NCBI GenBank assembly: GCA_003583745.1
Contig: QXPY01000007.1
Location: 1-64,000 of the forward strand
Source: Rhodocyclales bacterium GT-UBC
GTDB lineage: Bacteria > Pseudomonadota > Gammaproteobacteria > Burkholderiales > Rhodocyclaceae
DNA length: 64,000 nucleotides
Direction of reading: 5' to 3'
In this document: positions 1 through 64,000 of the stretch, one piece after another
How positions within the stretch are numbered: the stretch's first letter is position 1
How the letters are laid out: each line of letters starts with the position of its first letter
Program-made: the position numbers and the translations under genes
The notes under the pieces: model-generated
Told to the model about the DNA's origin: nothing
The model's database searches: none
Seen by the model: the letters and a program-made list of their open reading frames with translations, nothing else

Positions 1-45
1 CTTCTTCACCACCCGGAAACCCCCGGCAGCGCTGAAGAGGGCCGC

Positions 46-73
46 ATTATATAGATCAATTTCAGAAGGTCAA
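46..73 (-). promoter_or_regulatory. Sigma-70 promoter firing off the left edge, stable-RNA-like
   Basis: Read on the minus strand, TTGACC (68-73) and a perfect TATAAT (46-51) are separated by 16 bp. The stretch after the -10 box starts GCGGCCC, a G+C-rich discriminator typical of rRNA/tRNA promoters under stringent control. The transcript would run off the left edge, so its product cannot be seen. That it is a stable RNA gene is inference. Confidence 0.55.
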
Positions 74-164
74 TAGTTGCAAGCATTTTTTTTGCTCTAG
101 GTAAAAAGCCCCCCCTGCCAAATCACCCAACAAGAACAGCATCCTCTCTTAACCAAAAAGGCAA

Positions 165-194
165 GAAAAAGCCGATCGAAGTTTCCGATCGGCT
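165..194 (-). terminator. Rho-independent terminator of ppiD
   Basis: GCCGATCG (171-178) pairs perfectly with CGATCGGC (186-193) around a 7-base loop. On the minus strand the stem is followed by a run of Ts. It lies 34 bp downstream of the ppiD stop codon. Confidence 0.85.
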
Positions 195-227
195 TTGTTA
201 GACTTCCAGCGGAATGCAGGCTATCGA

Positions 228-2117
228 TTAACGATCCCGCGCAGCTTCCAAGGCCGCCTTATTGATATCGACCTTATAGCGACTGCGCAGAGCCGCCAAA
301 TAAACCTGTATCTCTTCCTGCATATAGAGCTGCCCCAACTGCCGCTGCATACCCTGCTGGCGGGCATCATCGATCTTCTCACCCACCCCGACCTTGACCA
401 ACTTGAACAAGGCAAAACCAGCACCTGGTAACTCAACTCCGGTGTAAGCAGGCAACTTGGCGGCATCGAGTTTGAACACTGCCGACACGGCAAGCGGCGG
501 AATCATACTGGCATCGAGACGGGAAACACTCTTTGCAGCCCCCCACGCCAGTTTGTCCTCACCTTTCTTTAGCACTTCAAGACGCGCTTCACCATCCTTT
601 AGCGCCAGCGCGTGAGCTTCCTTGCGCCTGAGCATTGTTTCGATGCTTGCCTTGACGCCATCGATAGGCTGCAGGGACGCCGCCTTGTACTCGACAATAC
701 GCGCCGCAACCAAGGTATTCGGTGCAATCTCAACCGCCTCGCTATTACGCTTGTTCTTGATTGAATCCTCGGAGAACAGTGCTGCCAAGAGCTTCTCGTT
801 TGCCAGCGGGCCATTGGCCGGATTCGCTTGGCGGCCGATCCAACCGGATTGCTTGACGGTTAACTTGAATTTGTCTGCGACCGGTTTCAGGCTATCTGCC
901 TGTTCATAGACTGTATTACTGAAAGACTCGGCAGCCTCGGCAAATTTCCGAGATGCTCCAGCCTTCTTCAGTTCTGCTTCGATTTCACTACGCACTTCAG
1001 CCAGCGGCTTTTCCTTAGCGGCATGAATACCGGTCAGCTTGATGATGTGAAAACCGAAGTCAGACTCAACCACACCGGAAATTTCGCCATCCTTGAGCTT
1101 GTAGGCGGCGTCCTCGAAGGACTTGACCATCATGCCGCGCCCGAAGAAACCAAGATCGCCGCCCTTTTCAGCAGACCCCGGATCATCAGAATTCTTCTTG
1201 GCCAGTTCGGCAAAAAGGGAAGGATTCTTGACGACCTCTTTAAGCAGTCCTTCGGCCTTGGCTTTGGCCTTGTCCTTACCCAACTTCTCCGAAGCGACCA
1301 GGATATGGCTGGCACGACGCTCTTCCGCCTGCTGATAGCGCTCCTTGTGCCCATCGTACCAAGCCTTTATTTCGGCATCCGTCACAGCCAACTGCGTACC
1401 GATCGTCTCCATCGATAGGACGACATACTCAACCTTCGCCTGCTCAGGCAACTCGAACTGCTTGGCGTTTTCTTCATAGAATTTCTTGACAGCATCGTCC
1501 GCTAGCTTGACTTTATCCAGGTAGCTATCGAGCGAAATACGGTACTCCATGACATCCCGCTTTTCACTCTGCAGAGCCAGCAAACGCTCGGTTACCGTGC
1601 GCGCCACCAAGCCTGACTGACCAATCACGCCAGCCAGTTGCTGCAGGGTCAGATCCTGGCGCAGTTGCGCCTCGAAACCAGCCGGGTTCATTCCCTGCCC
1701 ACGCAAAGCCGCTTCGTAACGCTCCGACGAGAACTTGCCATCAACCTTGAAGGCATCAATCGAACCGATCGTGCGACGAACTGCATCATCGCTAGCAAAC
1801 ATGCCCTTTTTGGAAGCCTCAAGAACCAGCAGACGTTGCGAAATCAAATCGTCAAGCACTGCCTGACGGGCCTCCGGTGTATCCAACAGTTTGGGATCAA
1901 GCTGCCCACCCAACTGGACGCGCAAACGTTCCTGCTGTTCGCGCATGGCCTGCTGGAACTGTTGCTGCGTAATCTTGATATCGCCGACTTTGGCGACGTC
2001 GTCGCCGGTGCCGACGCTGCGGACATAGGATTCGACGCCAAAAAACACAAACGGCAGCGTAATCAGGGCCAGGAAAACCTGGACGATCTTCTTGTTATTC
2101 CGGACTGCGTCAAACAT
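228..2117 (-). CDS. ppiD: Peptidyl-prolyl cis-trans isomerase / periplasmic chaperone PpiD
   Basis: A 629-residue inner-membrane-anchored periplasmic folding factor that would act on nascent outer-membrane and secreted proteins near the Sec translocon. Residues 10-30 form one uncleaved membrane anchor (VFLALITLPFVFFGV). A SurA-N-like helical region follows to about residue 190. A parvulin PPIC domain covers about 263-365, with the RRASHILV start and the GGDLGFFGRG and FGFHIIKLTG motifs. The C-terminal part is a second chaperone-like region. Length matches E. coli PpiD (623 residues). The ATG at 2117 places the anchor correctly, though its ribosome site is weak. The gene is monocistronic, with a terminator right after it. 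In related bacteria it usually sits near hupB/lon, which are not in this window. Confidence 0.93.
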   Translation of the reverse strand: MFDAVRNNKKIVQVFLALITLPFVFFGVESYVRSVGTGDDVAKVGDIKITQQQFQQAMREQQERLRVQLGGQLDPKLLDTPEARQAVLDDLISQRLLVLEASKKGMFASDDAVRRTIGSIDAFKVDGKFSSERYEAALRGQGMNPAGFEAQLRQDLTLQQLAGVIGQSGLVARTVTERLLALQSEKRDVMEYRISLDSYLDKVKLADDAVKKFYEENAKQFELPEQAKVEYVVLSMETIGTQLAVTDAEIKAWYDGHKERYQQAEERRASHILVASEKLGKDKAKAKAEGLLKEVVKNPSLFAELAKKNSDDPGSAEKGGDLGFFGRGMMVKSFEDAAYKLKDGEISGVVESDFGFHIIKLTGIHAAKEKPLAEVRSEIEAELKKAGASRKFAEAAESFSNTVYEQADSLKPVADKFKLTVKQSGWIGRQANPANGPLANEKLLAALFSEDSIKNKRNSEAVEIAPNTLVAARIVEYKAASLQPIDGVKASIETMLRRKEAHALALKDGEARLEVLKKGEDKLAWGAAKSVSRLDASMIPPLAVSAVFKLDAAKLPAYTGVELPGAGFALFKLVKVGVGEKIDDARQQGMQRQLGQLYMQEEIQVYLAALRSRYKVDINKAALEAARDR

Positions 2118-2146
2118 GAGAGGAAAAACCCTTTTGCAATTTAGAA

Positions 2147-2162
2147 GCGGGCACCTGCCCGC
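2147..2162 (-). other. Short hairpin between the MocR gene and ppiD
   Basis: A perfect stem GCGGGCA/TGCCCGC with a 2-base loop lies in the 122-bp gap. On the minus strand only a short, interrupted T-rich stretch follows. It could be a weak terminator for the regulator gene or a hairpin in the ppiD leader. Confidence 0.3.
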
Positions 2163-2239
2163 CCTTGACTAAAGTCTTCGACCAAAATTGGCCAAAAGAT
2201 GAATGATACCGTAGTTTGCACAGCCCCAATTTGATGTCA

Positions 2240-3661
2240 TCAAGGCTTCATCATCAGCGCCCCCAGGCGCCGGACAGCATCCTCGATCTCCGGCGTATGC
2301 GGGTTGCCGCAATTCAAACGCAAGCAATTGCGGTACATGCCACTGGGCGAGAACAATTCGCCGGGCACATAAGCCAGATCATCGGCAATGGCCCGCTCGT
2401 ACATCAGCGTTGCATCGATCTCATCCGGCAATTCCAGCCAGAGTACGCATCCTGCCTGCGGGTGAGTCATCCGGGTGGCGGCCGGAAAATATCGCCCAAC
2501 CGCCGCACGCATGGCATCGATCTGTCGTTCGTACGTGCGCCGGAGGTTGCGCAGATGGCGTTCATAGGCCCCAGACTCGAGATACTCAGCGAGTACATGC
2601 TGCGTAATCGGATTGGTCCCACCGCTGGTAATGGTCTTTTGCAGCGCAATTGCCGAACGATGCCGCCCGGCGGCGACAAAACCGATGCGCAACGAGGGCG
2701 AAAGGCTTTTCGAGAAAGAAGAGCAAAGCATGACGTTCCCCGCCGAATCGAAAGACTTTATCGGCCAGGGACGCTGGGCACCGAAGTGCAGATCGCCATA
2801 AATATCGTCCTCGATCACTGCCACACCGCGCGCCGCCATCAGCGTAGCCAACTGGCGCTTGCGCTCATCGGGCATCACGCTGCCGAGTGGATTGCTGCCA
2901 TTCGGCACAAGCAGGCAGGCCGCAACCTCGCCATGGCGAGTTGCCAGATCGAGCGCCTCGACCGAAATTCCGTTACGGGGGTCGGTCGGTATCTCGAGCG
3001 CTTTCAGACCCAGCGTTTCAAGCAACTGCAGCATCAGATAATAGGCCGGCGACTCAACGGCGACGGTATCCCCTGGCTTGGTTACCGCACGCAAACAAAG
3101 CCCTAGCGCTTCGGTACAGGAATTGGTAATGACAATTTCCTCGACCGCCAAGGGCCCGCCCCAGGCCAGCGAACGACGAACTAGCTGACGCACCAGCGCC
3201 GGTTCGTCCATATTGATATGACTCCCTCCTTCGAGCAGTTTGGGGTGACGACGTGCCACACCAGCATACAGTCGATGCAACGCAGCCACCGGCAGCAACT
3301 CCGGCGCCGGCAAGGCGGCGGCAAGCGGCGGAACGCCCGGCTTCATCCCGGCCTGCAAGACACGAACCAGTCGCTGTGAGATGTCGACCGGCATAGGGGC
3401 TTCCGGCGTAGACCGACTGACCGGCTCGCCCCGTAATGGCATGGGCCTTCGGACAAAATAGCCCGACTGCGGCCGAGCCTCGACCAACCCGCGATCTTCC
3501 AGCTGCCGCAAAGCCTGAACAACAGTCGAAACGGAAAGACGGCGCTCTTCCGAAAGACGACGCACCGATGGCAGACGATCACCATGAGCCAAGACACCGC
3601 CGGCAATCATGCCAGCCAGCTCGGCCGCCAATTTCTCATAACGCAATAATTGCTCGCTCAT
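2240..3661 (-). CDS. MocR-type (GntR + aminotransferase fold) transcriptional regulator
   Basis: A 473-residue PLP-dependent regulator. Residues 1-75 form a GntR winged helix-turn-helix (HGDRLPSVRRLSEERRLS, then VVQALRQLEDRGLV and GYFVRR). The rest is a fold-type-I aminotransferase domain with NPLG, EDDIYGD and SSFSKSLSPSLRIGF motifs; Lys318 should carry the PLP Schiff base. Such proteins normally use PLP adducts of amino acids or amines as effectors. Here the ligand cannot be told from sequence. The gene is divergent from the DUF2917 gene, and repeated ACTGTAT half-sites lie between them, so autoregulation plus control of the neighbour is likely. I see no vitamin B6, GABA or taurine genes nearby that would name it PdxR, GabR or TauR. 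Confidence 0.88.
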   Translation of the reverse strand: MSEQLLRYEKLAAELAGMIAGGVLAHGDRLPSVRRLSEERRLSVSTVVQALRQLEDRGLVEARPQSGYFVRRPMPLRGEPVSRSTPEAPMPVDISQRLVRVLQAGMKPGVPPLAAALPAPELLPVAALHRLYAGVARRHPKLLEGGSHINMDEPALVRQLVRRSLAWGGPLAVEEIVITNSCTEALGLCLRAVTKPGDTVAVESPAYYLMLQLLETLGLKALEIPTDPRNGISVEALDLATRHGEVAACLLVPNGSNPLGSVMPDERKRQLATLMAARGVAVIEDDIYGDLHFGAQRPWPIKSFDSAGNVMLCSSFSKSLSPSLRIGFVAAGRHRSAIALQKTITSGGTNPITQHVLAEYLESGAYERHLRNLRRTYERQIDAMRAAVGRYFPAATRMTHPQAGCVLWLELPDEIDATLMYERAIADDLAYVPGELFSPSGMYRNCLRLNCGNPHTPEIEDAVRRLGALMMKP

Positions 3662-3670
3662 CGATCACCA

Positions 3671-3754
3671 ATACAGTTGGGCCTCAAATCAACCAACACA
3701 GTGATAAAAACCCAAAACTGTATTGATCACAATTTAACTTTACTGAGACTGTAT
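3671..3754. promoter_or_regulatory. Probable MocR operator region with ACTGTAT half-sites
   Basis: Between the divergent MocR and DUF2917 genes lie ACTGTAT at 3717-3723 and again at 3748-3754, a direct repeat 31 bp apart (about three helical turns). An inverted copy ATACAGT lies at 3671-3677, with a partial ACAGT at 3698-3702. MocR regulators commonly bind spaced direct repeats. Assignment to the adjacent regulator is inference. The sites lack the CTGT-N8-ACAG geometry of LexA. Confidence 0.5.
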
Positions 3755-3806
3755 CAGTTTTACTCGCCCACCTAAACTACTTGCACACACATCAGGAGAG
3801 CGAGCC

Positions 3807-4136
3807 ATGAATATCGATCTGGGCCCCGGCGAGTTATGCCTCAGCGACAATCAGCCGATTCGGCTGAAGCGGGCCAAAGGCATCTTCATACATTGCCTGG
3901 AAGGCAATCTCTGGATCACAGTCGAGGGAATCCCAGGCGATACCCACCTGGTGGCAGGGCAAGCCTATCGAATCCAGGGAAATGGCTTGGCGCTGGTTGA
4001 AAGTATCGGCAGCGGCCGACTAAAAATTGTTAGAAACCAAGGCAATTTTCAAATGAGCAGCCTGTTGCAAATCGGCCAACGCATTCGCGCCATGCTATCC
4101 GCCAGCGATGTGAGCGATAACAAGCGCCTCGCCTAA
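3807..4136 (+). CDS. DUF2917 domain protein
   Basis: A 109-residue soluble protein with the DUF2917 signature: a small cupin-like beta domain with IHCLEGNLWITVEGIPGD, the AGQAYRI turn, and LVESIGSGRLKIV. No signal peptide or membrane segment is present. The function of this family is unknown. The start has a clear GGAGAG ribosome site. It is divergent from the MocR regulator and its promoter overlaps the ACTGTAT sites, so it is probably that regulator's target. Its end overlaps the convergent small gene at 4133-4345 by 4 bp. Confidence 0.75.
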   Translation: MNIDLGPGELCLSDNQPIRLKRAKGIFIHCLEGNLWITVEGIPGDTHLVAGQAYRIQGNGLALVESIGSGRLKIVRNQGNFQMSSLLQIGQRIRAMLSASDVSDNKRLA

Positions 4137-4345
4137 TCGAACAGATCGGGCTGCATGGGCAACAGATTGCCCTGCTTGACGGTCAGGCGAACCGGCTGCC
4201 CCTGGCGGCCAATCGCCTCGACCACCATCCGCCCAGCCGAGGCTTCGGCAACAACGCGAACATTACGCATCGAATTCCGGCTGCGCCCTCGATAGGTTGC
4301 CAGCGTACCAGCCGGTGGCAACCAGGCAGATTTGGCGTACGTCAT
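4133..4345 (-). CDS. Small SOS-controlled protein of unknown function with C-terminal QPDLF motif
   Basis: A 70-residue basic protein I do not recognise. The ATG at 4345 has a good ribosome site (GAAAGG, 6 bp away), better than the upstream TTG at 4363. It has a basic middle part (TYRGRSRNSMRNVRVV) and ends in MQPDLFD. QPDLF resembles the QxxLF-type pentapeptide that binds the DNA polymerase sliding clamp. Two perfect LexA boxes lie just upstream, between this gene and the divergent gene at 4499. The boxes support induction by DNA damage; the clamp-binding idea is inference from five residues. No Cys, signal peptide or membrane segment is present. Confidence 0.65.
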   Translation of the reverse strand: MTYAKSAWLPPAGTLATYRGRSRNSMRNVRVVAEASAGRMVVEAIGRQGQPVRLTVKQGNLLPMQPDLFD

Positions 4346-4404
4346 TGAGAGCCTTTCTTGCAACAGGAATAGCCCAAGCCTACCCCGGATAAAAAATTTT
4401 TCGA

Positions 4405-4424
4405 ATACTGTACATCCATACAGT
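4405..4424. promoter_or_regulatory. LexA (SOS) box 1
   Basis: ATACTGTACATCCATACAGT contains the perfect palindromic arms CTGT-N8-ACAG of the enterobacterial/betaproteobacterial LexA operator. It lies 60 bp upstream of the minus-strand gene start at 4345. Confidence 0.85.
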
Positions 4425-4452
4425 TTGTGGTTATTCTACGCCCAAGCAACAA

Positions 4453-4472
4453 ATACTGTTCATTCATACAGT
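4453..4472. promoter_or_regulatory. LexA (SOS) box 2
   Basis: ATACTGTTCATTCATACAGT is a second perfect CTGT-N8-ACAG operator exactly 48 bp from the first. It differs from box 1 in only two positions and lies 26 bp upstream of the plus-strand start at 4499. Tandem boxes usually mean tight repression. Confidence 0.85.
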
Positions 4473-4498
4473 CATCGACTAACCACGGAGCAAGCACC

Positions 4499-4663
4499 AT
4501 GAAACGCCTTCAACAATGGTTCGATCTGATTGCCGGGATTTCACACGATCAGCAGGAACGCCTCGAACGTGCCCACGCCATCTTCAACAGCGCAGGTCCG
4601 GATATCGCCGAATTGCAGATGCCGGCCTGCTGGCGTCGCCGTTCCCGGGTGTATTGCAGCTAA
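4499..4663 (+). CDS. Small (54-residue) protein behind tandem LexA boxes
   Basis: A 54-residue protein, MKRLQQWFDLIAGISHDQQE at its start, then an acidic/helical middle (AHAIFNSAGPDIAELQMP) and a basic Cys-containing tail (CWRRRSRVYCS). I do not recognise it. The ATG at 4499 has a GGAG ribosome site. A longer reading from 4427 would start between the two LexA boxes and include the second one, which is unlikely. Its position implies SOS induction. The macrodomain gene starts 71 bp downstream on the same strand and could be cotranscribed. It may be a small regulator or toxin-like peptide, but nothing in the sequence proves that. Confidence 0.6.
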   Translation: MKRLQQWFDLIAGISHDQQERLERAHAIFNSAGPDIAELQMPACWRRRSRVYCS

Positions 4664-4734
4664 GTCGACGTCCCCTCGGATGGAGCGAGCACCGATGCCC
4701 CGTTATCATTGGACGCATTCCGTCAAGGCAAGCC

Positions 4735-5289
4735 ATGAACACCCCATCGAACTTTCTGGATGGCCGCGTCGTTTTACTGGTCGGTGACATCACCGAGCAA
4801 GATGTAGACGCGGTCGTCAATGCGGCCAACAGCACCTTGCTCGGTGGCGGCGGTGTCGATGGCGCCATCCACCGACAAGGCGGCCCGGCGATCCTTGATG
4901 CCTGTCGCGACCTGCGAGCCGGGCAACTCCACGATGGATTGCCCACCGGAGAGGCGATCATCACGACCGGCGGCAAGCTCCCCGCCCGCCACGTCATCCA
5001 CACCGTCGGCCCGGTCTATGGCCGGGCCGACGGTGGCGAGGCCTCATTGCTTGCCGCCTGTTACCGGAACTCAATTCATCTCGCTGCAAAACACGGCCTG
5101 ACGAGCATCGCCTTTCCGGCAATTTCGACTGGCGTTTATGGCTACCCACCCGCGCTTGCCGCAGCCGTTGCATCGCGCGCAATCGCTGGCGCGCTGCAAG
5201 TGGATTCAAGCATCCAGCAGGTTCGTCTGGTATTTTTCGATCCGCTGCAGATGCAAACCTTCCTGATTCACCAGCAATTCGAGGTGTAA
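4735..5289 (+). CDS. Macrodomain protein, probable O-acetyl-ADP-ribose deacetylase (YmdB-like)
   Basis: A 184-residue single macrodomain, the usual YmdB/MacroD length. It has the VNAANSTLLGGGGVDGAIHRQGG motif (catalytic/ADP-ribose loop 1), the CRDLRAG helix, the HVIHTVGPVY strand and the AFPAISTGVYGYP phosphate loop. Such enzymes hydrolyse O-acetyl-ADP-ribose and remove ADP-ribose from acidic residues of proteins. The ATG at 4735 follows an AAGG ribosome site and gives the family start (LDGRVVLLVGDIT). It lies 71 bp after the SOS-controlled small gene with no terminator visible between, so read-through from the LexA promoter is possible. Confidence 0.9.
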   Translation: MNTPSNFLDGRVVLLVGDITEQDVDAVVNAANSTLLGGGGVDGAIHRQGGPAILDACRDLRAGQLHDGLPTGEAIITTGGKLPARHVIHTVGPVYGRADGGEASLLAACYRNSIHLAAKHGLTSIAFPAISTGVYGYPPALAAAVASRAIAGALQVDSSIQQVRLVFFDPLQMQTFLIHQQFEV

Positions 5290-5394
5290 ATCGGCGCCAG
5301 CCTCTTGCCGGGGAAGCCGCCTGCGGCATAATTCAGGCTTCGGCAAGAAGCGGAGGATAATCCGCCCGCCATCAACTATCTGGAGAAACAGCAT

Positions 5395-5742
5395 ATGAAG
5401 CGTATCGATATCGATGACGCCATACGCTTGCATACAAAATGGCGCCGCCAGTTCCTCAATGCCTTTGCCGGCGGTAACTACGCCGACATGCCCCTATCGG
5501 AACACCGGGGTTGCACGCTATTCAGCACGCTGAAACAAGCCGAGGGCGCCTATGTCGACTCGGCTGATTTTCTGCAATTGATCAGGATGCATGATCGCTT
5601 TCATGCGCTGGCCAACGAAATCGTTGAACTGAGCAACAATGGTCTCGGCGACTCGGCCGACCTGCTACTCCCCGAACTCAACGAAGCCTCGCATCAACTC
5701 GTTGCCGAACTCGACAAACTGCGGGAATTCCGCGACCGCTGA
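5395..5742 (+). CDS. Free-standing CZB (chemoreceptor zinc-binding) domain protein
   Basis: A 115-residue soluble four-helix protein consisting of a CZB domain alone. The expected zinc ligands are present: His13 in HTKW, Cys40 in EHRGCTLF, and His66 and His70 in MHDRFHALANEI, with the conserved Trp16. CZB domains bind zinc very tightly and sense zinc or hypochlorite, usually fused to chemoreceptors or diguanylate cyclases. A stand-alone copy must act through a partner. It has a strong GGAG ribosome site and its own terminator at 5782, so it is monocistronic. The DUF3334 gene that follows resembles chemotaxis phosphatases, which hints at a shared signalling setting. Confidence 0.82.
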   Translation: MKRIDIDDAIRLHTKWRRQFLNAFAGGNYADMPLSEHRGCTLFSTLKQAEGAYVDSADFLQLIRMHDRFHALANEIVELSNNGLGDSADLLLPELNEASHQLVAELDKLREFRDR

Positions 5743-5781
5743 ATTCACCTGAAACGAATCAGGCCTGGCGTCCGACCGAAG

Positions 5782-5812
5782 ATGGTGCAGATTTTTCCTG
5801 CACCATTTTTTC
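5782..5812 (+). terminator. Rho-independent terminator after the CZB gene
   Basis: TGGTGCAG (5783-5790) pairs perfectly with CTGCACCA (5798-5805), followed by six Ts. Confidence 0.88.
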
Positions 5813-5946
5813 GCCTGGCTTATCCAGCACAATCCCCTTCCTTCAGGCACCGGTACATGATACCAACTCCGCGACAGGGCCTGCATCCCAGCTTTGACTG
5901 TGCTATACATATGGTCATTCCTTTTTGCCTGACGCGTTGAATAACC

Positions 5947-6630
5947 ATGACTACACAAGAAGACACCACCATTTACGGCACGGAAGATATTCTGCGCAGC
6001 CTTTGCAATTCAGTCAGCAAAGTACTGTCCGTAGCCAGCCAAAGCCAGATCCACTATTCCGGCATGGTTCAACGCATCACCAAAACCTGCCTGAAGCCCG
6101 ACATTGGCTGCTTTGTATTGTTCGACGGCGGATTCTCCGGCCTGGTTGTCATCAATTTCTCCGCCCAGGCTGCCATGGAGCTCTACGAGAGCTACATGCT
6201 CAGCATGGGGATGGCCAAGGAAGATCTTGCCAGTTCGCACACTTCTGATGAAGTGAGCAATGTCATGGGCGAGTTGATGAACCAGATCGTCGGCGACTTT
6301 ACGGGCAAAGTAGCGCGCGAACTGCAAACCCATATTACGCAGAATCAACCCAAGATGCTGGCACTCAACAAGCAGGTCATGCTGAGCGTTGACACCAACA
6401 TGGACAAACCAGAATCGCGCCGGGTCACCTTCTTCACCGGACGCAACAATATTTTCTACCTTGAAATGGCGATCGACAGGACCGAATTCATCAAGTTGAA
6501 TGATTTTGAGCATACCGAAGCCCCTGATCCTGACGAATTGATCGCCCAGGCCAACACCATACAATCATCGGTGCCCAAAGCAAGTTCTGCTAACGACAAC
6601 GACGACCTGCTCGCCTCTCTCGGCATGTGA
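5947..6630 (+). CDS. DUF3334 family protein (CheX/CheC-like)
   Basis: A 227-residue cytosolic protein of the DUF3334 family, recognised from YSGMVQRITKTCLKPDIGCFVLFDGGFSG near residues 38-66 and the helix DEVSNVMGELMNQIVGDFTGK around 100-120. That helix resembles the E-x2-N active-site helix of CheC/CheX/FliY phosphatases, with Glu and Asn correctly spaced in EVSNVMGE. Residues beyond 185 are acidic and low-complexity, ending in DDLLASLGM. The role is unknown; phospho-response-regulator dephosphorylation is inference from the motif. The ribosome site is weak, and no terminator is visible apart from the hairpin at 6759-6776. Confidence 0.75.
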   Translation: MTTQEDTTIYGTEDILRSLCNSVSKVLSVASQSQIHYSGMVQRITKTCLKPDIGCFVLFDGGFSGLVVINFSAQAAMELYESYMLSMGMAKEDLASSHTSDEVSNVMGELMNQIVGDFTGKVARELQTHITQNQPKMLALNKQVMLSVDTNMDKPESRRVTFFTGRNNIFYLEMAIDRTEFIKLNDFEHTEAPDPDELIAQANTIQSSVPKASSANDNDDLLASLGM

Positions 6631-6751
6631 TCGCCATCTACCCTATCTGAATTAGGCGAGTGAATAGGTACAGCGCCCCAAAATCATGCCCAAGGGCTTG
6701 CACTCGTTAAACACAGGTCAGCAGACTCGCCTCACAAATGGACTCGGTAGA

Positions 6752-6776
6752 CAAAAAAAGGAGCCCTTGGGCTCCT
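6752..6776 (-). terminator. Terminator of the alaA-hom operon
   Basis: AGGAGCCC (6759-6766) pairs with GGGCTCCT (6769-6776). On the minus strand the stem is followed by seven Ts. CTCTTTT on the other side may let it also stop the plus-strand DUF3334 transcript. Confidence 0.85.
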
Positions 6777-6803
6777 CTTTTCCGGTTGCGTCTGGAGCCG
6801 AAA

Positions 6804-8114
6804 TTACTGCAACTCTTCCAGACGAATCCGTTTTACCTTGCCCTTTTGCGCTTTCAGACCTTCAATCTTGACAATCGCGGCGTCCGCTGCGCTTTCCTTG
6901 CAAACATGGGTGAGGATGATAATGTCGGTCTCGCCCTCGCCTTCTTCCGGCTCGCGCTGCAGCATGGCATCGATCGAGATCGCCTGGTCGGCCAGGATGC
7001 GCGTGACATCAGCCAGCACACCCGGCTTGTCTTCAACACGCAGGCGCAGGTAGTAGCCGGTTTCGATCTCGCTCATCGGCAGGATCGGCAGATCGGACAT
7101 CGCATGCGGCTGGAAAGCCAGGTGCGGAACACGGTGGGCGGCATCGGCCGTAGCCAGGCGGGTGACATCGACCAGGTCGGCAATCACCGCCGAGGCGGTC
7201 GGCTCGGCACCGGCGCCCTTGCCGTAATACATCGTCGCACCAACGGCATCACCCTTGACCAGCACGGCATTCATCGCCCCTTCAACGTTGGCGATCAGGC
7301 GCTTGGCCGGGATCAGCGTCGGGTGAACCCGCAACTCGATACCGCTTTCGCGGCGCTTGGCGATCCCCAACAGTTTGATACGATAGCCAAGTTGCTCGGC
7401 GTAAGTGATATCGGATGCTTCCAGCTTGGTGATGCCCTCAACGTAGGATTTGTCGAACTGGACCGGAATACCGAAGGCAATGGAAGCAATCAGCGTCGCC
7501 TTGTGCGCGGCGTCCACCCCCTCAATGTCGAAAGTCGGGTCGGCTTCGGCGTAGCCCAGGCGCTGTGCCTCCTTGAGCACTTCATCGAAGGACAGCCCCT
7601 TGTCGCGCATTTCCGAAAGGATGAAATTGGTCGTACCGTTGATGATGCCGGCCGCCCACTCGATGCGATTGGCGCTCAGGCCTTCGCGCAGCGCCTTGAT
7701 GATGGGGATGCCGCCAGCCACCGCAGCCTCGAAGGCAACCATGACGCCCTTCTGTTGAGCGGCGGTGAAGATCTCAGTGCCGTGCACGGCCAACAAGGCC
7801 TTGTTGGCGGTCACGACATGCTTGCCATTGGCGATTGCCTGCATGACCAGTTCCTTGGCCACGCCGTAGCCGCCGATCAGTTCGACAACGATATCGATTT
7901 CCGGGTCGGAGACCAGCGAAAAAGCGTCATCGGTTACCCGGGCAGCCCCACCCGTCACTTGCTTGGCCAGCTCGACGTTCTTGTCAGCCACGGCAGTAAT
8001 TCGAATCGGACGGCCAGCGCGGCGGGTAATTTCTTCCGCATTGCGATTAAGAACGGTCCAGGTGCCACCGCCGACGGTGCCGATGCCGATTAGGCCAACA
8101 TTGATGGGTTTCAT
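6804..8114 (-). CDS. hom: Homoserine dehydrogenase with C-terminal ACT domain
   Basis: A 436-residue NAD(P)-dependent homoserine dehydrogenase (aspartate-semialdehyde to homoserine; threonine and methionine synthesis). It has the Rossmann motif GLIGIGTVGGG at residues 7-17, NKALLA of the cofactor domain, and the catalytic region GIINGTTNFILSEM and GYAEADPTFDIEGVDAAHK. A C-terminal ACT domain (about 350-430) should give threonine feedback control. It starts 2 bp after the alaA stop, so the two genes are translationally coupled. Threonine synthase (thrC), which often follows, is absent: a terminator closes the operon. Confidence 0.96.
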   Translation of the reverse strand: MKPINVGLIGIGTVGGGTWTVLNRNAEEITRRAGRPIRITAVADKNVELAKQVTGGAARVTDDAFSLVSDPEIDIVVELIGGYGVAKELVMQAIANGKHVVTANKALLAVHGTEIFTAAQQKGVMVAFEAAVAGGIPIIKALREGLSANRIEWAAGIINGTTNFILSEMRDKGLSFDEVLKEAQRLGYAEADPTFDIEGVDAAHKATLIASIAFGIPVQFDKSYVEGITKLEASDITYAEQLGYRIKLLGIAKRRESGIELRVHPTLIPAKRLIANVEGAMNAVLVKGDAVGATMYYGKGAGAEPTASAVIADLVDVTRLATADAAHRVPHLAFQPHAMSDLPILPMSEIETGYYLRLRVEDKPGVLADVTRILADQAISIDAMLQREPEEGEGETDIIILTHVCKESAADAAIVKIEGLKAQKGKVKRIRLEELQ

Positions 8115-8116
8115 GT

Positions 8117-9361
8117 TCAGTCTTTGCTAGGTTGGTTGGTGTTATGACGTTTGCGATAGTTTTCGAGGAAACGAGCAATACGGGCAATTGCCTCGCGCAG
8201 ATCATCCTCGTGTGGCAGGAAGACCAGACGGAAGTGATCCGGATGCGTCCAGTTAAAGCCGGTCCCTTGGACCAGCAATACTTTTTCTTCCTGCAGCAGT
8301 TCCGAGATGAACTGCTGGTCGTTCTTGATCGGGTAGATCACCGGATCGAGTCGCGGGAACATATACAGCGCAGCCTTGGGCTTGACGCAGGAAACCCCCG
8401 GAATGGCGGTTATCAACTCGTGCGCGATATCGCGCTGGCGCCGCAAGCGGCCGCCTTCCTTGATCAGGTCATCGATACTCTGATAGCCGCCCAACGCCGT
8501 CTGGATGCCGTGCTGGCCGGGCGCATTAGCGCACAGCCGCATCGAGGCCAGCATGTCGAGTCCCTCGATATAGTCCTTGGCATGACGCTTGTCGCCGGAA
8601 ACCACCATCCAGCCGGCACGGTAGCCGCAGGAACGATAGTTTTTCGACAAGCCGTTGAAGGTGATCATTAGCACATCGTCAGCCAGCGAAGCGATCGAGG
8701 TGTGCTTGGCATCGTCATACAACACTTTGTCGTACACTTCGTCGGCATAGATCGTCAGGTGATGCTTGCGAGCGATATCGATGATCTCGTGCAGCAGGTC
8801 ATCCGGATACAGCGCCCCGGTTGGGTTGTTCGGATTGATCAGCACGATCGCCTTGGTATGGGCGTTGATCTTGCTACGAATATCATCCAGATCAGGCAAC
8901 CAACCCTTGCTCTCGTCACAGACATAATGCTTCGGCGTACCCCCGGACAAACTGATCGCCGCCGTCCACAACGGATAGTCCGGTGCCGGAACCAGCACCT
9001 CGTCACCGGCGTCGAGCAGCGCGTTCATCGCCATCACGATCAGTTCAGAAACGCCATTTCCAACGTAGATATCGTCCAGCGTCACACCCTTGATGCCTTT
9101 TTGCTGGGTGTAATGCATGATCGCCTTGCGCGCCGCGAAGATCCCTTTGGAATCCGTGTAACCCGCCGCATTAGGCAGATTGCGGATCATGTCCTGCTGA
9201 ATTTCTTCAGGCGAATCAAAGCCGAATGCGGCGAGATTGCCGATATTCAGCTTGATGATCTTGTGACCCTCTTCCTCCATTTGCTTGGCCTTCTGCAGCA
9301 CGGGGCCGCGAATGTCATAGCAAACGTTGGCGAGCTTGGCGGATTTCTTGATCTGTTTCAT
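8117..9361 (-). CDS. alaA: Glutamate-pyruvate (alanine) aminotransferase AlaA
   Basis: A PLP-dependent class I aminotransferase of about 414 residues, very close to E. coli AlaA (CYDIRGPVLQKAKQMEEEGH, LNIGNLAAFGFD, GYTDSKGIFAARKAIM, VPAPDYPLWTAA, INPNNPTGA, and FNGLSKNYRSCGYRAGW with the PLP lysine). It converts pyruvate and glutamate to alanine and 2-oxoglutarate. Start codon: ATG at 9361 is preferred; GTG at 9367 (two codons earlier) is possible, and neither has a strong ribosome site. It is the first gene of the alaA-hom pair, a common Betaproteobacterial arrangement. Confidence 0.95.
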   Translation of the reverse strand: MKQIKKSAKLANVCYDIRGPVLQKAKQMEEEGHKIIKLNIGNLAAFGFDSPEEIQQDMIRNLPNAAGYTDSKGIFAARKAIMHYTQQKGIKGVTLDDIYVGNGVSELIVMAMNALLDAGDEVLVPAPDYPLWTAAISLSGGTPKHYVCDESKGWLPDLDDIRSKINAHTKAIVLINPNNPTGALYPDDLLHEIIDIARKHHLTIYADEVYDKVLYDDAKHTSIASLADDVLMITFNGLSKNYRSCGYRAGWMVVSGDKRHAKDYIEGLDMLASMRLCANAPGQHGIQTALGGYQSIDDLIKEGGRLRRQRDIAHELITAIPGVSCVKPKAALYMFPRLDPVIYPIKNDQQFISELLQEEKVLLVQGTGFNWTHPDHFRLVFLPHEDDLREAIARIARFLENYRKRHNTNQPSKD

Positions 9362-9484
9362 GAACACGTCCGGGAAGCGGCAGGCTATCTCAATTGGACA
9401 GAACGCCGTACACCAAAAGGTATAATCCTACTTTAATCGTATGGTGCACCGCAATTTTAGCGGCCCTCTCGGACAAATATCGAC

Positions 9485-9865
9485 GTGAAACTCCATCAAT
9501 CGCTCACCGCCGGCCTCAATATTTTTACTGCTTACGGAGAAGGATATGTCGCTGTAAACAACGAAAAGCATCACAAAAATCTGATTCTGCTGCCGGACGC
9601 GATCATTCAGAACTGGTCGAGCGCCACAGTGGAGACGCTTGCCGAAACCGATATGCAGAAACTTCTAGAACTCGGCACGGAAATCATCCTGCTCGGCACC
9701 GGCAACCGCTTGCGCTTTCCTTCGGGAGCACTGCTCCGCCCCTTTGCGCCAGCCGGCATCGGTGTGGAGGTCATGGACCTGCAGGCCGCCTGCCGGACCT
9801 ACAACATCCTGGTAGCCGAAGGCCGCAAGGTAGCAGCTGCATTGTTGTTTGACGATGCAAGTTGA
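9485..9865 (+). CDS. Mth938/DUF498 domain protein
   Basis: A 126-residue protein with the Mth938-like alpha/beta domain found in archaeal MTH938, bacterial Xcc1710 and human NDUFAF3/AAMDC. Visible signatures are LLPDAIIQNW, LLELGTEIILLGTGNRLRFP and GIGVEVMDLQAACRTYNILVAEGRKVAAALL. No catalytic residues are known. The bacterial role is undefined; mitochondrial NDUFAF3 assists complex I assembly. It is monocistronic, facing away from alaA. Confidence 0.85.
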   Translation: MKLHQSLTAGLNIFTAYGEGYVAVNNEKHHKNLILLPDAIIQNWSSATVETLAETDMQKLLELGTEIILLGTGNRLRFPSGALLRPFAPAGIGVEVMDLQAACRTYNILVAEGRKVAAALLFDDAS

Positions 9866-9921
9866 ATTCGGTCAATACAACAAAATTTAACGTTTTGCTA
9901 ACCGTGAACTGCGCCGGCGAA

Positions 9922-10710
9922 TCAATCTAGCTTCTTCAGGTACTCTTTGGTGAATACCTTATCCGGAAGATCACGCAACTTCATGTCGCTATATTCGAGC
10001 ACGGACTTCTCTCCACTCCGCAGGGCATCCTCCATGACCAGTCGTGTCGGACGAACCCGCCCGGCAAGTGTCTGAAAATTCTCGTAGCTACATTTTTTCA
10101 GCAAGCGATTGGAAAGCGAATAAAACTCGGCTTTGTAAGGCCAAAGCGTTTTTTCGTTCACCCAATATACGACGCGCTGATAAGTCACGCCGCGATCAAC
10201 TGCAACCAATTCCAGAACATGGTATTTGTCATTACCAATAGTTTCACTGCGAAGGAGCTTCGGATTGTAGTCCCCGGAAAAATTGGCCCTGGCCAAGTCT
10301 CCATTCGCCACCTGCCCCGTGAGTCTCTGTGACAAAGAAAGCCGGACCGGTTGCGATACTTCGGGTAGAAACACCCACAAATCCCGCCCCTTCATCAAGA
10401 TAATCTGCCCGCGCTCGGCAGCCGGTTCGGTCACCATAACAACCGTATTTTCGTTGCCTTTAGACAACACGCGAAACTTGTGCAGATCCGCATCCTTATC
10501 CGGCCGAGTCGTATTGATGACGATATCGACCTGAAATCCCTCTGCCGGAAAGCGCACTTTGTCCGCCTTGTCCACGATGCTTCGTGCCAATGCGTCATCA
10601 GCCCCCGACATTTCGGCAGAACCCGTGGGAAGCGATTGGGCAACGGAAAAGGCACTCGACAAAAGCATAAATAATGCGCCGATGCCGCCGGCGATTCTAT
10701 TGCGTACCAT
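9922..10710 (-). CDS. LolA-like outer membrane lipoprotein-sorting protein
   Basis: A 262-residue exported protein. The ATG at 10710 has a strong GGAGG ribosome site and opens a signal peptide (VRNRIAGGIGALFMLLSSAF, cleaved near SVAQS). The mature part has the LolA/LolB-like half-barrel pattern seen in 'outer membrane lipoprotein-sorting' family proteins: IVDKADKVRFP, FRVLSKG, GQIILMKGRDLWVFLPEVSQPVRLSLSQRL, YHVLEL, RVVYWVNEKTLWPYKAEFYS, MKLRDLPDKVFTKEYLKKL. Such proteins carry lipids or lipidated cargo across the periplasm. It is divergent from an ABC ATPase, with barrel and FtsX permease genes next door, suggesting it is the periplasmic shuttle of one export system. Confidence 0.8.
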   Translation of the reverse strand: MVRNRIAGGIGALFMLLSSAFSVAQSLPTGSAEMSGADDALARSIVDKADKVRFPAEGFQVDIVINTTRPDKDADLHKFRVLSKGNENTVVMVTEPAAERGQIILMKGRDLWVFLPEVSQPVRLSLSQRLTGQVANGDLARANFSGDYNPKLLRSETIGNDKYHVLELVAVDRGVTYQRVVYWVNEKTLWPYKAEFYSLSNRLLKKCSYENFQTLAGRVRPTRLVMEDALRSGEKSVLEYSDMKLRDLPDKVFTKEYLKKLD

Positions 10711-10762
10711 GCCTAACCTCCTGCAATATAATGAAATCTTTGATGCCCCCAGCAAACTTCCG

Positions 10763-11527
10763 ATGAGTGTCGTCCGCATTGAGCACGTTCACAAGCAATA
10801 CCAACTGGGCGAACAGACCATCACCGCGCTTCATGATATTACATGGTCAATTGACGCAGGGGTCTTTCTGGCCATTTCCGGCCCATCGGGCAGTGGCAAA
10901 ACCACGCTCCTGAACCTGATTGGTTGTATCGACAAGCCTAGCCAGGGCAAGATCTTCATCAACGAAGAAGATGTATCTGAAAAATCTCCCAACCAACTGG
11001 CTGACCTAAGAGCCCGCTCGATTGGCTTCGTTTTCCAGACATTCAATCTTCTACCGGTTCTTTCAGCAGCTGAAAATGTCGAATTTCCACTACTAAGACG
11101 CCCGGATCTGACCGCCGCGGATCGCAAGAAACGGGTTGGCTACTTCCTCGACATTGTTGGCCTGGGAAAGTTTGCAGACCATCGCCCCAATCAGCTGAGT
11201 GGCGGACAACGACAACGTGTGGCAATTGCCCGGGCGTTGGCAATCAAGCCCAGCATTGTTCTTGCCGATGAACCGACAGCAAACCTCGACAAGGCAAATG
11301 GCCGGGAGATTCTCCGCCTGATGAAGCAGATCAATCGCCATTTGGGCACGACCTTCATCTTTTCGACTCACGATCAAAAAGTGATCGACCATGCCGACCG
11401 ACTGGTTCAAATGGAAGATGGCCGAATCACGGCCTTCGGCATCCGAAATGAAGCGGCCCAATCATGGAATATCGCGAAAGCCCGCAACTCTGCCCCTTCG
11501 ATCACCGACGAATCCATCGCCAATTAG
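10763..11527 (+). CDS. LolD/MacB-type ABC transporter ATP-binding protein
   Basis: A 254-residue ATPase of the LolD/MacB/FtsE subgroup: Walker A GPSGSGKTT, Q-loop FVFQTFNLLPVLSAAENV, signature LSGGQRQRVAIARAL, Walker B IVLADEPTANLD and H-loop STHD. The ATG at 10763 begins at the expected N-terminus (VVRIEHVHKQY) though its ribosome site is weak. The last 30 residues extend past the usual end. Its permease partners are almost certainly the two FtsX-type genes at 12926-15366, encoded on the other strand. The barrel gene follows 11 bp downstream. MacB-like systems act as mechanotransmitters that extract or export lipidic cargo. Confidence 0.9.
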   Translation: MSVVRIEHVHKQYQLGEQTITALHDITWSIDAGVFLAISGPSGSGKTTLLNLIGCIDKPSQGKIFINEEDVSEKSPNQLADLRARSIGFVFQTFNLLPVLSAAENVEFPLLRRPDLTAADRKKRVGYFLDIVGLGKFADHRPNQLSGGQRQRVAIARALAIKPSIVLADEPTANLDKANGREILRLMKQINRHLGTTFIFSTHDQKVIDHADRLVQMEDGRITAFGIRNEAAQSWNIAKARNSAPSITDESIAN

Positions 11528-11538
11528 ACGGAACCAAC

Positions 11539-12894
11539 GTGAATTCATTTCAGCGCCTGCTCATATCGCTCATTCCATTTGCCCTACACGTTTCTCCCGC
11601 CATCGCGGAAGACGACTTTCTCGATCGCGACAGCCTGTTTGGCGACGAACCGGCCTTGGCTCGCACCAAGCCGGTGCAGGAGACATCCCCAAAAATCAAG
11701 GGGTTTATTCAATTTGAAGCGGCAAGAACGACTGCGGACCCTGAGCACTGGTCGAAACTTCGCTCACGCATTGACCTTGGCAGCAACGGCAAGCTTGGTG
11801 ACAACCTGAAATGGAAGTTGGGCGCGCGTTTTGATTACGATTTCGCCTATAACATCAATGATTTCTACAATCAGGATGTGAAGCGCAATCAGCGGTCGAA
11901 TTTCGAACTGCGCGAAAATTATCTCGACTTCAGCCACGGCGACTGGGATTTCCGATTCGGCCGTCAGCATGTTGTGTGGGGCGAAATGGTGGGGTTGTAC
12001 TTCGCTGACGTCGTATCAGCACGAGATCAACGTGAATTTATTCTTTCCGAATTCGACCAGATGCGAATTCCGCAGTGGGCTGCCCGCGCCGAATATTTCG
12101 CAGGAGATATCCACGCCGAAGCCCTTTGGATCCCTGTTGCCAGCTACGACAACATAGGAAAACCCGGATCCGAGTTTTTCCCATATCAACCAGTCGCACC
12201 CGGCTTTCAAAGCCAATACCGCCAGGAACTCCGGCCCGAACGCAATGCTGAGAACATGAACTACGGACTCAGGTTGTCGACCCTGAAAAACGGCTGGGAT
12301 GTTTCGGGCTTTTACTACCGTAGCACCGACATCAATCCGACCTTTTATCGCGACATCATCGTTGCACCAACGCCTACTTACGTTTTCCAGGCAAGACATG
12401 ACCGAATTCATCAACTCGGCGGCACCGTCGCCAAGGATCTGGGTGACATCATCCTGAAAGGCGAAGCTGTCTACACCAAAGGTCGCAGCTTTACCGTTTT
12501 GAACACAGCGGATTCAGATGGCGTCGCCCAGCAAAACACGCTCGACTGGGCCCTCGGATTGGATTTCAACCTTCCCGCAGACACTCGTCTCAATGTCCAG
12601 GTATTTCAGCGGCAGTTTTTCAACTACAACACCGACCTGATTTCGGATAAGCGAGAAAATGGTTACAGCCTTTTGCTGAATAGAAAGTTCTTTAGCGACT
12701 GGGAGGCACAGGCTCTGTTCATCTCAAGTAGCAACCGCCCAGACTGGCTGTTCCGTCCTCGTGTAACCTGGAATTTTGAACGGAATTGGCGCCTGCTATT
12801 CGGCGCAGATATTTTCAAGGGACCGGAACTCGGCATGTTTGGGCGGTATGACAAACAAGATCGAGCCTACTCCGAAATTCGTTACAGTTTCTGA
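11539..12894 (+). CDS. Outer-membrane beta-barrel protein (DUF1302-like)
   Basis: A 451-residue predicted outer-membrane barrel. The GTG at 11539 starts a signal peptide (MNSFQRLLISLIPFALHVSP, ending AIAED). The rest is alternating amphipathic strands rich in aromatic girdles and ends RAYSEIRYSF with the C-terminal aromatic typical of BAM substrates. FELRENYLDFSHGDWDFRFGRQHVVWGE is characteristic of DUF1302-type barrels. It follows the ABC ATPase by 11 bp, so the two are cotranscribed. It is probably the outer-membrane exit or acceptor for the neighbouring LolA-like/ABC/FtsX system. Substrate unknown. Confidence 0.78.
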   Translation: MNSFQRLLISLIPFALHVSPAIAEDDFLDRDSLFGDEPALARTKPVQETSPKIKGFIQFEAARTTADPEHWSKLRSRIDLGSNGKLGDNLKWKLGARFDYDFAYNINDFYNQDVKRNQRSNFELRENYLDFSHGDWDFRFGRQHVVWGEMVGLYFADVVSARDQREFILSEFDQMRIPQWAARAEYFAGDIHAEALWIPVASYDNIGKPGSEFFPYQPVAPGFQSQYRQELRPERNAENMNYGLRLSTLKNGWDVSGFYYRSTDINPTFYRDIIVAPTPTYVFQARHDRIHQLGGTVAKDLGDIILKGEAVYTKGRSFTVLNTADSDGVAQQNTLDWALGLDFNLPADTRLNVQVFQRQFFNYNTDLISDKRENGYSLLLNRKFFSDWEAQALFISSSNRPDWLFRPRVTWNFERNWRLLFGADIFKGPELGMFGRYDKQDRAYSEIRYSF

Positions 12895-12925
12895 GAGCAT
12901 CAACAAGCCCAGAATCGCAAGCAGC

Positions 12926-14146
12926 CTAGACCCATTGCCGAAGAGCATCGACAACCGATGTCCTGACCACACGCAGCGCCGGGAAAAGGGATGCGAAGAC
13001 AGTAGCCAGAAAACCGATTGAAAATGCCCTCAGCACTTCCAATGGCACAACCCGGATACTCGCCATATACCCTAGATTGGCATTAGGTGGTGGGGGCATA
13101 GGAATTCCGATGGCGGAAACCACGTGGGCGATTCCCCCCCCCAAGACACATCCCACAACACCACCGATAGCGCCCAACAGAACACTCTCGGCAATGATCA
13201 ATCGAAAAACATCAAGCTGCCTTCCTCCAACCGCCATCATGGTGCCAAACTCACCTACGCGCTCAAAAATACTCATATTGACGCTGTTGGCAACACTGAG
13301 CAAAACCATGGCGAGAATAACCAATTGCAAGAAGCCGAATTGTTGTTGATATAGTGCGATTGTTTTCTCGTAGAAATCATTCAACTGCACCCAGGTTCTG
13401 ACCTCCAGGCCACCTGGTGCCAATAACTCCTCCAGTCGCCCAGCGATAGAAAAAGTATCCGCGGTATTATGCAGAGAAATAACAAAAGTATTAACACCTG
13501 CAGTACCCAGCAATTCTTGGGCAGCTGAAACCGGAATGCGTACAGCCCGCTCGTCAAAATCCTTAGAAAAGCTCTGAAACACGCCGACAACCTCAAATTC
13601 AAGCGTGTTCAGCGCCCCCTCCGGGGTATTCATCAACAGGGAAATCCGCTCCCCAGGACTAACCTTCAAAGCTTTTGCAACGCCTTGGCCTAGCGTGATT
13701 CCAAACGGATCGTTATCCGCTAGCTGCCTCCCCTCGGTTATGTGCATGAAACTGCCGAGGCGCGCTTCCTTGTCTGCCTCAACACCTTCGACGATGATTG
13801 GCCAGTCAGTACGACCATTGTTCAGCAACCCGGAGAAATTGACTCTCACCGACACATCTGCCACTCCCGGAATAGCGGCAACCTTTTTACGGATTTCTTC
13901 GGGCCCGGTCAGCAAGTACTTTTCCGGAAAGCGCGACCCATAGGTGAAATAGCCCTTCTTGACGATTTGCAAATGACCGGACTGCGAGTGAATCAATGCC
14001 TCCCCCAACTGGACAAAGATATCTTGTATAAATCCGCCACTTAAAATGAGCCCGACAACGCCGAAAACAATTGCGGCAAGGGTCATCGCCGTCCTGATTT
14101 GTTGGCGAAAAATATTACGCGCAGCAAGCTTGAACAATGCAGTCAT
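12926..14146 (-). CDS. FtsX/LolC-type ABC transporter permease (second of two)
   Basis: A 406-residue MacB/LolC-type permease. It has an N-terminal membrane helix (RTAMTLAAIVFGVVGLILSG), a large periplasmic MacB-PCD domain (about 45-265), and three C-terminal helices from about 275 with the FtsX signature (SIFERVGEFGTMMAVGG). The start overlaps the stop of the upstream permease gene by 4 bp (14143-14146), so translation is coupled. It faces the barrel gene tail to tail across 31 bp. The two permeases should form a heterodimer served by the ATPase at 10763. It resembles LolC/LolE in outline but lacks the usual lolCDE gene order. Confidence 0.87.
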   Translation of the reverse strand: MTALFKLAARNIFRQQIRTAMTLAAIVFGVVGLILSGGFIQDIFVQLGEALIHSQSGHLQIVKKGYFTYGSRFPEKYLLTGPEEIRKKVAAIPGVADVSVRVNFSGLLNNGRTDWPIIVEGVEADKEARLGSFMHITEGRQLADNDPFGITLGQGVAKALKVSPGERISLLMNTPEGALNTLEFEVVGVFQSFSKDFDERAVRIPVSAAQELLGTAGVNTFVISLHNTADTFSIAGRLEELLAPGGLEVRTWVQLNDFYEKTIALYQQQFGFLQLVILAMVLLSVANSVNMSIFERVGEFGTMMAVGGRQLDVFRLIIAESVLLGAIGGVVGCVLGGGIAHVVSAIGIPMPPPPNANLGYMASIRVVPLEVLRAFSIGFLATVFASLFPALRVVRTSVVDALRQWV

Positions 14147-15366
14147 CGACTATGTCTCAAAGCATCAACAATTTGCATGCGAGAGGCTTTCCAGGCCGGG
14201 TAGAAACTCGCCACCAAAGAAGTCAACACAGCCATGACAAACGACTGCACCACCATCCACCACGTCACTGATATTTCAGCCGTATATCCGAAAGCCATAC
14301 CAGGTGGAGCCGGCATCGGAATTCCGATTGCCGAAATACCCATACCTGACAACCACCCGAGGAAAATGCCACTCACACCGCCGAAAACACCGAGAAATGC
14401 CCCCTCCATGAGAAAAAGTGACAAGACGCCTTGGCGTGTTTGACCAAGCGCCATCATCGTCCCGATTTCGGCTGTCCGCTCCATCACACTCATCATCAAC
14501 GAGTTGGCAATGCTCAACATGATGATCAGCGCAATAATCAACCGAACCACGTCTACTTGCTTTCCGAACAGCTCAGCAGTTTTGTTATAAAAATCGGCAA
14601 GATCAGACCACGGAATGACTGCCAGCCCAGAACCGTGGAAAATTCCTTCCAATTGCTTTACGACGCCTGAAGTTTGTTCTGTTTGCTCCAGCAACACTGC
14701 ATACGAATGTGCGCCGGACGCACGCAGCAATTGATGCGCCAACGATATCGGCACTCTCAGTGCTGAATCGTCATAAGCCTTGGTAACGGTTGCAAACAGA
14801 CCGACAACCCGGACCTCTGCGGCATTAACCCGACCATCAACCGTATTGACCATCAATACAACGACATCTCCTGGCACAATCCCAAGATTTGCTGCCAAAC
14901 CCTGACCGACAACAATTCCTTTAGCATCATCTGCACGCATATCGACACCGTCGGTAATCGTTACCGAACGACTTATCTCCTTCTCTTGAAGGGGCGCCAC
15001 CCCCTCGCCAATAAAGGAAACAGTTGCTTCACCATGACTCACCAAGCCGTTGAAAGACAGACGCGGCGCCACAACCTTAACACCGGGAACAGCCAACAGC
15101 CTGCTTACGTCTTCATCAGCCAGAGGAAACAGATAAGCCGCTGGATCTGCCCGCCCGGCATCGAGATAGCCATTTTTGAATAGACGAATATGCCCAAGCT
15201 GTGAATGAATCGTCGACTCCCGTCCAAAACGAAGATTCCATTCAATAAACCCCCCTGCAAGCAACAATGAGGTAATGCCTATGCAAATGGACAATACCGC
15301 AATGAAAGAGCGCCGCCTGTGGCGGACGACGTTGCGTAAAGCAAGAGAAATGTTTGGTGAAGTCAT
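14143..15366 (-). CDS. FtsX/LolC-type ABC transporter permease (first of two)
   Basis: A 407-residue permease, paralogous to the gene at 12926. It has an N-terminal helix (FIAVLSICIGITSLLLAGGF), a periplasmic MacB-PCD domain, and three C-terminal helices with SVMERTAEIGTMMALGQTRQ. Both paralogues share the FxxxS/TIHSQ..GH.. start of the periplasmic domain and an AIGIPMP.PP segment, pointing to a duplication. It is the first gene of the minus-strand pair. A possible -10 TATCAT with a poor -35 lies about 40 bp upstream, weakly supported. Likely partner of the ATPase at 10763. Confidence 0.87.
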   Translation of the reverse strand: MTSPNISLALRNVVRHRRRSFIAVLSICIGITSLLLAGGFIEWNLRFGRESTIHSQLGHIRLFKNGYLDAGRADPAAYLFPLADEDVSRLLAVPGVKVVAPRLSFNGLVSHGEATVSFIGEGVAPLQEKEISRSVTITDGVDMRADDAKGIVVGQGLAANLGIVPGDVVVLMVNTVDGRVNAAEVRVVGLFATVTKAYDDSALRVPISLAHQLLRASGAHSYAVLLEQTEQTSGVVKQLEGIFHGSGLAVIPWSDLADFYNKTAELFGKQVDVVRLIIALIIMLSIANSLMMSVMERTAEIGTMMALGQTRQGVLSLFLMEGAFLGVFGGVSGIFLGWLSGMGISAIGIPMPAPPGMAFGYTAEISVTWWMVVQSFVMAVLTSLVASFYPAWKASRMQIVDALRHSR

Positions 15367-15528
15367 ACCGCTAGCTTAGAGCAAGCGACGCCTTTTCGAA
15401 AGAAACATGCGAATGATAGAAATTGCTCACACCACGCATAAAAGGCACTGTCGGCATTTCTTACACATGGAATAAGTCACGTGCACAAACAAACTACAAT
15501 CAATTGATTTAATTAATTTTTTTAATTC
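15367..15528. other. A+T-rich divergent intergenic region upstream of the PEP-CTERM gene
   Basis: This stretch separates the permease pair from the PEP-CTERM gene. The right half (about 15500-15527) is almost pure A/T, including AATCAATTGATTT, close to an IHF site (WATCAANNNNTTR) with one mismatch. DNA bending there would fit the sigma-54 promoter just downstream. No gene seen. Confidence 0.35.
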
Positions 15529-15543
15529 TGGCACGAACTTCGC
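15529..15543 (+). promoter_or_regulatory. Sigma-54 (RpoN) promoter of the PEP-CTERM gene
   Basis: TGGCACGAACTTCGC matches the -24/-12 consensus TGGCACG-N4-TTGC with one mismatch and exact GG-N10-GC spacing. The start of transcription would fall near 15555, leaving a leader of about 90 bases. In Zoogloea-type bacteria, PEP-CTERM genes are controlled by RpoN with the PrsK/PrsR two-component system, and a prsK-like gene begins at 63589. Confidence 0.75.
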
Positions 15544-15647
15544 TTTAATTGGTGCGTCGCTAGCACTCAACATCAAGCCATTGGTGAGGATGCGACAGAA
15601 AGTACGAGCCGCATCCTTAACTTAACGACCAATTCAGGAGCCCCACA

Positions 15648-16595
15648 ATGTCACCCATTAAAAGCACCCTAATCGGCACAGCACTGGGTCTTGCCGCACT
15701 CAGTTCCGCGCCGGCCTTCGCTTCCGCCGCATTCACGATTAACGGCGGTTATGGCCAGTCCGCCGCCTTCAACGTTCTCTCCTCAAACGTCAATGCCACC
15801 TCGGTCTACACCACGACCGACGGGAGCAGCGTGGCCAATTTCGACGCACTGATCGGCCAGACTGTCAATGTAACCGACACCTCATCCGGCGGACAGGTCA
15901 ATTCATTCCTGAACGGAACCATTCCGCTGCTCAACAGCCAATTGGCGGGCTTTAACAGTTCGTATAGCCTTCAGTTTTCTTATGTACTGAGCGGTACCGC
16001 TCAGATCATTGATGGCAGCGGCGTACCGGGTGTTGCTGACGGCAAGATGGATGCCAACAACGACGGCCTGATCGATTCGAATTTTTATGTAAACGGCTCA
16101 GGCTTTCATGGTCTCGATGCCATTCTACCGAGCTACTCAACAGGAAAAATCGTCATCACGTACTTGAACGGTGTCCTGGGTGTCGGTGGTTCGCAAAAAG
16201 TTCTCGAACTCAATCTCAAGTCTGCGACACCTGATGGCACCAACGTTGTGCTGCTCGCAGACGTTGATTACAGCTGGTATACAGCCGGTTCTTCATCGTT
16301 GGTTGAGAACTTTTTCAACTTCGTCACCCCCGTAAATGGTCTGACGAACTGGTATAGCCTCTGGGCCTCCGGGACGAGCAGCAATCCGATTGAACTGATC
16401 ACGCGTAGCGACTTCAACATTGATCCCAATGCTGTGCCGACCGCCGCCGGTGAAAGCAGTTCCTTTAGCCGGACGACCAACCTGAACATCACCACCACGG
16501 TGGAAATTCCCGAACCTGCAACGCTTGCCTTGCTCGGCCTGGGTTTGGTTGGCCTGGGTGTATCCCGTCGCAAAGCAGCAAAGATCGCTGCCTAA
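15648..16595 (+). CDS. PEP-CTERM sorting domain protein (XrtA substrate)
   Basis: A 315-residue exported protein with a Sec signal peptide (about 1-26, ending APAFASA) and a C-terminal PEP-CTERM tripartite sorting signal from residue 288: PEPATLALLGLGLVGLG, then the basic cluster SRRK. The body is rich in Ser, Asn, Thr and Gly, beta-prone, with no Cys and no recognised enzyme domain, as usual for these surface proteins. DGKMDANNDGLID resembles a calcium-binding/dockerin-like loop. The ribosome site is CAGGAG. It lies behind a sigma-54 promoter and has its own terminator. Exosortase A (27875) should cleave it at the PEP motif and couple it to the envelope or exopolysaccharide. Confidence 0.92.
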   Translation: MSPIKSTLIGTALGLAALSSAPAFASAAFTINGGYGQSAAFNVLSSNVNATSVYTTTDGSSVANFDALIGQTVNVTDTSSGGQVNSFLNGTIPLLNSQLAGFNSSYSLQFSYVLSGTAQIIDGSGVPGVADGKMDANNDGLIDSNFYVNGSGFHGLDAILPSYSTGKIVITYLNGVLGVGGSQKVLELNLKSATPDGTNVVLLADVDYSWYTAGSSSLVENFFNFVTPVNGLTNWYSLWASGTSSNPIELITRSDFNIDPNAVPTAAGESSSFSRTTNLNITTTVEIPEPATLALLGLGLVGLGVSRRKAAKIAA

Positions 16596-16618
16596 GCTTT
16601 TCACAAATCGGGACAAAA

Positions 16619-16645
16619 AGGAGCGCCTTAGGGCGCTCTTTTTAT
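16619..16645 (+). terminator. Terminator of the PEP-CTERM gene
   Basis: GAGCGCC (16621-16627) and GGCGCTC (16632-16638) form a perfect stem with a 4-base loop, followed by five Ts. Confidence 0.9.
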
Positions 16646-16705
16646 TCGTACAATGAAGCCATATATCATACCTAGATAACAATCTTCGATCCCAAAGGCA
16701 GACAA

Positions 16706-17587
16706 ATGACAAGGGCTTTCGATTATTCGCTGGCTTTCTCCAGAAATATTGGCTGGACCACGCCAGACGAACAGATGCTATTACGTAACAAGCGGGTTGC
16801 AATAGCAGGTCTTGGCGGCGTCGGCGGAGCCCACCTGCTAACGCTGTCCAGAGTTGGCATAAGCCAATTCAACATCGCCGACTTTGACCGATTTGAATTG
16901 CAAAACTTCAATCGGCAGGCCGGCGCCACCATGTCGTCAATTGGGCAAGAAAAAGTCAACGTATTGACGTCCATGGCCCATGAAATCAATCCCGAATCGA
17001 CGATCCAAAGCTTTCCCGACGGAGTCCATCCTGACAATATTGAAAGTTTTCTTGACGGAGTCGACATTTACGTCGATAGCATAGATTTTTTTGCTGTTGA
17101 AACGAGGCGTCAGTTATTCGCTGAATGCTACAAACGAAACATCCCCGCGGTGACCGCTGCACCGCTTGGCATGGGCGCCGGATTTTTATACTTTGAGCCG
17201 GGGAAAATGAGCTTTGAAGAGTACTTTCAACTAGAAGGCTACTCGCGTCAGGAGCAGCTCATTCGATTTCTCGCCGGACTAGCACCACGAGTTCTTCAAC
17301 GAACCTACTTGGCCGTTCCCGACGCAGTAGACTTGCTCGCCGAACGTGGTCCGTCAACGATCATGGCATGTGATATTTGTGCCGGCATAACAGGAACAGA
17401 AGTACTAAAGATACTCCTCAACAGAGGCCCACGTCGCTCCGCTCCTTATGGATTGCAGTTCGACGCATATCGGCAAAAACTCGTTATGACGTGGCGTCCG
17501 TTTGGCAACAGCAACCCGCTGCAACAACTGATGATATGGCTCATCAAACAACAACTGAAATCAAAGAATGTGAAAAAGTCGACATAG
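16706..17587 (+). CDS. ThiF/MoeB-family E1-like adenylyltransferase
   Basis: A 293-residue protein of the ThiF/MoeB/HesA superfamily. The nucleotide-binding loop GLGGVGG is at 35-41, Asp59 follows in ADFDRFE, and NRQ is at 69-71. E1-like enzymes adenylate the C-terminus of a ubiquitin-like carrier or another carboxylate. Here only one CxxC pair (Cys222/Cys225) is seen instead of the two that bind zinc in MoeB/ThiF, and no ubiquitin-like protein or JAB protease is nearby. Homologues fused or next to nitroreductases exist, but none is here. It stands alone between the PEP-CTERM gene and the export operon. Substrate unknown. Confidence 0.8.
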   Translation: MTRAFDYSLAFSRNIGWTTPDEQMLLRNKRVAIAGLGGVGGAHLLTLSRVGISQFNIADFDRFELQNFNRQAGATMSSIGQEKVNVLTSMAHEINPESTIQSFPDGVHPDNIESFLDGVDIYVDSIDFFAVETRRQLFAECYKRNIPAVTAAPLGMGAGFLYFEPGKMSFEEYFQLEGYSRQEQLIRFLAGLAPRVLQRTYLAVPDAVDLLAERGPSTIMACDICAGITGTEVLKILLNRGPRRSAPYGLQFDAYRQKLVMTWRPFGNSNPLQQLMIWLIKQQLKSKNVKKST

Positions 17588-17673
17588 AGGGGATATTTCA
17601 TCGTTCAGCACGCTGGATATCCGCTATGATCCGCCATATCTTCGTGGCATTTTGCAAAAATTGAGAGGATAAA

Positions 17674-18300
17674 ATGTTAAAACAATCCAAAGGTTTATTT
17701 CCAAAAACCCGACTAGTCGCCGCCTGCTTGATGAGTAGTGCCATTCTCCTAGGTTGTGCCAACCATCCTCCGGCCCCTAGTGCAGCGGCATCGGCAGAAT
17801 ATAGCTACAAAATTGGTCCCGGGGACAACTTAAACATTGTGGTGTGGCGCAACCCGGAGTTATCGATGAACGTTCCCGTTCGCCCGGACGGTAAAATTTC
17901 CGCCCCCTTGATTGACGATCTGGCAGCCATGGGCAAGGACCCAAGCACCTTGGCTAGAGATATCGAAAAAGAACTAGGAAAATTCATTCGCGACCCGGTT
18001 GTGACCGTTATTGTCACAGGATTTGTCGGCCCCTATAGCGAACAGATCAGGGTTATCGGTGAGGCTGCAAAACCTCAAATTCTGGCCTACAAGCAAAAAA
18101 TGACCATTCTGGATGTGATGATTGCAGTTGGTGGGATCACCGATTTTGCCGATGGTAATCGCGCTACCATCCTAAGAACTTCGGAAAACAATGCGCAATA
18201 CAGCGTAAGGCTGAAGGATTTGGTTAAACGAGGAGATGTATCAGCAAACGTGGAAATGAAACCGGGTGACGTACTCATCATTCCGCAAAGCTGGTTTTAA
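17674..18300 (+). CDS. epsE: XrtA-system polysaccharide export lipoprotein (EpsE/Wza-like)
   Basis: A 208-residue outer-membrane-associated export protein. The lipobox LLGC gives a lipidated Cys28. A Poly_export domain (IGPGDNLNIVVWRNPELSMNVPVRPDGKISAPLID) follows, then an SLBB region (IRVIGEAAKPQILAYKQKMTILDVMIAVGGITDFADGNRA). It is much shorter than E. coli Wza, as usual for the PEP-CTERM-associated family TIGR03027, which lacks the C-terminal helix that makes the pore in Wza. The separate barrel at 20872 may supply the pore. The ribosome site is GAGAGGA. It is the first gene of the plus-strand export operon. Confidence 0.92.
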   Translation: MLKQSKGLFPKTRLVAACLMSSAILLGCANHPPAPSAAASAEYSYKIGPGDNLNIVVWRNPELSMNVPVRPDGKISAPLIDDLAAMGKDPSTLARDIEKELGKFIRDPVVTVIVTGFVGPYSEQIRVIGEAAKPQILAYKQKMTILDVMIAVGGITDFADGNRATILRTSENNAQYSVRLKDLVKRGDVSANVEMKPGDVLIIPQSWF

Positions 18301-18324
18301 TCTGCACATTTTCTTCACCATACA

Positions 18325-18346
18325 GCCGCCTAACAATTTAGACGGC
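18325..18346 (+). other. Imperfect hairpin between the export lipoprotein and chain-length genes
   Basis: GCCGcCTAA and TTAGaCGGC form a stem with one mismatch around a 4-base loop, in the 65-bp gap. No T-run follows, so it is not a clear terminator. It may be an mRNA-processing or attenuation hairpin. Confidence 0.25.
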
Positions 18347-18365
18347 ACATTGTTCAGGTTTACTC

Positions 18366-19925
18366 ATGGATGAAATCCTTCGTCAGGGATTGGCTACCCT
18401 GCGCGCAGTTTGGCAGCACCGGCGGCTCGGCATGCTGGTAGCTTGGGTCGTCGGCGCCATAGCTGCAGGCGTAATTTTGCGTATTCCTGACAAATACGAG
18501 GCTTCTGCACGCGTATTCGTCGACACCCAATCAATACTTAAACCATTGATGGCCGGGCTCGCTGTTCAACCGAACGTTGAACAGCAAGTCATGATGCTCA
18601 GTCGTACCTTGATCAGCCGCCCCAATGTTGAAAAGTTGATCAGAATGGCGGACTTGGATCTCAATCTGAAAAACAAGGCGGACCAGGAAGCGCAGATCGA
18701 GCGACTGACCAAGACACTGACTATTCAGAGCGTTGGCCGCGACAACCTTTACAGCATCTCTTACAGGGATAGCGAACCGGCAAAAGCCCAACGGGTCGTC
18801 CAAGCACTGGTATCCATATTTGTAGAATCCAGCTTAGGGGATAAGCGCAAGGACACCGATTCCGCAAGAAAATTCATCGATGATCAAATCCGAAATTACG
18901 AGAGCAAGCTGCAAGAAGCTGAAAACCGGCTCAAGGAATTCAAACTGCGTAATGTCGACTTGCAAACAGGGGATGGAAAAAACAGTGTCGACCGCCTGTC
19001 TGAACTGACGACACTACTCAGCACATCCAGACTTGCACTGCGGGAAGCGGAAAACTCTCGCGATGCCTTGAAGCGCCAGATTATTGGCGAAGACCCCGTA
19101 CTGCTTCCGGATAATCACGGGCTTGATGCCGGTGCTTCACTTCCCGAAATCGACGGCCGTATAGAAGCTCAAAAACGTAACCTTGACACCCTCTTGCAGC
19201 GTTATACCGAGCAACACCCAGACGTCGTTGGTGCCCGCCGCCTCATTAAAGATCTTGAGGAGCAGAAACGGCAGGAACTTGCGGCCAGAAAGAAATATGC
19301 TGCCGCGAACCCTGGCGCCTCAGTCAGCAACAATCCTGTGTTTCAACAACTCAAAGTATCACTAGCCGAATCCGAAGCAAATGTCGCATCATTGCGAGCC
19401 CGGGTTTCAGAGTACGAGTCTCGTTACAAGCGTTCGGTTGACATGTTGAAAACTCAACCGCTCCTTGAGGCGGAATACAGTCAGCTGAATCGTGATTATG
19501 AAATTCACAAAAAAAATTACGAACAACTGGTGACGCGCCGCGAGTCGGCCGAATTGTCAGGCGACCTTGAGTCCGCCGGCTCAATTGCTGACTTTCGATT
19601 GATTGACCCCCCTAGAGCTTCACCCAACCCGGTTGCCCCGAATCGTTTACTGTTACTGAGCGTAGGCCTCATCGGCTCGCTTTGTGCAGGTTTCGTTGCG
19701 GCATTTTTGGCAAGTCAGATTCAACCGGTTTTCTTTGATGGGAAGGCGCTACGTGAAATAACGGGCCTTACCTTGCTCGGCACAGTTTCTCTCATCCCAA
19801 ACGAAACTCGGCAACAAAAAGAACGTGCCAGCCTCTATCGGTTTCTGTCTGCCCTAATCGGCCTGGTTGTCGCTTATGGGACTGGCATGGCGATGCTTTA
19901 CTTTCTTTCGCAACGCGTTGCCTAA
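18366..19925 (+). CDS. epsF: XrtA-system chain-length determinant protein (Wzc/GNVR family)
   Basis: A 519-residue inner-membrane co-polymerase that sets polysaccharide chain length. It has an N-terminal Wzz-type domain with a first membrane helix near 20-38, and a periplasmic part with long coiled coils (about 150-225 and 300-400: YESKLQEAENRLKEFKLRNVDLQTGDG, LKVSLAESEANVASLRARVSEYES). GNVR-like and proline-rich motifs (RLIDPPRASPNPVAPNR) precede a second helix near 430-450. A third hydrophobic stretch at the end (LIGLVVAYGTGMAMLYFLS) fits the PEP-CTERM family TIGR03007. The kinase is a separate gene 9 bp downstream, as in Wzz/Wzc split systems. Confidence 0.92.
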   Translation: MDEILRQGLATLRAVWQHRRLGMLVAWVVGAIAAGVILRIPDKYEASARVFVDTQSILKPLMAGLAVQPNVEQQVMMLSRTLISRPNVEKLIRMADLDLNLKNKADQEAQIERLTKTLTIQSVGRDNLYSISYRDSEPAKAQRVVQALVSIFVESSLGDKRKDTDSARKFIDDQIRNYESKLQEAENRLKEFKLRNVDLQTGDGKNSVDRLSELTTLLSTSRLALREAENSRDALKRQIIGEDPVLLPDNHGLDAGASLPEIDGRIEAQKRNLDTLLQRYTEQHPDVVGARRLIKDLEEQKRQELAARKKYAAANPGASVSNNPVFQQLKVSLAESEANVASLRARVSEYESRYKRSVDMLKTQPLLEAEYSQLNRDYEIHKKNYEQLVTRRESAELSGDLESAGSIADFRLIDPPRASPNPVAPNRLLLLSVGLIGSLCAGFVAAFLASQIQPVFFDGKALREITGLTLLGTVSLIPNETRQQKERASLYRFLSALIGLVVAYGTGMAMLYFLSQRVA

Positions 19926-19934
19926 GGATTTCAG

Positions 19935-20882
19935 ATGAACTTGATTGAACAAGCAGCCAAGCGCCTAGAGCAACTTCGACAAGCTGGCGTTGATATGCCT
20001 GATGACCCGCCAAAGCAAGTTACCACGGTCAAAACCGAGCATATTGCTGAGGCATTCCCTATTCGAGGTGAAATCCCCGATGTCATCGCGCCAACGAATC
20101 ATCCGACAACAAAGGAAGCCCCCGCGGCATTAGCGTCACGAAGTAAATACGTTGAAATTGATCTGGAAGCAATTGCTGCATCGGGCCTATTAGTTCCTCA
20201 TGCAAAACGTAGTCAGCTAGCCGATGAGTTTCGCGTCATCAAGCGCCCGTTGATTGCCAACGCGATGGGCAAAACGAAAGACAAAATTGCCAACGGCAAT
20301 TTGATCATGATCACCAGTGCCCTGCCTGGCGAAGGGAAGAGCTTTACTGCAATTAACGTCGCAATCAGTATCGCAATGGAGCTCGACAATACTGTCATGC
20401 TCGTCGATGCCGATGTCGCTCGTCCATCCGTGCTGAACATGCTTGGACTCCCGCCTGCTCAAGGTTTGCTTGATGTTCTGGATAAAAACTCGGTCGACAT
20501 CTCTGATGTATTGATCAAGACCAACATCGAAAAACTCTCAATACTGCCGAGCGGTACCCAACACCCGCGCGCGACCGAATTACTGGCCAGTGACACCATG
20601 GTTCGTCTCCTTGACGACATGGCCAGTCGCTACAACGATCGGATTATCATATTCGACTCCCCCCCTCTTCTCTTGACGACCGAAGCAAGAACCATTGCAA
20701 CTCACATGGGGCAAGTCGTACTGGTTGTCAATGCCGGGAAAACGACTCAATCTGCCGTTTTGCAAGCGGTTTCAACTATTGAAGCCTGTCCATTTAAAAT
20801 GACAATACTTAACCAAAGCCGCCAAAAATCGAGCGATAGCTACGGCTACGGTTATGGCTATGGGTACGGGAATGAAAACTAA
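19935..20882 (+). CDS. epsG: XrtA-associated bacterial tyrosine kinase (BY-kinase)
   Basis: A 315-residue cytosolic BY-kinase, the split counterpart of the Wzc kinase domain (TIGR03018 type). Walker A is SALPGEGKS at 128-136, Walker A' is VMLVDADVARPS, and Walker B is IIIFDSPPLL. The C-terminus is a tyrosine/glycine repeat (SYGYGYGYGYGNEN) that should be the autophosphorylation cluster. The first 90 residues are a linker. It would cycle with the chain-length protein at 18366 to control polymer length and export. The barrel gene starts inside its last codons (11-bp overlap). Confidence 0.93.
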   Translation: MNLIEQAAKRLEQLRQAGVDMPDDPPKQVTTVKTEHIAEAFPIRGEIPDVIAPTNHPTTKEAPAALASRSKYVEIDLEAIAASGLLVPHAKRSQLADEFRVIKRPLIANAMGKTKDKIANGNLIMITSALPGEGKSFTAINVAISIAMELDNTVMLVDADVARPSVLNMLGLPPAQGLLDVLDKNSVDISDVLIKTNIEKLSILPSGTQHPRATELLASDTMVRLLDDMASRYNDRIIIFDSPPLLLTTEARTIATHMGQVVLVVNAGKTTQSAVLQAVSTIEACPFKMTILNQSRQKSSDSYGYGYGYGYGNEN

Positions 20883-22524
20883 TTTCTCCACCCGCGAAGC
20901 AATCTGTTCGCTGACCGTTTTGCTCATTTCTGGACCGATTTCGGCCCAGCAATCAAATATCGATCCCACGAACCAGAACACAGGCTATCCAGCCTCGACC
21001 AATGCCCAGCAATCTACGCAAACAGTGCCGCTAGCGAGTCTAGCGACAGAGGGCAAGGCCTGGATTATTCGGCCACGAATTTCTCTTACAGAGACCTATT
21101 CGGACAATGTCAACGTGAACCGGTCGAACGGTGGCAAACAATCGGATTTGATTTCAGAGCTAGCCCCCGGAGTCAGAGTCGAAGCACGTACATCCCGGCT
21201 GAATGCCTATTTTGATTACGCTCTCCGTGGGATTTCCTACGCCAATGAGTCGGGCAACAACCAATCACAAAATTCGCTCAACACATTTGGCACCTTTGAA
21301 GCAGTAGACAAATGGCTTTATCTTGACTTCAGTGGTCTGATTGCTCAACAAGCCATTTCTGCTTTTGGTACCCAGTCGGCAAGCAACGCCACCATAAACA
21401 ACAACACCACTGAAACATCGACATTTCGCCTATCGCCCTTCATCAAGGGACAATTTGCCGGCAGTGTCGACTATTTTGTCCGGTACAACACATCGAAAAC
21501 CCGCTCTGATGCCTCATCTGTTTCAAATGTTGATTTGTCGGAATGGACATCTCAAATCAAGGGCAGCACGCCTTTTCAACGCTTGCAGTGGGCGGTTGAC
21601 GCCAGTCGTCAGAACCTAGACTACAGTCGCGGCTCGAAAACGGAAGCCGAACGTATTCGAGGCATGCTGACTTACTCGATTGTCCCGGAGTTTCGGATTT
21701 CAGGAAGCCTTGGAACTGAATCAAACAACTATGCATCGCGTGATCAGGAATCCCGAACCACGAGCGGATATGGCTTCGACTGGTTTCCGACGGAGCGAAC
21801 ACAAGTCAGCGTTTTCAAGGAAAAACGCTTTTTCGGTGATGGTCACAACATAAGCATTAGCCACCGTTTACCGAGAAGTTACATCCGCTATACCGACACC
21901 AGGGATGTATCTGTCTTGCCGAATCAATTTGGTACGGTTGGCCTGGGTTCGGTATACGACATCTATTACCAACTGTTCTCCAATCTGGAACCATTCGCGA
22001 GCATGACAGGGATTGCCAAGGATGCAGCTGTCGCCAACGCGGTCAGCGCCCTTCTCGCTCAACAAGGCATTGCACCCAATAGTCAAATCGTCAGCGGCTA
22101 TTTGACATCGCGAGCAACCATTCTCCGCATGCAACAACTGTCTCTGGCGCTGACCGGAGTCCGTAATTCGATCACGTTCGCTGCAAACCGTAGTGAAAGT
22201 GAATCGGTTCTGGCAACCAGCGCCTTGAATGATGATCTGTCAAAGAGTTCCTCCGTACGCCAGCAAGGCGTTGCCGTGACCCTTTCGCACAGATTAAGCG
22301 AGAACGCCGCTTTAACAGCAGTGATATCGAGACAAGAGAGTAACGGAAACAGCACCTCTACATCTCCGCTGAAGTCTACGATGACCAGTTATCAAATTAA
22401 CGCATCCACTCGCCTCGGAACCAAAACCAGCGGTTCACTCAGCGTGCGCCGTCTCGAGTTCGACAACAACACCAATCCCTATACGGAAAATGCCCTCATC
22501 GGTAGCATTTCCTTTGTCTATTGA
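20872..22524 (+). CDS. XrtA-system outer-membrane beta-barrel (TIGR03016 type)
   Basis: About 550 residues. The ATG at 20872 overlaps the kinase gene and opens a signal peptide (MKTNFSTREAICSLTVLLIS, ending ISAQQ). The mature protein is strand-rich, with an early ISLTETYSDNVNVN motif and the C-terminal strand LIGSISFVY ending in an aromatic residue. This matches the PEP-CTERM-associated outer-membrane family often annotated as a hypothetical barrel. It probably provides the outer-membrane channel missing from the short EpsE lipoprotein. Its stop overlaps or abuts the ATPase gene start, so the order is fixed and cotranscribed. Confidence 0.88.
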   Translation: MKTNFSTREAICSLTVLLISGPISAQQSNIDPTNQNTGYPASTNAQQSTQTVPLASLATEGKAWIIRPRISLTETYSDNVNVNRSNGGKQSDLISELAPGVRVEARTSRLNAYFDYALRGISYANESGNNQSQNSLNTFGTFEAVDKWLYLDFSGLIAQQAISAFGTQSASNATINNNTTETSTFRLSPFIKGQFAGSVDYFVRYNTSKTRSDASSVSNVDLSEWTSQIKGSTPFQRLQWAVDASRQNLDYSRGSKTEAERIRGMLTYSIVPEFRISGSLGTESNNYASRDQESRTTSGYGFDWFPTERTQVSVFKEKRFFGDGHNISISHRLPRSYIRYTDTRDVSVLPNQFGTVGLGSVYDIYYQLFSNLEPFASMTGIAKDAAVANAVSALLAQQGIAPNSQIVSGYLTSRATILRMQQLSLALTGVRNSITFAANRSESESVLATSALNDDLSKSSSVRQQGVAVTLSHRLSENAALTAVISRQESNGNSTSTSPLKSTMTSYQINASTRLGTKTSGSLSVRRLEFDNNTNPYTENALIGSISFVY

Positions 22525-22529
22525 ATCGC

Positions 22530-23615
22530 ATGTACGAAGCCTATTACGGTTTGTCCAGCAAACCATTCCAGCTTAACCCTGACCCCTCTTTTTACTTTGG
22601 TAGCAAACAGCACCGAAGAGCAACCGCCTATCTCGAATATGGCATGCATCAGAATGAAGGCTTCATCGTCATCACTGGCGAGGTCGGTGCAGGAAAAACC
22701 ACGATTGTTCGCGGATTGCTGGAAAGCCTGGACCCGGACAAGGTTGTTGCGGCGCACTTGGTCAGTACTCAACTTGATGCAGAAGACACCCTACGCCTGG
22801 TGGGTGCCGCATTTGGCCTGAGAACCAAAGACGTTTCGAAATCCGACATCCTGATGTCCCTGGAAGCGTTCTTGATCAGCATGACCAGTAAAGGAAAACG
22901 TTGCCTGCTCGTCGTTGATGAGGCGCAAAACCTGACCGCACGCGCTGTCGAGGAACTGCGCATGCTGTCCAATTTTCAATTTGGCAATCACGCACTATTG
23001 CAGAGTTTTCTGATCGGTCAGCCAGAGTTTCGTGGCGTGCTGCAAAGCCCTCACATGATGCAATTTCGCCAGCGTGTCATTGCTGCCTGCCACATCGGCC
23101 CCTTGGACGTCGAAGAAACGCAAGCCTACATTGAACATCGTCTGAAATGTGCAGGAGCAACAGAAACTTCCTTTATTTCGCAAGGTGGCTACGAGGCGAT
23201 TTTTAGGGCAAGCAGCGGAATACCGCGTCGCATCAATTCGATTTGCGACCGACTACTCCTATCAGGATATCTGGGCGGCAAAAAGACATTCGATGTTGCC
23301 GATGTCGAAGAAGTTGCTAGTGAAATTCACGAAGAAACCCTAGGCGGGAATACCCAAATTCTGAGCATCGTTTCACCGCCTCAGTCCAGTTCGCCGTATC
23401 TCGATGGGCAAAACGAGAACAGCTTTGCCAATCCTGCCAACGTATTGGCCAGTTTGAGTGCGGAACAGTTGGGGGAGCGTTTGGCCCGGATGGAACGTAG
23501 CCTCCTGCAGCTGGAAAAAATCAATTCGACAACGCTTCAGCTACTTCAAAACCTGGTCAGCAAGGGTGCCGAGTTAAAGCAAGCAACATCCGCAATAGAG
23601 AAAATCGATGCCTAA
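22530..23615 (+). CDS. XrtA-associated ExeA-like ATPase
   Basis: A 361-residue AAA ATPase of the PEP-CTERM family TIGR03015, related to ExeA/GspA. The standard family start MYEAYYGLSSKPFQLNPDP fits the ATG at 22530. Walker A is GEVGAGKTT, Walker B is CLLVVDEAQN, a sensor region follows (HALLQSFLIGQPEFR), and a C-terminal lid helix domain contains GIPRRINSICDRLLL. The tail beyond 290 is a linker with a short coiled coil (LARMERSLLQLEKINSTTLQLLQ). It lacks the ExeA peptidoglycan-binding domain. It likely helps assemble the export machine in the wall. The next gene overlaps by 8 bp. Confidence 0.92.
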   Translation: MYEAYYGLSSKPFQLNPDPSFYFGSKQHRRATAYLEYGMHQNEGFIVITGEVGAGKTTIVRGLLESLDPDKVVAAHLVSTQLDAEDTLRLVGAAFGLRTKDVSKSDILMSLEAFLISMTSKGKRCLLVVDEAQNLTARAVEELRMLSNFQFGNHALLQSFLIGQPEFRGVLQSPHMMQFRQRVIAACHIGPLDVEETQAYIEHRLKCAGATETSFISQGGYEAIFRASSGIPRRINSICDRLLLSGYLGGKKTFDVADVEEVASEIHEETLGGNTQILSIVSPPQSSSPYLDGQNENSFANPANVLASLSAEQLGERLARMERSLLQLEKINSTTLQLLQNLVSKGAELKQATSAIEKIDA

Positions 23616-24783
23616 TTCTTGGCCACACGATCTCGGGCCTGTAATCTGCATTGTTGGCGCCCGCCCCAACTTCATGAAAATGGCCCCCATCCTGCGTGCA
23701 TTTGCCGCGCACCAACCCGCTATTCCGACGCTTTTGGTCCATACCGGTCAACACTATGACCGCGAGATGAGCGATAAACTTTTCGACGATCTTCGCCTTC
23801 CGCGCCCCGACATTAATCTTGAGGTCGGTTCGGCTTCGCATGCGGTCCAAACGGCTGAAGTGATGAAACGTTTTGAACCTGTTGTCGACCAATACGCTCC
23901 GTCATGTGTACTCGTTGTCGGCGACGTCAATTCCACTCTGGCCTGCACGCTAGTAGCGGTCAAGAAAGGCATTCCCGTCGTACACGTCGAAGCCGGGCTA
24001 CGCAGCTACGACAGGGGCATGCCCGAAGAAATCAATCGGGTACTGACAGACCAGATTGCCGACATCCTCTACACGACGGAGCGCAGTGCGGCCGACAATC
24101 TCACCCGGGAAGGCATTGCGGCAGAACGCATTCGCTTCGTCGGCAATGTCATGATCGACTCCTTGCTTGCCAATCGCTCGCTGGCCACGCCGCCAGAGAG
24201 CACGCTACGTGCCGCCGGTATTGATCCTGGCATTATTCTTGGTCCGCGCGGATATGGTGTTGTTACCCTGCACCGTCCATCCAATGTTGACGATGCCCCG
24301 ACGCTGAGCGCCCTGCTTCAAGCACTCGGAGAAATCGCCAACAACTTGCCCCTGGTTTTCGCCCTGCACCCGCGCACTCGAAACAATATCGATCGTTTTC
24401 AATTGAATCACCTGATCGATACGCAACGCATGCTGATGCTTCCGCCACAAGGTTATCTGGAGATGCAAGGATTGATGTCGGGCGCACGTATCGTGCTCAC
24501 CGACTCGGGAGGGCTGCAAGAAGAAACGACTGCTTTGGGAATTCCTTGCCTGACCCTGAGGGAAAATACCGAACGACCAATCACCGTCGAACAAGGCAGC
24601 AATACGATGGTAGGTCGGGATACGGTAGCCATTCGACATCATGCAGCTGAAATATTGGCAGGAAGAGGAAAAAGCGGCCGGATTCCTGAACTGTGGGATG
24701 GTCTGGCAGCCAAGCGTATCGCAGCCGATCTCGCTCTCTGGCTGCTTCAGCGCCACACCGGAAATTGTCCCGAAAAATCTTAG
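23608..24783 (+). CDS. wecB: UDP-N-acetylglucosamine 2-epimerase (non-hydrolysing)
   Basis: A 391-residue epimerase that interconverts UDP-GlcNAc and UDP-ManNAc. Motifs: VGARPNFMKMAPI, TGQHYDREMSDK, VVGDVNSTLAC, HVEAGLRSYDRGMPEEINRVLTDQIAD, VTLHRPSNVDD and TDSGGLQEETTALGIPCLTLRENTERP. Full length for WecB/MnaA. It suggests ManNAc or ManNAcA in the repeat unit, though no UDP-ManNAc dehydrogenase (wecC) is visible here. The start lies in the last codons of the ATPase gene. Confidence 0.95.
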   Translation: MPNSWPHDLGPVICIVGARPNFMKMAPILRAFAAHQPAIPTLLVHTGQHYDREMSDKLFDDLRLPRPDINLEVGSASHAVQTAEVMKRFEPVVDQYAPSCVLVVGDVNSTLACTLVAVKKGIPVVHVEAGLRSYDRGMPEEINRVLTDQIADILYTTERSAADNLTREGIAAERIRFVGNVMIDSLLANRSLATPPESTLRAAGIDPGIILGPRGYGVVTLHRPSNVDDAPTLSALLQALGEIANNLPLVFALHPRTRNNIDRFQLNHLIDTQRMLMLPPQGYLEMQGLMSGARIVLTDSGGLQEETTALGIPCLTLRENTERPITVEQGSNTMVGRDTVAIRHHAAEILAGRGKSGRIPELWDGLAAKRIAADLALWLLQRHTGNCPEKS

Positions 24784-24789
24784 GTCAGC

Positions 24790-25629
24790 ATGCATTCTCC
24801 CATCAAGAACGCATTAACCATCGATGTCGAAGACTACTTTCAAGTCTCGGCATTTGCTCAACATATTCCGCGCGATCAATGGCCGTCGAGGGAATGCCGG
24901 GTTGAGCGAAATATCGATCGAATTCTCGGCATGCTTGACGACCATAAAACGCAGGCCACCTTTTTCACCCTGGGCTGGATTGCAGAACGCTATCCGCAAA
25001 CCATCCGGCGGATAGTCGACAGCGGACATGAATTGGCCAGCCACGGCTATGGGCATGAACGCGCCAGCAATCAGACGCCGGATATTTTTTATTCGGACAT
25101 TCGCACGGCAAAACTGATTCTCGAAGATTTAGCCGGTTACGAGATCAAAGGTTACCGCGCCCCAAGCTTCTCGATTGGCGCCAGTAATCTCTGGGCATTC
25201 GAATGCCTGGAGCGCGCCGGCTACGCCTACAGCTCGAGCATTTACCCGATACGCCATGATCATTACGGCATGCCCGATGCCCCTCGCCATGCCCATAAAA
25301 TCGGCGAACTACTTGAGGTTCCGGCAACGACTTTGCGCCTGCTACGACGCAACTGGCCGGCCAGCGGCGGCGGTTACTTCCGACTCATGCCTTACGGTAT
25401 GTCGCGCTGGATGATTCAGCGCATCAACCGAACCGACAACATGCCGACCGTATTTTATTTTCATCCCTGGGAAATCGACGAAGGCCAACCGCGCATTGAC
25501 GGCATCGGCCTCAAAACCCGATTCCGCCACTACGTCAATATCAACCGGATGGAAATGCGTTTGCGCTGCCTTCTGAACGACTTCCCCTGGGACCGGATGG
25601 ACAGGATTTTTCTCGGCACAGCAGCATGA
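24790..25629 (+). CDS. XrtA-system polysaccharide deacetylase (DUF3473)
   Basis: A 279-residue NodB-fold carbohydrate esterase (TIGR03006 type with C-terminal DUF3473). The metal/active-site motif TIDVEDYFQV sits at the N-terminus, SHGYGHERA supplies the His pair, GYRAPSFSIG is motif 3, and the C-terminal part has GGYFRLMP and VFYFHPWEID. No signal peptide, so it is cytosolic and probably removes N-acetyl groups from lipid-linked intermediates. The next gene overlaps by 4 bp. Confidence 0.92.
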   Translation: MHSPIKNALTIDVEDYFQVSAFAQHIPRDQWPSRECRVERNIDRILGMLDDHKTQATFFTLGWIAERYPQTIRRIVDSGHELASHGYGHERASNQTPDIFYSDIRTAKLILEDLAGYEIKGYRAPSFSIGASNLWAFECLERAGYAYSSSIYPIRHDHYGMPDAPRHAHKIGELLEVPATTLRLLRRNWPASGGGYFRLMPYGMSRWMIQRINRTDNMPTVFYFHPWEIDEGQPRIDGIGLKTRFRHYVNINRMEMRLRCLLNDFPWDRMDRIFLGTAA

Positions 25630-26663
25630 TGATGGTCAAATGGCTCGACCCGACGGACGAAGCAACAGTCCAACGTTGGGAAAAATTCGTCGAAAACTGC
25701 GCGGAGGCCAGTTTTTTCCATAAGTCGGGTTGGCAGGAAATCATCCAAAAGGTATTCAAACATGATACCTATTTCCTTTTCGTCGAAAACGACTGCACGA
25801 TTGAAGGCGTGCTGCCACTCGTCCACGTCAATAGTCTGCTCTTCGGCAACTCGCTGATCTCCCTGCCCTTTGCCGTTTATGGTGGAATCGCCGCCAATAG
25901 CGAGGCAGCGGCCAAGGCTCTGGAAGAAGAGGCCGAACGTATTGCGCTGAAACTCGGCGTAGCGCATCTCGAATTCAGAAATCTGAAGCCTCGCCATACA
26001 GACTGGCCGACCCAGGACATCTACGTGACCTTCAGAAAGGAATTGCACACGGAGGTCGAGGCCAACATGCTGGCCATTCCGCGCAAGCAGCGCGCCATGG
26101 TTCGCAAGGGCATCAAAAATGGGCTGATCAGTCAGATCGATTCGAATGCTGACCGATTTTTCAAGTTGTTCGCCGACAACGTTCACCGTCATGGCACTCC
26201 TGCACTACCGAAGCGCTATTTCGAAGCACTGATGAAAACATTTGGTCAGGACTGCGAAATCCTGACTGTAAGCACGCCCGATGGTCAGGCACTGAGTAGT
26301 GTCCTGTCCTTTTACTTCCGCGACGAAGTATTGCCGTACTATGCCGGCGATCATGAAGGCGCGCGCGATCTTGCCGCCAACGATTTCAAATACTGGGAGT
26401 TGATGCGCCTAGCCTGCGAGAGGGGAATCAGGATATTTGATTACGGTCGCAGCAAGGTCGGCACAGGCCCCTATGCGTTCAAGAAAAACTGGGGCTTCGA
26501 GCCGCAGGCTCTCCATTACGAATATCGCTTGTACAAGCGTGATGCCATCCCCCAGAACAATCCGAACAACGCCAAATTCAAGTACTTCATCGAGATCTGG
26601 CGTCGCATGCCGATCGGCCTCGCCAACTGGCTCGGACCGCACATCGTCCGCAATCTCGGTTAG
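25626..26663 (+). CDS. FemAB-family XrtA/PEP-CTERM-associated protein
   Basis: A 345-residue protein with tandem GNAT folds of the FemAB family (TIGR03019). Visible segments: EASFFHKSGWQEIIQKVF, LEFRNLKPRH, AIPRKQRAMVRKGIKNGL, VLSFYFRDEVLPYYAGDHEGARDLAANDFKYWELM, and FDYGRSKVGTGPYAFKKNWGFEPQALHYEY. FemAB enzymes transfer amino acids from aminoacyl-tRNA. Here an amino acid or acyl group might be added to the polymer or a PEP-CTERM protein, which is inference. It starts inside the deacetylase stop. Confidence 0.9.
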   Translation: MMMVKWLDPTDEATVQRWEKFVENCAEASFFHKSGWQEIIQKVFKHDTYFLFVENDCTIEGVLPLVHVNSLLFGNSLISLPFAVYGGIAANSEAAAKALEEEAERIALKLGVAHLEFRNLKPRHTDWPTQDIYVTFRKELHTEVEANMLAIPRKQRAMVRKGIKNGLISQIDSNADRFFKLFADNVHRHGTPALPKRYFEALMKTFGQDCEILTVSTPDGQALSSVLSFYFRDEVLPYYAGDHEGARDLAANDFKYWELMRLACERGIRIFDYGRSKVGTGPYAFKKNWGFEPQALHYEYRLYKRDAIPQNNPNNAKFKYFIEIWRRMPIGLANWLGPHIVRNLG

Positions 26664-26672
26664 GGGCCATCC

Positions 26673-27878
26673 TTGGCAAACATTCTCTATCTGGTACATC
26701 GCCTCCCTTATCCGCCGAACAAAGGCGATAAGGTTCGTTCCTTCAATTTGCTCAAGCATCTGCTAAAAAATCACTCGGTTTATCTCGGCACATTCATCGA
26801 CGATCCGGACGATGCGCAGCATCTCCCAATCTTGCGCGACATGTGCGCCGACCTCCACGTCGCCAAGCTGAATGCGAGGACGGCAAAAATTCGTAGTTTG
26901 AACGGACTGCTGGCCGGTGATCCGCTCACCCTTCGCTACTATCGCGATGCAGGACTGCAAACCTGGATCGATCAAACATTAAAGCTCCGCGCCATCGACG
27001 CAATCGTCATTTTTTGCTCGGCCATGGCGCAATACGTCGATCGTCGGCAACGTCTGCCAGTCTTGATTGACTTCGTCGACGTCGACTCCGCCAAGTGGTC
27101 ACAATACGCCGAAAAACATCGCTGGCCGCTGTCCTGGATTTACCGGCGGGAAGGGCGATTGCTGCTCAATTACGAGCGTCTGATTGCGGCCCGCTCAACC
27201 CGGTCCTTTTTCGTCACCGAGGCAGAAACCAGCTTGTTTGCCAATCAGGCTCCGGAATGCCAAGTGAAGCTTGAAGCCATGTGCAATGGCGTCGATGCTG
27301 AGTTCTTTGCCGTTGACCCAGCACGTCAAACACCTTTCCCTGCGGGCAAAATACCGATCGTATTCACCGGCGCCATGGACTATTGGCCCAATATCGATGC
27401 GGTGAGCTGGTTTGCCAAGGAGACCTTGCCGCTCCTGCTCAAACAGAACCCCGCCATCTGTTTCTATATCGTCGGCCGCGCGCCGACTCCCGAAGTGCAA
27501 GCCTTGGCAAACGAGCACGTCGTGGTCACCGGCACGGTCGCTGATGTCCGCCCCTATCTCCAGCACGCGGCGTGCGTTGTCGCTCCGCTGCGTGTTGCGC
27601 GCGGTATCCAGAACAAAATTCTCGAAGCCATGGCCATGGCCTGTGCGGTCATCACCACACGCGATTGCGCCCGCGTAGTCGACGCCGAAGAAGGCAACGA
27701 ACTCCTTGCGGCAACAACCCCGGAAGAATTCTCGAACCAGGTTGCGCAATTGCTCGATGATCCGGCGCAGGTAAGGCGAATCGGCGAAAAAGCTCGTACC
27801 CGGGTGATGGAACGCTACAGCTGGGAAGCCCACATGGGCCGCATCGACCGTTATCTGCCAACTCAAGCACGGACATGA
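26673..27878 (+). CDS. XrtA-associated glycosyltransferase (TIGR03087 type, GT4)
   Basis: A 401-residue GT-B fold glycosyltransferase. The start is TTG at 26673 with an AGGGG ribosome site; the family start NILYLVHRLPYPPNKGDKVRSFNLL supports it. C-terminal nucleotide-sugar domain: MCNGVDAEFFA, FTGAMDYWPNIDAVSWF, VVTGTVADVRPYLQHAACVVAPLRVARGIQNKILEAMAM. It is one of three glycosyltransferases that co-occur with exosortase A. It overlaps the xrtA gene by 4 bp. Donor and acceptor sugars cannot be told. Confidence 0.92.
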   Translation: MANILYLVHRLPYPPNKGDKVRSFNLLKHLLKNHSVYLGTFIDDPDDAQHLPILRDMCADLHVAKLNARTAKIRSLNGLLAGDPLTLRYYRDAGLQTWIDQTLKLRAIDAIVIFCSAMAQYVDRRQRLPVLIDFVDVDSAKWSQYAEKHRWPLSWIYRREGRLLLNYERLIAARSTRSFFVTEAETSLFANQAPECQVKLEAMCNGVDAEFFAVDPARQTPFPAGKIPIVFTGAMDYWPNIDAVSWFAKETLPLLLKQNPAICFYIVGRAPTPEVQALANEHVVVTGTVADVRPYLQHAACVVAPLRVARGIQNKILEAMAMACAVITTRDCARVVDAEEGNELLAATTPEEFSNQVAQLLDDPAQVRRIGEKARTRVMERYSWEAHMGRIDRYLPTQART

Positions 27879-29395
27879 ATACGGCAAACTCTGCACACGG
27901 TTGGAGAGATCCCGGCATAGCCCTATTCGTCCTTCTCGCCTGGACCCTGTATTGGTATGCCGATACGCTTGCCGCGATGGTCGCCATCTGGGCGCGCTCC
28001 GACACCTATGCCCATGCCTTTCTCGTTTTCCCGATCAGCCTGTGGCTCATCTGGCAAAAACGCCACGAGCTATCGATCCAAACCCCTAAGCCTTCCTGGA
28101 GGCTGGCTCTCCTCATCGGTGCCAGTGCGACACTCTGGCTGGTGGGGGAACTGGCTTCAGCCAACGCGCCGACGCAGCTCGCCCTGATTGCCACATTGGT
28201 ATTGACTGTCGTCGCCTCGACGGGCCAGGCCATTAGCAAAAAGATCCTTTTCCCACTGGCCTTCCTGTTTTTCTCGGTACCGATCGGCGACTTCATGCTG
28301 CCTCAATTGATGGAATGGACCGCCTCCTTTACGGTCTTTGCCTTGCGATTGAGCGGCATTCCGGTTTATCGGGAAGGTTTGCAATTCGTCATTCCGTCGG
28401 GCAACTGGTCGGTGGTGGAAGCATGCAGCGGGGTACGCTACATCATCGCTTCGCTGACAGTTGGCCTGTTGTTTGCCTATCTCAACTTTCAGTCGACCAA
28501 AAAACGGCTGGTCTTCACGCTCTTTTCACTACTTGTTCCTGTCCTCGCCAACTGGCTTCGTGCCTACATGATTGTGATGCTGGGACATCTCTCAAACAAC
28601 CGGCTGGCAGCCGGCGTAGACCACCTGATCTACGGCTGGCTATTTTTCGGTCTGGTCATTACCGTCATGTTCTGGATCGGCTCGCGCTGGAGCGACCCGG
28701 TCATCGAGGCTGGATGTTCCGGGACGCAACAACCACCCCAAGTCGGAAAGAACACCCCTTGGCCGACCTGGGGACTGATCGCACTGCTCACTGCAAGCGG
28801 TCCGCTCGCCTACCGGGTGATCGATGCCCAAGAGAGAAATGCAGCGTTTTTTCCGGGCCCCTTACCGGCACCGACCGAATGGACGGCAACCCCTCTATTT
28901 ACGAGCTGGAACCCGACATTCGGCAATCCGTCGACCGAAATGCACAGCGCATTCGCTCGGCAAGGCGAAGTAGTGGGTGTCTACATTGCCTACTACCGCA
29001 ATCAGGACTACGACCATAAGCTGATTACCTCGACCAATACGCTTGTCCGTAGTAGCGATCCGATCTGGTCCATCATCGACCAACGAAGCCGCCTTGTCGA
29101 ACTTGCCAATTCCGTTACCCGGGTTCGAAGCAGTACGTTACTGGGCAAGGAGTCCCCAATTCCCCGCCGCCTGACCATGTGGCAGTGGTACTGGATAAAC
29201 GGAAAAATCACCGCGTCCGAGTTCGAAGCCAAGTGGCTGACCGCCCTCTCTCGCCTGCAAGGCCATGGTGACGGTTCGGCTGCCATCGTCGTCTATGCCC
29301 CCGAGGAGCAGGCCGAACAATCCTTGCCCGTATTTACCAAAGGCCTGGCAACTGAGCTCGACCAGCTACTGAACTCCAGGCAAGCGTCCCGATGA
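27875..29395 (+). CDS. xrtA: Exosortase A (XrtA/EpsH) fused to an EpsI domain
   Basis: A 506-residue membrane protease/transpeptidase that recognises the PEP-CTERM signal. Residues 1-270 are the exosortase domain with about eight membrane helices and the catalytic triad Cys184 (EACSGVRY), Arg229 (NWLRAYM) and His250 (GVDHLIYGW). Residues about 310-500 form the periplasmic EpsI domain (DUF3485/TIGR02914; TAYYRNQ-like VYIAYYRNQDYDHKLITSTN). This fusion is typical of the XrtA subtype. It is embedded between the TIGR03087 and TIGR03088 glycosyltransferase genes with 4-bp overlaps on both sides. Substrate in this window: the PEP-CTERM protein at 15648. Confidence 0.96.
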   Translation: MNTANSAHGWRDPGIALFVLLAWTLYWYADTLAAMVAIWARSDTYAHAFLVFPISLWLIWQKRHELSIQTPKPSWRLALLIGASATLWLVGELASANAPTQLALIATLVLTVVASTGQAISKKILFPLAFLFFSVPIGDFMLPQLMEWTASFTVFALRLSGIPVYREGLQFVIPSGNWSVVEACSGVRYIIASLTVGLLFAYLNFQSTKKRLVFTLFSLLVPVLANWLRAYMIVMLGHLSNNRLAAGVDHLIYGWLFFGLVITVMFWIGSRWSDPVIEAGCSGTQQPPQVGKNTPWPTWGLIALLTASGPLAYRVIDAQERNAAFFPGPLPAPTEWTATPLFTSWNPTFGNPSTEMHSAFARQGEVVGVYIAYYRNQDYDHKLITSTNTLVRSSDPIWSIIDQRSRLVELANSVTRVRSSTLLGKESPIPRRLTMWQWYWINGKITASEFEAKWLTALSRLQGHGDGSAAIVVYAPEEQAEQSLPVFTKGLATELDQLLNSRQASR

Positions 29396-30561
29396 GTCAA
29401 GATCGACGTCCATTGATCGCTCATGTTTTATATCGGTTCGATACCGGCGGGCTCGAAAACGGTGTCGTCAACCTGATCAACCACCTGCCACACGACAAGT
29501 ATCGCCACGCCATCATCGCACTCACCGAAATCACCGCATTTCGACAACGTATCCAGCGTAAGGATGTAGAGTTCATTGCCTTGCACAAGAAGCCGGGACA
29601 CGGCTTCTGGCTTTATCCAGAGCTTTTCCGACTGTTTCGCAAACTCCGCCCCGGGATTGTCCACACCCGCAACCTGGCCGCCCTCGAAGCAGCCGTTCCA
29701 GCCTGGCTGGCAGGCGTTCCAGGGCGCTTGCATAGCGAACATGGCCGCGAAGGGGCCGATCTCGATCCGGCTCATCCGAAATACCGGCTGATGCGTCGCC
29801 TATACCGGCCGTTCGTGACAAATTACCTGGCCCTGTCTGCCGACCTGTCGCACTATCTGAGCCATTACATCGGAATACCCGAACACAAACTCAGTCAGAT
29901 ATACAACGGTGTGGATAGCAAACGATTCTTTGGCGGGGTTGAACGACAGCCCATACCGGATTGTCCTTTTCAATCGCCGGCACATTGGTTTTTAGGGACC
30001 ATCGGGCGGATGCACGTAGTCAAAGATCAAATGAATCTGGCCCAGGCAGTTGCTTGCGCGCTGGACAAGCAGCCCGACCTTAGGCGGCGCCTCAGGCTGT
30101 TGATGATCGGCGACGGCCCTGAACGGACCCGCATCGAATCCTATCTGAAGCAATCCGGACTCACCGATATCGCCTGGACCCCTGGAGAACGCGACGATGC
30201 ACCGGCCATTCTGCGCGGCCTGGATTGCTTTGTCCTGCCTTCCAAATCGGAAGGCATCTCGAACACCATTCTCGAAGCCATGGCCACCTCGCTCCCGGTC
30301 ATTGCCACCGATGTCGGCGGCAACCCGGAACTGGTGCAAGCTGGGCTGACAGGAAAGCTCGTCGCCGCCGAAGATCCCGCCGCGCTGGCCGACGCCATCA
30401 TCGACTACGCAAACCATCCCGACTCCGCCAAGCAAGCCGGTATGGCCGGGAGAAAAGCGGTCGAATCAAAATTCAGCCTCGACGCCATGATCAAGGCATA
30501 CTGCGCGCTTTACGACGGACTGCTTCCCGCCAGCCCACAGGCCTCCCATCGTCCCTCCTGA
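29392..30561 (+). CDS. XrtA-associated glycosyltransferase (TIGR03088 type, GT4)
   Basis: A 389-residue GT4 enzyme. The N-terminal acceptor domain begins LIAHVLYRFDTGGLENGVVNLINHLP; the C-terminal donor domain has IYNGVDSKRFF, GTIGRMHVVKDQMNL and PSKSEGISNTILEAMATSLPVIATDVGGNPELV (E-x7-E). It is the second of the exosortase-A-linked transferases. It overlaps xrtA by 4 bp; the amidotransferase follows 10 bp later. Confidence 0.92.
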   Translation: MSQDRRPLIAHVLYRFDTGGLENGVVNLINHLPHDKYRHAIIALTEITAFRQRIQRKDVEFIALHKKPGHGFWLYPELFRLFRKLRPGIVHTRNLAALEAAVPAWLAGVPGRLHSEHGREGADLDPAHPKYRLMRRLYRPFVTNYLALSADLSHYLSHYIGIPEHKLSQIYNGVDSKRFFGGVERQPIPDCPFQSPAHWFLGTIGRMHVVKDQMNLAQAVACALDKQPDLRRRLRLLMIGDGPERTRIESYLKQSGLTDIAWTPGERDDAPAILRGLDCFVLPSKSEGISNTILEAMATSLPVIATDVGGNPELVQAGLTGKLVAAEDPAALADAIIDYANHPDSAKQAGMAGRKAVESKFSLDAMIKAYCALYDGLLPASPQASHRPS

Positions 30562-30571
30562 GACCACGACC

Positions 30572-32500
30572 ATGTGCGGAATTACCGGCATCTTCGACCT
30601 ACGCCAACAACGGATCATCGACGCCGCAACGCTGGCTCGCATGAACGAGGCGCAGCACCATCGCGGCCCCAACGAAGGCGGACAACATCTTGAGGCCGGT
30701 ATCGGGCTCGGCCATCGCCGCCTCTCGATCATCGATCTGAGCACCGGCCAGCAGCCGCTCTACAACGAAGACCGCTCGGTCTGCGTGGTATTCAATGGCG
30801 AAATCTACAACTACCAGGCGCTGATCCCCGAACTGCAGGCCTTGGGACATGTCTTTCACACGCGCAGCGACACCGAGGTCATCGTGCATGCCTGGGAGGC
30901 CTGGGGAGAAAACTGCGTCCAGCGTTTTCGCGGCATGTTTGCCTTTGCCTTGTGGGACAGCACGCAGCAAATCCTCTTCCTGGCCCGCGACCGGCTCGGC
31001 GTCAAACCGCTGTATTACGCCGAACTGGACGATGACACGCTGATCTTCGGCTCCGAACTGAAGTCCCTGCTGGCCCACGGCGGCCTGTCGCGGCAACTCG
31101 ACCCGCTGGCTGTCGAAGAGTACTTTGCCCTCGGCTATGTCGCCGAACCGCGCAGCATCTTTCGCCAGGCCCGCAAGCTACCGCCGGGACATACGCTTTT
31201 GCTCCGCCGCGGCCAGCCCGTTCCGCCGACACGGGAATACTGGGACGTCCGCTTCACGCTGAACAATCCGCTGAGCCAGGAAGCGGCCTGCGCCGAGCTC
31301 AATGACAAGCTGGCCGAATCGGTTCGCCTGCGGATGATTTCCGAAGTACCGCTCGGCGCCTTCCTCTCCGGCGGCGTCGATTCGAGCGCCGTCGTGGCGG
31401 TGATGGCCGGTCTATCGGAAGAACCGGTCAATACCTGCTCGATCGGCTTCGACGATCCCAAGTTCAACGAATCGGCCTTTGCCCAAATGGTGGCTGATCG
31501 CTACCAGACGCACCATCATCTTGAAGTCGTGCAAAGCGACGATTTCGATCTGATCGACACCCTGGCCGAACTGTACGACGAACCCTTTGCCGACAGCTCG
31601 GCGATTCCGACCTACCGCGTCTGCCAGCTGGCTCGCCAGCACGTCACCGTGGCGCTGTCGGGCGACGGCGGCGACGAAAGCTTTGGCGGCTATCGCCGCT
31701 ATCGCCTGCACCTGCGCGAAGAACGCCGCCGTGCCCTGCTCCCGGCCGGCTTGCGCCGCCCGCTGTTCGGCCTGCTCAGCCAGGCCTATCCGGATATCCC
31801 CTGGGCACCTCGCGTACTTCGAGCCCAATCGACCTTCGCCGAAATGGCGCGCGACTCGGTCGACGCCTACTTCCACCAGATCTCCGTACTGCGCCAACCG
31901 CTGCGCGACCGGCTGTACAGCCGGGAATTCAAACAGCGCCTGGACGGCTACAACGCCCGCGAGGTGTTTGCCTACCACGCCGCCCGGGCCGGCACCGACG
32001 ACCCGCTCGCCCTCATTCAATATCTCGATCTGAAAACCTATCTGGTCGGCGACATCAACACCAAGGTCGATCGGGCCAGCATGGCGCATTCCCTCGAAGT
32101 CCGCGAACCCCTGATGGACCACGAACTGATCGAATGGCTGGCGAGCTTGCCGAGCCAATTGAAGATCCAGGGGGACGAAGGCAAGTTCCTCCTGAAAAAG
32201 GCCATGGAGCCGAAATTGCCGGCCGATGTCCTCTACCGGCCCAAAATGGGCTTCGCCGTTCCCCTCGCCGCCTGGTTCCGCGGCCCGCTCAAGGCACGCG
32301 TCAGAACGGCCATTCTCGGACCACGCCTGGCCGCAACCGGCTGGTTCGACCCCGGCTACCTGCAACACCTGCTCGATGCACATCAATCCGGGCAACGCGA
32401 CTACAGCGCCCCGCTGTGGTCGCTGCTGATGTTCGAAGCCTTCCTGCGCAAGGTCGTCGACGCACCGTCCGTCGCCACTCCTTTCCCGACAAGCCCATGA
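30572..32500 (+). CDS. XrtA-associated amidotransferase 1 (asparagine-synthase-like)
   Basis: A 642-residue class II glutamine amidotransferase of the asparagine synthase family (TIGR03108 type). Cys2 in MCGITGIFD is the glutaminase nucleophile and RGPNEGG and NGEIYN complete that site. The synthetase half has the PP-loop SGGVDSS at 266-272, ALSGDGGDESFGGYRRY, and KVDRASMAHSLEVREPLMDHELIEW. It should amidate a carboxylate, perhaps a uronic acid or acidic substituent of the repeat unit, rather than free aspartate (inference from context). The next gene overlaps by 4 bp. Confidence 0.94.
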   Translation: MCGITGIFDLRQQRIIDAATLARMNEAQHHRGPNEGGQHLEAGIGLGHRRLSIIDLSTGQQPLYNEDRSVCVVFNGEIYNYQALIPELQALGHVFHTRSDTEVIVHAWEAWGENCVQRFRGMFAFALWDSTQQILFLARDRLGVKPLYYAELDDDTLIFGSELKSLLAHGGLSRQLDPLAVEEYFALGYVAEPRSIFRQARKLPPGHTLLLRRGQPVPPTREYWDVRFTLNNPLSQEAACAELNDKLAESVRLRMISEVPLGAFLSGGVDSSAVVAVMAGLSEEPVNTCSIGFDDPKFNESAFAQMVADRYQTHHHLEVVQSDDFDLIDTLAELYDEPFADSSAIPTYRVCQLARQHVTVALSGDGGDESFGGYRRYRLHLREERRRALLPAGLRRPLFGLLSQAYPDIPWAPRVLRAQSTFAEMARDSVDAYFHQISVLRQPLRDRLYSREFKQRLDGYNAREVFAYHAARAGTDDPLALIQYLDLKTYLVGDINTKVDRASMAHSLEVREPLMDHELIEWLASLPSQLKIQGDEGKFLLKKAMEPKLPADVLYRPKMGFAVPLAAWFRGPLKARVRTAILGPRLAATGWFDPGYLQHLLDAHQSGQRDYSAPLWSLLMFEAFLRKVVDAPSVATPFPTSP

Positions 32501-33717
32501 CAACACGCATCCTCCACGTTCTCGATCACTCGATCCCGCTGCACAGCGGCTACACCTTCCGGACGCTGTCCATCCTGCGCGAGCAACGCAAACTCGGCTG
32601 GGAAACCCATCACCTGACTTCGCCCAAGCAGATCGATTGCGCGGTCGCTGAAGAAGATGTCGATGGCTGGCACTTTTTCCGCACCCCACAGCTCACCGGC
32701 GCCGCCGCCAAATGGCCGGTACTGCGCGAAATCAAGCTGATGCAACAGCTCGAAAGTCGTCTGCGCGAGGTCGCGCTGCACATCAAGCCGGACATCATCC
32801 ACGCCCATTCGCCGGTACTGAACGCCATCCCGGCGCTGCGCGTCGGCCAGGCACTCGGCATCCCGGTCGTCTATGAGGTTCGCGCCTTCTGGGAAGACGC
32901 CGCCGTCGACCATGGCACGACCACCGAAGGCAGCTTGCGCTATCGCCTCACCCGGCAGCTCGAAACCTGGGCGCTGAAGCGCGCCGGACACGTCACGACG
33001 ATCTGCGAAGGTTTGCGCAGCGACATCGCCGCCCGCGGCATCCCGGCCGAACGCATTACCGTCATTCCCAACGCTGTCGACATCGAAGCCTTTGCCGTCG
33101 GCGGCCAGCCGGATGCCGCGCTGAAAGCCCGTCTCGGATTGGATGGCTGCAAGGTAATCGGCTTTATCGGCTCCTTTTATGCCTACGAAGGACTCGATCT
33201 GCTGCTCGACGCACTGCCGCAAGTCCTCGCCAAGGTGCCGGAAGCCCGCGTCTTGCTGGTGGGCGGCGGTCCGCAGGACAAGGCCCTGCAAGCACAGGCC
33301 CAAGGCCTCGGCATCGCCGACAAGGTGATCTTCACCGGCCGGGTGCCGCATGCCGAAGTCCAGCGCTATTACGATCTGGTCGACGTACTGGCCTATCCTC
33401 GCCACTCGATGCGCCTGACGGAGCTGGTCACGCCACTCAAACCGCTGGAAGCCATGGCCCAAGGCCGCGTCCTGATCGCCTCCGACGTCGGCGGCCACAA
33501 GGAATTGATCGAGGACGGCAAAACCGGCGTCCTCTTCCGCGCCGGCTCGGCCGAATCGCTCAGCCGGGCCATACTCGACCTGCTGGCCAAGGAATCGACC
33601 TGGCCGACCATCCGAGCCGCCGGCCGCAACTTCGTCGAGAACGAACGCAACTGGACGAATTCGGTCGCCCGTTATCAGGCCATCTACTCCAACCTGAACC
33701 GGCAGGCGCGCGCATGA
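32497..33717 (+). CDS. XrtA-associated glycosyltransferase (TIGR04063 type, GT4)
   Basis: A 406-residue GT4 enzyme. The ATG at 32497 overlaps the amidotransferase stop (ATGA). Family start: RILHVLDHSIPLHSGYTFRTLSILREQ. Donor domain: IPNAVDIEAF, FIGSFYAYEGLDLLLDALPQV, VDVLAYPRHSMRLTELVTPLKPLEAMAQGRVLIASDVGGHKELI. Third of the three transferases that track exosortase A. It overlaps the next gene by 4 bp. Confidence 0.93.
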   Translation: MTTRILHVLDHSIPLHSGYTFRTLSILREQRKLGWETHHLTSPKQIDCAVAEEDVDGWHFFRTPQLTGAAAKWPVLREIKLMQQLESRLREVALHIKPDIIHAHSPVLNAIPALRVGQALGIPVVYEVRAFWEDAAVDHGTTTEGSLRYRLTRQLETWALKRAGHVTTICEGLRSDIAARGIPAERITVIPNAVDIEAFAVGGQPDAALKARLGLDGCKVIGFIGSFYAYEGLDLLLDALPQVLAKVPEARVLLVGGGPQDKALQAQAQGLGIADKVIFTGRVPHAEVQRYYDLVDVLAYPRHSMRLTELVTPLKPLEAMAQGRVLIASDVGGHKELIEDGKTGVLFRAGSAESLSRAILDLLAKESTWPTIRAAGRNFVENERNWTNSVARYQAIYSNLNRQARA

Positions 33718-34805
33718 AAAATCGCGCCATCATCATGAGCGGGCCGCTGCCGCCGGCCGTCGGCGGCATGGCCTCGGTACTGGGTGCCCTGCACGCTTCC
33801 TCGCTGTCGCAACGCCACGCCCTGACCCTGTTCGAAACCGGCAAGACAACGCCGGAAAGCCGCCCCCTGTGGCAAGGCATCCTCACCCGCCTCGACCTGA
33901 TGCGGCGCTGGTGGCACTTGATGGGGCAGACACCGCGGCCGATCGCCCACATCCATACCTGCAGCGGTCTGACTTTTTTCCTCGACGGCATCCTGCTGTT
34001 GCTCGCCAAGGCCAGACGAACCCCTACCATTCTCCACATCCACGGCGCCCGCTTCGACCAGTTTCTCGACAGCCTGAATCCTGCCATGGCAGCACTGGCT
34101 CGTTGGCTTGCCCGACGCGCCGATGTCGTTATCGTCCTTTCCCAAGACTGGCGCAACCGTCTCGCCGAACGCCTGCCCGGTGCCAGACTGGCAGTCGTAG
34201 CCAATGGCGTGCCGGGCTTTTCCGGCGAGCGCCAGGCCGAATCCGGCAAGACGCCGCGCTTCCTGTTCCTGGGCAATCTCTGCCGACGCAAGGGGGTTCA
34301 TACCTTGCTCGATGCCATCGAGCAAGCGAAGACCCCATGGCAACTCGACCTCGCCGGCGGTGAGGAAGAACCCGGCTTCACACAATGGACCCACGAACAG
34401 ATTGCTTCGCGCGGCCTGGGCGACCGTGTCCACCTGCTCGGCCCCGTCGTCGGCGAAGCCAAGACGGCACTACTGGCCAAGGCCGATGGCTTCGTTCTTC
34501 CCTCGCTGGCCGAGGGCTTGCCGATGGCCCTGCTGGAAGCGATGGCGGCACGACTCCCGGTTGTCGTCACCCGGGTCGGAGCCATGCCGGAAGTGATTCG
34601 CGACGGTATCGAGGGCTACCTCGTGGCGCCGGAGAATGCCGGCGAACTGGCCGCCGCTTTGGACAAAATAGCCGCCAACCCCGACCAGGGTCTCGCCATG
34701 GGACGGGCAGCCAGCCAAACCTGCGACCAGGCCTACGGGGTCGAGCGCATGGTCGATGCGCTGCTCGCCATCTATAACCGGTTTCCGGTGGAGCACAGGC
34801 AATGA
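33714..34805 (+). CDS. Glycosyltransferase, GT4 family
   Basis: A 363-residue GT-B transferase. It has a Gly-rich N-terminus (SGPLPPAVGGMASVLGAL), AHIHTCSGLTFFLDGI, HIHGARFDQFLD, a donor domain starting FLFLGNLCRRKGVHTLLDAI, and the E-x7-E region PSLAEGLPMALLEAMAARLPVVVTRVGAMPEVI. Sugar specificity unknown. Both ends overlap neighbours by 4 bp, and it is noticeably G+C-rich, as are the genes around it. Confidence 0.9.
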   Translation: MKNRAIIMSGPLPPAVGGMASVLGALHASSLSQRHALTLFETGKTTPESRPLWQGILTRLDLMRRWWHLMGQTPRPIAHIHTCSGLTFFLDGILLLLAKARRTPTILHIHGARFDQFLDSLNPAMAALARWLARRADVVIVLSQDWRNRLAERLPGARLAVVANGVPGFSGERQAESGKTPRFLFLGNLCRRKGVHTLLDAIEQAKTPWQLDLAGGEEEPGFTQWTHEQIASRGLGDRVHLLGPVVGEAKTALLAKADGFVLPSLAEGLPMALLEAMAARLPVVVTRVGAMPEVIRDGIEGYLVAPENAGELAAALDKIAANPDQGLAMGRAASQTCDQAYGVERMVDALLAIYNRFPVEHRQ

Positions 34806-36163
34806 GCGAAAAATCCCTCTACACCCGCTTGATCAGCGGCCTGATTTTCCCGCTGCAGGAAAAGCTGAAAAAGCACGATACCGTGGCCATTCACGAAGCC
34901 CACGAAAAAAGCCAGTGGTGGACGCCGGGCGAACTGGAGCGTTACCGCCTGGAAAGACTGCGCCGCTTTCTGCAGGATGTCGGAAGCCATGTGCCCTACT
35001 ACCAAGCGCTATTCGCCCAAACCGGCTTTGCCCCGGAGCGCCTGCAGAACATCGCCGACCTGCGCCAGCTTCCCTTTCTGACCAAGTCGCTGATCCGCGA
35101 AAACACGCAAGCCCTGACCTCGACCCAAGCCGTGGATCTGGCCCGTTTCAACACCGGCGGATCGAGTGGCGAGCCGCTGATTTTCTATATCGGCAAGGAG
35201 CGGGTCAGCCACGACGTCGCCGCCAAATGGCGGGCGACGCGCTGGTGGGATGTCGATATCGGCGATCCGGAAATCGTCGTCTGGGGCTCGCCGATCGAAC
35301 TCGGCGCGCAAGACCGGATGCGCCATCTGCGCGACAGCCTGATGCGGACCGAACTGCTGCCCGCCTTCGAGATGTCGGCAGCGCGACTCGACGAGTTTGT
35401 CGCCCGCATTCGCCAACGCCGGCCGCGCATGCTGTTCGGCTATCCCTCCTCGCTCTCCCTGATCGCCCGCCATGCTCGTAAACAGGGCATCGCCATGAAC
35501 GATCTCGGCATCAAGGTCGCCTTCGTCACCTCCGAGCGCCTCTACGACGAGCAACGGGAAATCATCGAAGCCGTCTTCCAGTGCCCGGTGGCCAACGGCT
35601 ACGGCTCGCGCGATGCCGGCTTCATCGCTCACCAGTGCCCAAGCGGCAGCATGCACATCACGGCGGAAGACATCATCGTCGAAATCGTCGATGCCAACGG
35701 ACAACCGGTCCCCCCCGGCCAGGCCGGCGAGATCGTCGTCACCCACATGGCAACCGGCGACTTTCCGTTTATCCGCTACCGCACCGGCGATGTCGCCGTG
35801 ATGGACGACCAGCCCTGCGCCTGCGGTCGCGGCCTGCCCGTGCTCAAGGAAATCCAGGGCCGGGCCACCGATTTCGTCATCGCCCAGGACGGCACCGTCA
35901 TGCACGGCCTGGCGCTGATCTACACCCTGCGCGACATTCACGGCATCGAAGCCTTCAAGATCATCCAGGAAAGCCTGCAGCTGACCCGGGTCGAGATTGT
36001 CGTCGCGCCGCACTGCGACCTCCCCGCCGCCAAGACCCGTATCGTCCGCGAACTGGGTGCCCGACTTGGCGCGAATGTCGAAATCGACGTGCAGGTCGTT
36101 CCCGAGATTCCTGCCGAAAAATCCGGCAAATACCGTTATGTCATCAGCAAGGTCGGCACGTGA
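34802..36163 (+). CDS. Phenylacetate-CoA-ligase-like (CapK/PaaK family) adenylate-forming enzyme
   Basis: A 453-residue member of the CapK/PaaK branch of the ANL superfamily. Motifs: FNTGGSSGEPL (phosphate loop), FGYPSSLSLIARHARK, VANGYGSRDAGFIAHQCPSG, FPFIRYRTGDVAVMDD, CACGRGLPVLKEIQGRATDFV, and a C-terminal KYRYVISK with the likely catalytic lysine. CapK-like proteins occur in many capsule loci; they may activate an acyl or amino acid for polymer decoration. The acyl carrier protein at 45144 is a possible acceptor. No direct evidence for the substrate. Confidence 0.88.
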   Translation: MSEKSLYTRLISGLIFPLQEKLKKHDTVAIHEAHEKSQWWTPGELERYRLERLRRFLQDVGSHVPYYQALFAQTGFAPERLQNIADLRQLPFLTKSLIRENTQALTSTQAVDLARFNTGGSSGEPLIFYIGKERVSHDVAAKWRATRWWDVDIGDPEIVVWGSPIELGAQDRMRHLRDSLMRTELLPAFEMSAARLDEFVARIRQRRPRMLFGYPSSLSLIARHARKQGIAMNDLGIKVAFVTSERLYDEQREIIEAVFQCPVANGYGSRDAGFIAHQCPSGSMHITAEDIIVEIVDANGQPVPPGQAGEIVVTHMATGDFPFIRYRTGDVAVMDDQPCACGRGLPVLKEIQGRATDFVIAQDGTVMHGLALIYTLRDIHGIEAFKIIQESLQLTRVEIVVAPHCDLPAAKTRIVRELGARLGANVEIDVQVVPEIPAEKSGKYRYVISKVGT

Positions 36164-37392
36164 CGCATTCTTCGCCAGCGCCCACCGACACCACCTGGGA
36201 CATCGTCTATTTCCCGCTTGGCGCCGCCGCCTTCGGCGGTGCCGAGCGCTCCTTGCTCGAACTGGCCGCAGCGCAGCAAGCCGAGGGCAAGCGGGTCCTG
36301 ATCGGCTATGAACGCGCCTTGCAAGACACCGATTTCATCAGCCAAGCCGAGGCCCTCGACTTGCCCTTGCAACAAGTAGGCTGGTCGCCCGAAGACAGCC
36401 TGCTACAAGTCGCCCGATCCGCCTGGCAATTTTTCCGCGCCATTCGGCCCGCCCTGCTCCATTTCAACATTTCCTGGCGGCGCCGGATGTGGCTGGTACC
36501 TGTAATCGCCCGCATTGCCACTCGGGCTCGCCTGATCGGCACCATGCGGGCGATCCCGGAGCGCTACGACCGGATTCCACGCCGCTTTTATCTCGGCCTC
36601 ATTCCGGGGCCGCGCCTGTGGATCCTGCCCGACCTGGCCACCGGCAGGACCTGGGCGAGAAGCCTCGACATCACGGTCTCGGTCAACCGCATCGACTTTC
36701 CGCCCCGCCTGATCAAGGAATTCGGCTTCCCGGAAAGCAAACTTCGGGTGATCTACAACGGCGTGAAAATCCCCGAACGCGCGCCCACCGCCGAAGAACG
36801 CCTGGTGGCAAAGATTCGCCTGGGCATGCCAGCCGATCAATTCCTGGTTGCCTACGTCGGCCGCCTCTCCGAGGAAAAGGGCATCGGCCACGCGATCGAA
36901 GCCATCGCCGCCGGCCCGGCCGAAACCCAGTTGATCGTCGCCGGCGAAGGCGCCATTCTCGACCAACTCAAGGCCCAGGCCAGCCAGCTCGGCATCGCCC
37001 GGCGCGTCCATTTCGTCGGTTATGCCAGCCAGCCGCAAGCAATTTTCACGGCGGCCGATGTCGTCGTCGTGCCCTCGCTCTGGGACGAAGCCTTCGGGCG
37101 GGTCGTCGTTGAGGCGATGGCCTGCGGCGCCGCCGTGATCGCCACTGCGGTCGGCGGTATGCAGGAAATTTTTACCGACGGTCAGGAAGGACTCTACGTC
37201 CCACGGGCCGATAGTACCGCCATCGCCCAGGCCATTTCACGGCTGCGCGACGATCCCCGCTACTGGCAGGACATCGCCCAGGCCGGACGTCGCCTGGTCG
37301 AGCACAAATATGCCACGCAGCGGGTCGTCCAAGAATACGGCCAACTCTATGCCACACTTGTCCCGGCCCGCGATGCCGCCGGCGCGCCCTAG
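36160..37392 (+). CDS. Glycosyltransferase, GT4 family
   Basis: A 410-residue GT4 transferase. The likely start is GTG at 36160, overlapping the CapK-like stop by 4 bp (GTGA), in keeping with the coupling of the whole run. N-terminus: WDIVYFPLGAAAFGGAERSLLELAAAQQ. Donor domain: IYNGVKIPERAP, YVGRLSEEKGIGHAIEAIA, ADVVVVPSLWDEAFGRVVVEAMACGAAVIATAVGGMQEIF. Role: addition of one sugar of the repeat unit; which sugar is unknown. Confidence 0.9.
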   Translation: MTHSSPAPTDTTWDIVYFPLGAAAFGGAERSLLELAAAQQAEGKRVLIGYERALQDTDFISQAEALDLPLQQVGWSPEDSLLQVARSAWQFFRAIRPALLHFNISWRRRMWLVPVIARIATRARLIGTMRAIPERYDRIPRRFYLGLIPGPRLWILPDLATGRTWARSLDITVSVNRIDFPPRLIKEFGFPESKLRVIYNGVKIPERAPTAEERLVAKIRLGMPADQFLVAYVGRLSEEKGIGHAIEAIAAGPAETQLIVAGEGAILDQLKAQASQLGIARRVHFVGYASQPQAIFTAADVVVVPSLWDEAFGRVVVEAMACGAAVIATAVGGMQEIFTDGQEGLYVPRADSTAIAQAISRLRDDPRYWQDIAQAGRRLVEHKYATQRVVQEYGQLYATLVPARDAAGAP

Positions 37393-37410
37393 TCAGGGGA
37401 CTTTTGAATC

Positions 37411-38673
37411 ATGCGTGATCTCGTTGTTACCCTGTTCATGACCATCACCATCCCCCTCGGGTTGTTCCACCCGTGGATGGGCATCATGAACTGGACCTTC
37501 ATCAGCCTGGCCAGTCCGCACCGGCAAGCCTACGGTTTCATCTACGATGCACCGCTGGCCATGCTGACGGTCATCACCACCCTGCTCGGCATTCTTTTTT
37601 CGCGCGACCCCAAGCGGCTGGTCATCCGCGGCCCGATGGTCTGGATGGGGGTTTTTACGCTGTGGATGCTGATCACGTTCCCCTTCTCGCTCGACCAGGG
37701 AGACGGCTACAACCAGGAGATACTCTCCAAGGTCATGAAAATCATGTTCATGAATTTCATCGCCATGATGGTCATCTTCAACCGCAAGCAGATCGACATC
37801 CTGATCGCGGTCTGCGCCATCTCGCTCGGCATCTACGGCGTCAAGGGAGGCATTTTCACCCTGATGACCGGGGGCAATTTCCGGGTCCAGGGCCTGGGCG
37901 GCTTCCTGGTCGGCAACAACGAAATGGCGCTCGCCCTGATCATGATCGTGCCCCTGCTCTACTACATGCAGCAAACCACCGACAACCGCTGGTATCGCAA
38001 AGGGCTACTCGCCGCCATCTTCCTGACCTGCGTCGCCGCCATCGGCTCGCAATCGCGTGGTGCGCTGGTTGCCCTGGTGGCAATGGGGTCCGCCTTCATC
38101 TACCGCAGCCCGCAACGCGGCAAAGCGCTCATTCCCTTCCTTGCGGTCGCGCTGTTCATTCCCTTCTTCATGCCCGAAAGCTGGTGGTCGCGCATGGATA
38201 CCATCTCGACCTATGACCAGGATGCTTCCGCCATGGGACGCATCAACGCCTGGTACCTGGCCTGGAACGTGGCAACCCACAACTTCTTCGGCGGCGGCTT
38301 CTATCTCGAATCCGACCGCATTTTTGCCATGTACGCCCCCGACCCGACCGACATTCACGTCGCTCACAGCATCTATTTCCAGACCCTGGGCCAACACGGC
38401 TTCATCGGCCTGTTCCTGTTCCTGGGCATGTGGGTGTCGACCTGGCGCACGGCACGCTGGATCAACCGCTTCAGTCACGACCCCAAGGATCAGCTACTGT
38501 CACGCATGATCGAGGTCAGCCTGGTCGGTTATGCCACCGGTGGGGCCTTCCTCAATCTTGCATATTTCGACGGCCCTTACTACCTGTTGGTAGCACTGGC
38601 CGCCTTGCGCTTCAAATTAATGAACAACACCCCCTCGCCTGCGCCGAGCCTCCAGTCGGCAACGGCAGGATAA
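37411..38673 (+). CDS. XrtA-associated O-antigen-ligase-like membrane protein (Wzy_C, TIGR03097 type)
   Basis: A 420-residue integral membrane protein with about 10-12 helices. It begins MRDLVVTLFMTITIPLGLFH, has the FRVQGLGGFLVGNNEMALAL and GSQSRGALVAL segments, and a large periplasmic loop (SWWSRMDTISTYDQDASAMGRINAWYLAW ... GGGFYLESD ... VAHSIYFQTLGQHGFIGL) with the conserved His and RG/GR residues of the Wzy_C domain. The family is called 'putative O-glycosylation ligase, exosortase A-associated'. It probably polymerises or transfers the glycan. Alternative: ligation of glycan to PEP-CTERM proteins. Confidence 0.92.
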   Translation: MRDLVVTLFMTITIPLGLFHPWMGIMNWTFISLASPHRQAYGFIYDAPLAMLTVITTLLGILFSRDPKRLVIRGPMVWMGVFTLWMLITFPFSLDQGDGYNQEILSKVMKIMFMNFIAMMVIFNRKQIDILIAVCAISLGIYGVKGGIFTLMTGGNFRVQGLGGFLVGNNEMALALIMIVPLLYYMQQTTDNRWYRKGLLAAIFLTCVAAIGSQSRGALVALVAMGSAFIYRSPQRGKALIPFLAVALFIPFFMPESWWSRMDTISTYDQDASAMGRINAWYLAWNVATHNFFGGGFYLESDRIFAMYAPDPTDIHVAHSIYFQTLGQHGFIGLFLFLGMWVSTWRTARWINRFSHDPKDQLLSRMIEVSLVGYATGGAFLNLAYFDGPYYLLVALAALRFKLMNNTPSPAPSLQSATAG

Positions 38674-38704
38674 AGCGCAAGCTTTCCGATTCGGCTACCC
38701 GACC

Positions 38705-40186
38705 TTGCTATTTACGACCGGACAATTCGCCCTGCTTTATCTGCCCGTCGTACTGGCCGCATTCTTTGCGCTCGGTCGCGTCTCGCCGGGTGCCGCTGCC
38801 GCCTGGCTGTTTCTCGCTTCCGTCTTTTTCTACGGCTATTGGGCACCCACCTTCATTATTCTGCTACTCGGCTCGATCATCTGGAACTATGGCATCGGAC
38901 GGCGCATCGCCGCTCATGCACGCCCATCCGGCCAACCGGCCGCGAAGCGCTGGCTGATCCTGGGCATTGCCGTCGATCTCGGACTACTCGGATATTTCAA
39001 ATACGCCAATTTTTTCGTCAACAATTTCAATGCGCTCAGCGGTCTCGACTGGCAGATCGGCAATATCGTCCTGCCGATCGGCATCTCGTTTTTTACCTTT
39101 ACCCAAATCGCCTTCCTGGCCGATGCCTATCAAAAGGGAACGCGGGAATACCAGTTCATCCATTACGGCCTGTTCGTCACCTATTTTCCGCATCTGATTG
39201 CCGGCCCGGTGCTGCATCACGCCCAGATGATGCCGCAGTTCAGGGAAGCCGCAACCTACCGGATCAATCCCGTCAACCTGGCCGCCGGACTGTTTATTTT
39301 TGCCCTTGGTCTCGGCAAGAAAATCATCCTGGCCGACGGCATCAGTCCCTACGCCGATGCCGTCTTCAATGCCGCCGAGAACGGTACCCCTCCGGACTTG
39401 CTCGAAGCCTGGATCGGTGCCCTGGCCTACACCTTCCAGCTGTACTTTGATTTCTCCGGTTACTCCGACATGGCCGTCGGACTGTCTTGGCTGTTCAACG
39501 TGCGCCTGCCATACAACTTCAACTCGCCTTACCGGGCCGGCAACATCACGGAGTTCTGGCGCCGCTGGCACATGACTCTGTCAAGTTTCTTGCGCGACTA
39601 TCTGTACATTCCACTGGGCGGCAATCGACATGGCCCGTTCCGCCGCTATATCAACCTCGCGGCGACGATGGTTCTGGGCGGTCTCTGGCATGGCGCCAGT
39701 TGGACCTTCGTCTTCTGGGGAGCATTGCATGGCATCTATCTGGTGATTAACCACGGCTTCCAGGCCATTTTCCCACACTCATCCGGGGCAAACGCCCTCT
39801 CCATCCTGTATCGATTTCTTGGCTGGTTGATCACAATTATCAGCGTCGTCATTGCCTGGGTCTTCTTCCGCGCCGCAGACTTCTCCACGGCTTGGCATGT
39901 TCTAAATGGCATGACCGGATCGGTGCCCTGCACCGAAACGCACGCCATCCTGTTCAATCTCGGCCTGGATTGGCAGCGCGGCATCACCTTCCTGGTCGGT
40001 CTCGCCACGCTCAGTCTTTTCCTCCCCAACAGCAACCGGATTGGCGAAGCACTCAGGCAGTGGCTGGAAAGACAGCCCGGACATGCCCCGTTGATCGCCG
40101 GCTGCGCCCTGATCCTGGCCAGCTTTCTGATCCTGATCAACTCGACCCGGGATAGTGTCAGTGCCTTTATCTATTTCAATTTCTAA
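38705..40186 (+). CDS. MBOAT-family O-acyltransferase (AlgI-like)
   Basis: A 493-residue membrane-bound O-acyltransferase. The TTG at 38705 gives the usual start (MLFTTGQFALLYLPVVLAAFF); no good ribosome site is visible. MBOAT motifs: FFTFTQIAFLADAYQ, YFPHLIAGPVLHHAQMMPQF, FDFSGYSDMAVGLSWLFNVRLPYNFNSPYRAGNITEFWRRWHMTLSSFLRDYLYIPLGG, and the catalytic His in GGLWHGASWTFVFWGALHG. It moves acyl groups, usually acetyl, across the inner membrane onto the glycan, working with an SGNH protein. That partner is the next gene, which overlaps it by about 32 bp. Confidence 0.93.
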   Translation: MLFTTGQFALLYLPVVLAAFFALGRVSPGAAAAWLFLASVFFYGYWAPTFIILLLGSIIWNYGIGRRIAAHARPSGQPAAKRWLILGIAVDLGLLGYFKYANFFVNNFNALSGLDWQIGNIVLPIGISFFTFTQIAFLADAYQKGTREYQFIHYGLFVTYFPHLIAGPVLHHAQMMPQFREAATYRINPVNLAAGLFIFALGLGKKIILADGISPYADAVFNAAENGTPPDLLEAWIGALAYTFQLYFDFSGYSDMAVGLSWLFNVRLPYNFNSPYRAGNITEFWRRWHMTLSSFLRDYLYIPLGGNRHGPFRRYINLAATMVLGGLWHGASWTFVFWGALHGIYLVINHGFQAIFPHSSGANALSILYRFLGWLITIISVVIAWVFFRAADFSTAWHVLNGMTGSVPCTETHAILFNLGLDWQRGITFLVGLATLSLFLPNSNRIGEALRQWLERQPGHAPLIAGCALILASFLILINSTRDSVSAFIYFNF

Positions 40187-41201
40187 GCTGCTACGACTGA
40201 TCGCGGGCATGCTGCTCGCGTTGCTGTTGCTTGAACTGTGCTGTCGCCTGCTACCGGTGTCGACGGCCACCTACACCGGCTATCACGTTGCGCCGAATAT
40301 TCTGACCTATCCGCCGCATCATCGCTTCACCATCGCCAGTGGCTGGGATCTGAAAAATGCGCATCATCACCAAGCCAACAATTACGGTTTCCTTGCCGAT
40401 CATGATTTCGCTTTCAATCCCCAAGCCATCGGCCTGGTTGGTGACAGCTTCGTCGAAGCCAACATGCTACCGCCCCACGACCGCCTGGCAGCGCAACTGG
40501 AAAAGGCGCTGGGTGGGCAAACGGTTTTTGCGCTCGGCGGCCCGGGCTCAAGTCTGCTCGATTACGGCGAGCGCATCGAGTTTGCGCACCAAACCTTCGG
40601 CATCAATCAATTCGTCGTCGTTCTGGAACGCGGCGATATCCGACAGGCCCGTTGCGGTTCCGGCCATAACCACGGCCCCTGTTTCGACCCGCACAGCCGA
40701 AGCAGCCGCCTCCTGCATCAACCTGCAGCCGACTGGAAAAAGCGCCTGATTCGCGAATCGGCCCTGGCCCAATACGTTTTTTCCCAGCTCAAGGTTGACC
40801 CGGCCAAATTCTGGAAGCAATCCGCTTCGACCTCTGACTCACAGGGTAAAGCCACTTCAGTGCCGGATATCGATGATTCAGCAAACGAGGAAATGCTGAT
40901 CAGCCGCCTGTTCTTCGACCGCCTCGAAAGCATTCAGCCACCACCTCATGTCCTGTTCGTCACCGATGCCGACCGCAAGAACCTGATGAATGAAAGCAGT
41001 ACGGCCCCCGATCCCTTAAAGCAATTCAAGGAACTGGCGCATCGTAAAGCTTATGCCGTTATCGAACTCGATGAGCCCTTCCGGCACTTCCTCCACCAAG
41101 GCAAGCTGATCCTTGAAGTCGGACCGGCCGATTCACATTGGAATGCAGCGGCCGTTCAGGTCGTTACCAAGCAAATCGCCACGCAACTCAAGCCTCGGTA
41201 A
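40155..41201 (+). CDS. SGNH/GDSL-like protein, partner of the MBOAT acyltransferase
   Basis: A 348-residue exported or membrane-anchored protein. The start is GTG at 40155, overlapping the AlgI-like gene. One N-terminal helix (LLRLIAGMLLALLLLELCC) anchors it. The catalytic signature GDSF (residues 96-99, Ser98) is followed near the C-terminus by DSHW (Asp326/His328), giving the Ser-His-Asp arrangement of SGNH esterases such as AlgX/AlgJ. It should perform the final periplasmic O-acetylation. Its 3' end overlaps the convergent gene at 41188 by 14 bp. Confidence 0.82.
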   Translation: MSVPLSISISKLLRLIAGMLLALLLLELCCRLLPVSTATYTGYHVAPNILTYPPHHRFTIASGWDLKNAHHHQANNYGFLADHDFAFNPQAIGLVGDSFVEANMLPPHDRLAAQLEKALGGQTVFALGGPGSSLLDYGERIEFAHQTFGINQFVVVLERGDIRQARCGSGHNHGPCFDPHSRSSRLLHQPAADWKKRLIRESALAQYVFSQLKVDPAKFWKQSASTSDSQGKATSVPDIDDSANEEMLISRLFFDRLESIQPPPHVLFVTDADRKNLMNESSTAPDPLKQFKELAHRKAYAVIELDEPFRHFLHQGKLILEVGPADSHWNAAAVQVVTKQIATQLKPR

Positions 41202-42267
41202 CGCTTGAAGCAGGTAGTGCCCGTCGAGCCTGCCAAGCTGCTTTCACCGCCCCCAAGCGCTCGCGTCCTGCCCTGACCAGCCCAGCGACAGAGCGCAGAT
41301 TGCAGGCAATGATGCCAACCCGTTCGCGACGATGACTCATCCACGATTTTTTATAGGCATCGTCGCCGGTCAGATAGTCGATCTCGACAACAGCGTCGAC
41401 GTCCAGCGCCATCTTGAACATTTCCGCGGTCAGAATCGTTCCTGCAGAAATCTGCGCATAATCCTCGTCATAAGCCAGCTTGAAAATATAGGCCCGCCGG
41501 TTCAACGTGAACCAGAGCTGCGCCGCCACCGGCACATCGCCGACACAGGCCAGGCCAAGTCGCAACCAGCCGCGTTCGGCACAAATCCGCACCCACTGGC
41601 GAATAAATCCAGGATAAGGCTCGGCGTTCTTCCAGCTCTTCCGATAAACCTGCTCGTAAGCATCCATTCCACGATCGACATCAGCAGGTGCCGTGATGAT
41701 TTCCAGCCGGTTGGCAGAATCGGCGTAGAACTTCTTCGCTTTGCGTGTCCAGGTATTGCGTAAACGCGAATCCCGCGATTGCATGTAGGCATCGAACTGC
41801 AGGCCTTCGCAGGGTAGATACCAGTTGCCGAAACAATAGTATTCGCGGACATACCAAGCCTGTGCCGCGAACGCTCGCTTGAGACTGGCAAGATCCGGGG
41901 ACGCCGCGTCAAGTGGCGACAAATTGACCGTGGCAATGCCCGGCCTGGCCCGACCGAGCGAGTCGACTAGCTGTTCAGCCGAGACGGCGCGATCCGCGCC
42001 GACACCGATCAAGGGCGAATAGAGCGAGGCGTAATAATTGGCCAATGCATTGACCGTCCCTCCGGGGGGACGATAAAGCAGCATCGTGCTCTGGCCATCG
42101 ACATCGGTTGGAAAAAGAAAATCCCAGTCAGACTCGCCGATCTGCTCGACAAAATTATGCTGCCACTCGAAAGTTGCGAAGGGGTTGACCGGATTGCCTG
42201 CTGCAGCGAACCAGGTGCGCCTCTCCTCGAGGAAACGCAGCGCCTGCTGTTTGTCGAAGACATTCAT
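41188..42267 (-). CDS. GNAT-superfamily (FemAB/BioF2-like) acyltransferase
   Basis: A 359-residue protein of the acetyltransferase_6/FemAB-like type. Motifs: PFATFEWQHNFVEQIG, SRDSRLRNTWTRKAKKFY, YRKSWKNAEPYPGFIRQWVRICAERGWLRLGLACVGDVPVAAQLWFTLNRRAYIFKLAYDEDYAQISAGTILTAEMFK, and DYLTGDDAYKKSWMSHRRERVGI. No signal peptide. Last gene of the five-gene minus-strand module, 23 bp after the glycosyltransferase. It might take an acyl group from the nearby acyl carrier protein (inference). Confidence 0.87.
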   Translation of the reverse strand: MNVFDKQQALRFLEERRTWFAAAGNPVNPFATFEWQHNFVEQIGESDWDFLFPTDVDGQSTMLLYRPPGGTVNALANYYASLYSPLIGVGADRAVSAEQLVDSLGRARPGIATVNLSPLDAASPDLASLKRAFAAQAWYVREYYCFGNWYLPCEGLQFDAYMQSRDSRLRNTWTRKAKKFYADSANRLEIITAPADVDRGMDAYEQVYRKSWKNAEPYPGFIRQWVRICAERGWLRLGLACVGDVPVAAQLWFTLNRRAYIFKLAYDEDYAQISAGTILTAEMFKMALDVDAVVEIDYLTGDDAYKKSWMSHRRERVGIIACNLRSVAGLVRAGRERLGAVKAAWQARRALPASSVTEA

Positions 42268-42290
42268 TTTGTCTGCTTTCGATCCATCGA

Positions 42291-43469
42291 TCAGGGTTTA
42301 GCGGCAAGCGCGCTGCTCAGGATAGTCTCGAACAGGTTGGCTTGGCGGCTCCAGGCAAAATCGCGCAGCACCGTTTCGCGTCCCCGCTCGCCCAGGCATC
42401 GGCGCTTCTCCGGTACGTCGAGCAAGGCCAGCACGGTATCGGCAATCTCATCAGCCCCATCGCGAACCAGGAGGTTGTCACCATCGACCGCCCCCAGCCC
42501 GCCGATGCTCAACGAGGTGGCTACCACCGCCTTGCCCATCGCCCAGGCCTGCAGCAATTTGTTCTTGATCCCGGCCCCCGACTGCAGCGCCGAGACGAAA
42601 ACCGCCGCGGACTGCACGTACGGTCGGATATCATCGACCGCACCCGTGACAACAACCCGCTCGCCAGCCAAGGCTCGGACTTCCGGCCCCGGATCACGGC
42701 CAACCAGGGTGAGGACCACATCAGGTCGCTTTGCCCAGATGCGGGGCATGATTTCATGGACCAGAAACTGAGCCGCCTGCTGGTTGGGCGGGAAAGCCAT
42801 CGTCCCTTCGAAGACCAGCCGATCCGGCCGCTCGGCAGCGGGTGACGGCGTAAAGAACTCGATATCGACGCCATTCGGCACCACGCTCACCGGTACGCTG
42901 GGCGAAGCCTTGGCGAAACTCTCGGCATCGTCATCGGACACCACCACGCAATGGGCGACCCGTTGCATGCAGTAACGTTCGTACAGCCAGTTGACGCTCA
43001 GGTACTTGAAAAAGCGGACCTTGGTGAGCAGACCGGGGGTACTGCACAGCGCCCGCCAAAAAGTAAGCACCATGTCATCAACCAGATCGGCCACCACAGG
43101 TATGCCATCCCAACGGGTCGGCAAATGGAGAAACAGGCAGGCTCCCGCATCCCAAACCACATCGTAGTCATCCGGTACTATGGTCGTTTCGAGCAACTGC
43201 ACCAGGGCCTCGCTGCGCGGATAGAGGCAGCGCGGATCCCATCCGGCCACCATGCCCTTCCAGCCACGGGACGTCTGCTTGGCCGGTGCCGGGACGGTCC
43301 AGATCCGCTCGAACAGGGCAACCGGTTCGCCGTCCGGTGTCGCATCGTGATAGCAGAGCAAGTCGAAGCGATGTCGTCCCTTCAATTGATGGGCGAGATG
43401 CAGAACGCGCAACAACAAACCGTCCCGGTAGGAGTTGGGATAGCGGTCGCACAGCAGCAGAATTCTCAT
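42291..43469 (-). CDS. Glycosyltransferase, GT4 (TIGR03087-like)
   Basis: A 392-residue GT-B transferase: N-terminus RILLLCDRYPNSYRDGLLLRVLHLAHQL, WDAGACLFLHLPTRWDGIPVVADLVDDMVL, then VPNGVDIEFFTPS, FEGTMAFPPNQQAAQFLVHEIMPRIW, and VFVSALQSGAGIKNKLLQAWAMGKAVVATSLSIGGL. It resembles the TIGR03087 transferase at 26673 (same GIxNKxLxAxAM motif), so the locus carries two related copies. It starts in the hydrolase 1 stop (4-bp overlap). Confidence 0.9.
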   Translation of the reverse strand: MRILLLCDRYPNSYRDGLLLRVLHLAHQLKGRHRFDLLCYHDATPDGEPVALFERIWTVPAPAKQTSRGWKGMVAGWDPRCLYPRSEALVQLLETTIVPDDYDVVWDAGACLFLHLPTRWDGIPVVADLVDDMVLTFWRALCSTPGLLTKVRFFKYLSVNWLYERYCMQRVAHCVVVSDDDAESFAKASPSVPVSVVPNGVDIEFFTPSPAAERPDRLVFEGTMAFPPNQQAAQFLVHEIMPRIWAKRPDVVLTLVGRDPGPEVRALAGERVVVTGAVDDIRPYVQSAAVFVSALQSGAGIKNKLLQAWAMGKAVVATSLSIGGLGAVDGDNLLVRDGADEIADTVLALLDVPEKRRCLGERGRETVLRDFAWSRQANLFETILSSALAAKP

Positions 43470-44326
43470 CGGGGCTCACCTCGAGACAAATTCGACAACC
43501 AATCGCCGGTCGCCATTTCTACCTGGCTACGCAATAGGGCGCTGGAAAAGGTGTGATCGGCTGCATCCAGATCGAGGCGCACGATATCCGGCCGTTGCAG
43601 CAGCGCGGCCAGTTGAGGATGAGACGCGGCAAATTCGACAAACTCCGCCGCCACCATGTCGACACCACTCAAAATCAGCAAACTCGGGCCCTGGAAAGCT
43701 TGCCAACCGTCGACCATCCGTGCCCGGAAATCAACCGATGCAACCGGCCGACTCCCGCCTCGCCAACGTCGCCAGAGCTTGCCGGCAAATTCGCCCAGCG
43801 ACGCCAGGACATTCACCTGGCCACTTAGCAACTTCACCCAGAAAGCCCGATCCAACAAGCGTTTATGGTAATAATGCTTGATTTCGGCATTGGCCAGGGT
43901 TTCGGCGTTGCGCACCCAGGGGTTGAGCAAGACCAGACCGGAAATGCCGGTCAGCAAGGGTTGGCTGATCAGGATCGCAGAAGCGGCATCGCACAGTCCC
44001 CAGAGCACGACTTTCTGCAGATCGGGCAAGGCCTGCCGGAAGGCTTGAACGGCACTGGCGATATCCGGTCCGAGATGTTCGAAGCCGGGAAAGTTGCCCG
44101 TCGCATCGCCCATACCGCGCGTATCGAAGCGCAGCACCGGGAAACCCGCCGCAGCAAGGCTGCGCGCTAGCAAAACGAATTGGCGGTGGCTACCTACCCG
44201 ATATTGCGGCCCGCCGACCACGATCACCACCCCAGTGCCGCACCGTTCCTCGGGAATCGACAGGATGCCCGGCAGGCGTTCACCAAGACAATCGAATACG
44301 AGAGGCTGTTCGCTATAAAGGGTCAT
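43466..44326 (-). CDS. Exosortase-A-associated hydrolase 1 (alpha/beta fold, TIGR03100 type)
   Basis: A 286-residue alpha/beta hydrolase. The ATG at 44326 overlaps the hydrolase 2 stop. It has GGPQYRVGSHRQFVLLARSLAAAGFPVLRFDTRGMGDATG (oxyanion region), a nucleophile elbow WGLCDAAS with Cys112 where serine is usual, and a C-terminal His in DAADHTFSS. Cys at the elbow suggests a thioesterase-like or acyltransfer activity, similar to dienelactone hydrolase. With the neighbouring acyl carrier protein it could handle an acyl thioester. Function undetermined experimentally as far as I know. Confidence 0.9.
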   Translation of the reverse strand: MTLYSEQPLVFDCLGERLPGILSIPEERCGTGVVIVVGGPQYRVGSHRQFVLLARSLAAAGFPVLRFDTRGMGDATGNFPGFEHLGPDIASAVQAFRQALPDLQKVVLWGLCDAASAILISQPLLTGISGLVLLNPWVRNAETLANAEIKHYYHKRLLDRAFWVKLLSGQVNVLASLGEFAGKLWRRWRGGSRPVASVDFRARMVDGWQAFQGPSLLILSGVDMVAAEFVEFAASHPQLAALLQRPDIVRLDLDAADHTFSSALLRSQVEMATGDWLSNLSRGEPR

Positions 44327-45147
44327 CGCCCCACCGCACCCAGCGTTTCGACCAACAGGTCGGGCGCCGCTTCGATTTCCAGGGTCTGCCAGAAACTGGG
44401 CCCACGAACGACCCGCGCCGCGATGTCGGTCTGTGCCGACCATGCCTCGACCTGACGTTGCGCCACAACCGTCAGTGCAGCTTCGCTGCGCGGCGATACC
44501 TCCAGCCATTCAATCCGCCGCACCTCAGCCGGAAGGACCGCCTTGGCTTCCGCCATCGGTAACATGAGAGCGGGCGCCAGCCCGTAACCAGCCACTTCAA
44601 GCGTCTCACCGGCCTGCAGACGTGCCATCAAGGCGGCGGTTGTCGTCGCTCCCCCATCGCGTCCCGCTGCGTCACCCGCCAGCCTGAGGCGCAAAACCTG
44701 TTGCACGTACTGCGCCCCGGAAATCACCGGCTGCCAAAACAGCAACCCCAGGTCGCGCTGCGGATGGCGTTGCAGACTATGCATGCAGAGCAAGGCGCCA
44801 AGACGCATGCCCCAATACCAGAATGGCCCCGCCACCTGCGCTGCCAACCAGCGTTGACCAGCCGCAATATCGTCGAGCCAGGCGTCCCAACTCGCCTCGG
44901 CATGGTTTCCTGCGCTATCGCCACACCCTGTCAGATCGAGTTGCAAGACATGCCAACCGGCATCGGCCAGGCGCCTCGCCTGTTCCGCGACCATGCGCCG
45001 GGACTTGTTCTGTTCCTCCATGAAGGCCGGAACAAAAAGAATCCCCCCGCGCGAGGGAACGGCTCTGGGAAAATAATGGACGGCGTAGAGGGAACGGCCG
45101 CCCTCATGCAAAAAAAAATGATTCGCTTGAGGGCTGCCGGTAATCAA
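44323..45147 (-). CDS. Exosortase-A-associated hydrolase 2 (alpha/beta fold, TIGR03101 type)
   Basis: A 274-residue alpha/beta-fold protein. The start is TTG at 45147, overlapping the ACP stop (TTGA). FVPAFMEEQNKSRRMVAEQARRLADAGWHVLQLDLTGCGDSAG is the oxyanion region. At the elbow it reads YWGMRLGALL, with Arg115 where the nucleophilic Ser would be. So it is probably not a classical serine hydrolase; it may bind rather than cleave, or act as a partner of hydrolase 1. Both hydrolases are coupled to the ACP gene by 4-bp overlaps. Confidence 0.88.
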   Translation of the reverse strand: MITGSPQANHFFLHEGGRSLYAVHYFPRAVPSRGGILFVPAFMEEQNKSRRMVAEQARRLADAGWHVLQLDLTGCGDSAGNHAEASWDAWLDDIAAGQRWLAAQVAGPFWYWGMRLGALLCMHSLQRHPQRDLGLLFWQPVISGAQYVQQVLRLRLAGDAAGRDGGATTTAALMARLQAGETLEVAGYGLAPALMLPMAEAKAVLPAEVRRIEWLEVSPRSEAALTVVAQRQVEAWSAQTDIAARVVRGPSFWQTLEIEAAPDLLVETLGAVGR

Positions 45148-45395
45148 GAGTTGGCCAGCCGTTCGACGAACTCGACCAAACTGCCCACGGACGCGAACAC
45201 CGAACCATCGATTTCATCATCCGGAATGGCAATCCCGAAGCGCTCTTCGATACTGCCAATAATCGCCACCACCGCCATCGAATCAAGCTCGGGAATCGCG
45301 CCCAACAGCACCGTATCCGCATTGAACCCCTGCGCCCGCCCCTTGAGGCTCAGCACATCGTCGAGCAAATCCAAAACTTCCTTTTGAGTATCCAA
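45144..45395 (-). CDS. Acyl carrier protein, XrtA locus
   Basis: An 83-residue acyl carrier protein. The phosphopantetheine site is Ser39 in PELDSMAVVAIIG, followed by helix III SIEERFGIAIPDDEIDGSVFASVGSLVEFVE. The TTG at 45395 has a GGAG ribosome site 9 bp upstream, and the length fits. The longer in-frame reading to 45626 lacks any ACP features in its first 77 residues. First gene of the minus-strand module ACP-hydrolase 2-hydrolase 1-GT-GNAT. It should carry an acyl group for modification of the polysaccharide; candidate loading enzymes are the ligases at 34802 and 57489. Confidence 0.88.
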   Translation of the reverse strand: MDTQKEVLDLLDDVLSLKGRAQGFNADTVLLGAIPELDSMAVVAIIGSIEERFGIAIPDDEIDGSVFASVGSLVEFVERLANS

Positions 45396-45734
45396 GCCAT
45401 TGACTCCAAACAAAAACGTAGCGCGGCGCCCCCCACACCAAGCAAGCCTCGGGCGCGCTATGAGGACGACATTATACGTAGACTGCGCAAGGCTCCAGCG
45501 TGAAGAAATTGGCGAACCCGTACCTGTGCACCGTTCTCGACCACTCCCACCTTGGCGACACCCCAAGTAGACCTTGCCGTGGCCGAATGCGTCGGGAACC
45601 GTGTACTTTGTCACGTACAATCGCATTGTGTTGGCATAGACTACCTTGCCTTCAAATGCCGGACAGCATTCGGTATCCCCGATCGCGGCGCATATCGGGC
45701 GCTACGCTAACCGCCTTCTCGTTGGAATTCTTGT
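45396..45734. other. Divergent intergenic region between ACP operon and second EPS run
   Basis: 339 bp with no convincing gene. On the minus strand a good -10 (TATAAT, on the plus strand near 45472-45477) lies about 80 bp upstream of the ACP start, but with no clear -35. On the plus side, TTGT-N5-ACAA (about 45608-45620) forms a small inverted repeat upstream of the gene at 45735. Divergent promoters must be here; I cannot place them firmly. Confidence 0.4.
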
Positions 45735-47525
45735 ATGCGTTTTGAAATCAATCTGGCCGATCTGAATCCGGCTTTGCCCTGCCACCACGACACACCCGAA
45801 GAATGGTCCCGCCACGGCATCCTGGCCACGACCCAGGGCGCGCGTATCGACTTGGCGAGCGATCAAGGCCTGTTCGGCGTCCTTGTTGGTCAAGCGAACT
45901 CGCCGGAACAGTCCAAACCACTCTCGGCCAAGGCCATTCTCGGCCTGTATGCAAGCCAGGGAAAGCGCTTTCTCGACGGGTTGCGGGGACGCTACGCAAT
46001 CGCCGTGATCGACAGTCGCCAGCGCACGGTCTGGCTAGCCAACGACAGGATGGCCGTCAACGGCTGGTGTTATCGGCTAAGTCCCGGACGCATCATCTTT
46101 TCGGATCGTGCCGACCAGATCGGTGAAGACAGCCCCATTTCGCGGCAAGCATTGCTCAGCTATCTGATCCAGCATGTCATTCCGGCCCCCGCGACCATCT
46201 TTGAAGAAGTCTCGAGGCTCCCTGCCGGGCATCTGCTGCGCGTTTCGGAAAAGGGCTGCGAACTGGCTCCGCACTGGGTACCGACTTTCAGCGAACCCGC
46301 CGCACCTGACTTCGCCGCGCTGAAGGATGAATTCCGTGCCTTGATCGAGGCCAGCGTGGCACAAATTGCAAACAATCGCCCCGGGGAAACACTCGGCACC
46401 TTTCTCTCCGGCGGCACCGACAGTTCGACGGTCAGCGGTACATTACAGAAGCTGGCGGACCGACCAATCCGCGCCTATTCCATCGGTTTCGACGTCAACG
46501 GCTATGACGAAATGGAATTCGCCCGCATCGCTGCCCGCCACTTCGGCATCGACCACCGCGAGTATTACCTGACCCCGGAAGACGTGCGCACGGGCATGCC
46601 CCTGGTTGCCACGCATTACGATCAGCCATTCGGCAATTCCTCGGCTGTCGCGGCCTACCATTGCGCCCGCGTTGCCCAGACCGAAGGAATCACCACGCTG
46701 CTGGCCGGCGATGGCGGCGATGAGTTGTTCGGCGGCAATGCGCGCTACGCCAAACAACGAATTTTCAGTTGGTATGCCAACATTCCGGCCCCCTTACGTC
46801 ATCTCGTGATGGAGCCGCTCTTTGCCGACAATGCGCTGGCCGGCAAGATTCCTCTCGTATCTAAAGTCGGGAGTTACATTCAGCAAGCCAGGGTACCCTT
46901 GCCTGACCGCATGAACATGTACAACCTGCTGCAACGCCTGGGATTGCAGGAAGTACTGACGCCCGCCTTCCTGGCCAACGTTTCGGCAGAGCAAATAGAA
47001 GCGGAGCAACGTGCTACCTACCAAGCATGCAGCAGCCCTTTTCAGGTCAACAGAATGTTGGCCTACGACTGGAAATACACCCTGGCCGACAACGATCTGC
47101 CGAAAGTGCTGGGCACCACCGGCCTTGCCGGAATTCAGGTCGAATTCCCGCTGTTGGCCGACGCGTTGATCGATTTTTCGGCGCGCCTGCCCGCCGAATA
47201 CAAACTGCACGGTCTGCAATTGCGCTGGTTCTTCAAAGAAGCCCTGCGCGACTTCCTCCCCGGCGAAATCCTGAGCAAAAAGAAACAGGGCTTCGGGCTC
47301 CCCTTCGGCGTCTGGGCTCTCCAGCACGATGCACTACGCAAGCTCGCGGAAAGTGCGCTGGCCAGTTTTGGCGAGCGCGGCGTCATCCGTCCTGCCTTCA
47401 TTCAGCGTCTGATCAAGGATTTGCTTCCGGCCTACCCTGGCTACTATGGGGAATTGGCCTGGATCATCACCATGCTTGAATTCTGGCTGCAAGATCGGGT
47501 ACCGCAATTTAGACTCGACGACTGA
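45735..47525 (+). CDS. Asparagine-synthase-like protein lacking the glutaminase cysteine
   Basis: A 596-residue member of the asparagine synthase family. The synthetase half is intact: PP-loop SGGTDSS at 225-231, LLAGDGGDELFGGNARY, and KKKQGFGLPFGVW. The N-terminal domain starts MRFEINLADLNP and has no Cys2, so the glutaminase reaction is lost. As in beta-lactam synthetase, the enzyme may use another amine, or free ammonia, to form an amide. It differs from the complete amidotransferase at 30572. First gene of the second plus-strand run. Confidence 0.9.
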   Translation: MRFEINLADLNPALPCHHDTPEEWSRHGILATTQGARIDLASDQGLFGVLVGQANSPEQSKPLSAKAILGLYASQGKRFLDGLRGRYAIAVIDSRQRTVWLANDRMAVNGWCYRLSPGRIIFSDRADQIGEDSPISRQALLSYLIQHVIPAPATIFEEVSRLPAGHLLRVSEKGCELAPHWVPTFSEPAAPDFAALKDEFRALIEASVAQIANNRPGETLGTFLSGGTDSSTVSGTLQKLADRPIRAYSIGFDVNGYDEMEFARIAARHFGIDHREYYLTPEDVRTGMPLVATHYDQPFGNSSAVAAYHCARVAQTEGITTLLAGDGGDELFGGNARYAKQRIFSWYANIPAPLRHLVMEPLFADNALAGKIPLVSKVGSYIQQARVPLPDRMNMYNLLQRLGLQEVLTPAFLANVSAEQIEAEQRATYQACSSPFQVNRMLAYDWKYTLADNDLPKVLGTTGLAGIQVEFPLLADALIDFSARLPAEYKLHGLQLRWFFKEALRDFLPGEILSKKKQGFGLPFGVWALQHDALRKLAESALASFGERGVIRPAFIQRLIKDLLPAYPGYYGELAWIITMLEFWLQDRVPQFRLDD

Positions 47526-47558
47526 AGATTGCCCCCTGCCACCGATCGGACCCAACCC

Positions 47559-48191
47559 ATGAAAAACCTGATCAAACGCCTGTTCAATCATTTCGGCTAC
47601 GAGCTCTGCCGGCTTTCCCCCGAAGAGCACCTCTCGCTCGACGATCAACTGCGTTTCAATTACAAGGAAGCACAGATTTATCGTGCGCTGACGGCCAGTG
47701 GGCAGATTTCGATGGAGGAAGCACGCTACCTGTTCGAATTGGTCAGGGAGAGCGACCCGTCCCGTCCGATTATCGAAGTCGGCACCTTGTACGGCGCATC
47801 GACCCTGGTCATGTGCCTGGCCAAGCATCCCGGCCAGACACTCTATGCCGTCGACAACTTCTCGTGGAACTCGCTGGGCATCTCGTCGGCCATACACCGC
47901 GCCGCTACAAAAAAGCGCCTGGAGGAATGCATACAGCACTTTGGCGTCAAATTGATCGAACAGCCTGCTGCGCGCTTTTACGCGGAATATGACGATGCGC
48001 CGCCGGCCCTCTATTTTTGCGATGCAGATCACAGCTACGAAGCTGTGAAACAGGATATTGCCTGGGCCAAAGCCCGGAACTCGACCATCATCTGCGGCGA
48101 CGATTACGAGCCGCAACATACCGGCGTCGTTCGCGCCGTAGACGAGGTTGGCGGACCGTCCGCCCTGCATGGGGGGCTATGGCGTCTGTGA
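47559..48191 (+). CDS. SAM-dependent methyltransferase (class I, TylF/MdmC-like outline)
   Basis: About 210 residues. The SAM loop is PIIEVGTLYGASTLVM (about 77-92), followed by LYAVDNFSW and the metal/substrate segment ALYFCDADHSYEAVKQDIAWAKARNSTIICGDDY. Such O-methyltransferases need a divalent cation. It likely methylates a sugar. The ATG at 47559 fits the start MKNLIKRLFNHFGYEL; a TTG at 47529 is less likely. The next gene overlaps its end by 13 bp. Confidence 0.85.
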   Translation: MKNLIKRLFNHFGYELCRLSPEEHLSLDDQLRFNYKEAQIYRALTASGQISMEEARYLFELVRESDPSRPIIEVGTLYGASTLVMCLAKHPGQTLYAVDNFSWNSLGISSAIHRAATKKRLEECIQHFGVKLIEQPAARFYAEYDDAPPALYFCDADHSYEAVKQDIAWAKARNSTIICGDDYEPQHTGVVRAVDEVGGPSALHGGLWRL

Positions 48192-49168
48192 AAGGCAAGG
48201 CAGAAATGGCTTCGTCAGCCACGCCATTGGTTTCGGTGGTCATTCCAGCCTGGAATGCCGAACGTTGGATTGCCGAGACACTGAACAGCGTACAAGGACA
48301 AACCTGGTCCTCGCTGGAAATTATTTTGGTTGACGACGGTTCCACAGACCAGACGGCCTCGATCGTGCAACGCGACTTCCCGGCCGTACGCTACATCCAC
48401 CAGGCGAATGCCGGCCAGGCTGCGGCCCGCAACCGAGGGGTAGCGGCAGCGCAAGGCGAATTCATCGCTTTCCTGGACAGCGACGACCTATGGCTGCCCG
48501 AGAAAATTGCCTCCCAACTGCGTCTCATCGCCAATACCCCAGAGGTCAGCCTCGTTTTCTGCGACTACGAATCCTTTGGCGAAATTCCTAACGCGCCGGG
48601 CTTTGCCCGCGCCCCGGTGTTGTCAGGCCTGCCGGTGACAGCAGTGGATGAATTCGGCAAACGCATACCGCAAGCAACCCTGCTGCTGCCCTTGATCGAC
48701 GACCTGTTTTGCCAGATTCCCTCGACCTGGCTGGTCAGACGCGAATTATTCCTGCAAGTGGGTGGCTACGATCCGACGCTGCGACGCGGCGGTGAGGATT
48801 GGCTACTTGCGGTCGAACTGGCCAATCGCGGCGATTTCGCCTTTGACACGCGACGCCTGACCCGCCGTCGGGAGGTCCCGTTCAGCCACTCGAAATTATG
48901 CCAAGACACCCCCGGCCTGATCCTGGCCATGACCTCCCTGTTGCAACATGCCGAACTATTTCCCGCAACCTTCGTGGCGCGGATTCGCCAGCAACTCGCT
49001 TTCAGTTGCCTCTACGCCGGACTGAGCGCAACGGGGAGCGACAAGACAACGCTTCTACGCAATGCCATCCGGCATGCTCGCAGCCTTGATTTTGTCGCAC
49101 GCGGCAAACTCACCTTACGTGCAGTCTGGGGATTGCTCCGTTCTGAATCCTCTCCGAAGGCGTCTTGA
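48179..49168 (+). CDS. Glycosyltransferase family 2
   Basis: A 329-residue GT-A transferase. PLVSVVIPAWNAERWIAETLNSVQGQTW is the nucleotide-binding start, VDDGSTDQTA follows, FLDSDDLWLPEK carries the DxD motif, and GGYDPTLRRGGEDWLLAVEL is the acceptor/catalytic region. Two starts are possible: ATG 48179 (used here, behind a G-run) and ATG 48206 (behind AAGGCAG). It is the only GT2 enzyme in the locus. No C-terminal membrane helices, so it adds a single sugar rather than acting as a synthase. Confidence 0.9.
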   Translation: MASVKGKAEMASSATPLVSVVIPAWNAERWIAETLNSVQGQTWSSLEIILVDDGSTDQTASIVQRDFPAVRYIHQANAGQAAARNRGVAAAQGEFIAFLDSDDLWLPEKIASQLRLIANTPEVSLVFCDYESFGEIPNAPGFARAPVLSGLPVTAVDEFGKRIPQATLLLPLIDDLFCQIPSTWLVRRELFLQVGGYDPTLRRGGEDWLLAVELANRGDFAFDTRRLTRRREVPFSHSKLCQDTPGLILAMTSLLQHAELFPATFVARIRQQLAFSCLYAGLSATGSDKTTLLRNAIRHARSLDFVARGKLTLRAVWGLLRSESSPKAS

Positions 49169-49172
49169 AGCC

Positions 49173-50720
49173 ATGACGCATATCGCCAACAAGCAACAAT
49201 TGCTCCGCAGCATACTCAGTGGCTGGCTGTCGCTGGCTGCCGAAATCGCCGTCGCCCTGTTGCTGACCCCTTACATCATCGCCAAACTGGGCGCCGCCAC
49301 CTACGGCGTATGGTCCCTGATGATCAGCGTCATCGGCTACCTCGGACTGATCGATGTCGGCATCCGGGGGAGCGTCGGGCGCTACATCAACCACTATCTG
49401 GCCCGAAACGATCAACGTGCCCTGAACGAAGTCGTCGGCACCTCGACGGTAGTCTTGAGCGCGCTATCCCTGCTGGCCGGCGCCGCCGCCTACGCTCTGG
49501 GCAACAACTTCTCGACCATCTTTCCGAAGACACCAGCGGAATTGCAAGGCGATATCCGCCTTGCCCTACCCCTGCTCGCCATCGGACTATGGCTCTCCTT
49601 CATCTCTTCAATCCTGAGCAATTTGCTGGCCGCCAAGGAAGCGCTCTATCTGACCAACGCCTACAACCTGGTCGTCTTGCTGCTGCGCTCCGGCGCAATC
49701 TATTGGGCACTCGGCCACAATCACGGAATCGATGCGCTGGTCGTCATCACGCTGTGCAGCTCAGCATTGGGCGCCCTGCTCAGTCTGTGGAGCGTACGCC
49801 GTGCCTATGCCGGAGAAAAACTCGAATTCCTGTGCTTCAGCCTTGAACGATTGAAAAAGATATGGCGTTTCGGCCTCGCAGCTTTTGTCGGACGTTCGGC
49901 CTCGACCATGGCCAACGATTCGGCGCCGATCATCGGCATGTGGATTCTTGGCCCCGAAGCTGTCGCCATCTACTCGGTGGCCATGATGCTGACGCAAAAC
50001 GCCCGGCGGGCGCTGGAGCAAGCCAGCAATGCCGTTTTCCCCTCGGTAATGAAAGCCGGGGCCATTCACGACCTGCCCGGCCTGCGCGGTCTGTTCATCC
50101 GTTTCATGGACATCGGCTTTGCCATCGGCTCACTCATCTTTCTCGGTTTGGCCTTTTTCTCCGGCGACTTCCTCAAACTCTGGGTCGGACCGCTGTATCA
50201 GGAAGGTAGCAGCACGGTCGCCATCCTCGCCCTGGGTTATCTGCTCGGCAGCATCGCGAGTACGGGACCACTCTCCCTGGCCAGTCTCGACCACGTGAAT
50301 ACCACGATGCGAATCAGCCTGGCCGAAGCAATTTTATGCATCGTACTGACCGCAGCCTTGCCAGGCCTGTTCGGACTGGGACTTGCCGGCATGGCCCTGG
50401 GCAGCACGCTGCCTCGCCTGATTACCGGCTGCGCCGTGTATCCTTGGTTGTCGATACACTACCTCGGAGCAGAACTCGCGCCGACGATGCGGGCAGGCTT
50501 GCAGCGGAATCTCTACTTCGCCGGCCTCATCGCCTGCTGTTTCTGGCTGATCGCCGCCTTGCGCCCGTCTGCCGAAAGCTGGTCAGCTTTCTTCATCACC
50601 GTTATTCTGGCAACACTTGCATACTTGATGATCGTCGCCAGCCGCTACCGGGATTTGCCGCTGATCGGCACCCTCACCAACCGTATCCGCCCATGGCTGC
50701 CATGGATCAGCAAGCCTTAG
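49173..50720 (+). CDS. Wzx-type oligosaccharide flippase
   Basis: A 515-residue polysaccharide transporter of the MOP/Wzx superfamily with about 12-14 membrane helices. The N-terminal helix region LLRSILSGWLSLAAEIAVALLLTPYIIAKLGAATYGVWSL is typical, followed by LGLIDVGIRGSVGRYINHYLARND. The ATG at 49173 is used; longer in-frame readings enter the upstream gene. It would flip the undecaprenyl-diphosphate repeat unit to the periplasm. With the polymerase-like proteins and the chain-length system, this makes the locus a Wzx/Wzy-dependent pathway. Confidence 0.92.
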   Translation: MTHIANKQQLLRSILSGWLSLAAEIAVALLLTPYIIAKLGAATYGVWSLMISVIGYLGLIDVGIRGSVGRYINHYLARNDQRALNEVVGTSTVVLSALSLLAGAAAYALGNNFSTIFPKTPAELQGDIRLALPLLAIGLWLSFISSILSNLLAAKEALYLTNAYNLVVLLLRSGAIYWALGHNHGIDALVVITLCSSALGALLSLWSVRRAYAGEKLEFLCFSLERLKKIWRFGLAAFVGRSASTMANDSAPIIGMWILGPEAVAIYSVAMMLTQNARRALEQASNAVFPSVMKAGAIHDLPGLRGLFIRFMDIGFAIGSLIFLGLAFFSGDFLKLWVGPLYQEGSSTVAILALGYLLGSIASTGPLSLASLDHVNTTMRISLAEAILCIVLTAALPGLFGLGLAGMALGSTLPRLITGCAVYPWLSIHYLGAELAPTMRAGLQRNLYFAGLIACCFWLIAALRPSAESWSAFFITVILATLAYLMIVASRYRDLPLIGTLTNRIRPWLPWISKP

Positions 50721-50730
50721 GAATTGCCTT

Positions 50731-51687
50731 ATGTTGAGATTGATCACCCGCGCATTCAGCCCCGGCGGAGCACAAGGCAACCTCTCCGTCCTCTTCTTCC
50801 ATCGCGTCGTCGCGGAACGCGACCCGCTTTCGCCGGACGAGCCGACCGCTGCCGAGTTCGATCGTCTGCTCGGCTGGCTGCAACGCCAGTTCACGGTCAT
50901 CTCGCTAAGCGAAGGCGTCTCCCGACTGGCCAATGGGAACTTGCCGCCCGCCGCTGCTGCGATCACCTTCGACGATGGCTATTTCGACAATCTGAGCCTG
51001 GCGGCGCCGCTACTGCAAAAACGCAACCTGCCCGCAACGCTATTTGTCGCCACCGACTACATCGATGGCGGCATCATGTTCAACGACATGGTGATCGAGG
51101 CACTGCGCAAAACGAACTTGTCCAGGCTTGATCTTTCCGAGCTCGATCTGCCTGTGTTCGAACTCGAGGACTGGTCTCAGCGCCGCGCTGCAGTAAACGC
51201 GATTCTACGTGCCATCAAACATCAAGCCCCGGCCCAACGACTGGACACAGCCCGCGCCGTCGTCACCCGTTGCGACGTCACCCTGCCGCAGGATCTGATG
51301 ATGAGCCGCGAGCATCTTCGCGAATTCTCCCGCCATGGATTCGAAATCGGAGCCCATACCGGAAGCCACCCCATTCTCACCAAGCTCGACGATGCCGATG
51401 CCTACCGCGATATTCAGCGTAGCCGGACTTGGTTGGAAGAGTGCCTGGATCGCCGGATCGGCTTGTTTGCCTATCCCAATGGCAAGTACGGCCAGGATTT
51501 CGACAGCCGTCATCGCGACATGGCCCGCGCTTGCGGCTTTGACGCAGCTTTCAGCACGGAACCCGGCGTCTGTTCGACTGCAGCCGACCGCTGGGCCTTG
51601 CCTCGCTTCACCCCCTGGGATCGCAGTCCTGGACGCTTCGCCCTACGCATGCTGGCCAATTGCCGGAACCGACCTACCGCTGCTTAA
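50731..51687 (+). CDS. Polysaccharide deacetylase (NodB fold)
   Basis: A 318-residue carbohydrate esterase family 4-like protein. Motif 1 is ITFDDGY, motif 2 is EIGAHTGSHPIL, and a late FAYPNGKYGQDF region completes the site. No signal peptide. It is a second deacetylase besides the DUF3473 one at 24790, of a different subtype with an inserted helical region (about 120-190). It may deacetylate an amino sugar of the repeat unit. The gene lies 10 bp after the flippase. Confidence 0.9.
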   Translation: MLRLITRAFSPGGAQGNLSVLFFHRVVAERDPLSPDEPTAAEFDRLLGWLQRQFTVISLSEGVSRLANGNLPPAAAAITFDDGYFDNLSLAAPLLQKRNLPATLFVATDYIDGGIMFNDMVIEALRKTNLSRLDLSELDLPVFELEDWSQRRAAVNAILRAIKHQAPAQRLDTARAVVTRCDVTLPQDLMMSREHLREFSRHGFEIGAHTGSHPILTKLDDADAYRDIQRSRTWLEECLDRRIGLFAYPNGKYGQDFDSRHRDMARACGFDAAFSTEPGVCSTAADRWALPRFTPWDRSPGRFALRMLANCRNRPTAA

Positions 51688-51707
51688 TCGTCGCTCGAGA
51701 AACGATC

Positions 51708-52535
51708 ATGCCCACTCGCCCCGCCCACAACGTGCTATCCCGCCCCCTGCTCTTTTTGCGTGACGTCCATATTGCGCTCCTGGCACTATGCTGCGCAGCG
51801 CCAGCCATGGCTCAAAAATCGCCCATTCTCAGCCCACGGGCGTTGCCGCCGGATGTCACACCCAAGGTACTTGAACGCCAGTGCGGAGCCTACACAGGAC
51901 ATTACGGCCCCTTCGACTATCGCAGCGCCCACCCCAGTGACAAGGGCATCGTCGAGAAGTATCACTTCGAAAACGAGTATGCCGCCTTTCTCGCCGGCAA
52001 ACTAACTGCCGACACCTACGGTAGCTCCGGTCTGGAAGTCGGCAAGGGCTTTCAGTACGTACTGAACTCCTTCCCCAACCATCCTGAAGCCTTGATGGCC
52101 ATGGAGCGCCTGGGAACCCGGCTCAAGTCGGAACGCCCGCAAAACACCCAATACCCGCTCGAATGCTGGTATGTCCGTGCCTTGAAGACGGTACCCGACG
52201 ACCCCGTGGTCCGTGTCATGTATGGCATTTACCTGACCAACCGCGGCCGCAACGAGGAGGCCCTGAACAACCTCGATCAAGCCGATGCCGAGTTGCATGA
52301 CGATGCCAACATGCAGTACAACATCGGCTTGATGTACTTCAAGCTCGGCAAATTCGAAAAGGCACAGCTATGTGCCCTGCGCGCATCAGCCCAGGGCTTC
52401 CGGCTGAACGGTCTGGAAACCATGCTGCGCAAGGCCAACCGCTGGAACAGCCAGATACAGTTGCCCGCAGCTGAACCAGAACCGGCAAACGATGGCCCGG
52501 CCCCAGCCGCCTCCGTAGAAACCAAGTCGCCATGA
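51708..52535 (+). CDS. Exported TPR-repeat protein
   Basis: A 275-residue protein. The ATG at 51708 opens a signal peptide (LLFLRDVHIALLALCCAAPAM, cleaved after AMA). About 90-240 contain tetratricopeptide-like helical hairpins (FPNHPEALMAMERLGTRLKSERP, DPVVRVMYGIYLTNRGRNEEALNNLDQADAELHDDANMQYNIGLMYFKLGKFEKAQLCALRA). The tail is Pro/Ala-rich. It would act as a periplasmic scaffold in the export or synthesis machine, like TPR proteins in alginate and Pel systems (AlgK, PelB); that role is inference. It overlaps the next gene by 4 bp. Confidence 0.8.
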   Translation: MPTRPAHNVLSRPLLFLRDVHIALLALCCAAPAMAQKSPILSPRALPPDVTPKVLERQCGAYTGHYGPFDYRSAHPSDKGIVEKYHFENEYAAFLAGKLTADTYGSSGLEVGKGFQYVLNSFPNHPEALMAMERLGTRLKSERPQNTQYPLECWYVRALKTVPDDPVVRVMYGIYLTNRGRNEEALNNLDQADAELHDDANMQYNIGLMYFKLGKFEKAQLCALRASAQGFRLNGLETMLRKANRWNSQIQLPAAEPEPANDGPAPAASVETKSP

Positions 52536-53629
52536 AGCCGTTGCGTATCGCCGTTGACGCGCGGAGCCTGCTTTGCCGGGAACCGCGTGGAGAAGGAAAA
52601 AGTCTGCTGCGGCTTTATCAGGAAATGCTGCTTGTCCGACCGGAAATCGAAGCAATTTTTTTCGGCGACCATAAAACCCGCGACTTCTGCGGCGAATTGC
52701 CGACCGGCGTTCAGTCTTGCATGGTCGATTTGCCCGGAGATCGCTTCGCCGCTTGGGAAAATCTCTACTTCCCCGCTCTAGCCCGGCTGAAGGGCTGCCG
52801 TATCCTGCACTGCACCAGTAGTGGCACACCGCGCTGGTGTCCGCTCCCGACCGTAATGACCGTCCACGACCTGATCCCGATATTGGTCGACGATGGTCAG
52901 ACCGAGCAGGAAAAATTGCGCTTCGCAACACGACTCAAACATGGCATCCGCAATGCACGCAGCATCATCACCGTCTCTCACCATACCAAGGCAGATTTGC
53001 AACGCAACTTTCACGAACTGAAGCAGAACGTCGAGGTCATTCACTGGGGAGGCGAGCCCCTGAGCATGCCCGAGCAAAGCATACCTGACGCCTCTCCCTA
53101 CCTGATCGCCTTTGGTGGCGGGGCGAAACGCAAAAACACCGACTTCACGCTTGAGCGTTTCATCGCGATTGCCCCTCGCGCCCCCGAACTGCGACTGATG
53201 CTGGTCGGTATCAGCAATCCCCGGCAACGAACGGAGATCATTCAGCGGCTGGAACGTTGCCAGCTAACGGACCGCGTCATCCTCCCCGGATTCGTCAGCG
53301 AAACCGAACTCGAACGGCTGGTCAGCCATGCCTGTGCGCTGCTCTACCTGTCGCAATACGAAGGGTTCGGCTTGCCGGTTCTGGAGGCGATCAGCCGAGG
53401 GGTTCCGGTTATCGCAGCCGACCGCACGTCGATACCCGAAATTTTGCGCGGCGTCCCTGGCTGCGTACCACTCGACGTTCCTCATGCCGTGGAGGAGGCC
53501 ATGCTGTCGATCAGCACCAATTCCGAACTGCGCCGCGCTTGGCAACAGGCGCAAAGCACGGTCCTGCCTCGCTTCGCTTGGCGCGACACGGCAATCCGGA
53601 CTCTTGCCGTGCTAGACGCTTGCCACTGA
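52532..53629 (+). CDS. Glycosyltransferase, GT4 family
   Basis: A 365-residue GT4 transferase: start PLRIAVDARSLLCREPRGEGKSLLRLYQEM, ILHCTSSGTPRWCPLPTVMTVHDLIPI, SIITVSHHTKADLQRNF, then AFGGGAKRKNTDFTLERFI and YLSQYEGFGLPVLEAISRGVPVIAADRTSIPEIL (E-x7-E). Family mannosyl-transferase-like by the VHDLIP motif. It starts in the stop of the TPR gene. Confidence 0.91.
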   Translation: MKPLRIAVDARSLLCREPRGEGKSLLRLYQEMLLVRPEIEAIFFGDHKTRDFCGELPTGVQSCMVDLPGDRFAAWENLYFPALARLKGCRILHCTSSGTPRWCPLPTVMTVHDLIPILVDDGQTEQEKLRFATRLKHGIRNARSIITVSHHTKADLQRNFHELKQNVEVIHWGGEPLSMPEQSIPDASPYLIAFGGGAKRKNTDFTLERFIAIAPRAPELRLMLVGISNPRQRTEIIQRLERCQLTDRVILPGFVSETELERLVSHACALLYLSQYEGFGLPVLEAISRGVPVIAADRTSIPEILRGVPGCVPLDVPHAVEEAMLSISTNSELRRAWQQAQSTVLPRFAWRDTAIRTLAVLDACH

Positions 53630-53634
53630 CCGTC

Positions 53635-56600
53635 ATGCCGGCCAAGCACGCTCACCGTCGAGGGATAAAAGTACAGGGGGGAAACCGGCTATTTTGGGGC
53701 TGGTTCGCTTACGTTGTTTTTATCATCTACGGCAGCCTGCTACCGTTCGACTACACCCCGCTGATTGCGGACTCCGCCGTCGAGGCCTTTCTCAACACGC
53801 CATTCCTCCACCTCGGCATCGAATCGCGAGCCGACTGGATCGCCAATGGCGTGCTCTATCTCCCCTTGGGTTTCCTGACACTGAGTTGGTTCAAGGCGGG
53901 CAAAGCCCTGTCGGCACCAGCCCCATATGCTGCGATGGCAATGTTTTTTTGCCTGCTACTGGCATTTGGGGTTGAATTTGCCCAGCTTTACTTTCCGCCA
54001 CGCACAGTCTCGCGTAACGACATCATTGCCGAGGTAATCGGCAGTTTCATCGGCGTGGCCCTGGCCTACCGCGGCGACGCCTGGCTCCATACCCTGCTCA
54101 AGGCACTCTCCGAGCGACTGGGCGATGTTGCAATACGCTTGTTACAAATCTACGTTGTCGCGTACCTTTTCTTCAGTCTGTTCCCTTTTGACTTCCTGAT
54201 TTCGGTGGAGGAATTCAAGGACAAGCTGGTTTCCGCCAACTGGGGCTGGTTGATCGCACCATCCAGCCTCGAGCGTGGCCTGATACCGCTGGCCGCGAAG
54301 CTGTTGGCGGAAGTGCTTTGCATCATGCCTTTGGGTATGCTGCCGTCACATACACGGCCGCTCCGACTTCGCCCAACGACGGCACTGTTAGCTGGAATGG
54401 GCATCGGCCTGAGCATTGAAATCGCCCAATTTTTTATCTTCTCGGGTGTCAGCGAAGGGTTGTCGATCCTTACGCGAGGCCTCGGCATCATTTTCGGCAC
54501 ATGGCTATGGGAAAAGCGCCAGCGATGGCCCGACCTACCGGAAATGTCCATGATTCGCCGCCTGAAACCCCCACTCACCCTCCTCTACCTGCTGATGCTG
54601 GCAGCTGTGAATGGCTGGTTTTCGCATCGCTGGCTGGGCCTGTCCGAAGCCGCTGACACCCTGACGCAAACTCGCTTCATTCCGCTTTACTACCATTACT
54701 ACACGACCGAGCAAGCGGCATTGGTCAGTCTAACCTCGGTTGCCTTGATGTATCTGCCACTCGGACTGCTCACATGGCTGAATCGACAGCCTCCGCGGGT
54801 TGCCTTCTGGCTGGCCGCCATAGTCGCGATGCCGATTGAAACAGGTAAATTGTTCCTGTCCGACCTTCATCCCGACCCCACCAATCTACTGATCGCTACC
54901 CTTTCTGCGTGGGGAACGGCAGCGCTGATCAAACACCTGACAAGACTTGAAGCGAGCCACCCCGCCCAGCGCACCGAAACTCCTTCCGGTGAACCGCCAG
55001 AAACGCCGCATGCAGCAAACCCGCGATACCGAGAACTGTTGGCTGCCGGACTTTCTCTGGCTTGCGCTGGCTGGGTCTCTATCGATTTCCCATATCACCC
55101 GCTCCTTCTAGCCGGCCTGTTGCTCGCTTACGCAACGACAATTTGGCATCGCCCTCGGCTGATCTGGTTCTTCATTCCTGCCACCCTGCCCTTGCTTGAT
55201 TTCGCACCGTGGAGTGGCCGCTTTTACTGGGATGAATTCGACTACCTGCTATTGATCAGCATCGTAATCGCTTGGTCGAAAGTCCCCACCAAATCAAAGC
55301 CCCCTTCTCGCGACCTCTCTTGGGAATGGGCTCTCGGCCTGCTGGCTGCGCTGTTTGCATTGGGCGCACTACGCGGCCTAGCGGGACTCGACGCTTTCAC
55401 GCCCAACACTTTCTCGAGCTACTACAGCCCCTTCAATGGCCTGCGCCAAGCCAAAGGTGTATTTGCTGCCTTGTTGCTCGCCGTACTTTGGCGACGCTTT
55501 GCCCAATCCGGACATGCTGTCGAGCAAGCTTTTTCCTTCGGCATGATCTTTGGTTTGGCTGGCGTTGGTTTGAGCGTGATTTGGGAGCGCGCCGCTTTTC
55601 CCGGTCTGTTCGCCTTTTCCGATCCGTACCGGGTTACCGGGCCATTCTCAGCGATGCATGTCGGTGGTGCCGACCTCGAGAGCTATCTGACCTGCTCCAT
55701 TCCTTTCGCCTTACTCATGCTCAAGCAGGCAAAAGCACGCTGGCACATACTGGCAGTTACTTTATGCCTGGTCGCCGCAGCTTATGCCACGATGGTCAGC
55801 TTCTCAAGAATCGGCTACCTCGGCTTCATCATAGCCGTCGGCAGTGCCACTTACCTGTTGTGGTTTAGCAGGGGTTTCACACGGAACGAAAAGCCCCCCA
55901 CACGTGGCCGTCAGCCAAGATGGATGCTTTGGGGCGGCCTATTTGCCGGCTTGATTTGTCTTGCCGCCGTGCCCTTCATGGCCGGCGATTTCGCCATCAA
56001 ACGCTTCGCCATGACCGGATCCGATTTGTCGGTGCGCCTGGCACATTGGGCCGATGCCCTTGCAATTCGCGATTCCGGAATAGTGGCCGAAACACTAGGC
56101 AGCGGCCTGGGCCGCTATCCGGAAATCCACCTCTGGCGTAGCAGCGAAACCAAGGCCTCCAGCTTTCAATTGATGCGCGAGACCAACGCGCTTTTCTTGC
56201 GCCTCGGCACCGGCAGTCCAAGCTATATCGAACAAGTTGTTGACCTGCGACCTAACCGTCAATACATGGTGGAAATGGACATAAGAAGCAGTGAAGTCGG
56301 CGCCCGGGCCACTATCCTGTTGTGTGAAAAATGGCTTTTGACCTCAGCAAACTGCATCAAAACGCACGCAGAAGTCCAAGCCTCGTCGAATTGGGAGCAT
56401 GTTTCCGTACAACTGGACAGTGGACAACTATCCGCAACCCCTTGGCCGTTCAAGAGACCAATCAAGCTATCAATCATCAATGAATCAGCGGAAAGCATTG
56501 ATATTGACAATGTCCGTCTGATTGATGAATCCGGCAGCAACCTGATCGCAAATCACGACTTTTCGGCGGGCATGGATCGTTGGTTTTTCAGCGTTGACCT

Positions 56601-56892
56601 CGATTTACCCTGGCATGTCTGGAGCCTCCCCGTCGCCATTCTGTTTGATCTAGGCTGGATCGGCGTCCTACTGCTGGCAGTTCTGGCTGCCGCAGCCTTG
56701 TCAAGGATGCTTGGTATAGCCCAACAGGGAAACATGATGGCGGCAGCGGCATTTTCTGCCAGCTTGGGCATATTGCCGATGGGACTGATGGACACCATCA
56801 TCGATGCCCCGCGCCTTTCACTCCTACTCATTCTATTGATGGCGGCAGGCAGCACCCGCCTTTTGCCGCCATCAAAACAGCCCGCTAATTAG
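53635..56892 (+). CDS. Giant membrane protein: three VanZ repeats + O-antigen ligase + carbohydrate-binding-like domain
   Basis: A 1085-residue protein of unusual architecture. Three VanZ-like repeats occupy about 20-145, 165-290 and 310-430, each opening with a (L/I)PF/PLY strand motif (SLLPFDY; SLFPFDF; IPLYYHYY) and carrying the E-x2-Q/K-(L/F)F core (VEFAQLYFPPRTVSRND; IEIAQFFIFSGVSEGLS; IETGKLFLSDLHPDPTN). About 470-835 is an O-antigen-ligase/Wzy-type domain (SFSRIGYLGF; GSGLGRYPE). About 860-980 is a soluble beta-sandwich like a family 4/9 carbohydrate-binding module (IEQVVDLRPNRQYMVEMDIRS; IDIDNVRLIDESGSNLIANHDFSAG). Two or three helices end the protein. The ATG at 53635 is used. Likely the main polymerase or a ligase. 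Confidence 0.85.
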   Translation: MPAKHAHRRGIKVQGGNRLFWGWFAYVVFIIYGSLLPFDYTPLIADSAVEAFLNTPFLHLGIESRADWIANGVLYLPLGFLTLSWFKAGKALSAPAPYAAMAMFFCLLLAFGVEFAQLYFPPRTVSRNDIIAEVIGSFIGVALAYRGDAWLHTLLKALSERLGDVAIRLLQIYVVAYLFFSLFPFDFLISVEEFKDKLVSANWGWLIAPSSLERGLIPLAAKLLAEVLCIMPLGMLPSHTRPLRLRPTTALLAGMGIGLSIEIAQFFIFSGVSEGLSILTRGLGIIFGTWLWEKRQRWPDLPEMSMIRRLKPPLTLLYLLMLAAVNGWFSHRWLGLSEAADTLTQTRFIPLYYHYYTTEQAALVSLTSVALMYLPLGLLTWLNRQPPRVAFWLAAIVAMPIETGKLFLSDLHPDPTNLLIATLSAWGTAALIKHLTRLEASHPAQRTETPSGEPPETPHAANPRYRELLAAGLSLACAGWVSIDFPYHPLLLAGLLLAYATTIWHRPRLIWFFIPATLPLLDFAPWSGRFYWDEFDYLLLISIVIAWSKVPTKSKPPSRDLSWEWALGLLAALFALGALRGLAGLDAFTPNTFSSYYSPFNGLRQAKGVFAALLLAVLWRRFAQSGHAVEQAFSFGMIFGLAGVGLSVIWERAAFPGLFAFSDPYRVTGPFSAMHVGGADLESYLTCSIPFALLMLKQAKARWHILAVTLCLVAAAYATMVSFSRIGYLGFIIAVGSATYLLWFSRGFTRNEKPPTRGRQPRWMLWGGLFAGLICLAAVPFMAGDFAIKRFAMTGSDLSVRLAHWADALAIRDSGIVAETLGSGLGRYPEIHLWRSSETKASSFQLMRETNALFLRLGTGSPSYIEQVVDLRPNRQYMVEMDIRSSEVGARATILLCEKWLLTSANCIKTHAEVQASSNWEHVSVQLDSGQLSATPWPFKRPIKLSIINESAESIDIDNVRLIDESGSNLIANHDFSAGMDRWFFSVDLDLPWHVWSLPVAILFDLGWIGVLLLAVLAAAALSRMLGIAQQGNMMAAAAFSASLGILPMGLMDTIIDAPRLSLLLILLMAAGSTRLLPPSKQPAN

Positions 56893-57310
56893 CCGGGCAA
56901 GGCGGTGCAGCGCGAACCGTTGCATTCGTGATCGTCACACTGCCACACAGGTCGTAAGAACCGTTCAAATTGTCGTACACCTGATAGGTGTAGCTCCCTC
57001 CGCCGGTGTAGGTATGCGTCAGCTGTCCACTTGAGCCCCCCGAAATGCTCCAGCTGCCAACCTGCTCCCGCGGATCAACCGTATGATTTGGTCCCAGTTT
57101 GTAATCCCACAGCGCACCGGAATTCGGCCCGCCCAAATGCTCCTCCTGCCAACGATCTGATCCTGACTTGGCGCACAAGGTTTGCCCCTGCAAAAGGGTA
57201 CGCAATGCATTCTGCGTCAATGCCGGATTGTTAGCGCCACCGCACGCCGCTGAGGCGACGCCGGACACGCAAGACAAGCCAAGGGAGAGTCCGACCAGCA
57301 GGATTTTCAT
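56885..57310 (-). CDS. Small secreted protein of unknown function
   Basis: A 141-residue exported protein with a clear signal peptide (MKILLVGLSLGLSCVSGVAS, then AACGG). The mature part has Cys residues in CGG, LCAKSG, DLCGS and PPCPAN, enough for two disulfides, and a Gly/Ser/Thr/Tyr-rich middle (SGGSSGQLTHTYTGGGSYTYQVYDNLNGSYDLC). I do not recognise a family with certainty. It is expressed against the direction of the locus, its end overlaps the giant VanZ gene by 8 bp, and it has an AAGGA ribosome site. Possibly a surface or biofilm-associated protein. Confidence 0.7.
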   Translation of the reverse strand: MKILLVGLSLGLSCVSGVASAACGGANNPALTQNALRTLLQGQTLCAKSGSDRWQEEHLGGPNSGALWDYKLGPNHTVDPREQVGSWSISGGSSGQLTHTYTGGGSYTYQVYDNLNGSYDLCGSVTITNATVRAAPPCPAN

Positions 57311-57390
57311 AATCGATGTCCTTTCGATAAATTGAGCATTCCGTGCCTCAGTCTAGCATGTCGATCAAATAGCAACAGGGCAAATATCTT

Positions 57391-57413
57391 TATCTCATAA
57401 GCTCTGTGAGATA
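57391..57413. repeat. Perfect inverted repeat upstream of the acyl-CoA ligase gene
   Basis: TATCTCA (57391-57397) and TGAGATA (57407-57413) are perfect 7-base arms with a 9-base spacer, in the 178-bp gap between the divergent secreted-protein and ligase genes. It could be an operator for a dimeric regulator, or a hairpin in the leader. No other function assigned. Confidence 0.45.
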
Positions 57414-57488
57414 CTTCTCGCTCACCTAGACAATCGGGGACTTATCCTGATTTCCATCTGTTCGGCAATGTCTTCAGGGTATTCATTT

Positions 57489-59087
57489 ATGGGCAACTCG
57501 ACACTGTTACCGGAGTTGATTTCCTGCACCGCAGATCGTGCTCCGCATTCGACCGCAATTACTTACGGTAAAGATTCGCTATCCTACGAATCCCTTCAAC
57601 AACAAGTCACTGCGCTAGCTTCCGGCCTTCTTTCATTGGGCTTACAACGTGGTGAGCGGGTTGCGATATACCTGGAAAAACGATTCGAGACCGTCATCGC
57701 CAGCTTCGCCGCTCCATCTGCCGGAGGTGTATTCGTACCGCTGAATCCGCTGCTCAAAGCAGAGCAAGTCAGCTACATCCTGCGTGACTGCAATGTCAGA
57801 ACACTCATCACCTCGCCCGAACGACTAAGTGCGCTGCAAGGGGTCTTGTCCGACTGTCATGATTTGCGGCATGTCGTTCTAACCCATGCCGACTGCGCCC
57901 TGCCAGAGATTCCTGGTATCCACGCCTGCCACTGGAATTCGCTGCTTGAAGTTCCCTACAAAAGAGGGCACCGTGTTATCGATACCGATATGCTCGGCAT
58001 TCTTTATACATCAGGCAGCACCGGCAAACCCAAAGGCGTCGTTCTGTCCCACCGCAATATGGTGGCTGGCGCCAAAAGCGTTGCGAGTTATCTGGAAAAC
58101 AACTCAAACGACACACTATTGGCCGCACTCCCCTTGTCCTTTGACGCCGGGTTCAGTCAATTGACCACGGCCTTCCACAGCGGCGCTCGGGTTGTTCTGC
58201 TTAACTATCTCCTTCCCCGCGACGTACTCAAAGCAATCGAGAACGAAAAAGTTACCGGTCTGACGGCCGTTCCCCCCCTTTATATCCAATTAACCCAATT
58301 GAATTGGCCTGCAACTGTCACAGAGCATTTGCGCTACTTTGCCAATACTGGCGGGCGCATGCCACGTGAAACACTTGACGCCCTGCGCCGCCATCTACCG
58401 AAAACAAAACCCTATTTGATGTACGGTCTGACCGAGGCGTTTCGCTCAACCTACCTACCGCCATCGGAAGTAGACAAGCGCCCCGACTCAATCGGAAAGG
58501 CAATCCCCAATGCCGAGATTCTGGTCTTGCGTGAGGATGGCACGCCTTGTTCACCGCATGAACCGGGGGAACTAGTCCATCGTGGCGCCCTGGTTGGGAT
58601 GGGATACTGGAACGACAAGGAAAAAACCGAAGAACGCTACAAACCCCTTCCCGTGCATGCCCCCGGCCGTGAAGCAGGTCTGATGCTGCAGGAAATCGCC
58701 GTATTTTCGGGAGACACTGTACGTATGGATGAGGAAGGGTTTCTTTATTTCATCGGGCGACGTGATGAAATGATGAAAACATCTGGCTACCGCGTCAGTC
58801 CCACCGAAGTCGAAGAAATACTATATGCAACAAAAATGGTCGGCGAATGCGTGGCTTTCGGAGTCGATGACGATCGACTTGGCCAAGCCATCCAAGTCAT
58901 CGCCACCCCGATCGATGGCGTGGCAATCGATGTCGAAGCTTTAATGGCCGAGTGCCGACAAAGAATGCCTGCCTACATGATCCCGGCAGGCATTGATATT
59001 CGCCACGGCCCACTACCACGAAATCCGAACGGCAAAATTGACCGCAAAACCTTATCAACGGAGTGGTGCGAAAAGCAGCCCCGATGA
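57489..59087 (+). CDS. Exosortase-A-associated acyl-CoA ligase (AMP-forming, TIGR03098 type)
   Basis: About 532 residues of the ANL superfamily. Phosphate loop LYTSGSTGKPKGVVLSHRN, YGLTEAFRS, GDTVRMDEEGFLYFIGRRDEMMKTSGYRVSPTEVE (hinge and A8), and C-terminal NGKIDRKTL with the catalytic lysine. The start ATG 57489 (AGGG upstream) gives the family beginning NSTLLPEL; ATG 57468 is also possible. It activates a carboxylate as an acyl-AMP and passes it to CoA or to an acyl carrier protein; the ACP at 45144 is the natural candidate. It is paired with the decarboxylase 29 bp downstream, as in many XrtA loci. Confidence 0.92.
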   Translation: MGNSTLLPELISCTADRAPHSTAITYGKDSLSYESLQQQVTALASGLLSLGLQRGERVAIYLEKRFETVIASFAAPSAGGVFVPLNPLLKAEQVSYILRDCNVRTLITSPERLSALQGVLSDCHDLRHVVLTHADCALPEIPGIHACHWNSLLEVPYKRGHRVIDTDMLGILYTSGSTGKPKGVVLSHRNMVAGAKSVASYLENNSNDTLLAALPLSFDAGFSQLTTAFHSGARVVLLNYLLPRDVLKAIENEKVTGLTAVPPLYIQLTQLNWPATVTEHLRYFANTGGRMPRETLDALRRHLPKTKPYLMYGLTEAFRSTYLPPSEVDKRPDSIGKAIPNAEILVLREDGTPCSPHEPGELVHRGALVGMGYWNDKEKTEERYKPLPVHAPGREAGLMLQEIAVFSGDTVRMDEEGFLYFIGRRDEMMKTSGYRVSPTEVEEILYATKMVGECVAFGVDDDRLGQAIQVIATPIDGVAIDVEALMAECRQRMPAYMIPAGIDIRHGPLPRNPNGKIDRKTLSTEWCEKQPR

Positions 59088-59116
59088 TGCGCCTCTCCAA
59101 CAGGATTACCGGATAA

Positions 59117-60361
59117 ATGAGTACACAATCCCGTTCAGCCCCTACCCATGTCGGCATGGATCAATTCAAGGTTGCCGACAACCAATTGGTGATTGGTGGT
59201 ATTCCGTTGCGCCAATTGGCAGCACGGGTTGGGCAAACTCCTTTCTATGCTTATGACCGCAATTTGATTCAACAGCGCATACGTGATTTACGTAATGCTC
59301 TTCCTGCATCGATCAAAATCCACTTTGCAATGAAAGCCAATCCGATGCCTGCAGTGGTCGGACTGATGACCAACCTGGTCGACGGAATCGATGTCGCTTC
59401 AGCAGGCGAACTAAAAATTGCCCTTGATGCCGGCGCCAATCCAAGAGAAATCAGTTTTGCCGGTCCGGGAAAACGACAAACAGAATTGCGTCAAGCAGTC
59501 GCCTCGGGCGTCCTGGTCAATATTGAATCTGTACGCGAAATTGACGAACTCGTTGAGATTGGAAGAGAACTGAACTTGAAACCACGGGTGGCCATTCGCG
59601 TGAACCCGGATTTCGAGCTAAAAGGATCTGGAATGAAAATGGGGGGTGGCCCCAAGCAATTCGGGATTGACGCGGAAGCCCTCCCGGAAATATTGCACCA
59701 GATCGGGCAAAGCAACCTCTCCTTCGAAGGCTTTCATCTGTTTGCCGGATCGCAAAATCTCAGCGCCGACTCGATATGCGAAGCCCAGCGCAAATCCTAC
59801 GAATTGGCATGTCGACTTGCCTCCGACGCGCCCGCTCCGATTCGTTTTCTGAATCTGGGTGGCGGCTTTGGCATTCCCTATTTTCCAGGCGAAAAACGTC
59901 TCGATCTGGAGCCTATCGGAAATAACCTGGCGGATATCGCAGCCAAAGCCAAAGTCGATTTCCCGGAAGCCGAAATAGTCATCGAGTTAGGGCGCTACCT
60001 CGTTGGAGAAGCCGGAATCTATGTCGCTGAAGTCATTGACCGAAAAATTTCACGAGGGCAAACCTTCCTTGTCATTAACGGCGGTCTAAATCACCACCTC
60101 TCAGCTTCCGGGAATTTCGGTCAGGTGATTCGAAAAAACTACCCCGTTGCGATCGGAAACAAAGTTGGGCTGGCCAACGGTGAAGCGGTTTCGGTTGTTG
60201 GTCCTCTCTGCACCCCGCTGGATTTACTGGCTGACAAAATGCCCCTGCCTGAGGCGGAGCGTGGCGACATATTTGTAATATTCCAGTCAGGCGCTTATGG
60301 CGCAAGTGCCAGCCCGCAAAACTTTCTCGGCCACCCCCCTGTAGCCGAAGTTCTGGTTTAG
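59117..60361 (+). CDS. Exosortase-A-associated PLP-dependent decarboxylase (TIGR03099 type)
   Basis: A 414-residue fold-type-III decarboxylase related to diaminopimelate/ornithine decarboxylases. PLP lysine in KIHFAMKANPMP, IDVASAGELKIALDAGA, the His in GFHLFAGSQNL, the phosphate loop LNLGGGFGIPYF, IELGRYLVGEAG, and VVGPLCTPLDLL. It lacks clear lysA signatures, and its substrate is unknown. Next to the acyl ligase, it probably decarboxylates an amino acid while it is carried as an acyl-ACP or free, giving an amine or aminoacyl group for the polymer (inference). It ends 4 bp into the convergent acyltransferase gene. Confidence 0.93.
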   Translation: MSTQSRSAPTHVGMDQFKVADNQLVIGGIPLRQLAARVGQTPFYAYDRNLIQQRIRDLRNALPASIKIHFAMKANPMPAVVGLMTNLVDGIDVASAGELKIALDAGANPREISFAGPGKRQTELRQAVASGVLVNIESVREIDELVEIGRELNLKPRVAIRVNPDFELKGSGMKMGGGPKQFGIDAEALPEILHQIGQSNLSFEGFHLFAGSQNLSADSICEAQRKSYELACRLASDAPAPIRFLNLGGGFGIPYFPGEKRLDLEPIGNNLADIAAKAKVDFPEAEIVIELGRYLVGEAGIYVAEVIDRKISRGQTFLVINGGLNHHLSASGNFGQVIRKNYPVAIGNKVGLANGEAVSVVGPLCTPLDLLADKMPLPEAERGDIFVIFQSGAYGASASPQNFLGHPPVAEVLV

Positions 60362-61668
60362 GTCAAAAACAAGGTAGCGTGCGCCAGATCGTCATGCGTA
60401 CGCCCATTTTGCAGAGCATTCACAAATTTTTTCCAGATCAAATCCGGCTCACCCACCCGGAAGCCATAGAACCCATTGAATCCGTTTGCTTTATCTCGAA
60501 CAGCAAGCGCCTTGACTACAGCACGCTCCTTCTTGCCCAATTGAACGATGGCCGATCCCCAAGTATTCAACGGTAACGCATCTTTTGCATAAGCCTGAAA
60601 TCCGAACTCCGAAACTTCGATGACCTGAACGGGGTAGGCAACGTCGGATGTCGCCGCTCCATCAGGTTTGATCTGCCCGGGGCACTTTACGGAAAAACGT
60701 TGATGCTGACGCAACTGAACGCCCTCCGCCTGTATGGGCAAATCAGGTAAAACATGCTGATAACTCGGCAAGTCGTAAATCGAATGCAGCAAGACTTTCA
60801 ATCGTAGATCGAGACTGGCAAATCCTTCCGTACGAACATTAAAAAAGTAGTTCAACAATTCCGGGGTCAAAACAGGATCGTTAGTTGTGAAATAGCGGCG
60901 ATAAGGGAGCTTCAAATTGGCTAAGGCGATCTTGGTGAAATAGTCATACAAATTCTTGCGCGGGGGCTTGTTGCGATAGACCGCCTCCAACAACTCAGGT
61001 GCTTCACGCAAATCGAGGCTGGCACCGACAGCCGGCGCACCATTGGCAAATTCATAAGACTCGACTGCAGTAGCCTGTAGGCGCTGAAAATAGAGGAGAG
61101 ATTCATACATCTCGATACGGTTCGGATTGACCGCAATCAGGAGATGTCGGGTATCAAAATACTTTGTCGCATACTCGTACATGAACTTCATCAATGGAAA
61201 CAAGATTGCCCCACCTGTTTTCCGAAACGACGGGTGAACAGCCAAAGCAGAGACTTCCGCGAGATTGCCTTCCTTCTGCCGAACCGGACTCAAATCAAAA
61301 ATTTTCTGCAACGGAAAACCAAATGCGCTCTCACGAATCAACGAGATGGTTCCAACCACCCGCCCATCCCATTTGGCACACAAAGTCGTTGTCGTCGGCA
61401 AGGCGTGATAAATCGTTACGCGCAAGCCGGACGGTGCAGGCTGCATGAAACCACTATCAACATAAGCATCGTGCAATAGCGAAAAACACGCTTCCAGTTC
61501 ATCCCGTGTCTCGGCAATTTTAAGTTCCAGGCGCGCATCGGGCGTGGGATCGCAGTCGACAAACGAGCGATAGATTGCAAATCGCATATTTCTCGGCAAC
61601 GACGAAATCATTTTCCGGACGTTTTGGTGGATGAACTTTCGGACCCTTCTTAACGGTTGCGCGGCCAT
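60358..61668 (-). CDS. PEP-CTERM/exosortase-associated acyltransferase with C-terminal PilZ domain
   Basis: A 436-residue two-domain protein. The ATG at 61668 has a GGAGG ribosome site; an upstream start at 61743 is not needed. Residues about 45-300 form a GNAT/autoinducer-synthase-like acyltransferase (TIGR03694 type: ELEACFSLLHDAYVDSGFMQP, VGTISLIRESAFGFPLQKIFD, EVSALAVHPSFRKTGGAILFPLMKFMYEYA). Residues about 315-425 are a PilZ domain with R320-x3-R324 and E351-x-S-x2-G356, 27 residues apart, the c-di-GMP-binding signature with Glu for Asp. So acyltransfer may be switched by c-di-GMP. It is monocistronic and faces the decarboxylase. Confidence 0.85.
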   Translation of the reverse strand: MAAQPLRRVRKFIHQNVRKMISSLPRNMRFAIYRSFVDCDPTPDARLELKIAETRDELEACFSLLHDAYVDSGFMQPAPSGLRVTIYHALPTTTTLCAKWDGRVVGTISLIRESAFGFPLQKIFDLSPVRQKEGNLAEVSALAVHPSFRKTGGAILFPLMKFMYEYATKYFDTRHLLIAVNPNRIEMYESLLYFQRLQATAVESYEFANGAPAVGASLDLREAPELLEAVYRNKPPRKNLYDYFTKIALANLKLPYRRYFTTNDPVLTPELLNYFFNVRTEGFASLDLRLKVLLHSIYDLPSYQHVLPDLPIQAEGVQLRQHQRFSVKCPGQIKPDGAATSDVAYPVQVIEVSEFGFQAYAKDALPLNTWGSAIVQLGKKERAVVKALAVRDKANGFNGFYGFRVGEPDLIWKKFVNALQNGRTHDDLAHATLFLT

Positions 61669-62164
61669 ACCACCTCCGAATATCAGACTCGACTCAATCG
61701 CTAGAATGCTCCAACAATTGCCTACGACAACAACTCTCGCCAACCGGCCATGTGAAGCTTGCCGCTACAAACCTAATTGACCCAAAGGCGTTCGATTCCC
61801 ATTTGACTCAAGCAAAGCACCCTGAATATGACAAAAGACAGTACAATTTTCAGGTTCAGCCGTAAAAAAGCACGCGTTAATAAACAGTGGGAAGCTGACC
61901 AATCTCCGATTGTTTCAACATTGGATAAAAAACAATTACTGTCAAAAAATATACACTTAGCAGGAAGCCTTGAGCCATGGTGATCGACACACAACTGTGA
62001 AATATGCCACGTGCAGCATCACAAGCAATTCTTACAATTGAACACGATACTCGGCACGACGCCCGTATCAACCCCAGCAGTCGATCCAGGCAGGACCGCA
62101 GCTTGTTGAATAAGTAATTTTGACATTGACAAACAGGCTAGTTAAGGATTTACGGAGATAAGCA
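61669..62164. other. Intergenic region upstream of the priming sugar transferase
   Basis: 496 bp without a convincing gene. A+T-rich, with divergent promoters expected for the acyltransferase (minus) and the sugar transferase (plus). TTGACA at 62120-62125 lies 17 bp from a poor -10 (TAAGGA, 62143-62148), very close to the start codon, so it is doubtful. A second TTGACA follows directly. CGGCACG near 62054 resembles a sigma-54 -24 element but lacks the GC at the -12. I see nothing firm here. Confidence 0.35.
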
Positions 62165-63547
62165 ATGGTCAAAATATTCAATCACTGGTTTAGCTGGCGA
62201 GCAATTGTCCAGATGAGCTTTGATCTCTCCTTCATTGTAGTCGGCATGATCATCGCATTCATGTGGGTTGGTAGCGGCCTCCCGGTCAACCACGTACAGT
62301 TGGGTCTCTTCACCCTGTTGCTGGGCATCTGCGTGCTAGTGATCAACAGTTGGCTCGGCTTCTATCAACGCATACATAATCGTTCGGTAACACAAACCCG
62401 TGCCCGCGCCGTACTTTCCCTCTATTTGGCCATTCCCGCCGCCTACTTGATATTCATCATTCTGCCAATCTCTGACGTCAATCACGAATTTGTACAGCTT
62501 TCCGCGATGTCGGCAGTTTTCGGCATGTTGGTCAATCGTGTTCACGCATCCCATACGCAGTCTAGTACCCTCGCCAATCGCCGCATTCTCGTATTCGGAA
62601 CCGGCGCCCAAGCAGTTGCTGTCAGCCAGGCACTGCAACGTTCTGATCCAACAGCAGAAATCGTAGGCTACTTCCCGAGCCCCAATGAAGAAGGGCACGA
62701 AGTTACACCACAAAAAATCCTCTCGCGCGAGAAGACTTTGACCGACACTGCCAGCGCCCTCAAGGTTGATGAAATCGTTGTCGCGCTCACCGAACGCCGC
62801 GGCGGCTCGATGCCATTACGCGAACTGCTCGACTGCAAGCTTCACGGCATCCGGGTATTGGACCTTGCCAGTCACTTTGAACAAACCCTCGGCCAAATTC
62901 GACTCGATTCTCTCTATGCCGGATGGCTTATTTTTGGCGATGGATTCAGACAAGGCGCCTGGCGCACCTTGGTGAAACGGGTCTTTGATATTGCCTTTGC
63001 CTTCATATTGATCGTACTGGCCCTTCCTGTCATGTGCATTACCAGCGTATTGATCGTAATGGAAAACGGCTTCCCGATTCTCTATCGGCAAGAACGAGTT
63101 GGACTCAATGGCCGCTTGTTCAACGTAATCAAATTTCGCAGTATGCGCCGCGATGCGGAAAAAGATGGCAAACCGATCTGGGCTTTGGCTCAAGACGATC
63201 GAGTAACCAAGGTCGGCAAAGTCATCCGCAAACTACGCATTGATGAACTCCCTCAATTAATCAGCGTGCTTAAAGGCGACATGAGCCTGGTCGGCCCTCG
63301 ACCGGAACGCCCCTTTTTCGTAGACCAACTGACCAGGGAAATTCCCTTCTACGCAGTGCGCCATAGTGTCAAACCCGGTGTAACGGGCTGGGCGCAAGTG
63401 CGCTATCACTACGGAGCGACAGTCGAAGATTCAGCAGAAAAGCTGCAGTACGACCTTTATTACGTCAAAAATCACTCTCTCTTTCTCGATCTCGTTGTTC
63501 TTTTTGAAACCATTGGGGTCGTGTTGACCGGAAAAGGAGCGCATTGA
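62165..63547 (+). CDS. epsB: Undecaprenyl-phosphate sugar phosphotransferase (EpsB/WcaJ-like, TIGR03013 type)
   Basis: A 460-residue initiating transferase: it moves a sugar-1-phosphate onto undecaprenyl phosphate, the first step of the repeat unit. Four N-terminal membrane helices (from FDLSFIVVGMIIAFMWVG), a Rossmann-like middle domain (RRILVFGTGAQAVAVSQAL), a fifth helix (FDIAFAFILIVLALPVM) and the bacterial sugar transferase domain: RQERVGLNGRLFNVIKFRSM, RKLRIDELPQLISVLKGDMSLVGPRPERP, KPGVTGWAQVRYHYGATVEDS. The last motif and the length mark the PEP-CTERM-associated subfamily. The ribosome site is CGGAGAT. It precedes the PrsK kinase gene by 41 bp, and no terminator is seen between them. 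Confidence 0.95.
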   Translation: MVKIFNHWFSWRAIVQMSFDLSFIVVGMIIAFMWVGSGLPVNHVQLGLFTLLLGICVLVINSWLGFYQRIHNRSVTQTRARAVLSLYLAIPAAYLIFIILPISDVNHEFVQLSAMSAVFGMLVNRVHASHTQSSTLANRRILVFGTGAQAVAVSQALQRSDPTAEIVGYFPSPNEEGHEVTPQKILSREKTLTDTASALKVDEIVVALTERRGGSMPLRELLDCKLHGIRVLDLASHFEQTLGQIRLDSLYAGWLIFGDGFRQGAWRTLVKRVFDIAFAFILIVLALPVMCITSVLIVMENGFPILYRQERVGLNGRLFNVIKFRSMRRDAEKDGKPIWALAQDDRVTKVGKVIRKLRIDELPQLISVLKGDMSLVGPRPERPFFVDQLTREIPFYAVRHSVKPGVTGWAQVRYHYGATVEDSAEKLQYDLYYVKNHSLFLDLVVLFETIGVVLTGKGAH

Positions 63548-63588
63548 AGTTACCGGCTCAACCTCGTTCAACTGGCTAGCCTAATTCA

Positions 63589-64000
63589 ATGGAATCGCTC
63601 ACCACATCATTTGTTGCCTGGAGCTTTGGCTTATCGACAGCCGGTTATGGCCTGTTTTCAATCTATCTGCTTTCCTTGGGCAAAGATTGGCGAGCTGCTC
63701 CGCGCAGCCAGGCCATGCTGGCCGCAATAGTCTCTTCATCCCTCTGGAGCATATTCGGCCTGTTGTTCGCCTGGACGGGACTACGAGGACTTCTATTCTC
63801 AAGCACCTTGGCCGACCTGCTCCGCTACGGCTGCTGGTACCTTTTCTTGATACTTTTATTGGCCCAGGATAAAGAAAACCAGGCCAGGTCGAGTGCTGTT
63901 GGGAAATGGCTTATTGCTGGCTGCGGACTAACAATACTGTCTGGTTTCATATTGCATCTGGGGTTGGCATCAGGACTACTCGTTGCGGAATTCCTCGGGC
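63589..64000 (+). CDS. prsK: XrtA/PEP-CTERM sensor histidine kinase PrsK, N-terminal part (cut by window end)
   Basis: The first 137 residues of a membrane protein that runs past the right edge. The ATG at 63589 starts MESLTTSFVAWSFGLSTAG. At least four membrane helices are visible (AWSFGLSTAGYGLFSIYLL, AMLAAIVSSSLWSIFGLLFAW, LADLLRYGCWYLFLILLL, WLIAGCGLTILSGFILHLGL), the pattern of the PrsK N-terminal sensor. The kinase domain is outside. PrsK with the response regulator PrsR activates sigma-54 promoters of PEP-CTERM genes. The name rests on helices plus its position after the sugar transferase, since the catalytic part is not visible. Confidence 0.75.
   Translation, partial: MESLTTSFVAWSFGLSTAGYGLFSIYLLSLGKDWRAAPRSQAMLAAIVSSSLWSIFGLLFAWTGLRGLLFSSTLADLLRYGCWYLFLILLLAQDKENQARSSAVGKWLIAGCGLTILSGFILHLGLASGLLVAEFLG

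Follow-up and report, generated by a model that had tools for sequence, protein, structure and literature searches.

The window analyzed here, a stretch of 64,000 nucleotides at the start of contig QXPY01000007.1 of Rhodocyclales bacterium GT-UBC, contains a compact locus in which two small genes, termed here p70 and p54 according to the 70 and 54 residues of their products, are transcribed divergently from a gap that harbors two perfect CTGT-N8-ACAG palindromes (Table 1). The gap spans 153 bp between the two start codons (positions 4346-4498, with the starts at 4345 on the minus and 4499 on the plus strand), and the two palindromes, box 1 and box 2, lie 48 bp apart from start to start. On the p54 side, a macrodomain gene follows on the same strand after 71 bp. 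This layout, with its two operators in the divergent gap, one small gene to the left and the other with the macrodomain gene to the right, agrees with the initial annotation of the region. Pfam matches in the vicinity correspond to a DUF2917 protein gene (3807-4136), a CZB (chemoreceptor zinc-binding) match under its cut-off (5395-5742), and a gene for a DUF3334/CheX-like protein (5947-6630).

Table 1. Genes and predicted regulatory elements of the divergent locus, in window coordinates
Feature	Position	Strand	Description
p70 gene	4133..4345	-	70-aa ORF; predicted five-strand Tudor/SH3-like barrel; C-terminal QPDLFD tail
LexA box 1 (CTGTACATCCATACAG)	4408..4423		Perfect CTGT-N8-ACAG match, conserved; left half holds predicted -35 of p54
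Predicted p54 -35, TGTACA	4409..4414	+	Same hexamer at this offset in 46/52 loci
Predicted p54 -10, TATTCT	4432..4437	+	17-bp spacer; TAxxxT in 49/52 loci
Possible leftward p70 -10, TAGAAT	4433..4438	-	Consensus match only, weak
LexA box 2 (CTGTTCATTCATACAG)	4456..4471		~11 bp past estimated p54 transcription start
Possible leftward p70 -35, TGAACA, in box 2	4457-4462	-	Consensus match only, weak
p54 gene	4499..4663	+	54-aa ORF; invariant Q5, conserved P-A-C-W-R-R motif
Macrodomain gene	4735..5289	+	O-acetyl-ADP-ribose deacetylase family; PF01661 and NF001664

The chance expectation for the window is 0.46 CTGT-N8-ACAG sites, and at least two were present in 10 of 100 shuffled versions. Across the genome, the bare pattern was found at 24 sites as compared to 30 for a reversed-pattern control, and since it is therefore not enriched, the case for the boxes rests on their conservation. 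A 20-bp LexA-like pattern, composed with known sites in view and allowing up to three mismatches, retrieved six distinct genome sites (five forward and two reverse matches; zero and one, respectively, for the control), namely, the lexA-imuA region, both boxes of the present locus, an SRAP gene, recA with an imperfect box, and dinB. The identities of lexA, SRAP, recA, and dinB beside these sites were confirmed by Pfam, and imuA was named by eye in the absence of a Pfam match. The box of the SRAP-domain gene is located upstream of it (L016, G000:C1:286546) and that of dinB at the start of the gene (L018, G000:C16:86845). The operator of p54, which overlaps the predicted promoter, is of the same type as the lexA, dinB, and SRAP sites of its own genome.

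A search of named genomes returned 55 p54 loci out of 232 matched stretches. By their labels, these loci belong to the genera Dechloromonas, Azonexus, Azospira, Accumulibacter, Propionivibrio, and Rhodocyclus as well as to metagenome bins that are named more broadly or oddly. A perfect box was identified at most 160 bp upstream of p54 in 51 of them, and two boxes are present in 12. Elsewhere in the same 55 loci there are 5 boxes in a total of 319,523 bp, corresponding to 0.0025 expected per 160-bp window. The four exceptions retain a box with one mismatch (three loci) or with an N9 spacer (L181). In a sample of the family Rhodocyclaceae, a perfect box precedes p54 by at most 400 bp in 21 of 25 matches, and the remaining ones (L043-L046) are among the weakest matches or extra copies. 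Conservation beside homologues, on which the initial annotation had staked its proposal of a LexA-type operator at an undescribed small-protein gene, is thus observed, and it indicates that the boxes are real sites. In some loci (L168, L166, L192, and L179) the p54 box sits within a longer inverted repeat with 11 to 21 more paired bases per side, and in L168 it is flanked on both sides by -10-like hexamers, resembling a symmetric divergent promoter.

The window and the 51 named loci that have a perfect box were compared, 52 loci in total. From the second base of the box onward, 46 of them read TGTACA, and in 49 the hexamer 17 bp further on conforms to TAxxxT; about 0.6% of random hexamers from these loci have at least four matches that include A2 and T6. 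Because TGTACA occurs at a fixed offset inside the box, box 1 covers the predicted -35 element of p54, and owing to this overlap LexA bound there should act as a block to RNA polymerase that is lifted once RecA triggers the cleavage of LexA. LexA repression of p54 is well supported by these comparisons, from which we also infer LexA binding and induction by DNA damage. The region is very probably a genuine, conserved LexA-repressed promoter that has p54 as its core target.

Box 2 characterizes the loci that have p70 linked to p54. In all 40 of these loci box 1 is present, whereas box 2 is perfect in 19, has one mismatch in 16, and is absent in 5. The tandem operators emphasized in the initial annotation exist in the window, with a second element that is characteristic of this group. 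It lies 10-12 bp past the estimated p54 start in the 12 named two-box loci, as compared to about 11 bp in the window, and there it would add a second block to p54 transcription in the p70-linked group. Box 2 may also cover the -35 element of a leftward p70 promoter, the -10 element of which would overlap that of p54, so that p70 would have an interlocked promoter; the case for this arrangement is weak. The gap stretch contains 2 promoter-like sites as compared to 1.6 expected. A leftward -10 element with at least four of six matches was seen in 12 of the 13 two-box loci, but most of this is accounted for by the conservation of the rightward TATTCT. In three p54-linked loci (L079, L081, and L082), one more perfect CTGT-N8-ACAG match precedes the p70 start by 27 bp, possibly by chance.

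Within its own genus, p70 was detected in 60 of 76 genomes (64 matches), and the only positives in a sample of 300 genomes of the order were three members of this genus. While 40 of the 64 loci are divergent to p54, the other 24, which include two poor or partial matches (L104 and L110), have no p54 nearby. None of these 24 unlinked copies possesses a perfect box within 200 bp, and this includes a copy with 80% identity to that of the window (L066); no common partner was seen in eleven of the 24 loci (about 3 kb each). The earlier proposal that the operator serves both small genes consequently stands for p54, and for p70 it stands where the gene is divergent to p54 (40/40) and fails at the unlinked copies (0/24). 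We therefore regard p70 as a divergent neighbor that has probably been brought under the operator by its position. A p70 relative with 50.7% identity is encoded on the conjugative Azospira plasmid pAZI09 (L206, 74223-86435) amid hypothetical, integrase, and helicase genes, and no p70 match was obtained in a phage collection.

The p70 protein was modeled as a five-strand barrel (pLDDT 83.9). Tudor domains head both the Foldseek and the VIA-align lists, with no Foldseek match at an E value of 0.001 or better, and the 50 VIA-align matches listed include no clamp- or repair-specific family, an absence that carries no weight. The modeled barrel would resemble small Tudor-fold proteins such as PSHCP (6nnb, Foldseek rank 30), but this is a match of fold only, for which no sequence relation was found, and p70 is set apart by its P-x-L-F tail at the C-terminus. 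This tail is present in 100 of 101 homologues, mostly as QPDLF or QPGLF ends, and the 101st has QADLF. Peptides that bind the beta clamp are of the QxxLF type, and the p70 tail is by its sequence a candidate clamp-binding end. However, the P and LF positions are more constant in p70 than the Q, since the residue before P-x-L-F is Q in 81, E in 12, P in 5, V in 1, and G in 1 of the 100 cases.

The p54 proteins are a small-protein family that, within the samples searched, was found only in Rhodocyclaceae. Members were identified in 69 of 76 genomes of the own genus and in 23 of 199 genomes of the family sample (25 matches), as well as in 2 of 369 genomes of a class sample, of which one is the own genome and the other gave a weak match over 18 residues. 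Copies in three genomes (G536, G542, and G559) are 53 residues long and end at natural stops. Ratios of mean pN to mean pS, at 0.37 over 231 pairs of 22 chosen p54 sequences and 0.30 over 190 pairs of 20 p70 sequences, are as expected of translated genes. Searches of Pfam, NCBIfam, PHROGs, and PDB sequences assigned neither protein convincingly to a family, and the SulA profile (PF03846) matched neither p54 nor any of the 28 members of sequence set A3. A literature search that covered mostly titles and abstracts, and in which subscription journals were largely outside the coverage, returned no description of the p54 family. A mobile origin is unsupported, as p54 gave no plasmid match and the window copy no PHROG match; one relative reached phrog_36937 with an E value of 0.037 only. 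The divergent neighbors of p54 vary by genus. In two Azospira loci and two further genomes (L168, L166, L028, and L032), the divergent gene encodes a 124-residue protein, the first 80 residues of which have no Pfam match.

The structural model of p54 is of low confidence (pLDDT 70.9, pTM 0.30) and consists of one long helix (residues 2-29) followed by short helices. The amphipathicity of residues 2-14 is marginal, as shuffled sequences reach the observed value at a frequency of 0.117 in the case of the window protein and of 0.014-0.051 in that of nine selected relatives. Residues 2-18 have a mean hydrophobicity of -0.06 and form no hydrophobic span. Judged by hydropathy alone, no transmembrane segment is present in p54, and the hydrophobicity of the N-terminal helix is near zero or below in ten proteins. 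We propose that p54 would most likely be a small helical adaptor and bind a partner protein when DNA is damaged.

Information on its possible role comes from gene neighborhoods in other genomes. In a further genus (g53), the p54 family is present in 11 of 28 genomes with 13 loci, 6 of which have a perfect box. In five of these six, dinB is the next gene after p54, a single box lies upstream of p54, and no perfect one lies between the two genes. The same order is seen in the named loci L193-L195, where DinB was assigned by Pfam in L193; some of the g53 and named loci with this arrangement are probably the same genomes. Another example is that of Accumulibacter sp. 66-26 (L164, p54 at 3001), in which p54 is located between imuA-imuB-like genes and a divergent gene for a DnaE-type polymerase with a box of its own, located at -284 relative to p54. 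Here imuA and imuB were named by eye, imuA via a 49.8% match, and the polymerase gene is called dnaE2 because of this context. These translesion-polymerase neighbors (dinB and imuB-dnaE2) point to damage tolerance, and p54 probably serves as an effector of damage tolerance or of a checkpoint. The neighborhood evidence on function is thin, since the link to dinB is limited to g53 and to named loci that cluster with this genus, and that to dnaE2 to one genome.

The remaining seven of the 13 g53 loci lack a perfect box within 200 bp. In six of these seven (L211, L214, L215, L217, L218, and L219), the next gene downstream on the same strand encodes a WYL-type helix-turn-helix regulator, and the one copy submitted to Pfam (L214) matched WYL with an E value of 1.5e-22. 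A tree was built of 73 distinct p54 sequences; of 93 loci, 89 were readable and 81 had a box with at most one mismatch within 130 bp. The seven box-less rows form one branch with a support of 97/91, next to three boxed rows (L034, L041, and L042); for this tree, the program cautioned that the columns were few, that long branches met, and that the bootstrap had not settled. The existence of this box-less clade (7 of 73 rows) indicates that the p54 family is not wholly part of the SOS response.

The box-less clade bears on a narrower reading, in which p54 would be a damage-induced division inhibitor in the role of SulA. In Caulobacter crescentus, SidA, controlled by LexA, and DidA, controlled by DriD, are small division inhibitors and membrane proteins (PMC4211646), and DriD is described as a WYL-domain factor (PMC12340889). 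With a LexA-box clade and box-less paralogues upstream of a WYL regulator (6/7 in g53), the p54 family offers a notable parallel to this pair of small LexA-linked and WYL-linked proteins, by analogy of description. Furthermore, no SulA was detected in the own and 18 same-genus genomes (0/19, several of them less than 90% complete; an E. coli control was positive), which leaves room for division control. However, SidA and DidA are transmembrane inhibitors of the divisome, whereas p54 lacks a hydrophobic span, and no link to division genes was seen among its neighbors; both the control of a p54 paralogue by the WYL regulator and damage sensing by the latter are conjectural. We consider this reading improbable, while according it more weight than any of the other rival explanations below.

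As for the partner of p54, the translesion-polymerase or replication machinery is our tentative choice among the named candidates and ranks ahead of cell division, which we hold to be rather unlikely; a partner of any other kind is the most plausible of the three options, if still short of probable. A more elaborate scheme would see in p54 a new class of small damage effector, controlled by LexA in the main clade and by the adjacent WYL sensor in the box-less clade, that acts on translesion polymerases or the replisome; in the Dechloromonas/Azonexus group, its partner would be p70, as a Tudor-fold protein that binds the clamp. In its entirety, this scheme is unlikely.

The macrodomain gene is clearly assigned, matching PF01661 with an E value of 8.7e-44 and NF001664 with 234 bits, which exceeds the equivalog cut-off of 200. 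The initial annotation considered the enzyme a candidate part of a damage-response module with p54 and p70 that would be linked to ADP-ribosylation. This notion is suggested by the adjacency of the three genes in the window genome, where the short interval between p54 and the macrodomain gene, like the entire segment from 3600 to 6000, contains no terminator-like site (2.5 expected in shuffles), and read-through into the macrodomain gene is possible there. A macrodomain match, always on the p54 strand, was present in 18 of the 40 linked loci, for which about 1.5 kb of flank was considered, at a distance of about 40-344 bp in 13 and of about 796-876 bp in 5. However, none was found in the fetched flanks of the other 22, and in L162 a reverse-strand gene lies between p54 and the macrodomain gene. 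Among the named loci, the gene accompanies p54 in 5 of 19 that have p70 and in none of the 36 that do not, and it is likewise missing from all 20 out-of-genus loci of the family sample. Membership in an SOS operon was judged by conserved adjacency to p54, and as the macrodomain gene is not conserved beside p54 and unlinked p70 is boxless (0/24), neither its place in the module nor the link to ADP-ribosylation was upheld, and we reject this explanation as highly improbable. The macrodomain gene appears to be at most a read-through passenger and a partial neighbor of p54.

A slightly less probable explanation still, which we reject as well, is that p54 and p70 form a toxin-antitoxin pair under SOS control. 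Two small adjacent genes that share an operator would be in line with such a pair, but they are divergent and form no operon, neither reaches the cut-off of any Pfam family, and they occur apart, as p70 is missing from the fetched flank in 36 of the 55 named p54 loci, and p54 from 24 of the 64 p70 loci. A chance origin of the boxes as hits to a loose pattern, which the genome-wide count of the bare motif might suggest, has a negligible probability, since the box keeps its position in 51 of the 55 loci with a homologue, and is dismissed.

The preferred reading of the locus is that of a LexA-repressed promoter with p54 as its target. Relative to the LexA (SOS) regulon genes lexA, dinB, and SRAP, p54 shares the CTGT-N8-ACAG operator type, of which recA has an imperfect version, but it matches no known family, was found only in Rhodocyclaceae in the samples, and has a place in the regulon that is predicted. 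As far as the sequence comparisons go, p54 genuinely extends the SOS regulon predicted for one bacterial family, and box 2, p70, and the macrodomain gene appear as local additions. This adds a gene to the predicted SOS response of Rhodocyclaceae, a family to which Dechloromonas, Azonexus, Azospira, Accumulibacter, Propionivibrio, and Rhodocyclus belong, and with dinB and imuB-dnaE2 as neighbors and paralogues linked to WYL genes, a possible role in damage tolerance or checkpoint control is open to direct testing.
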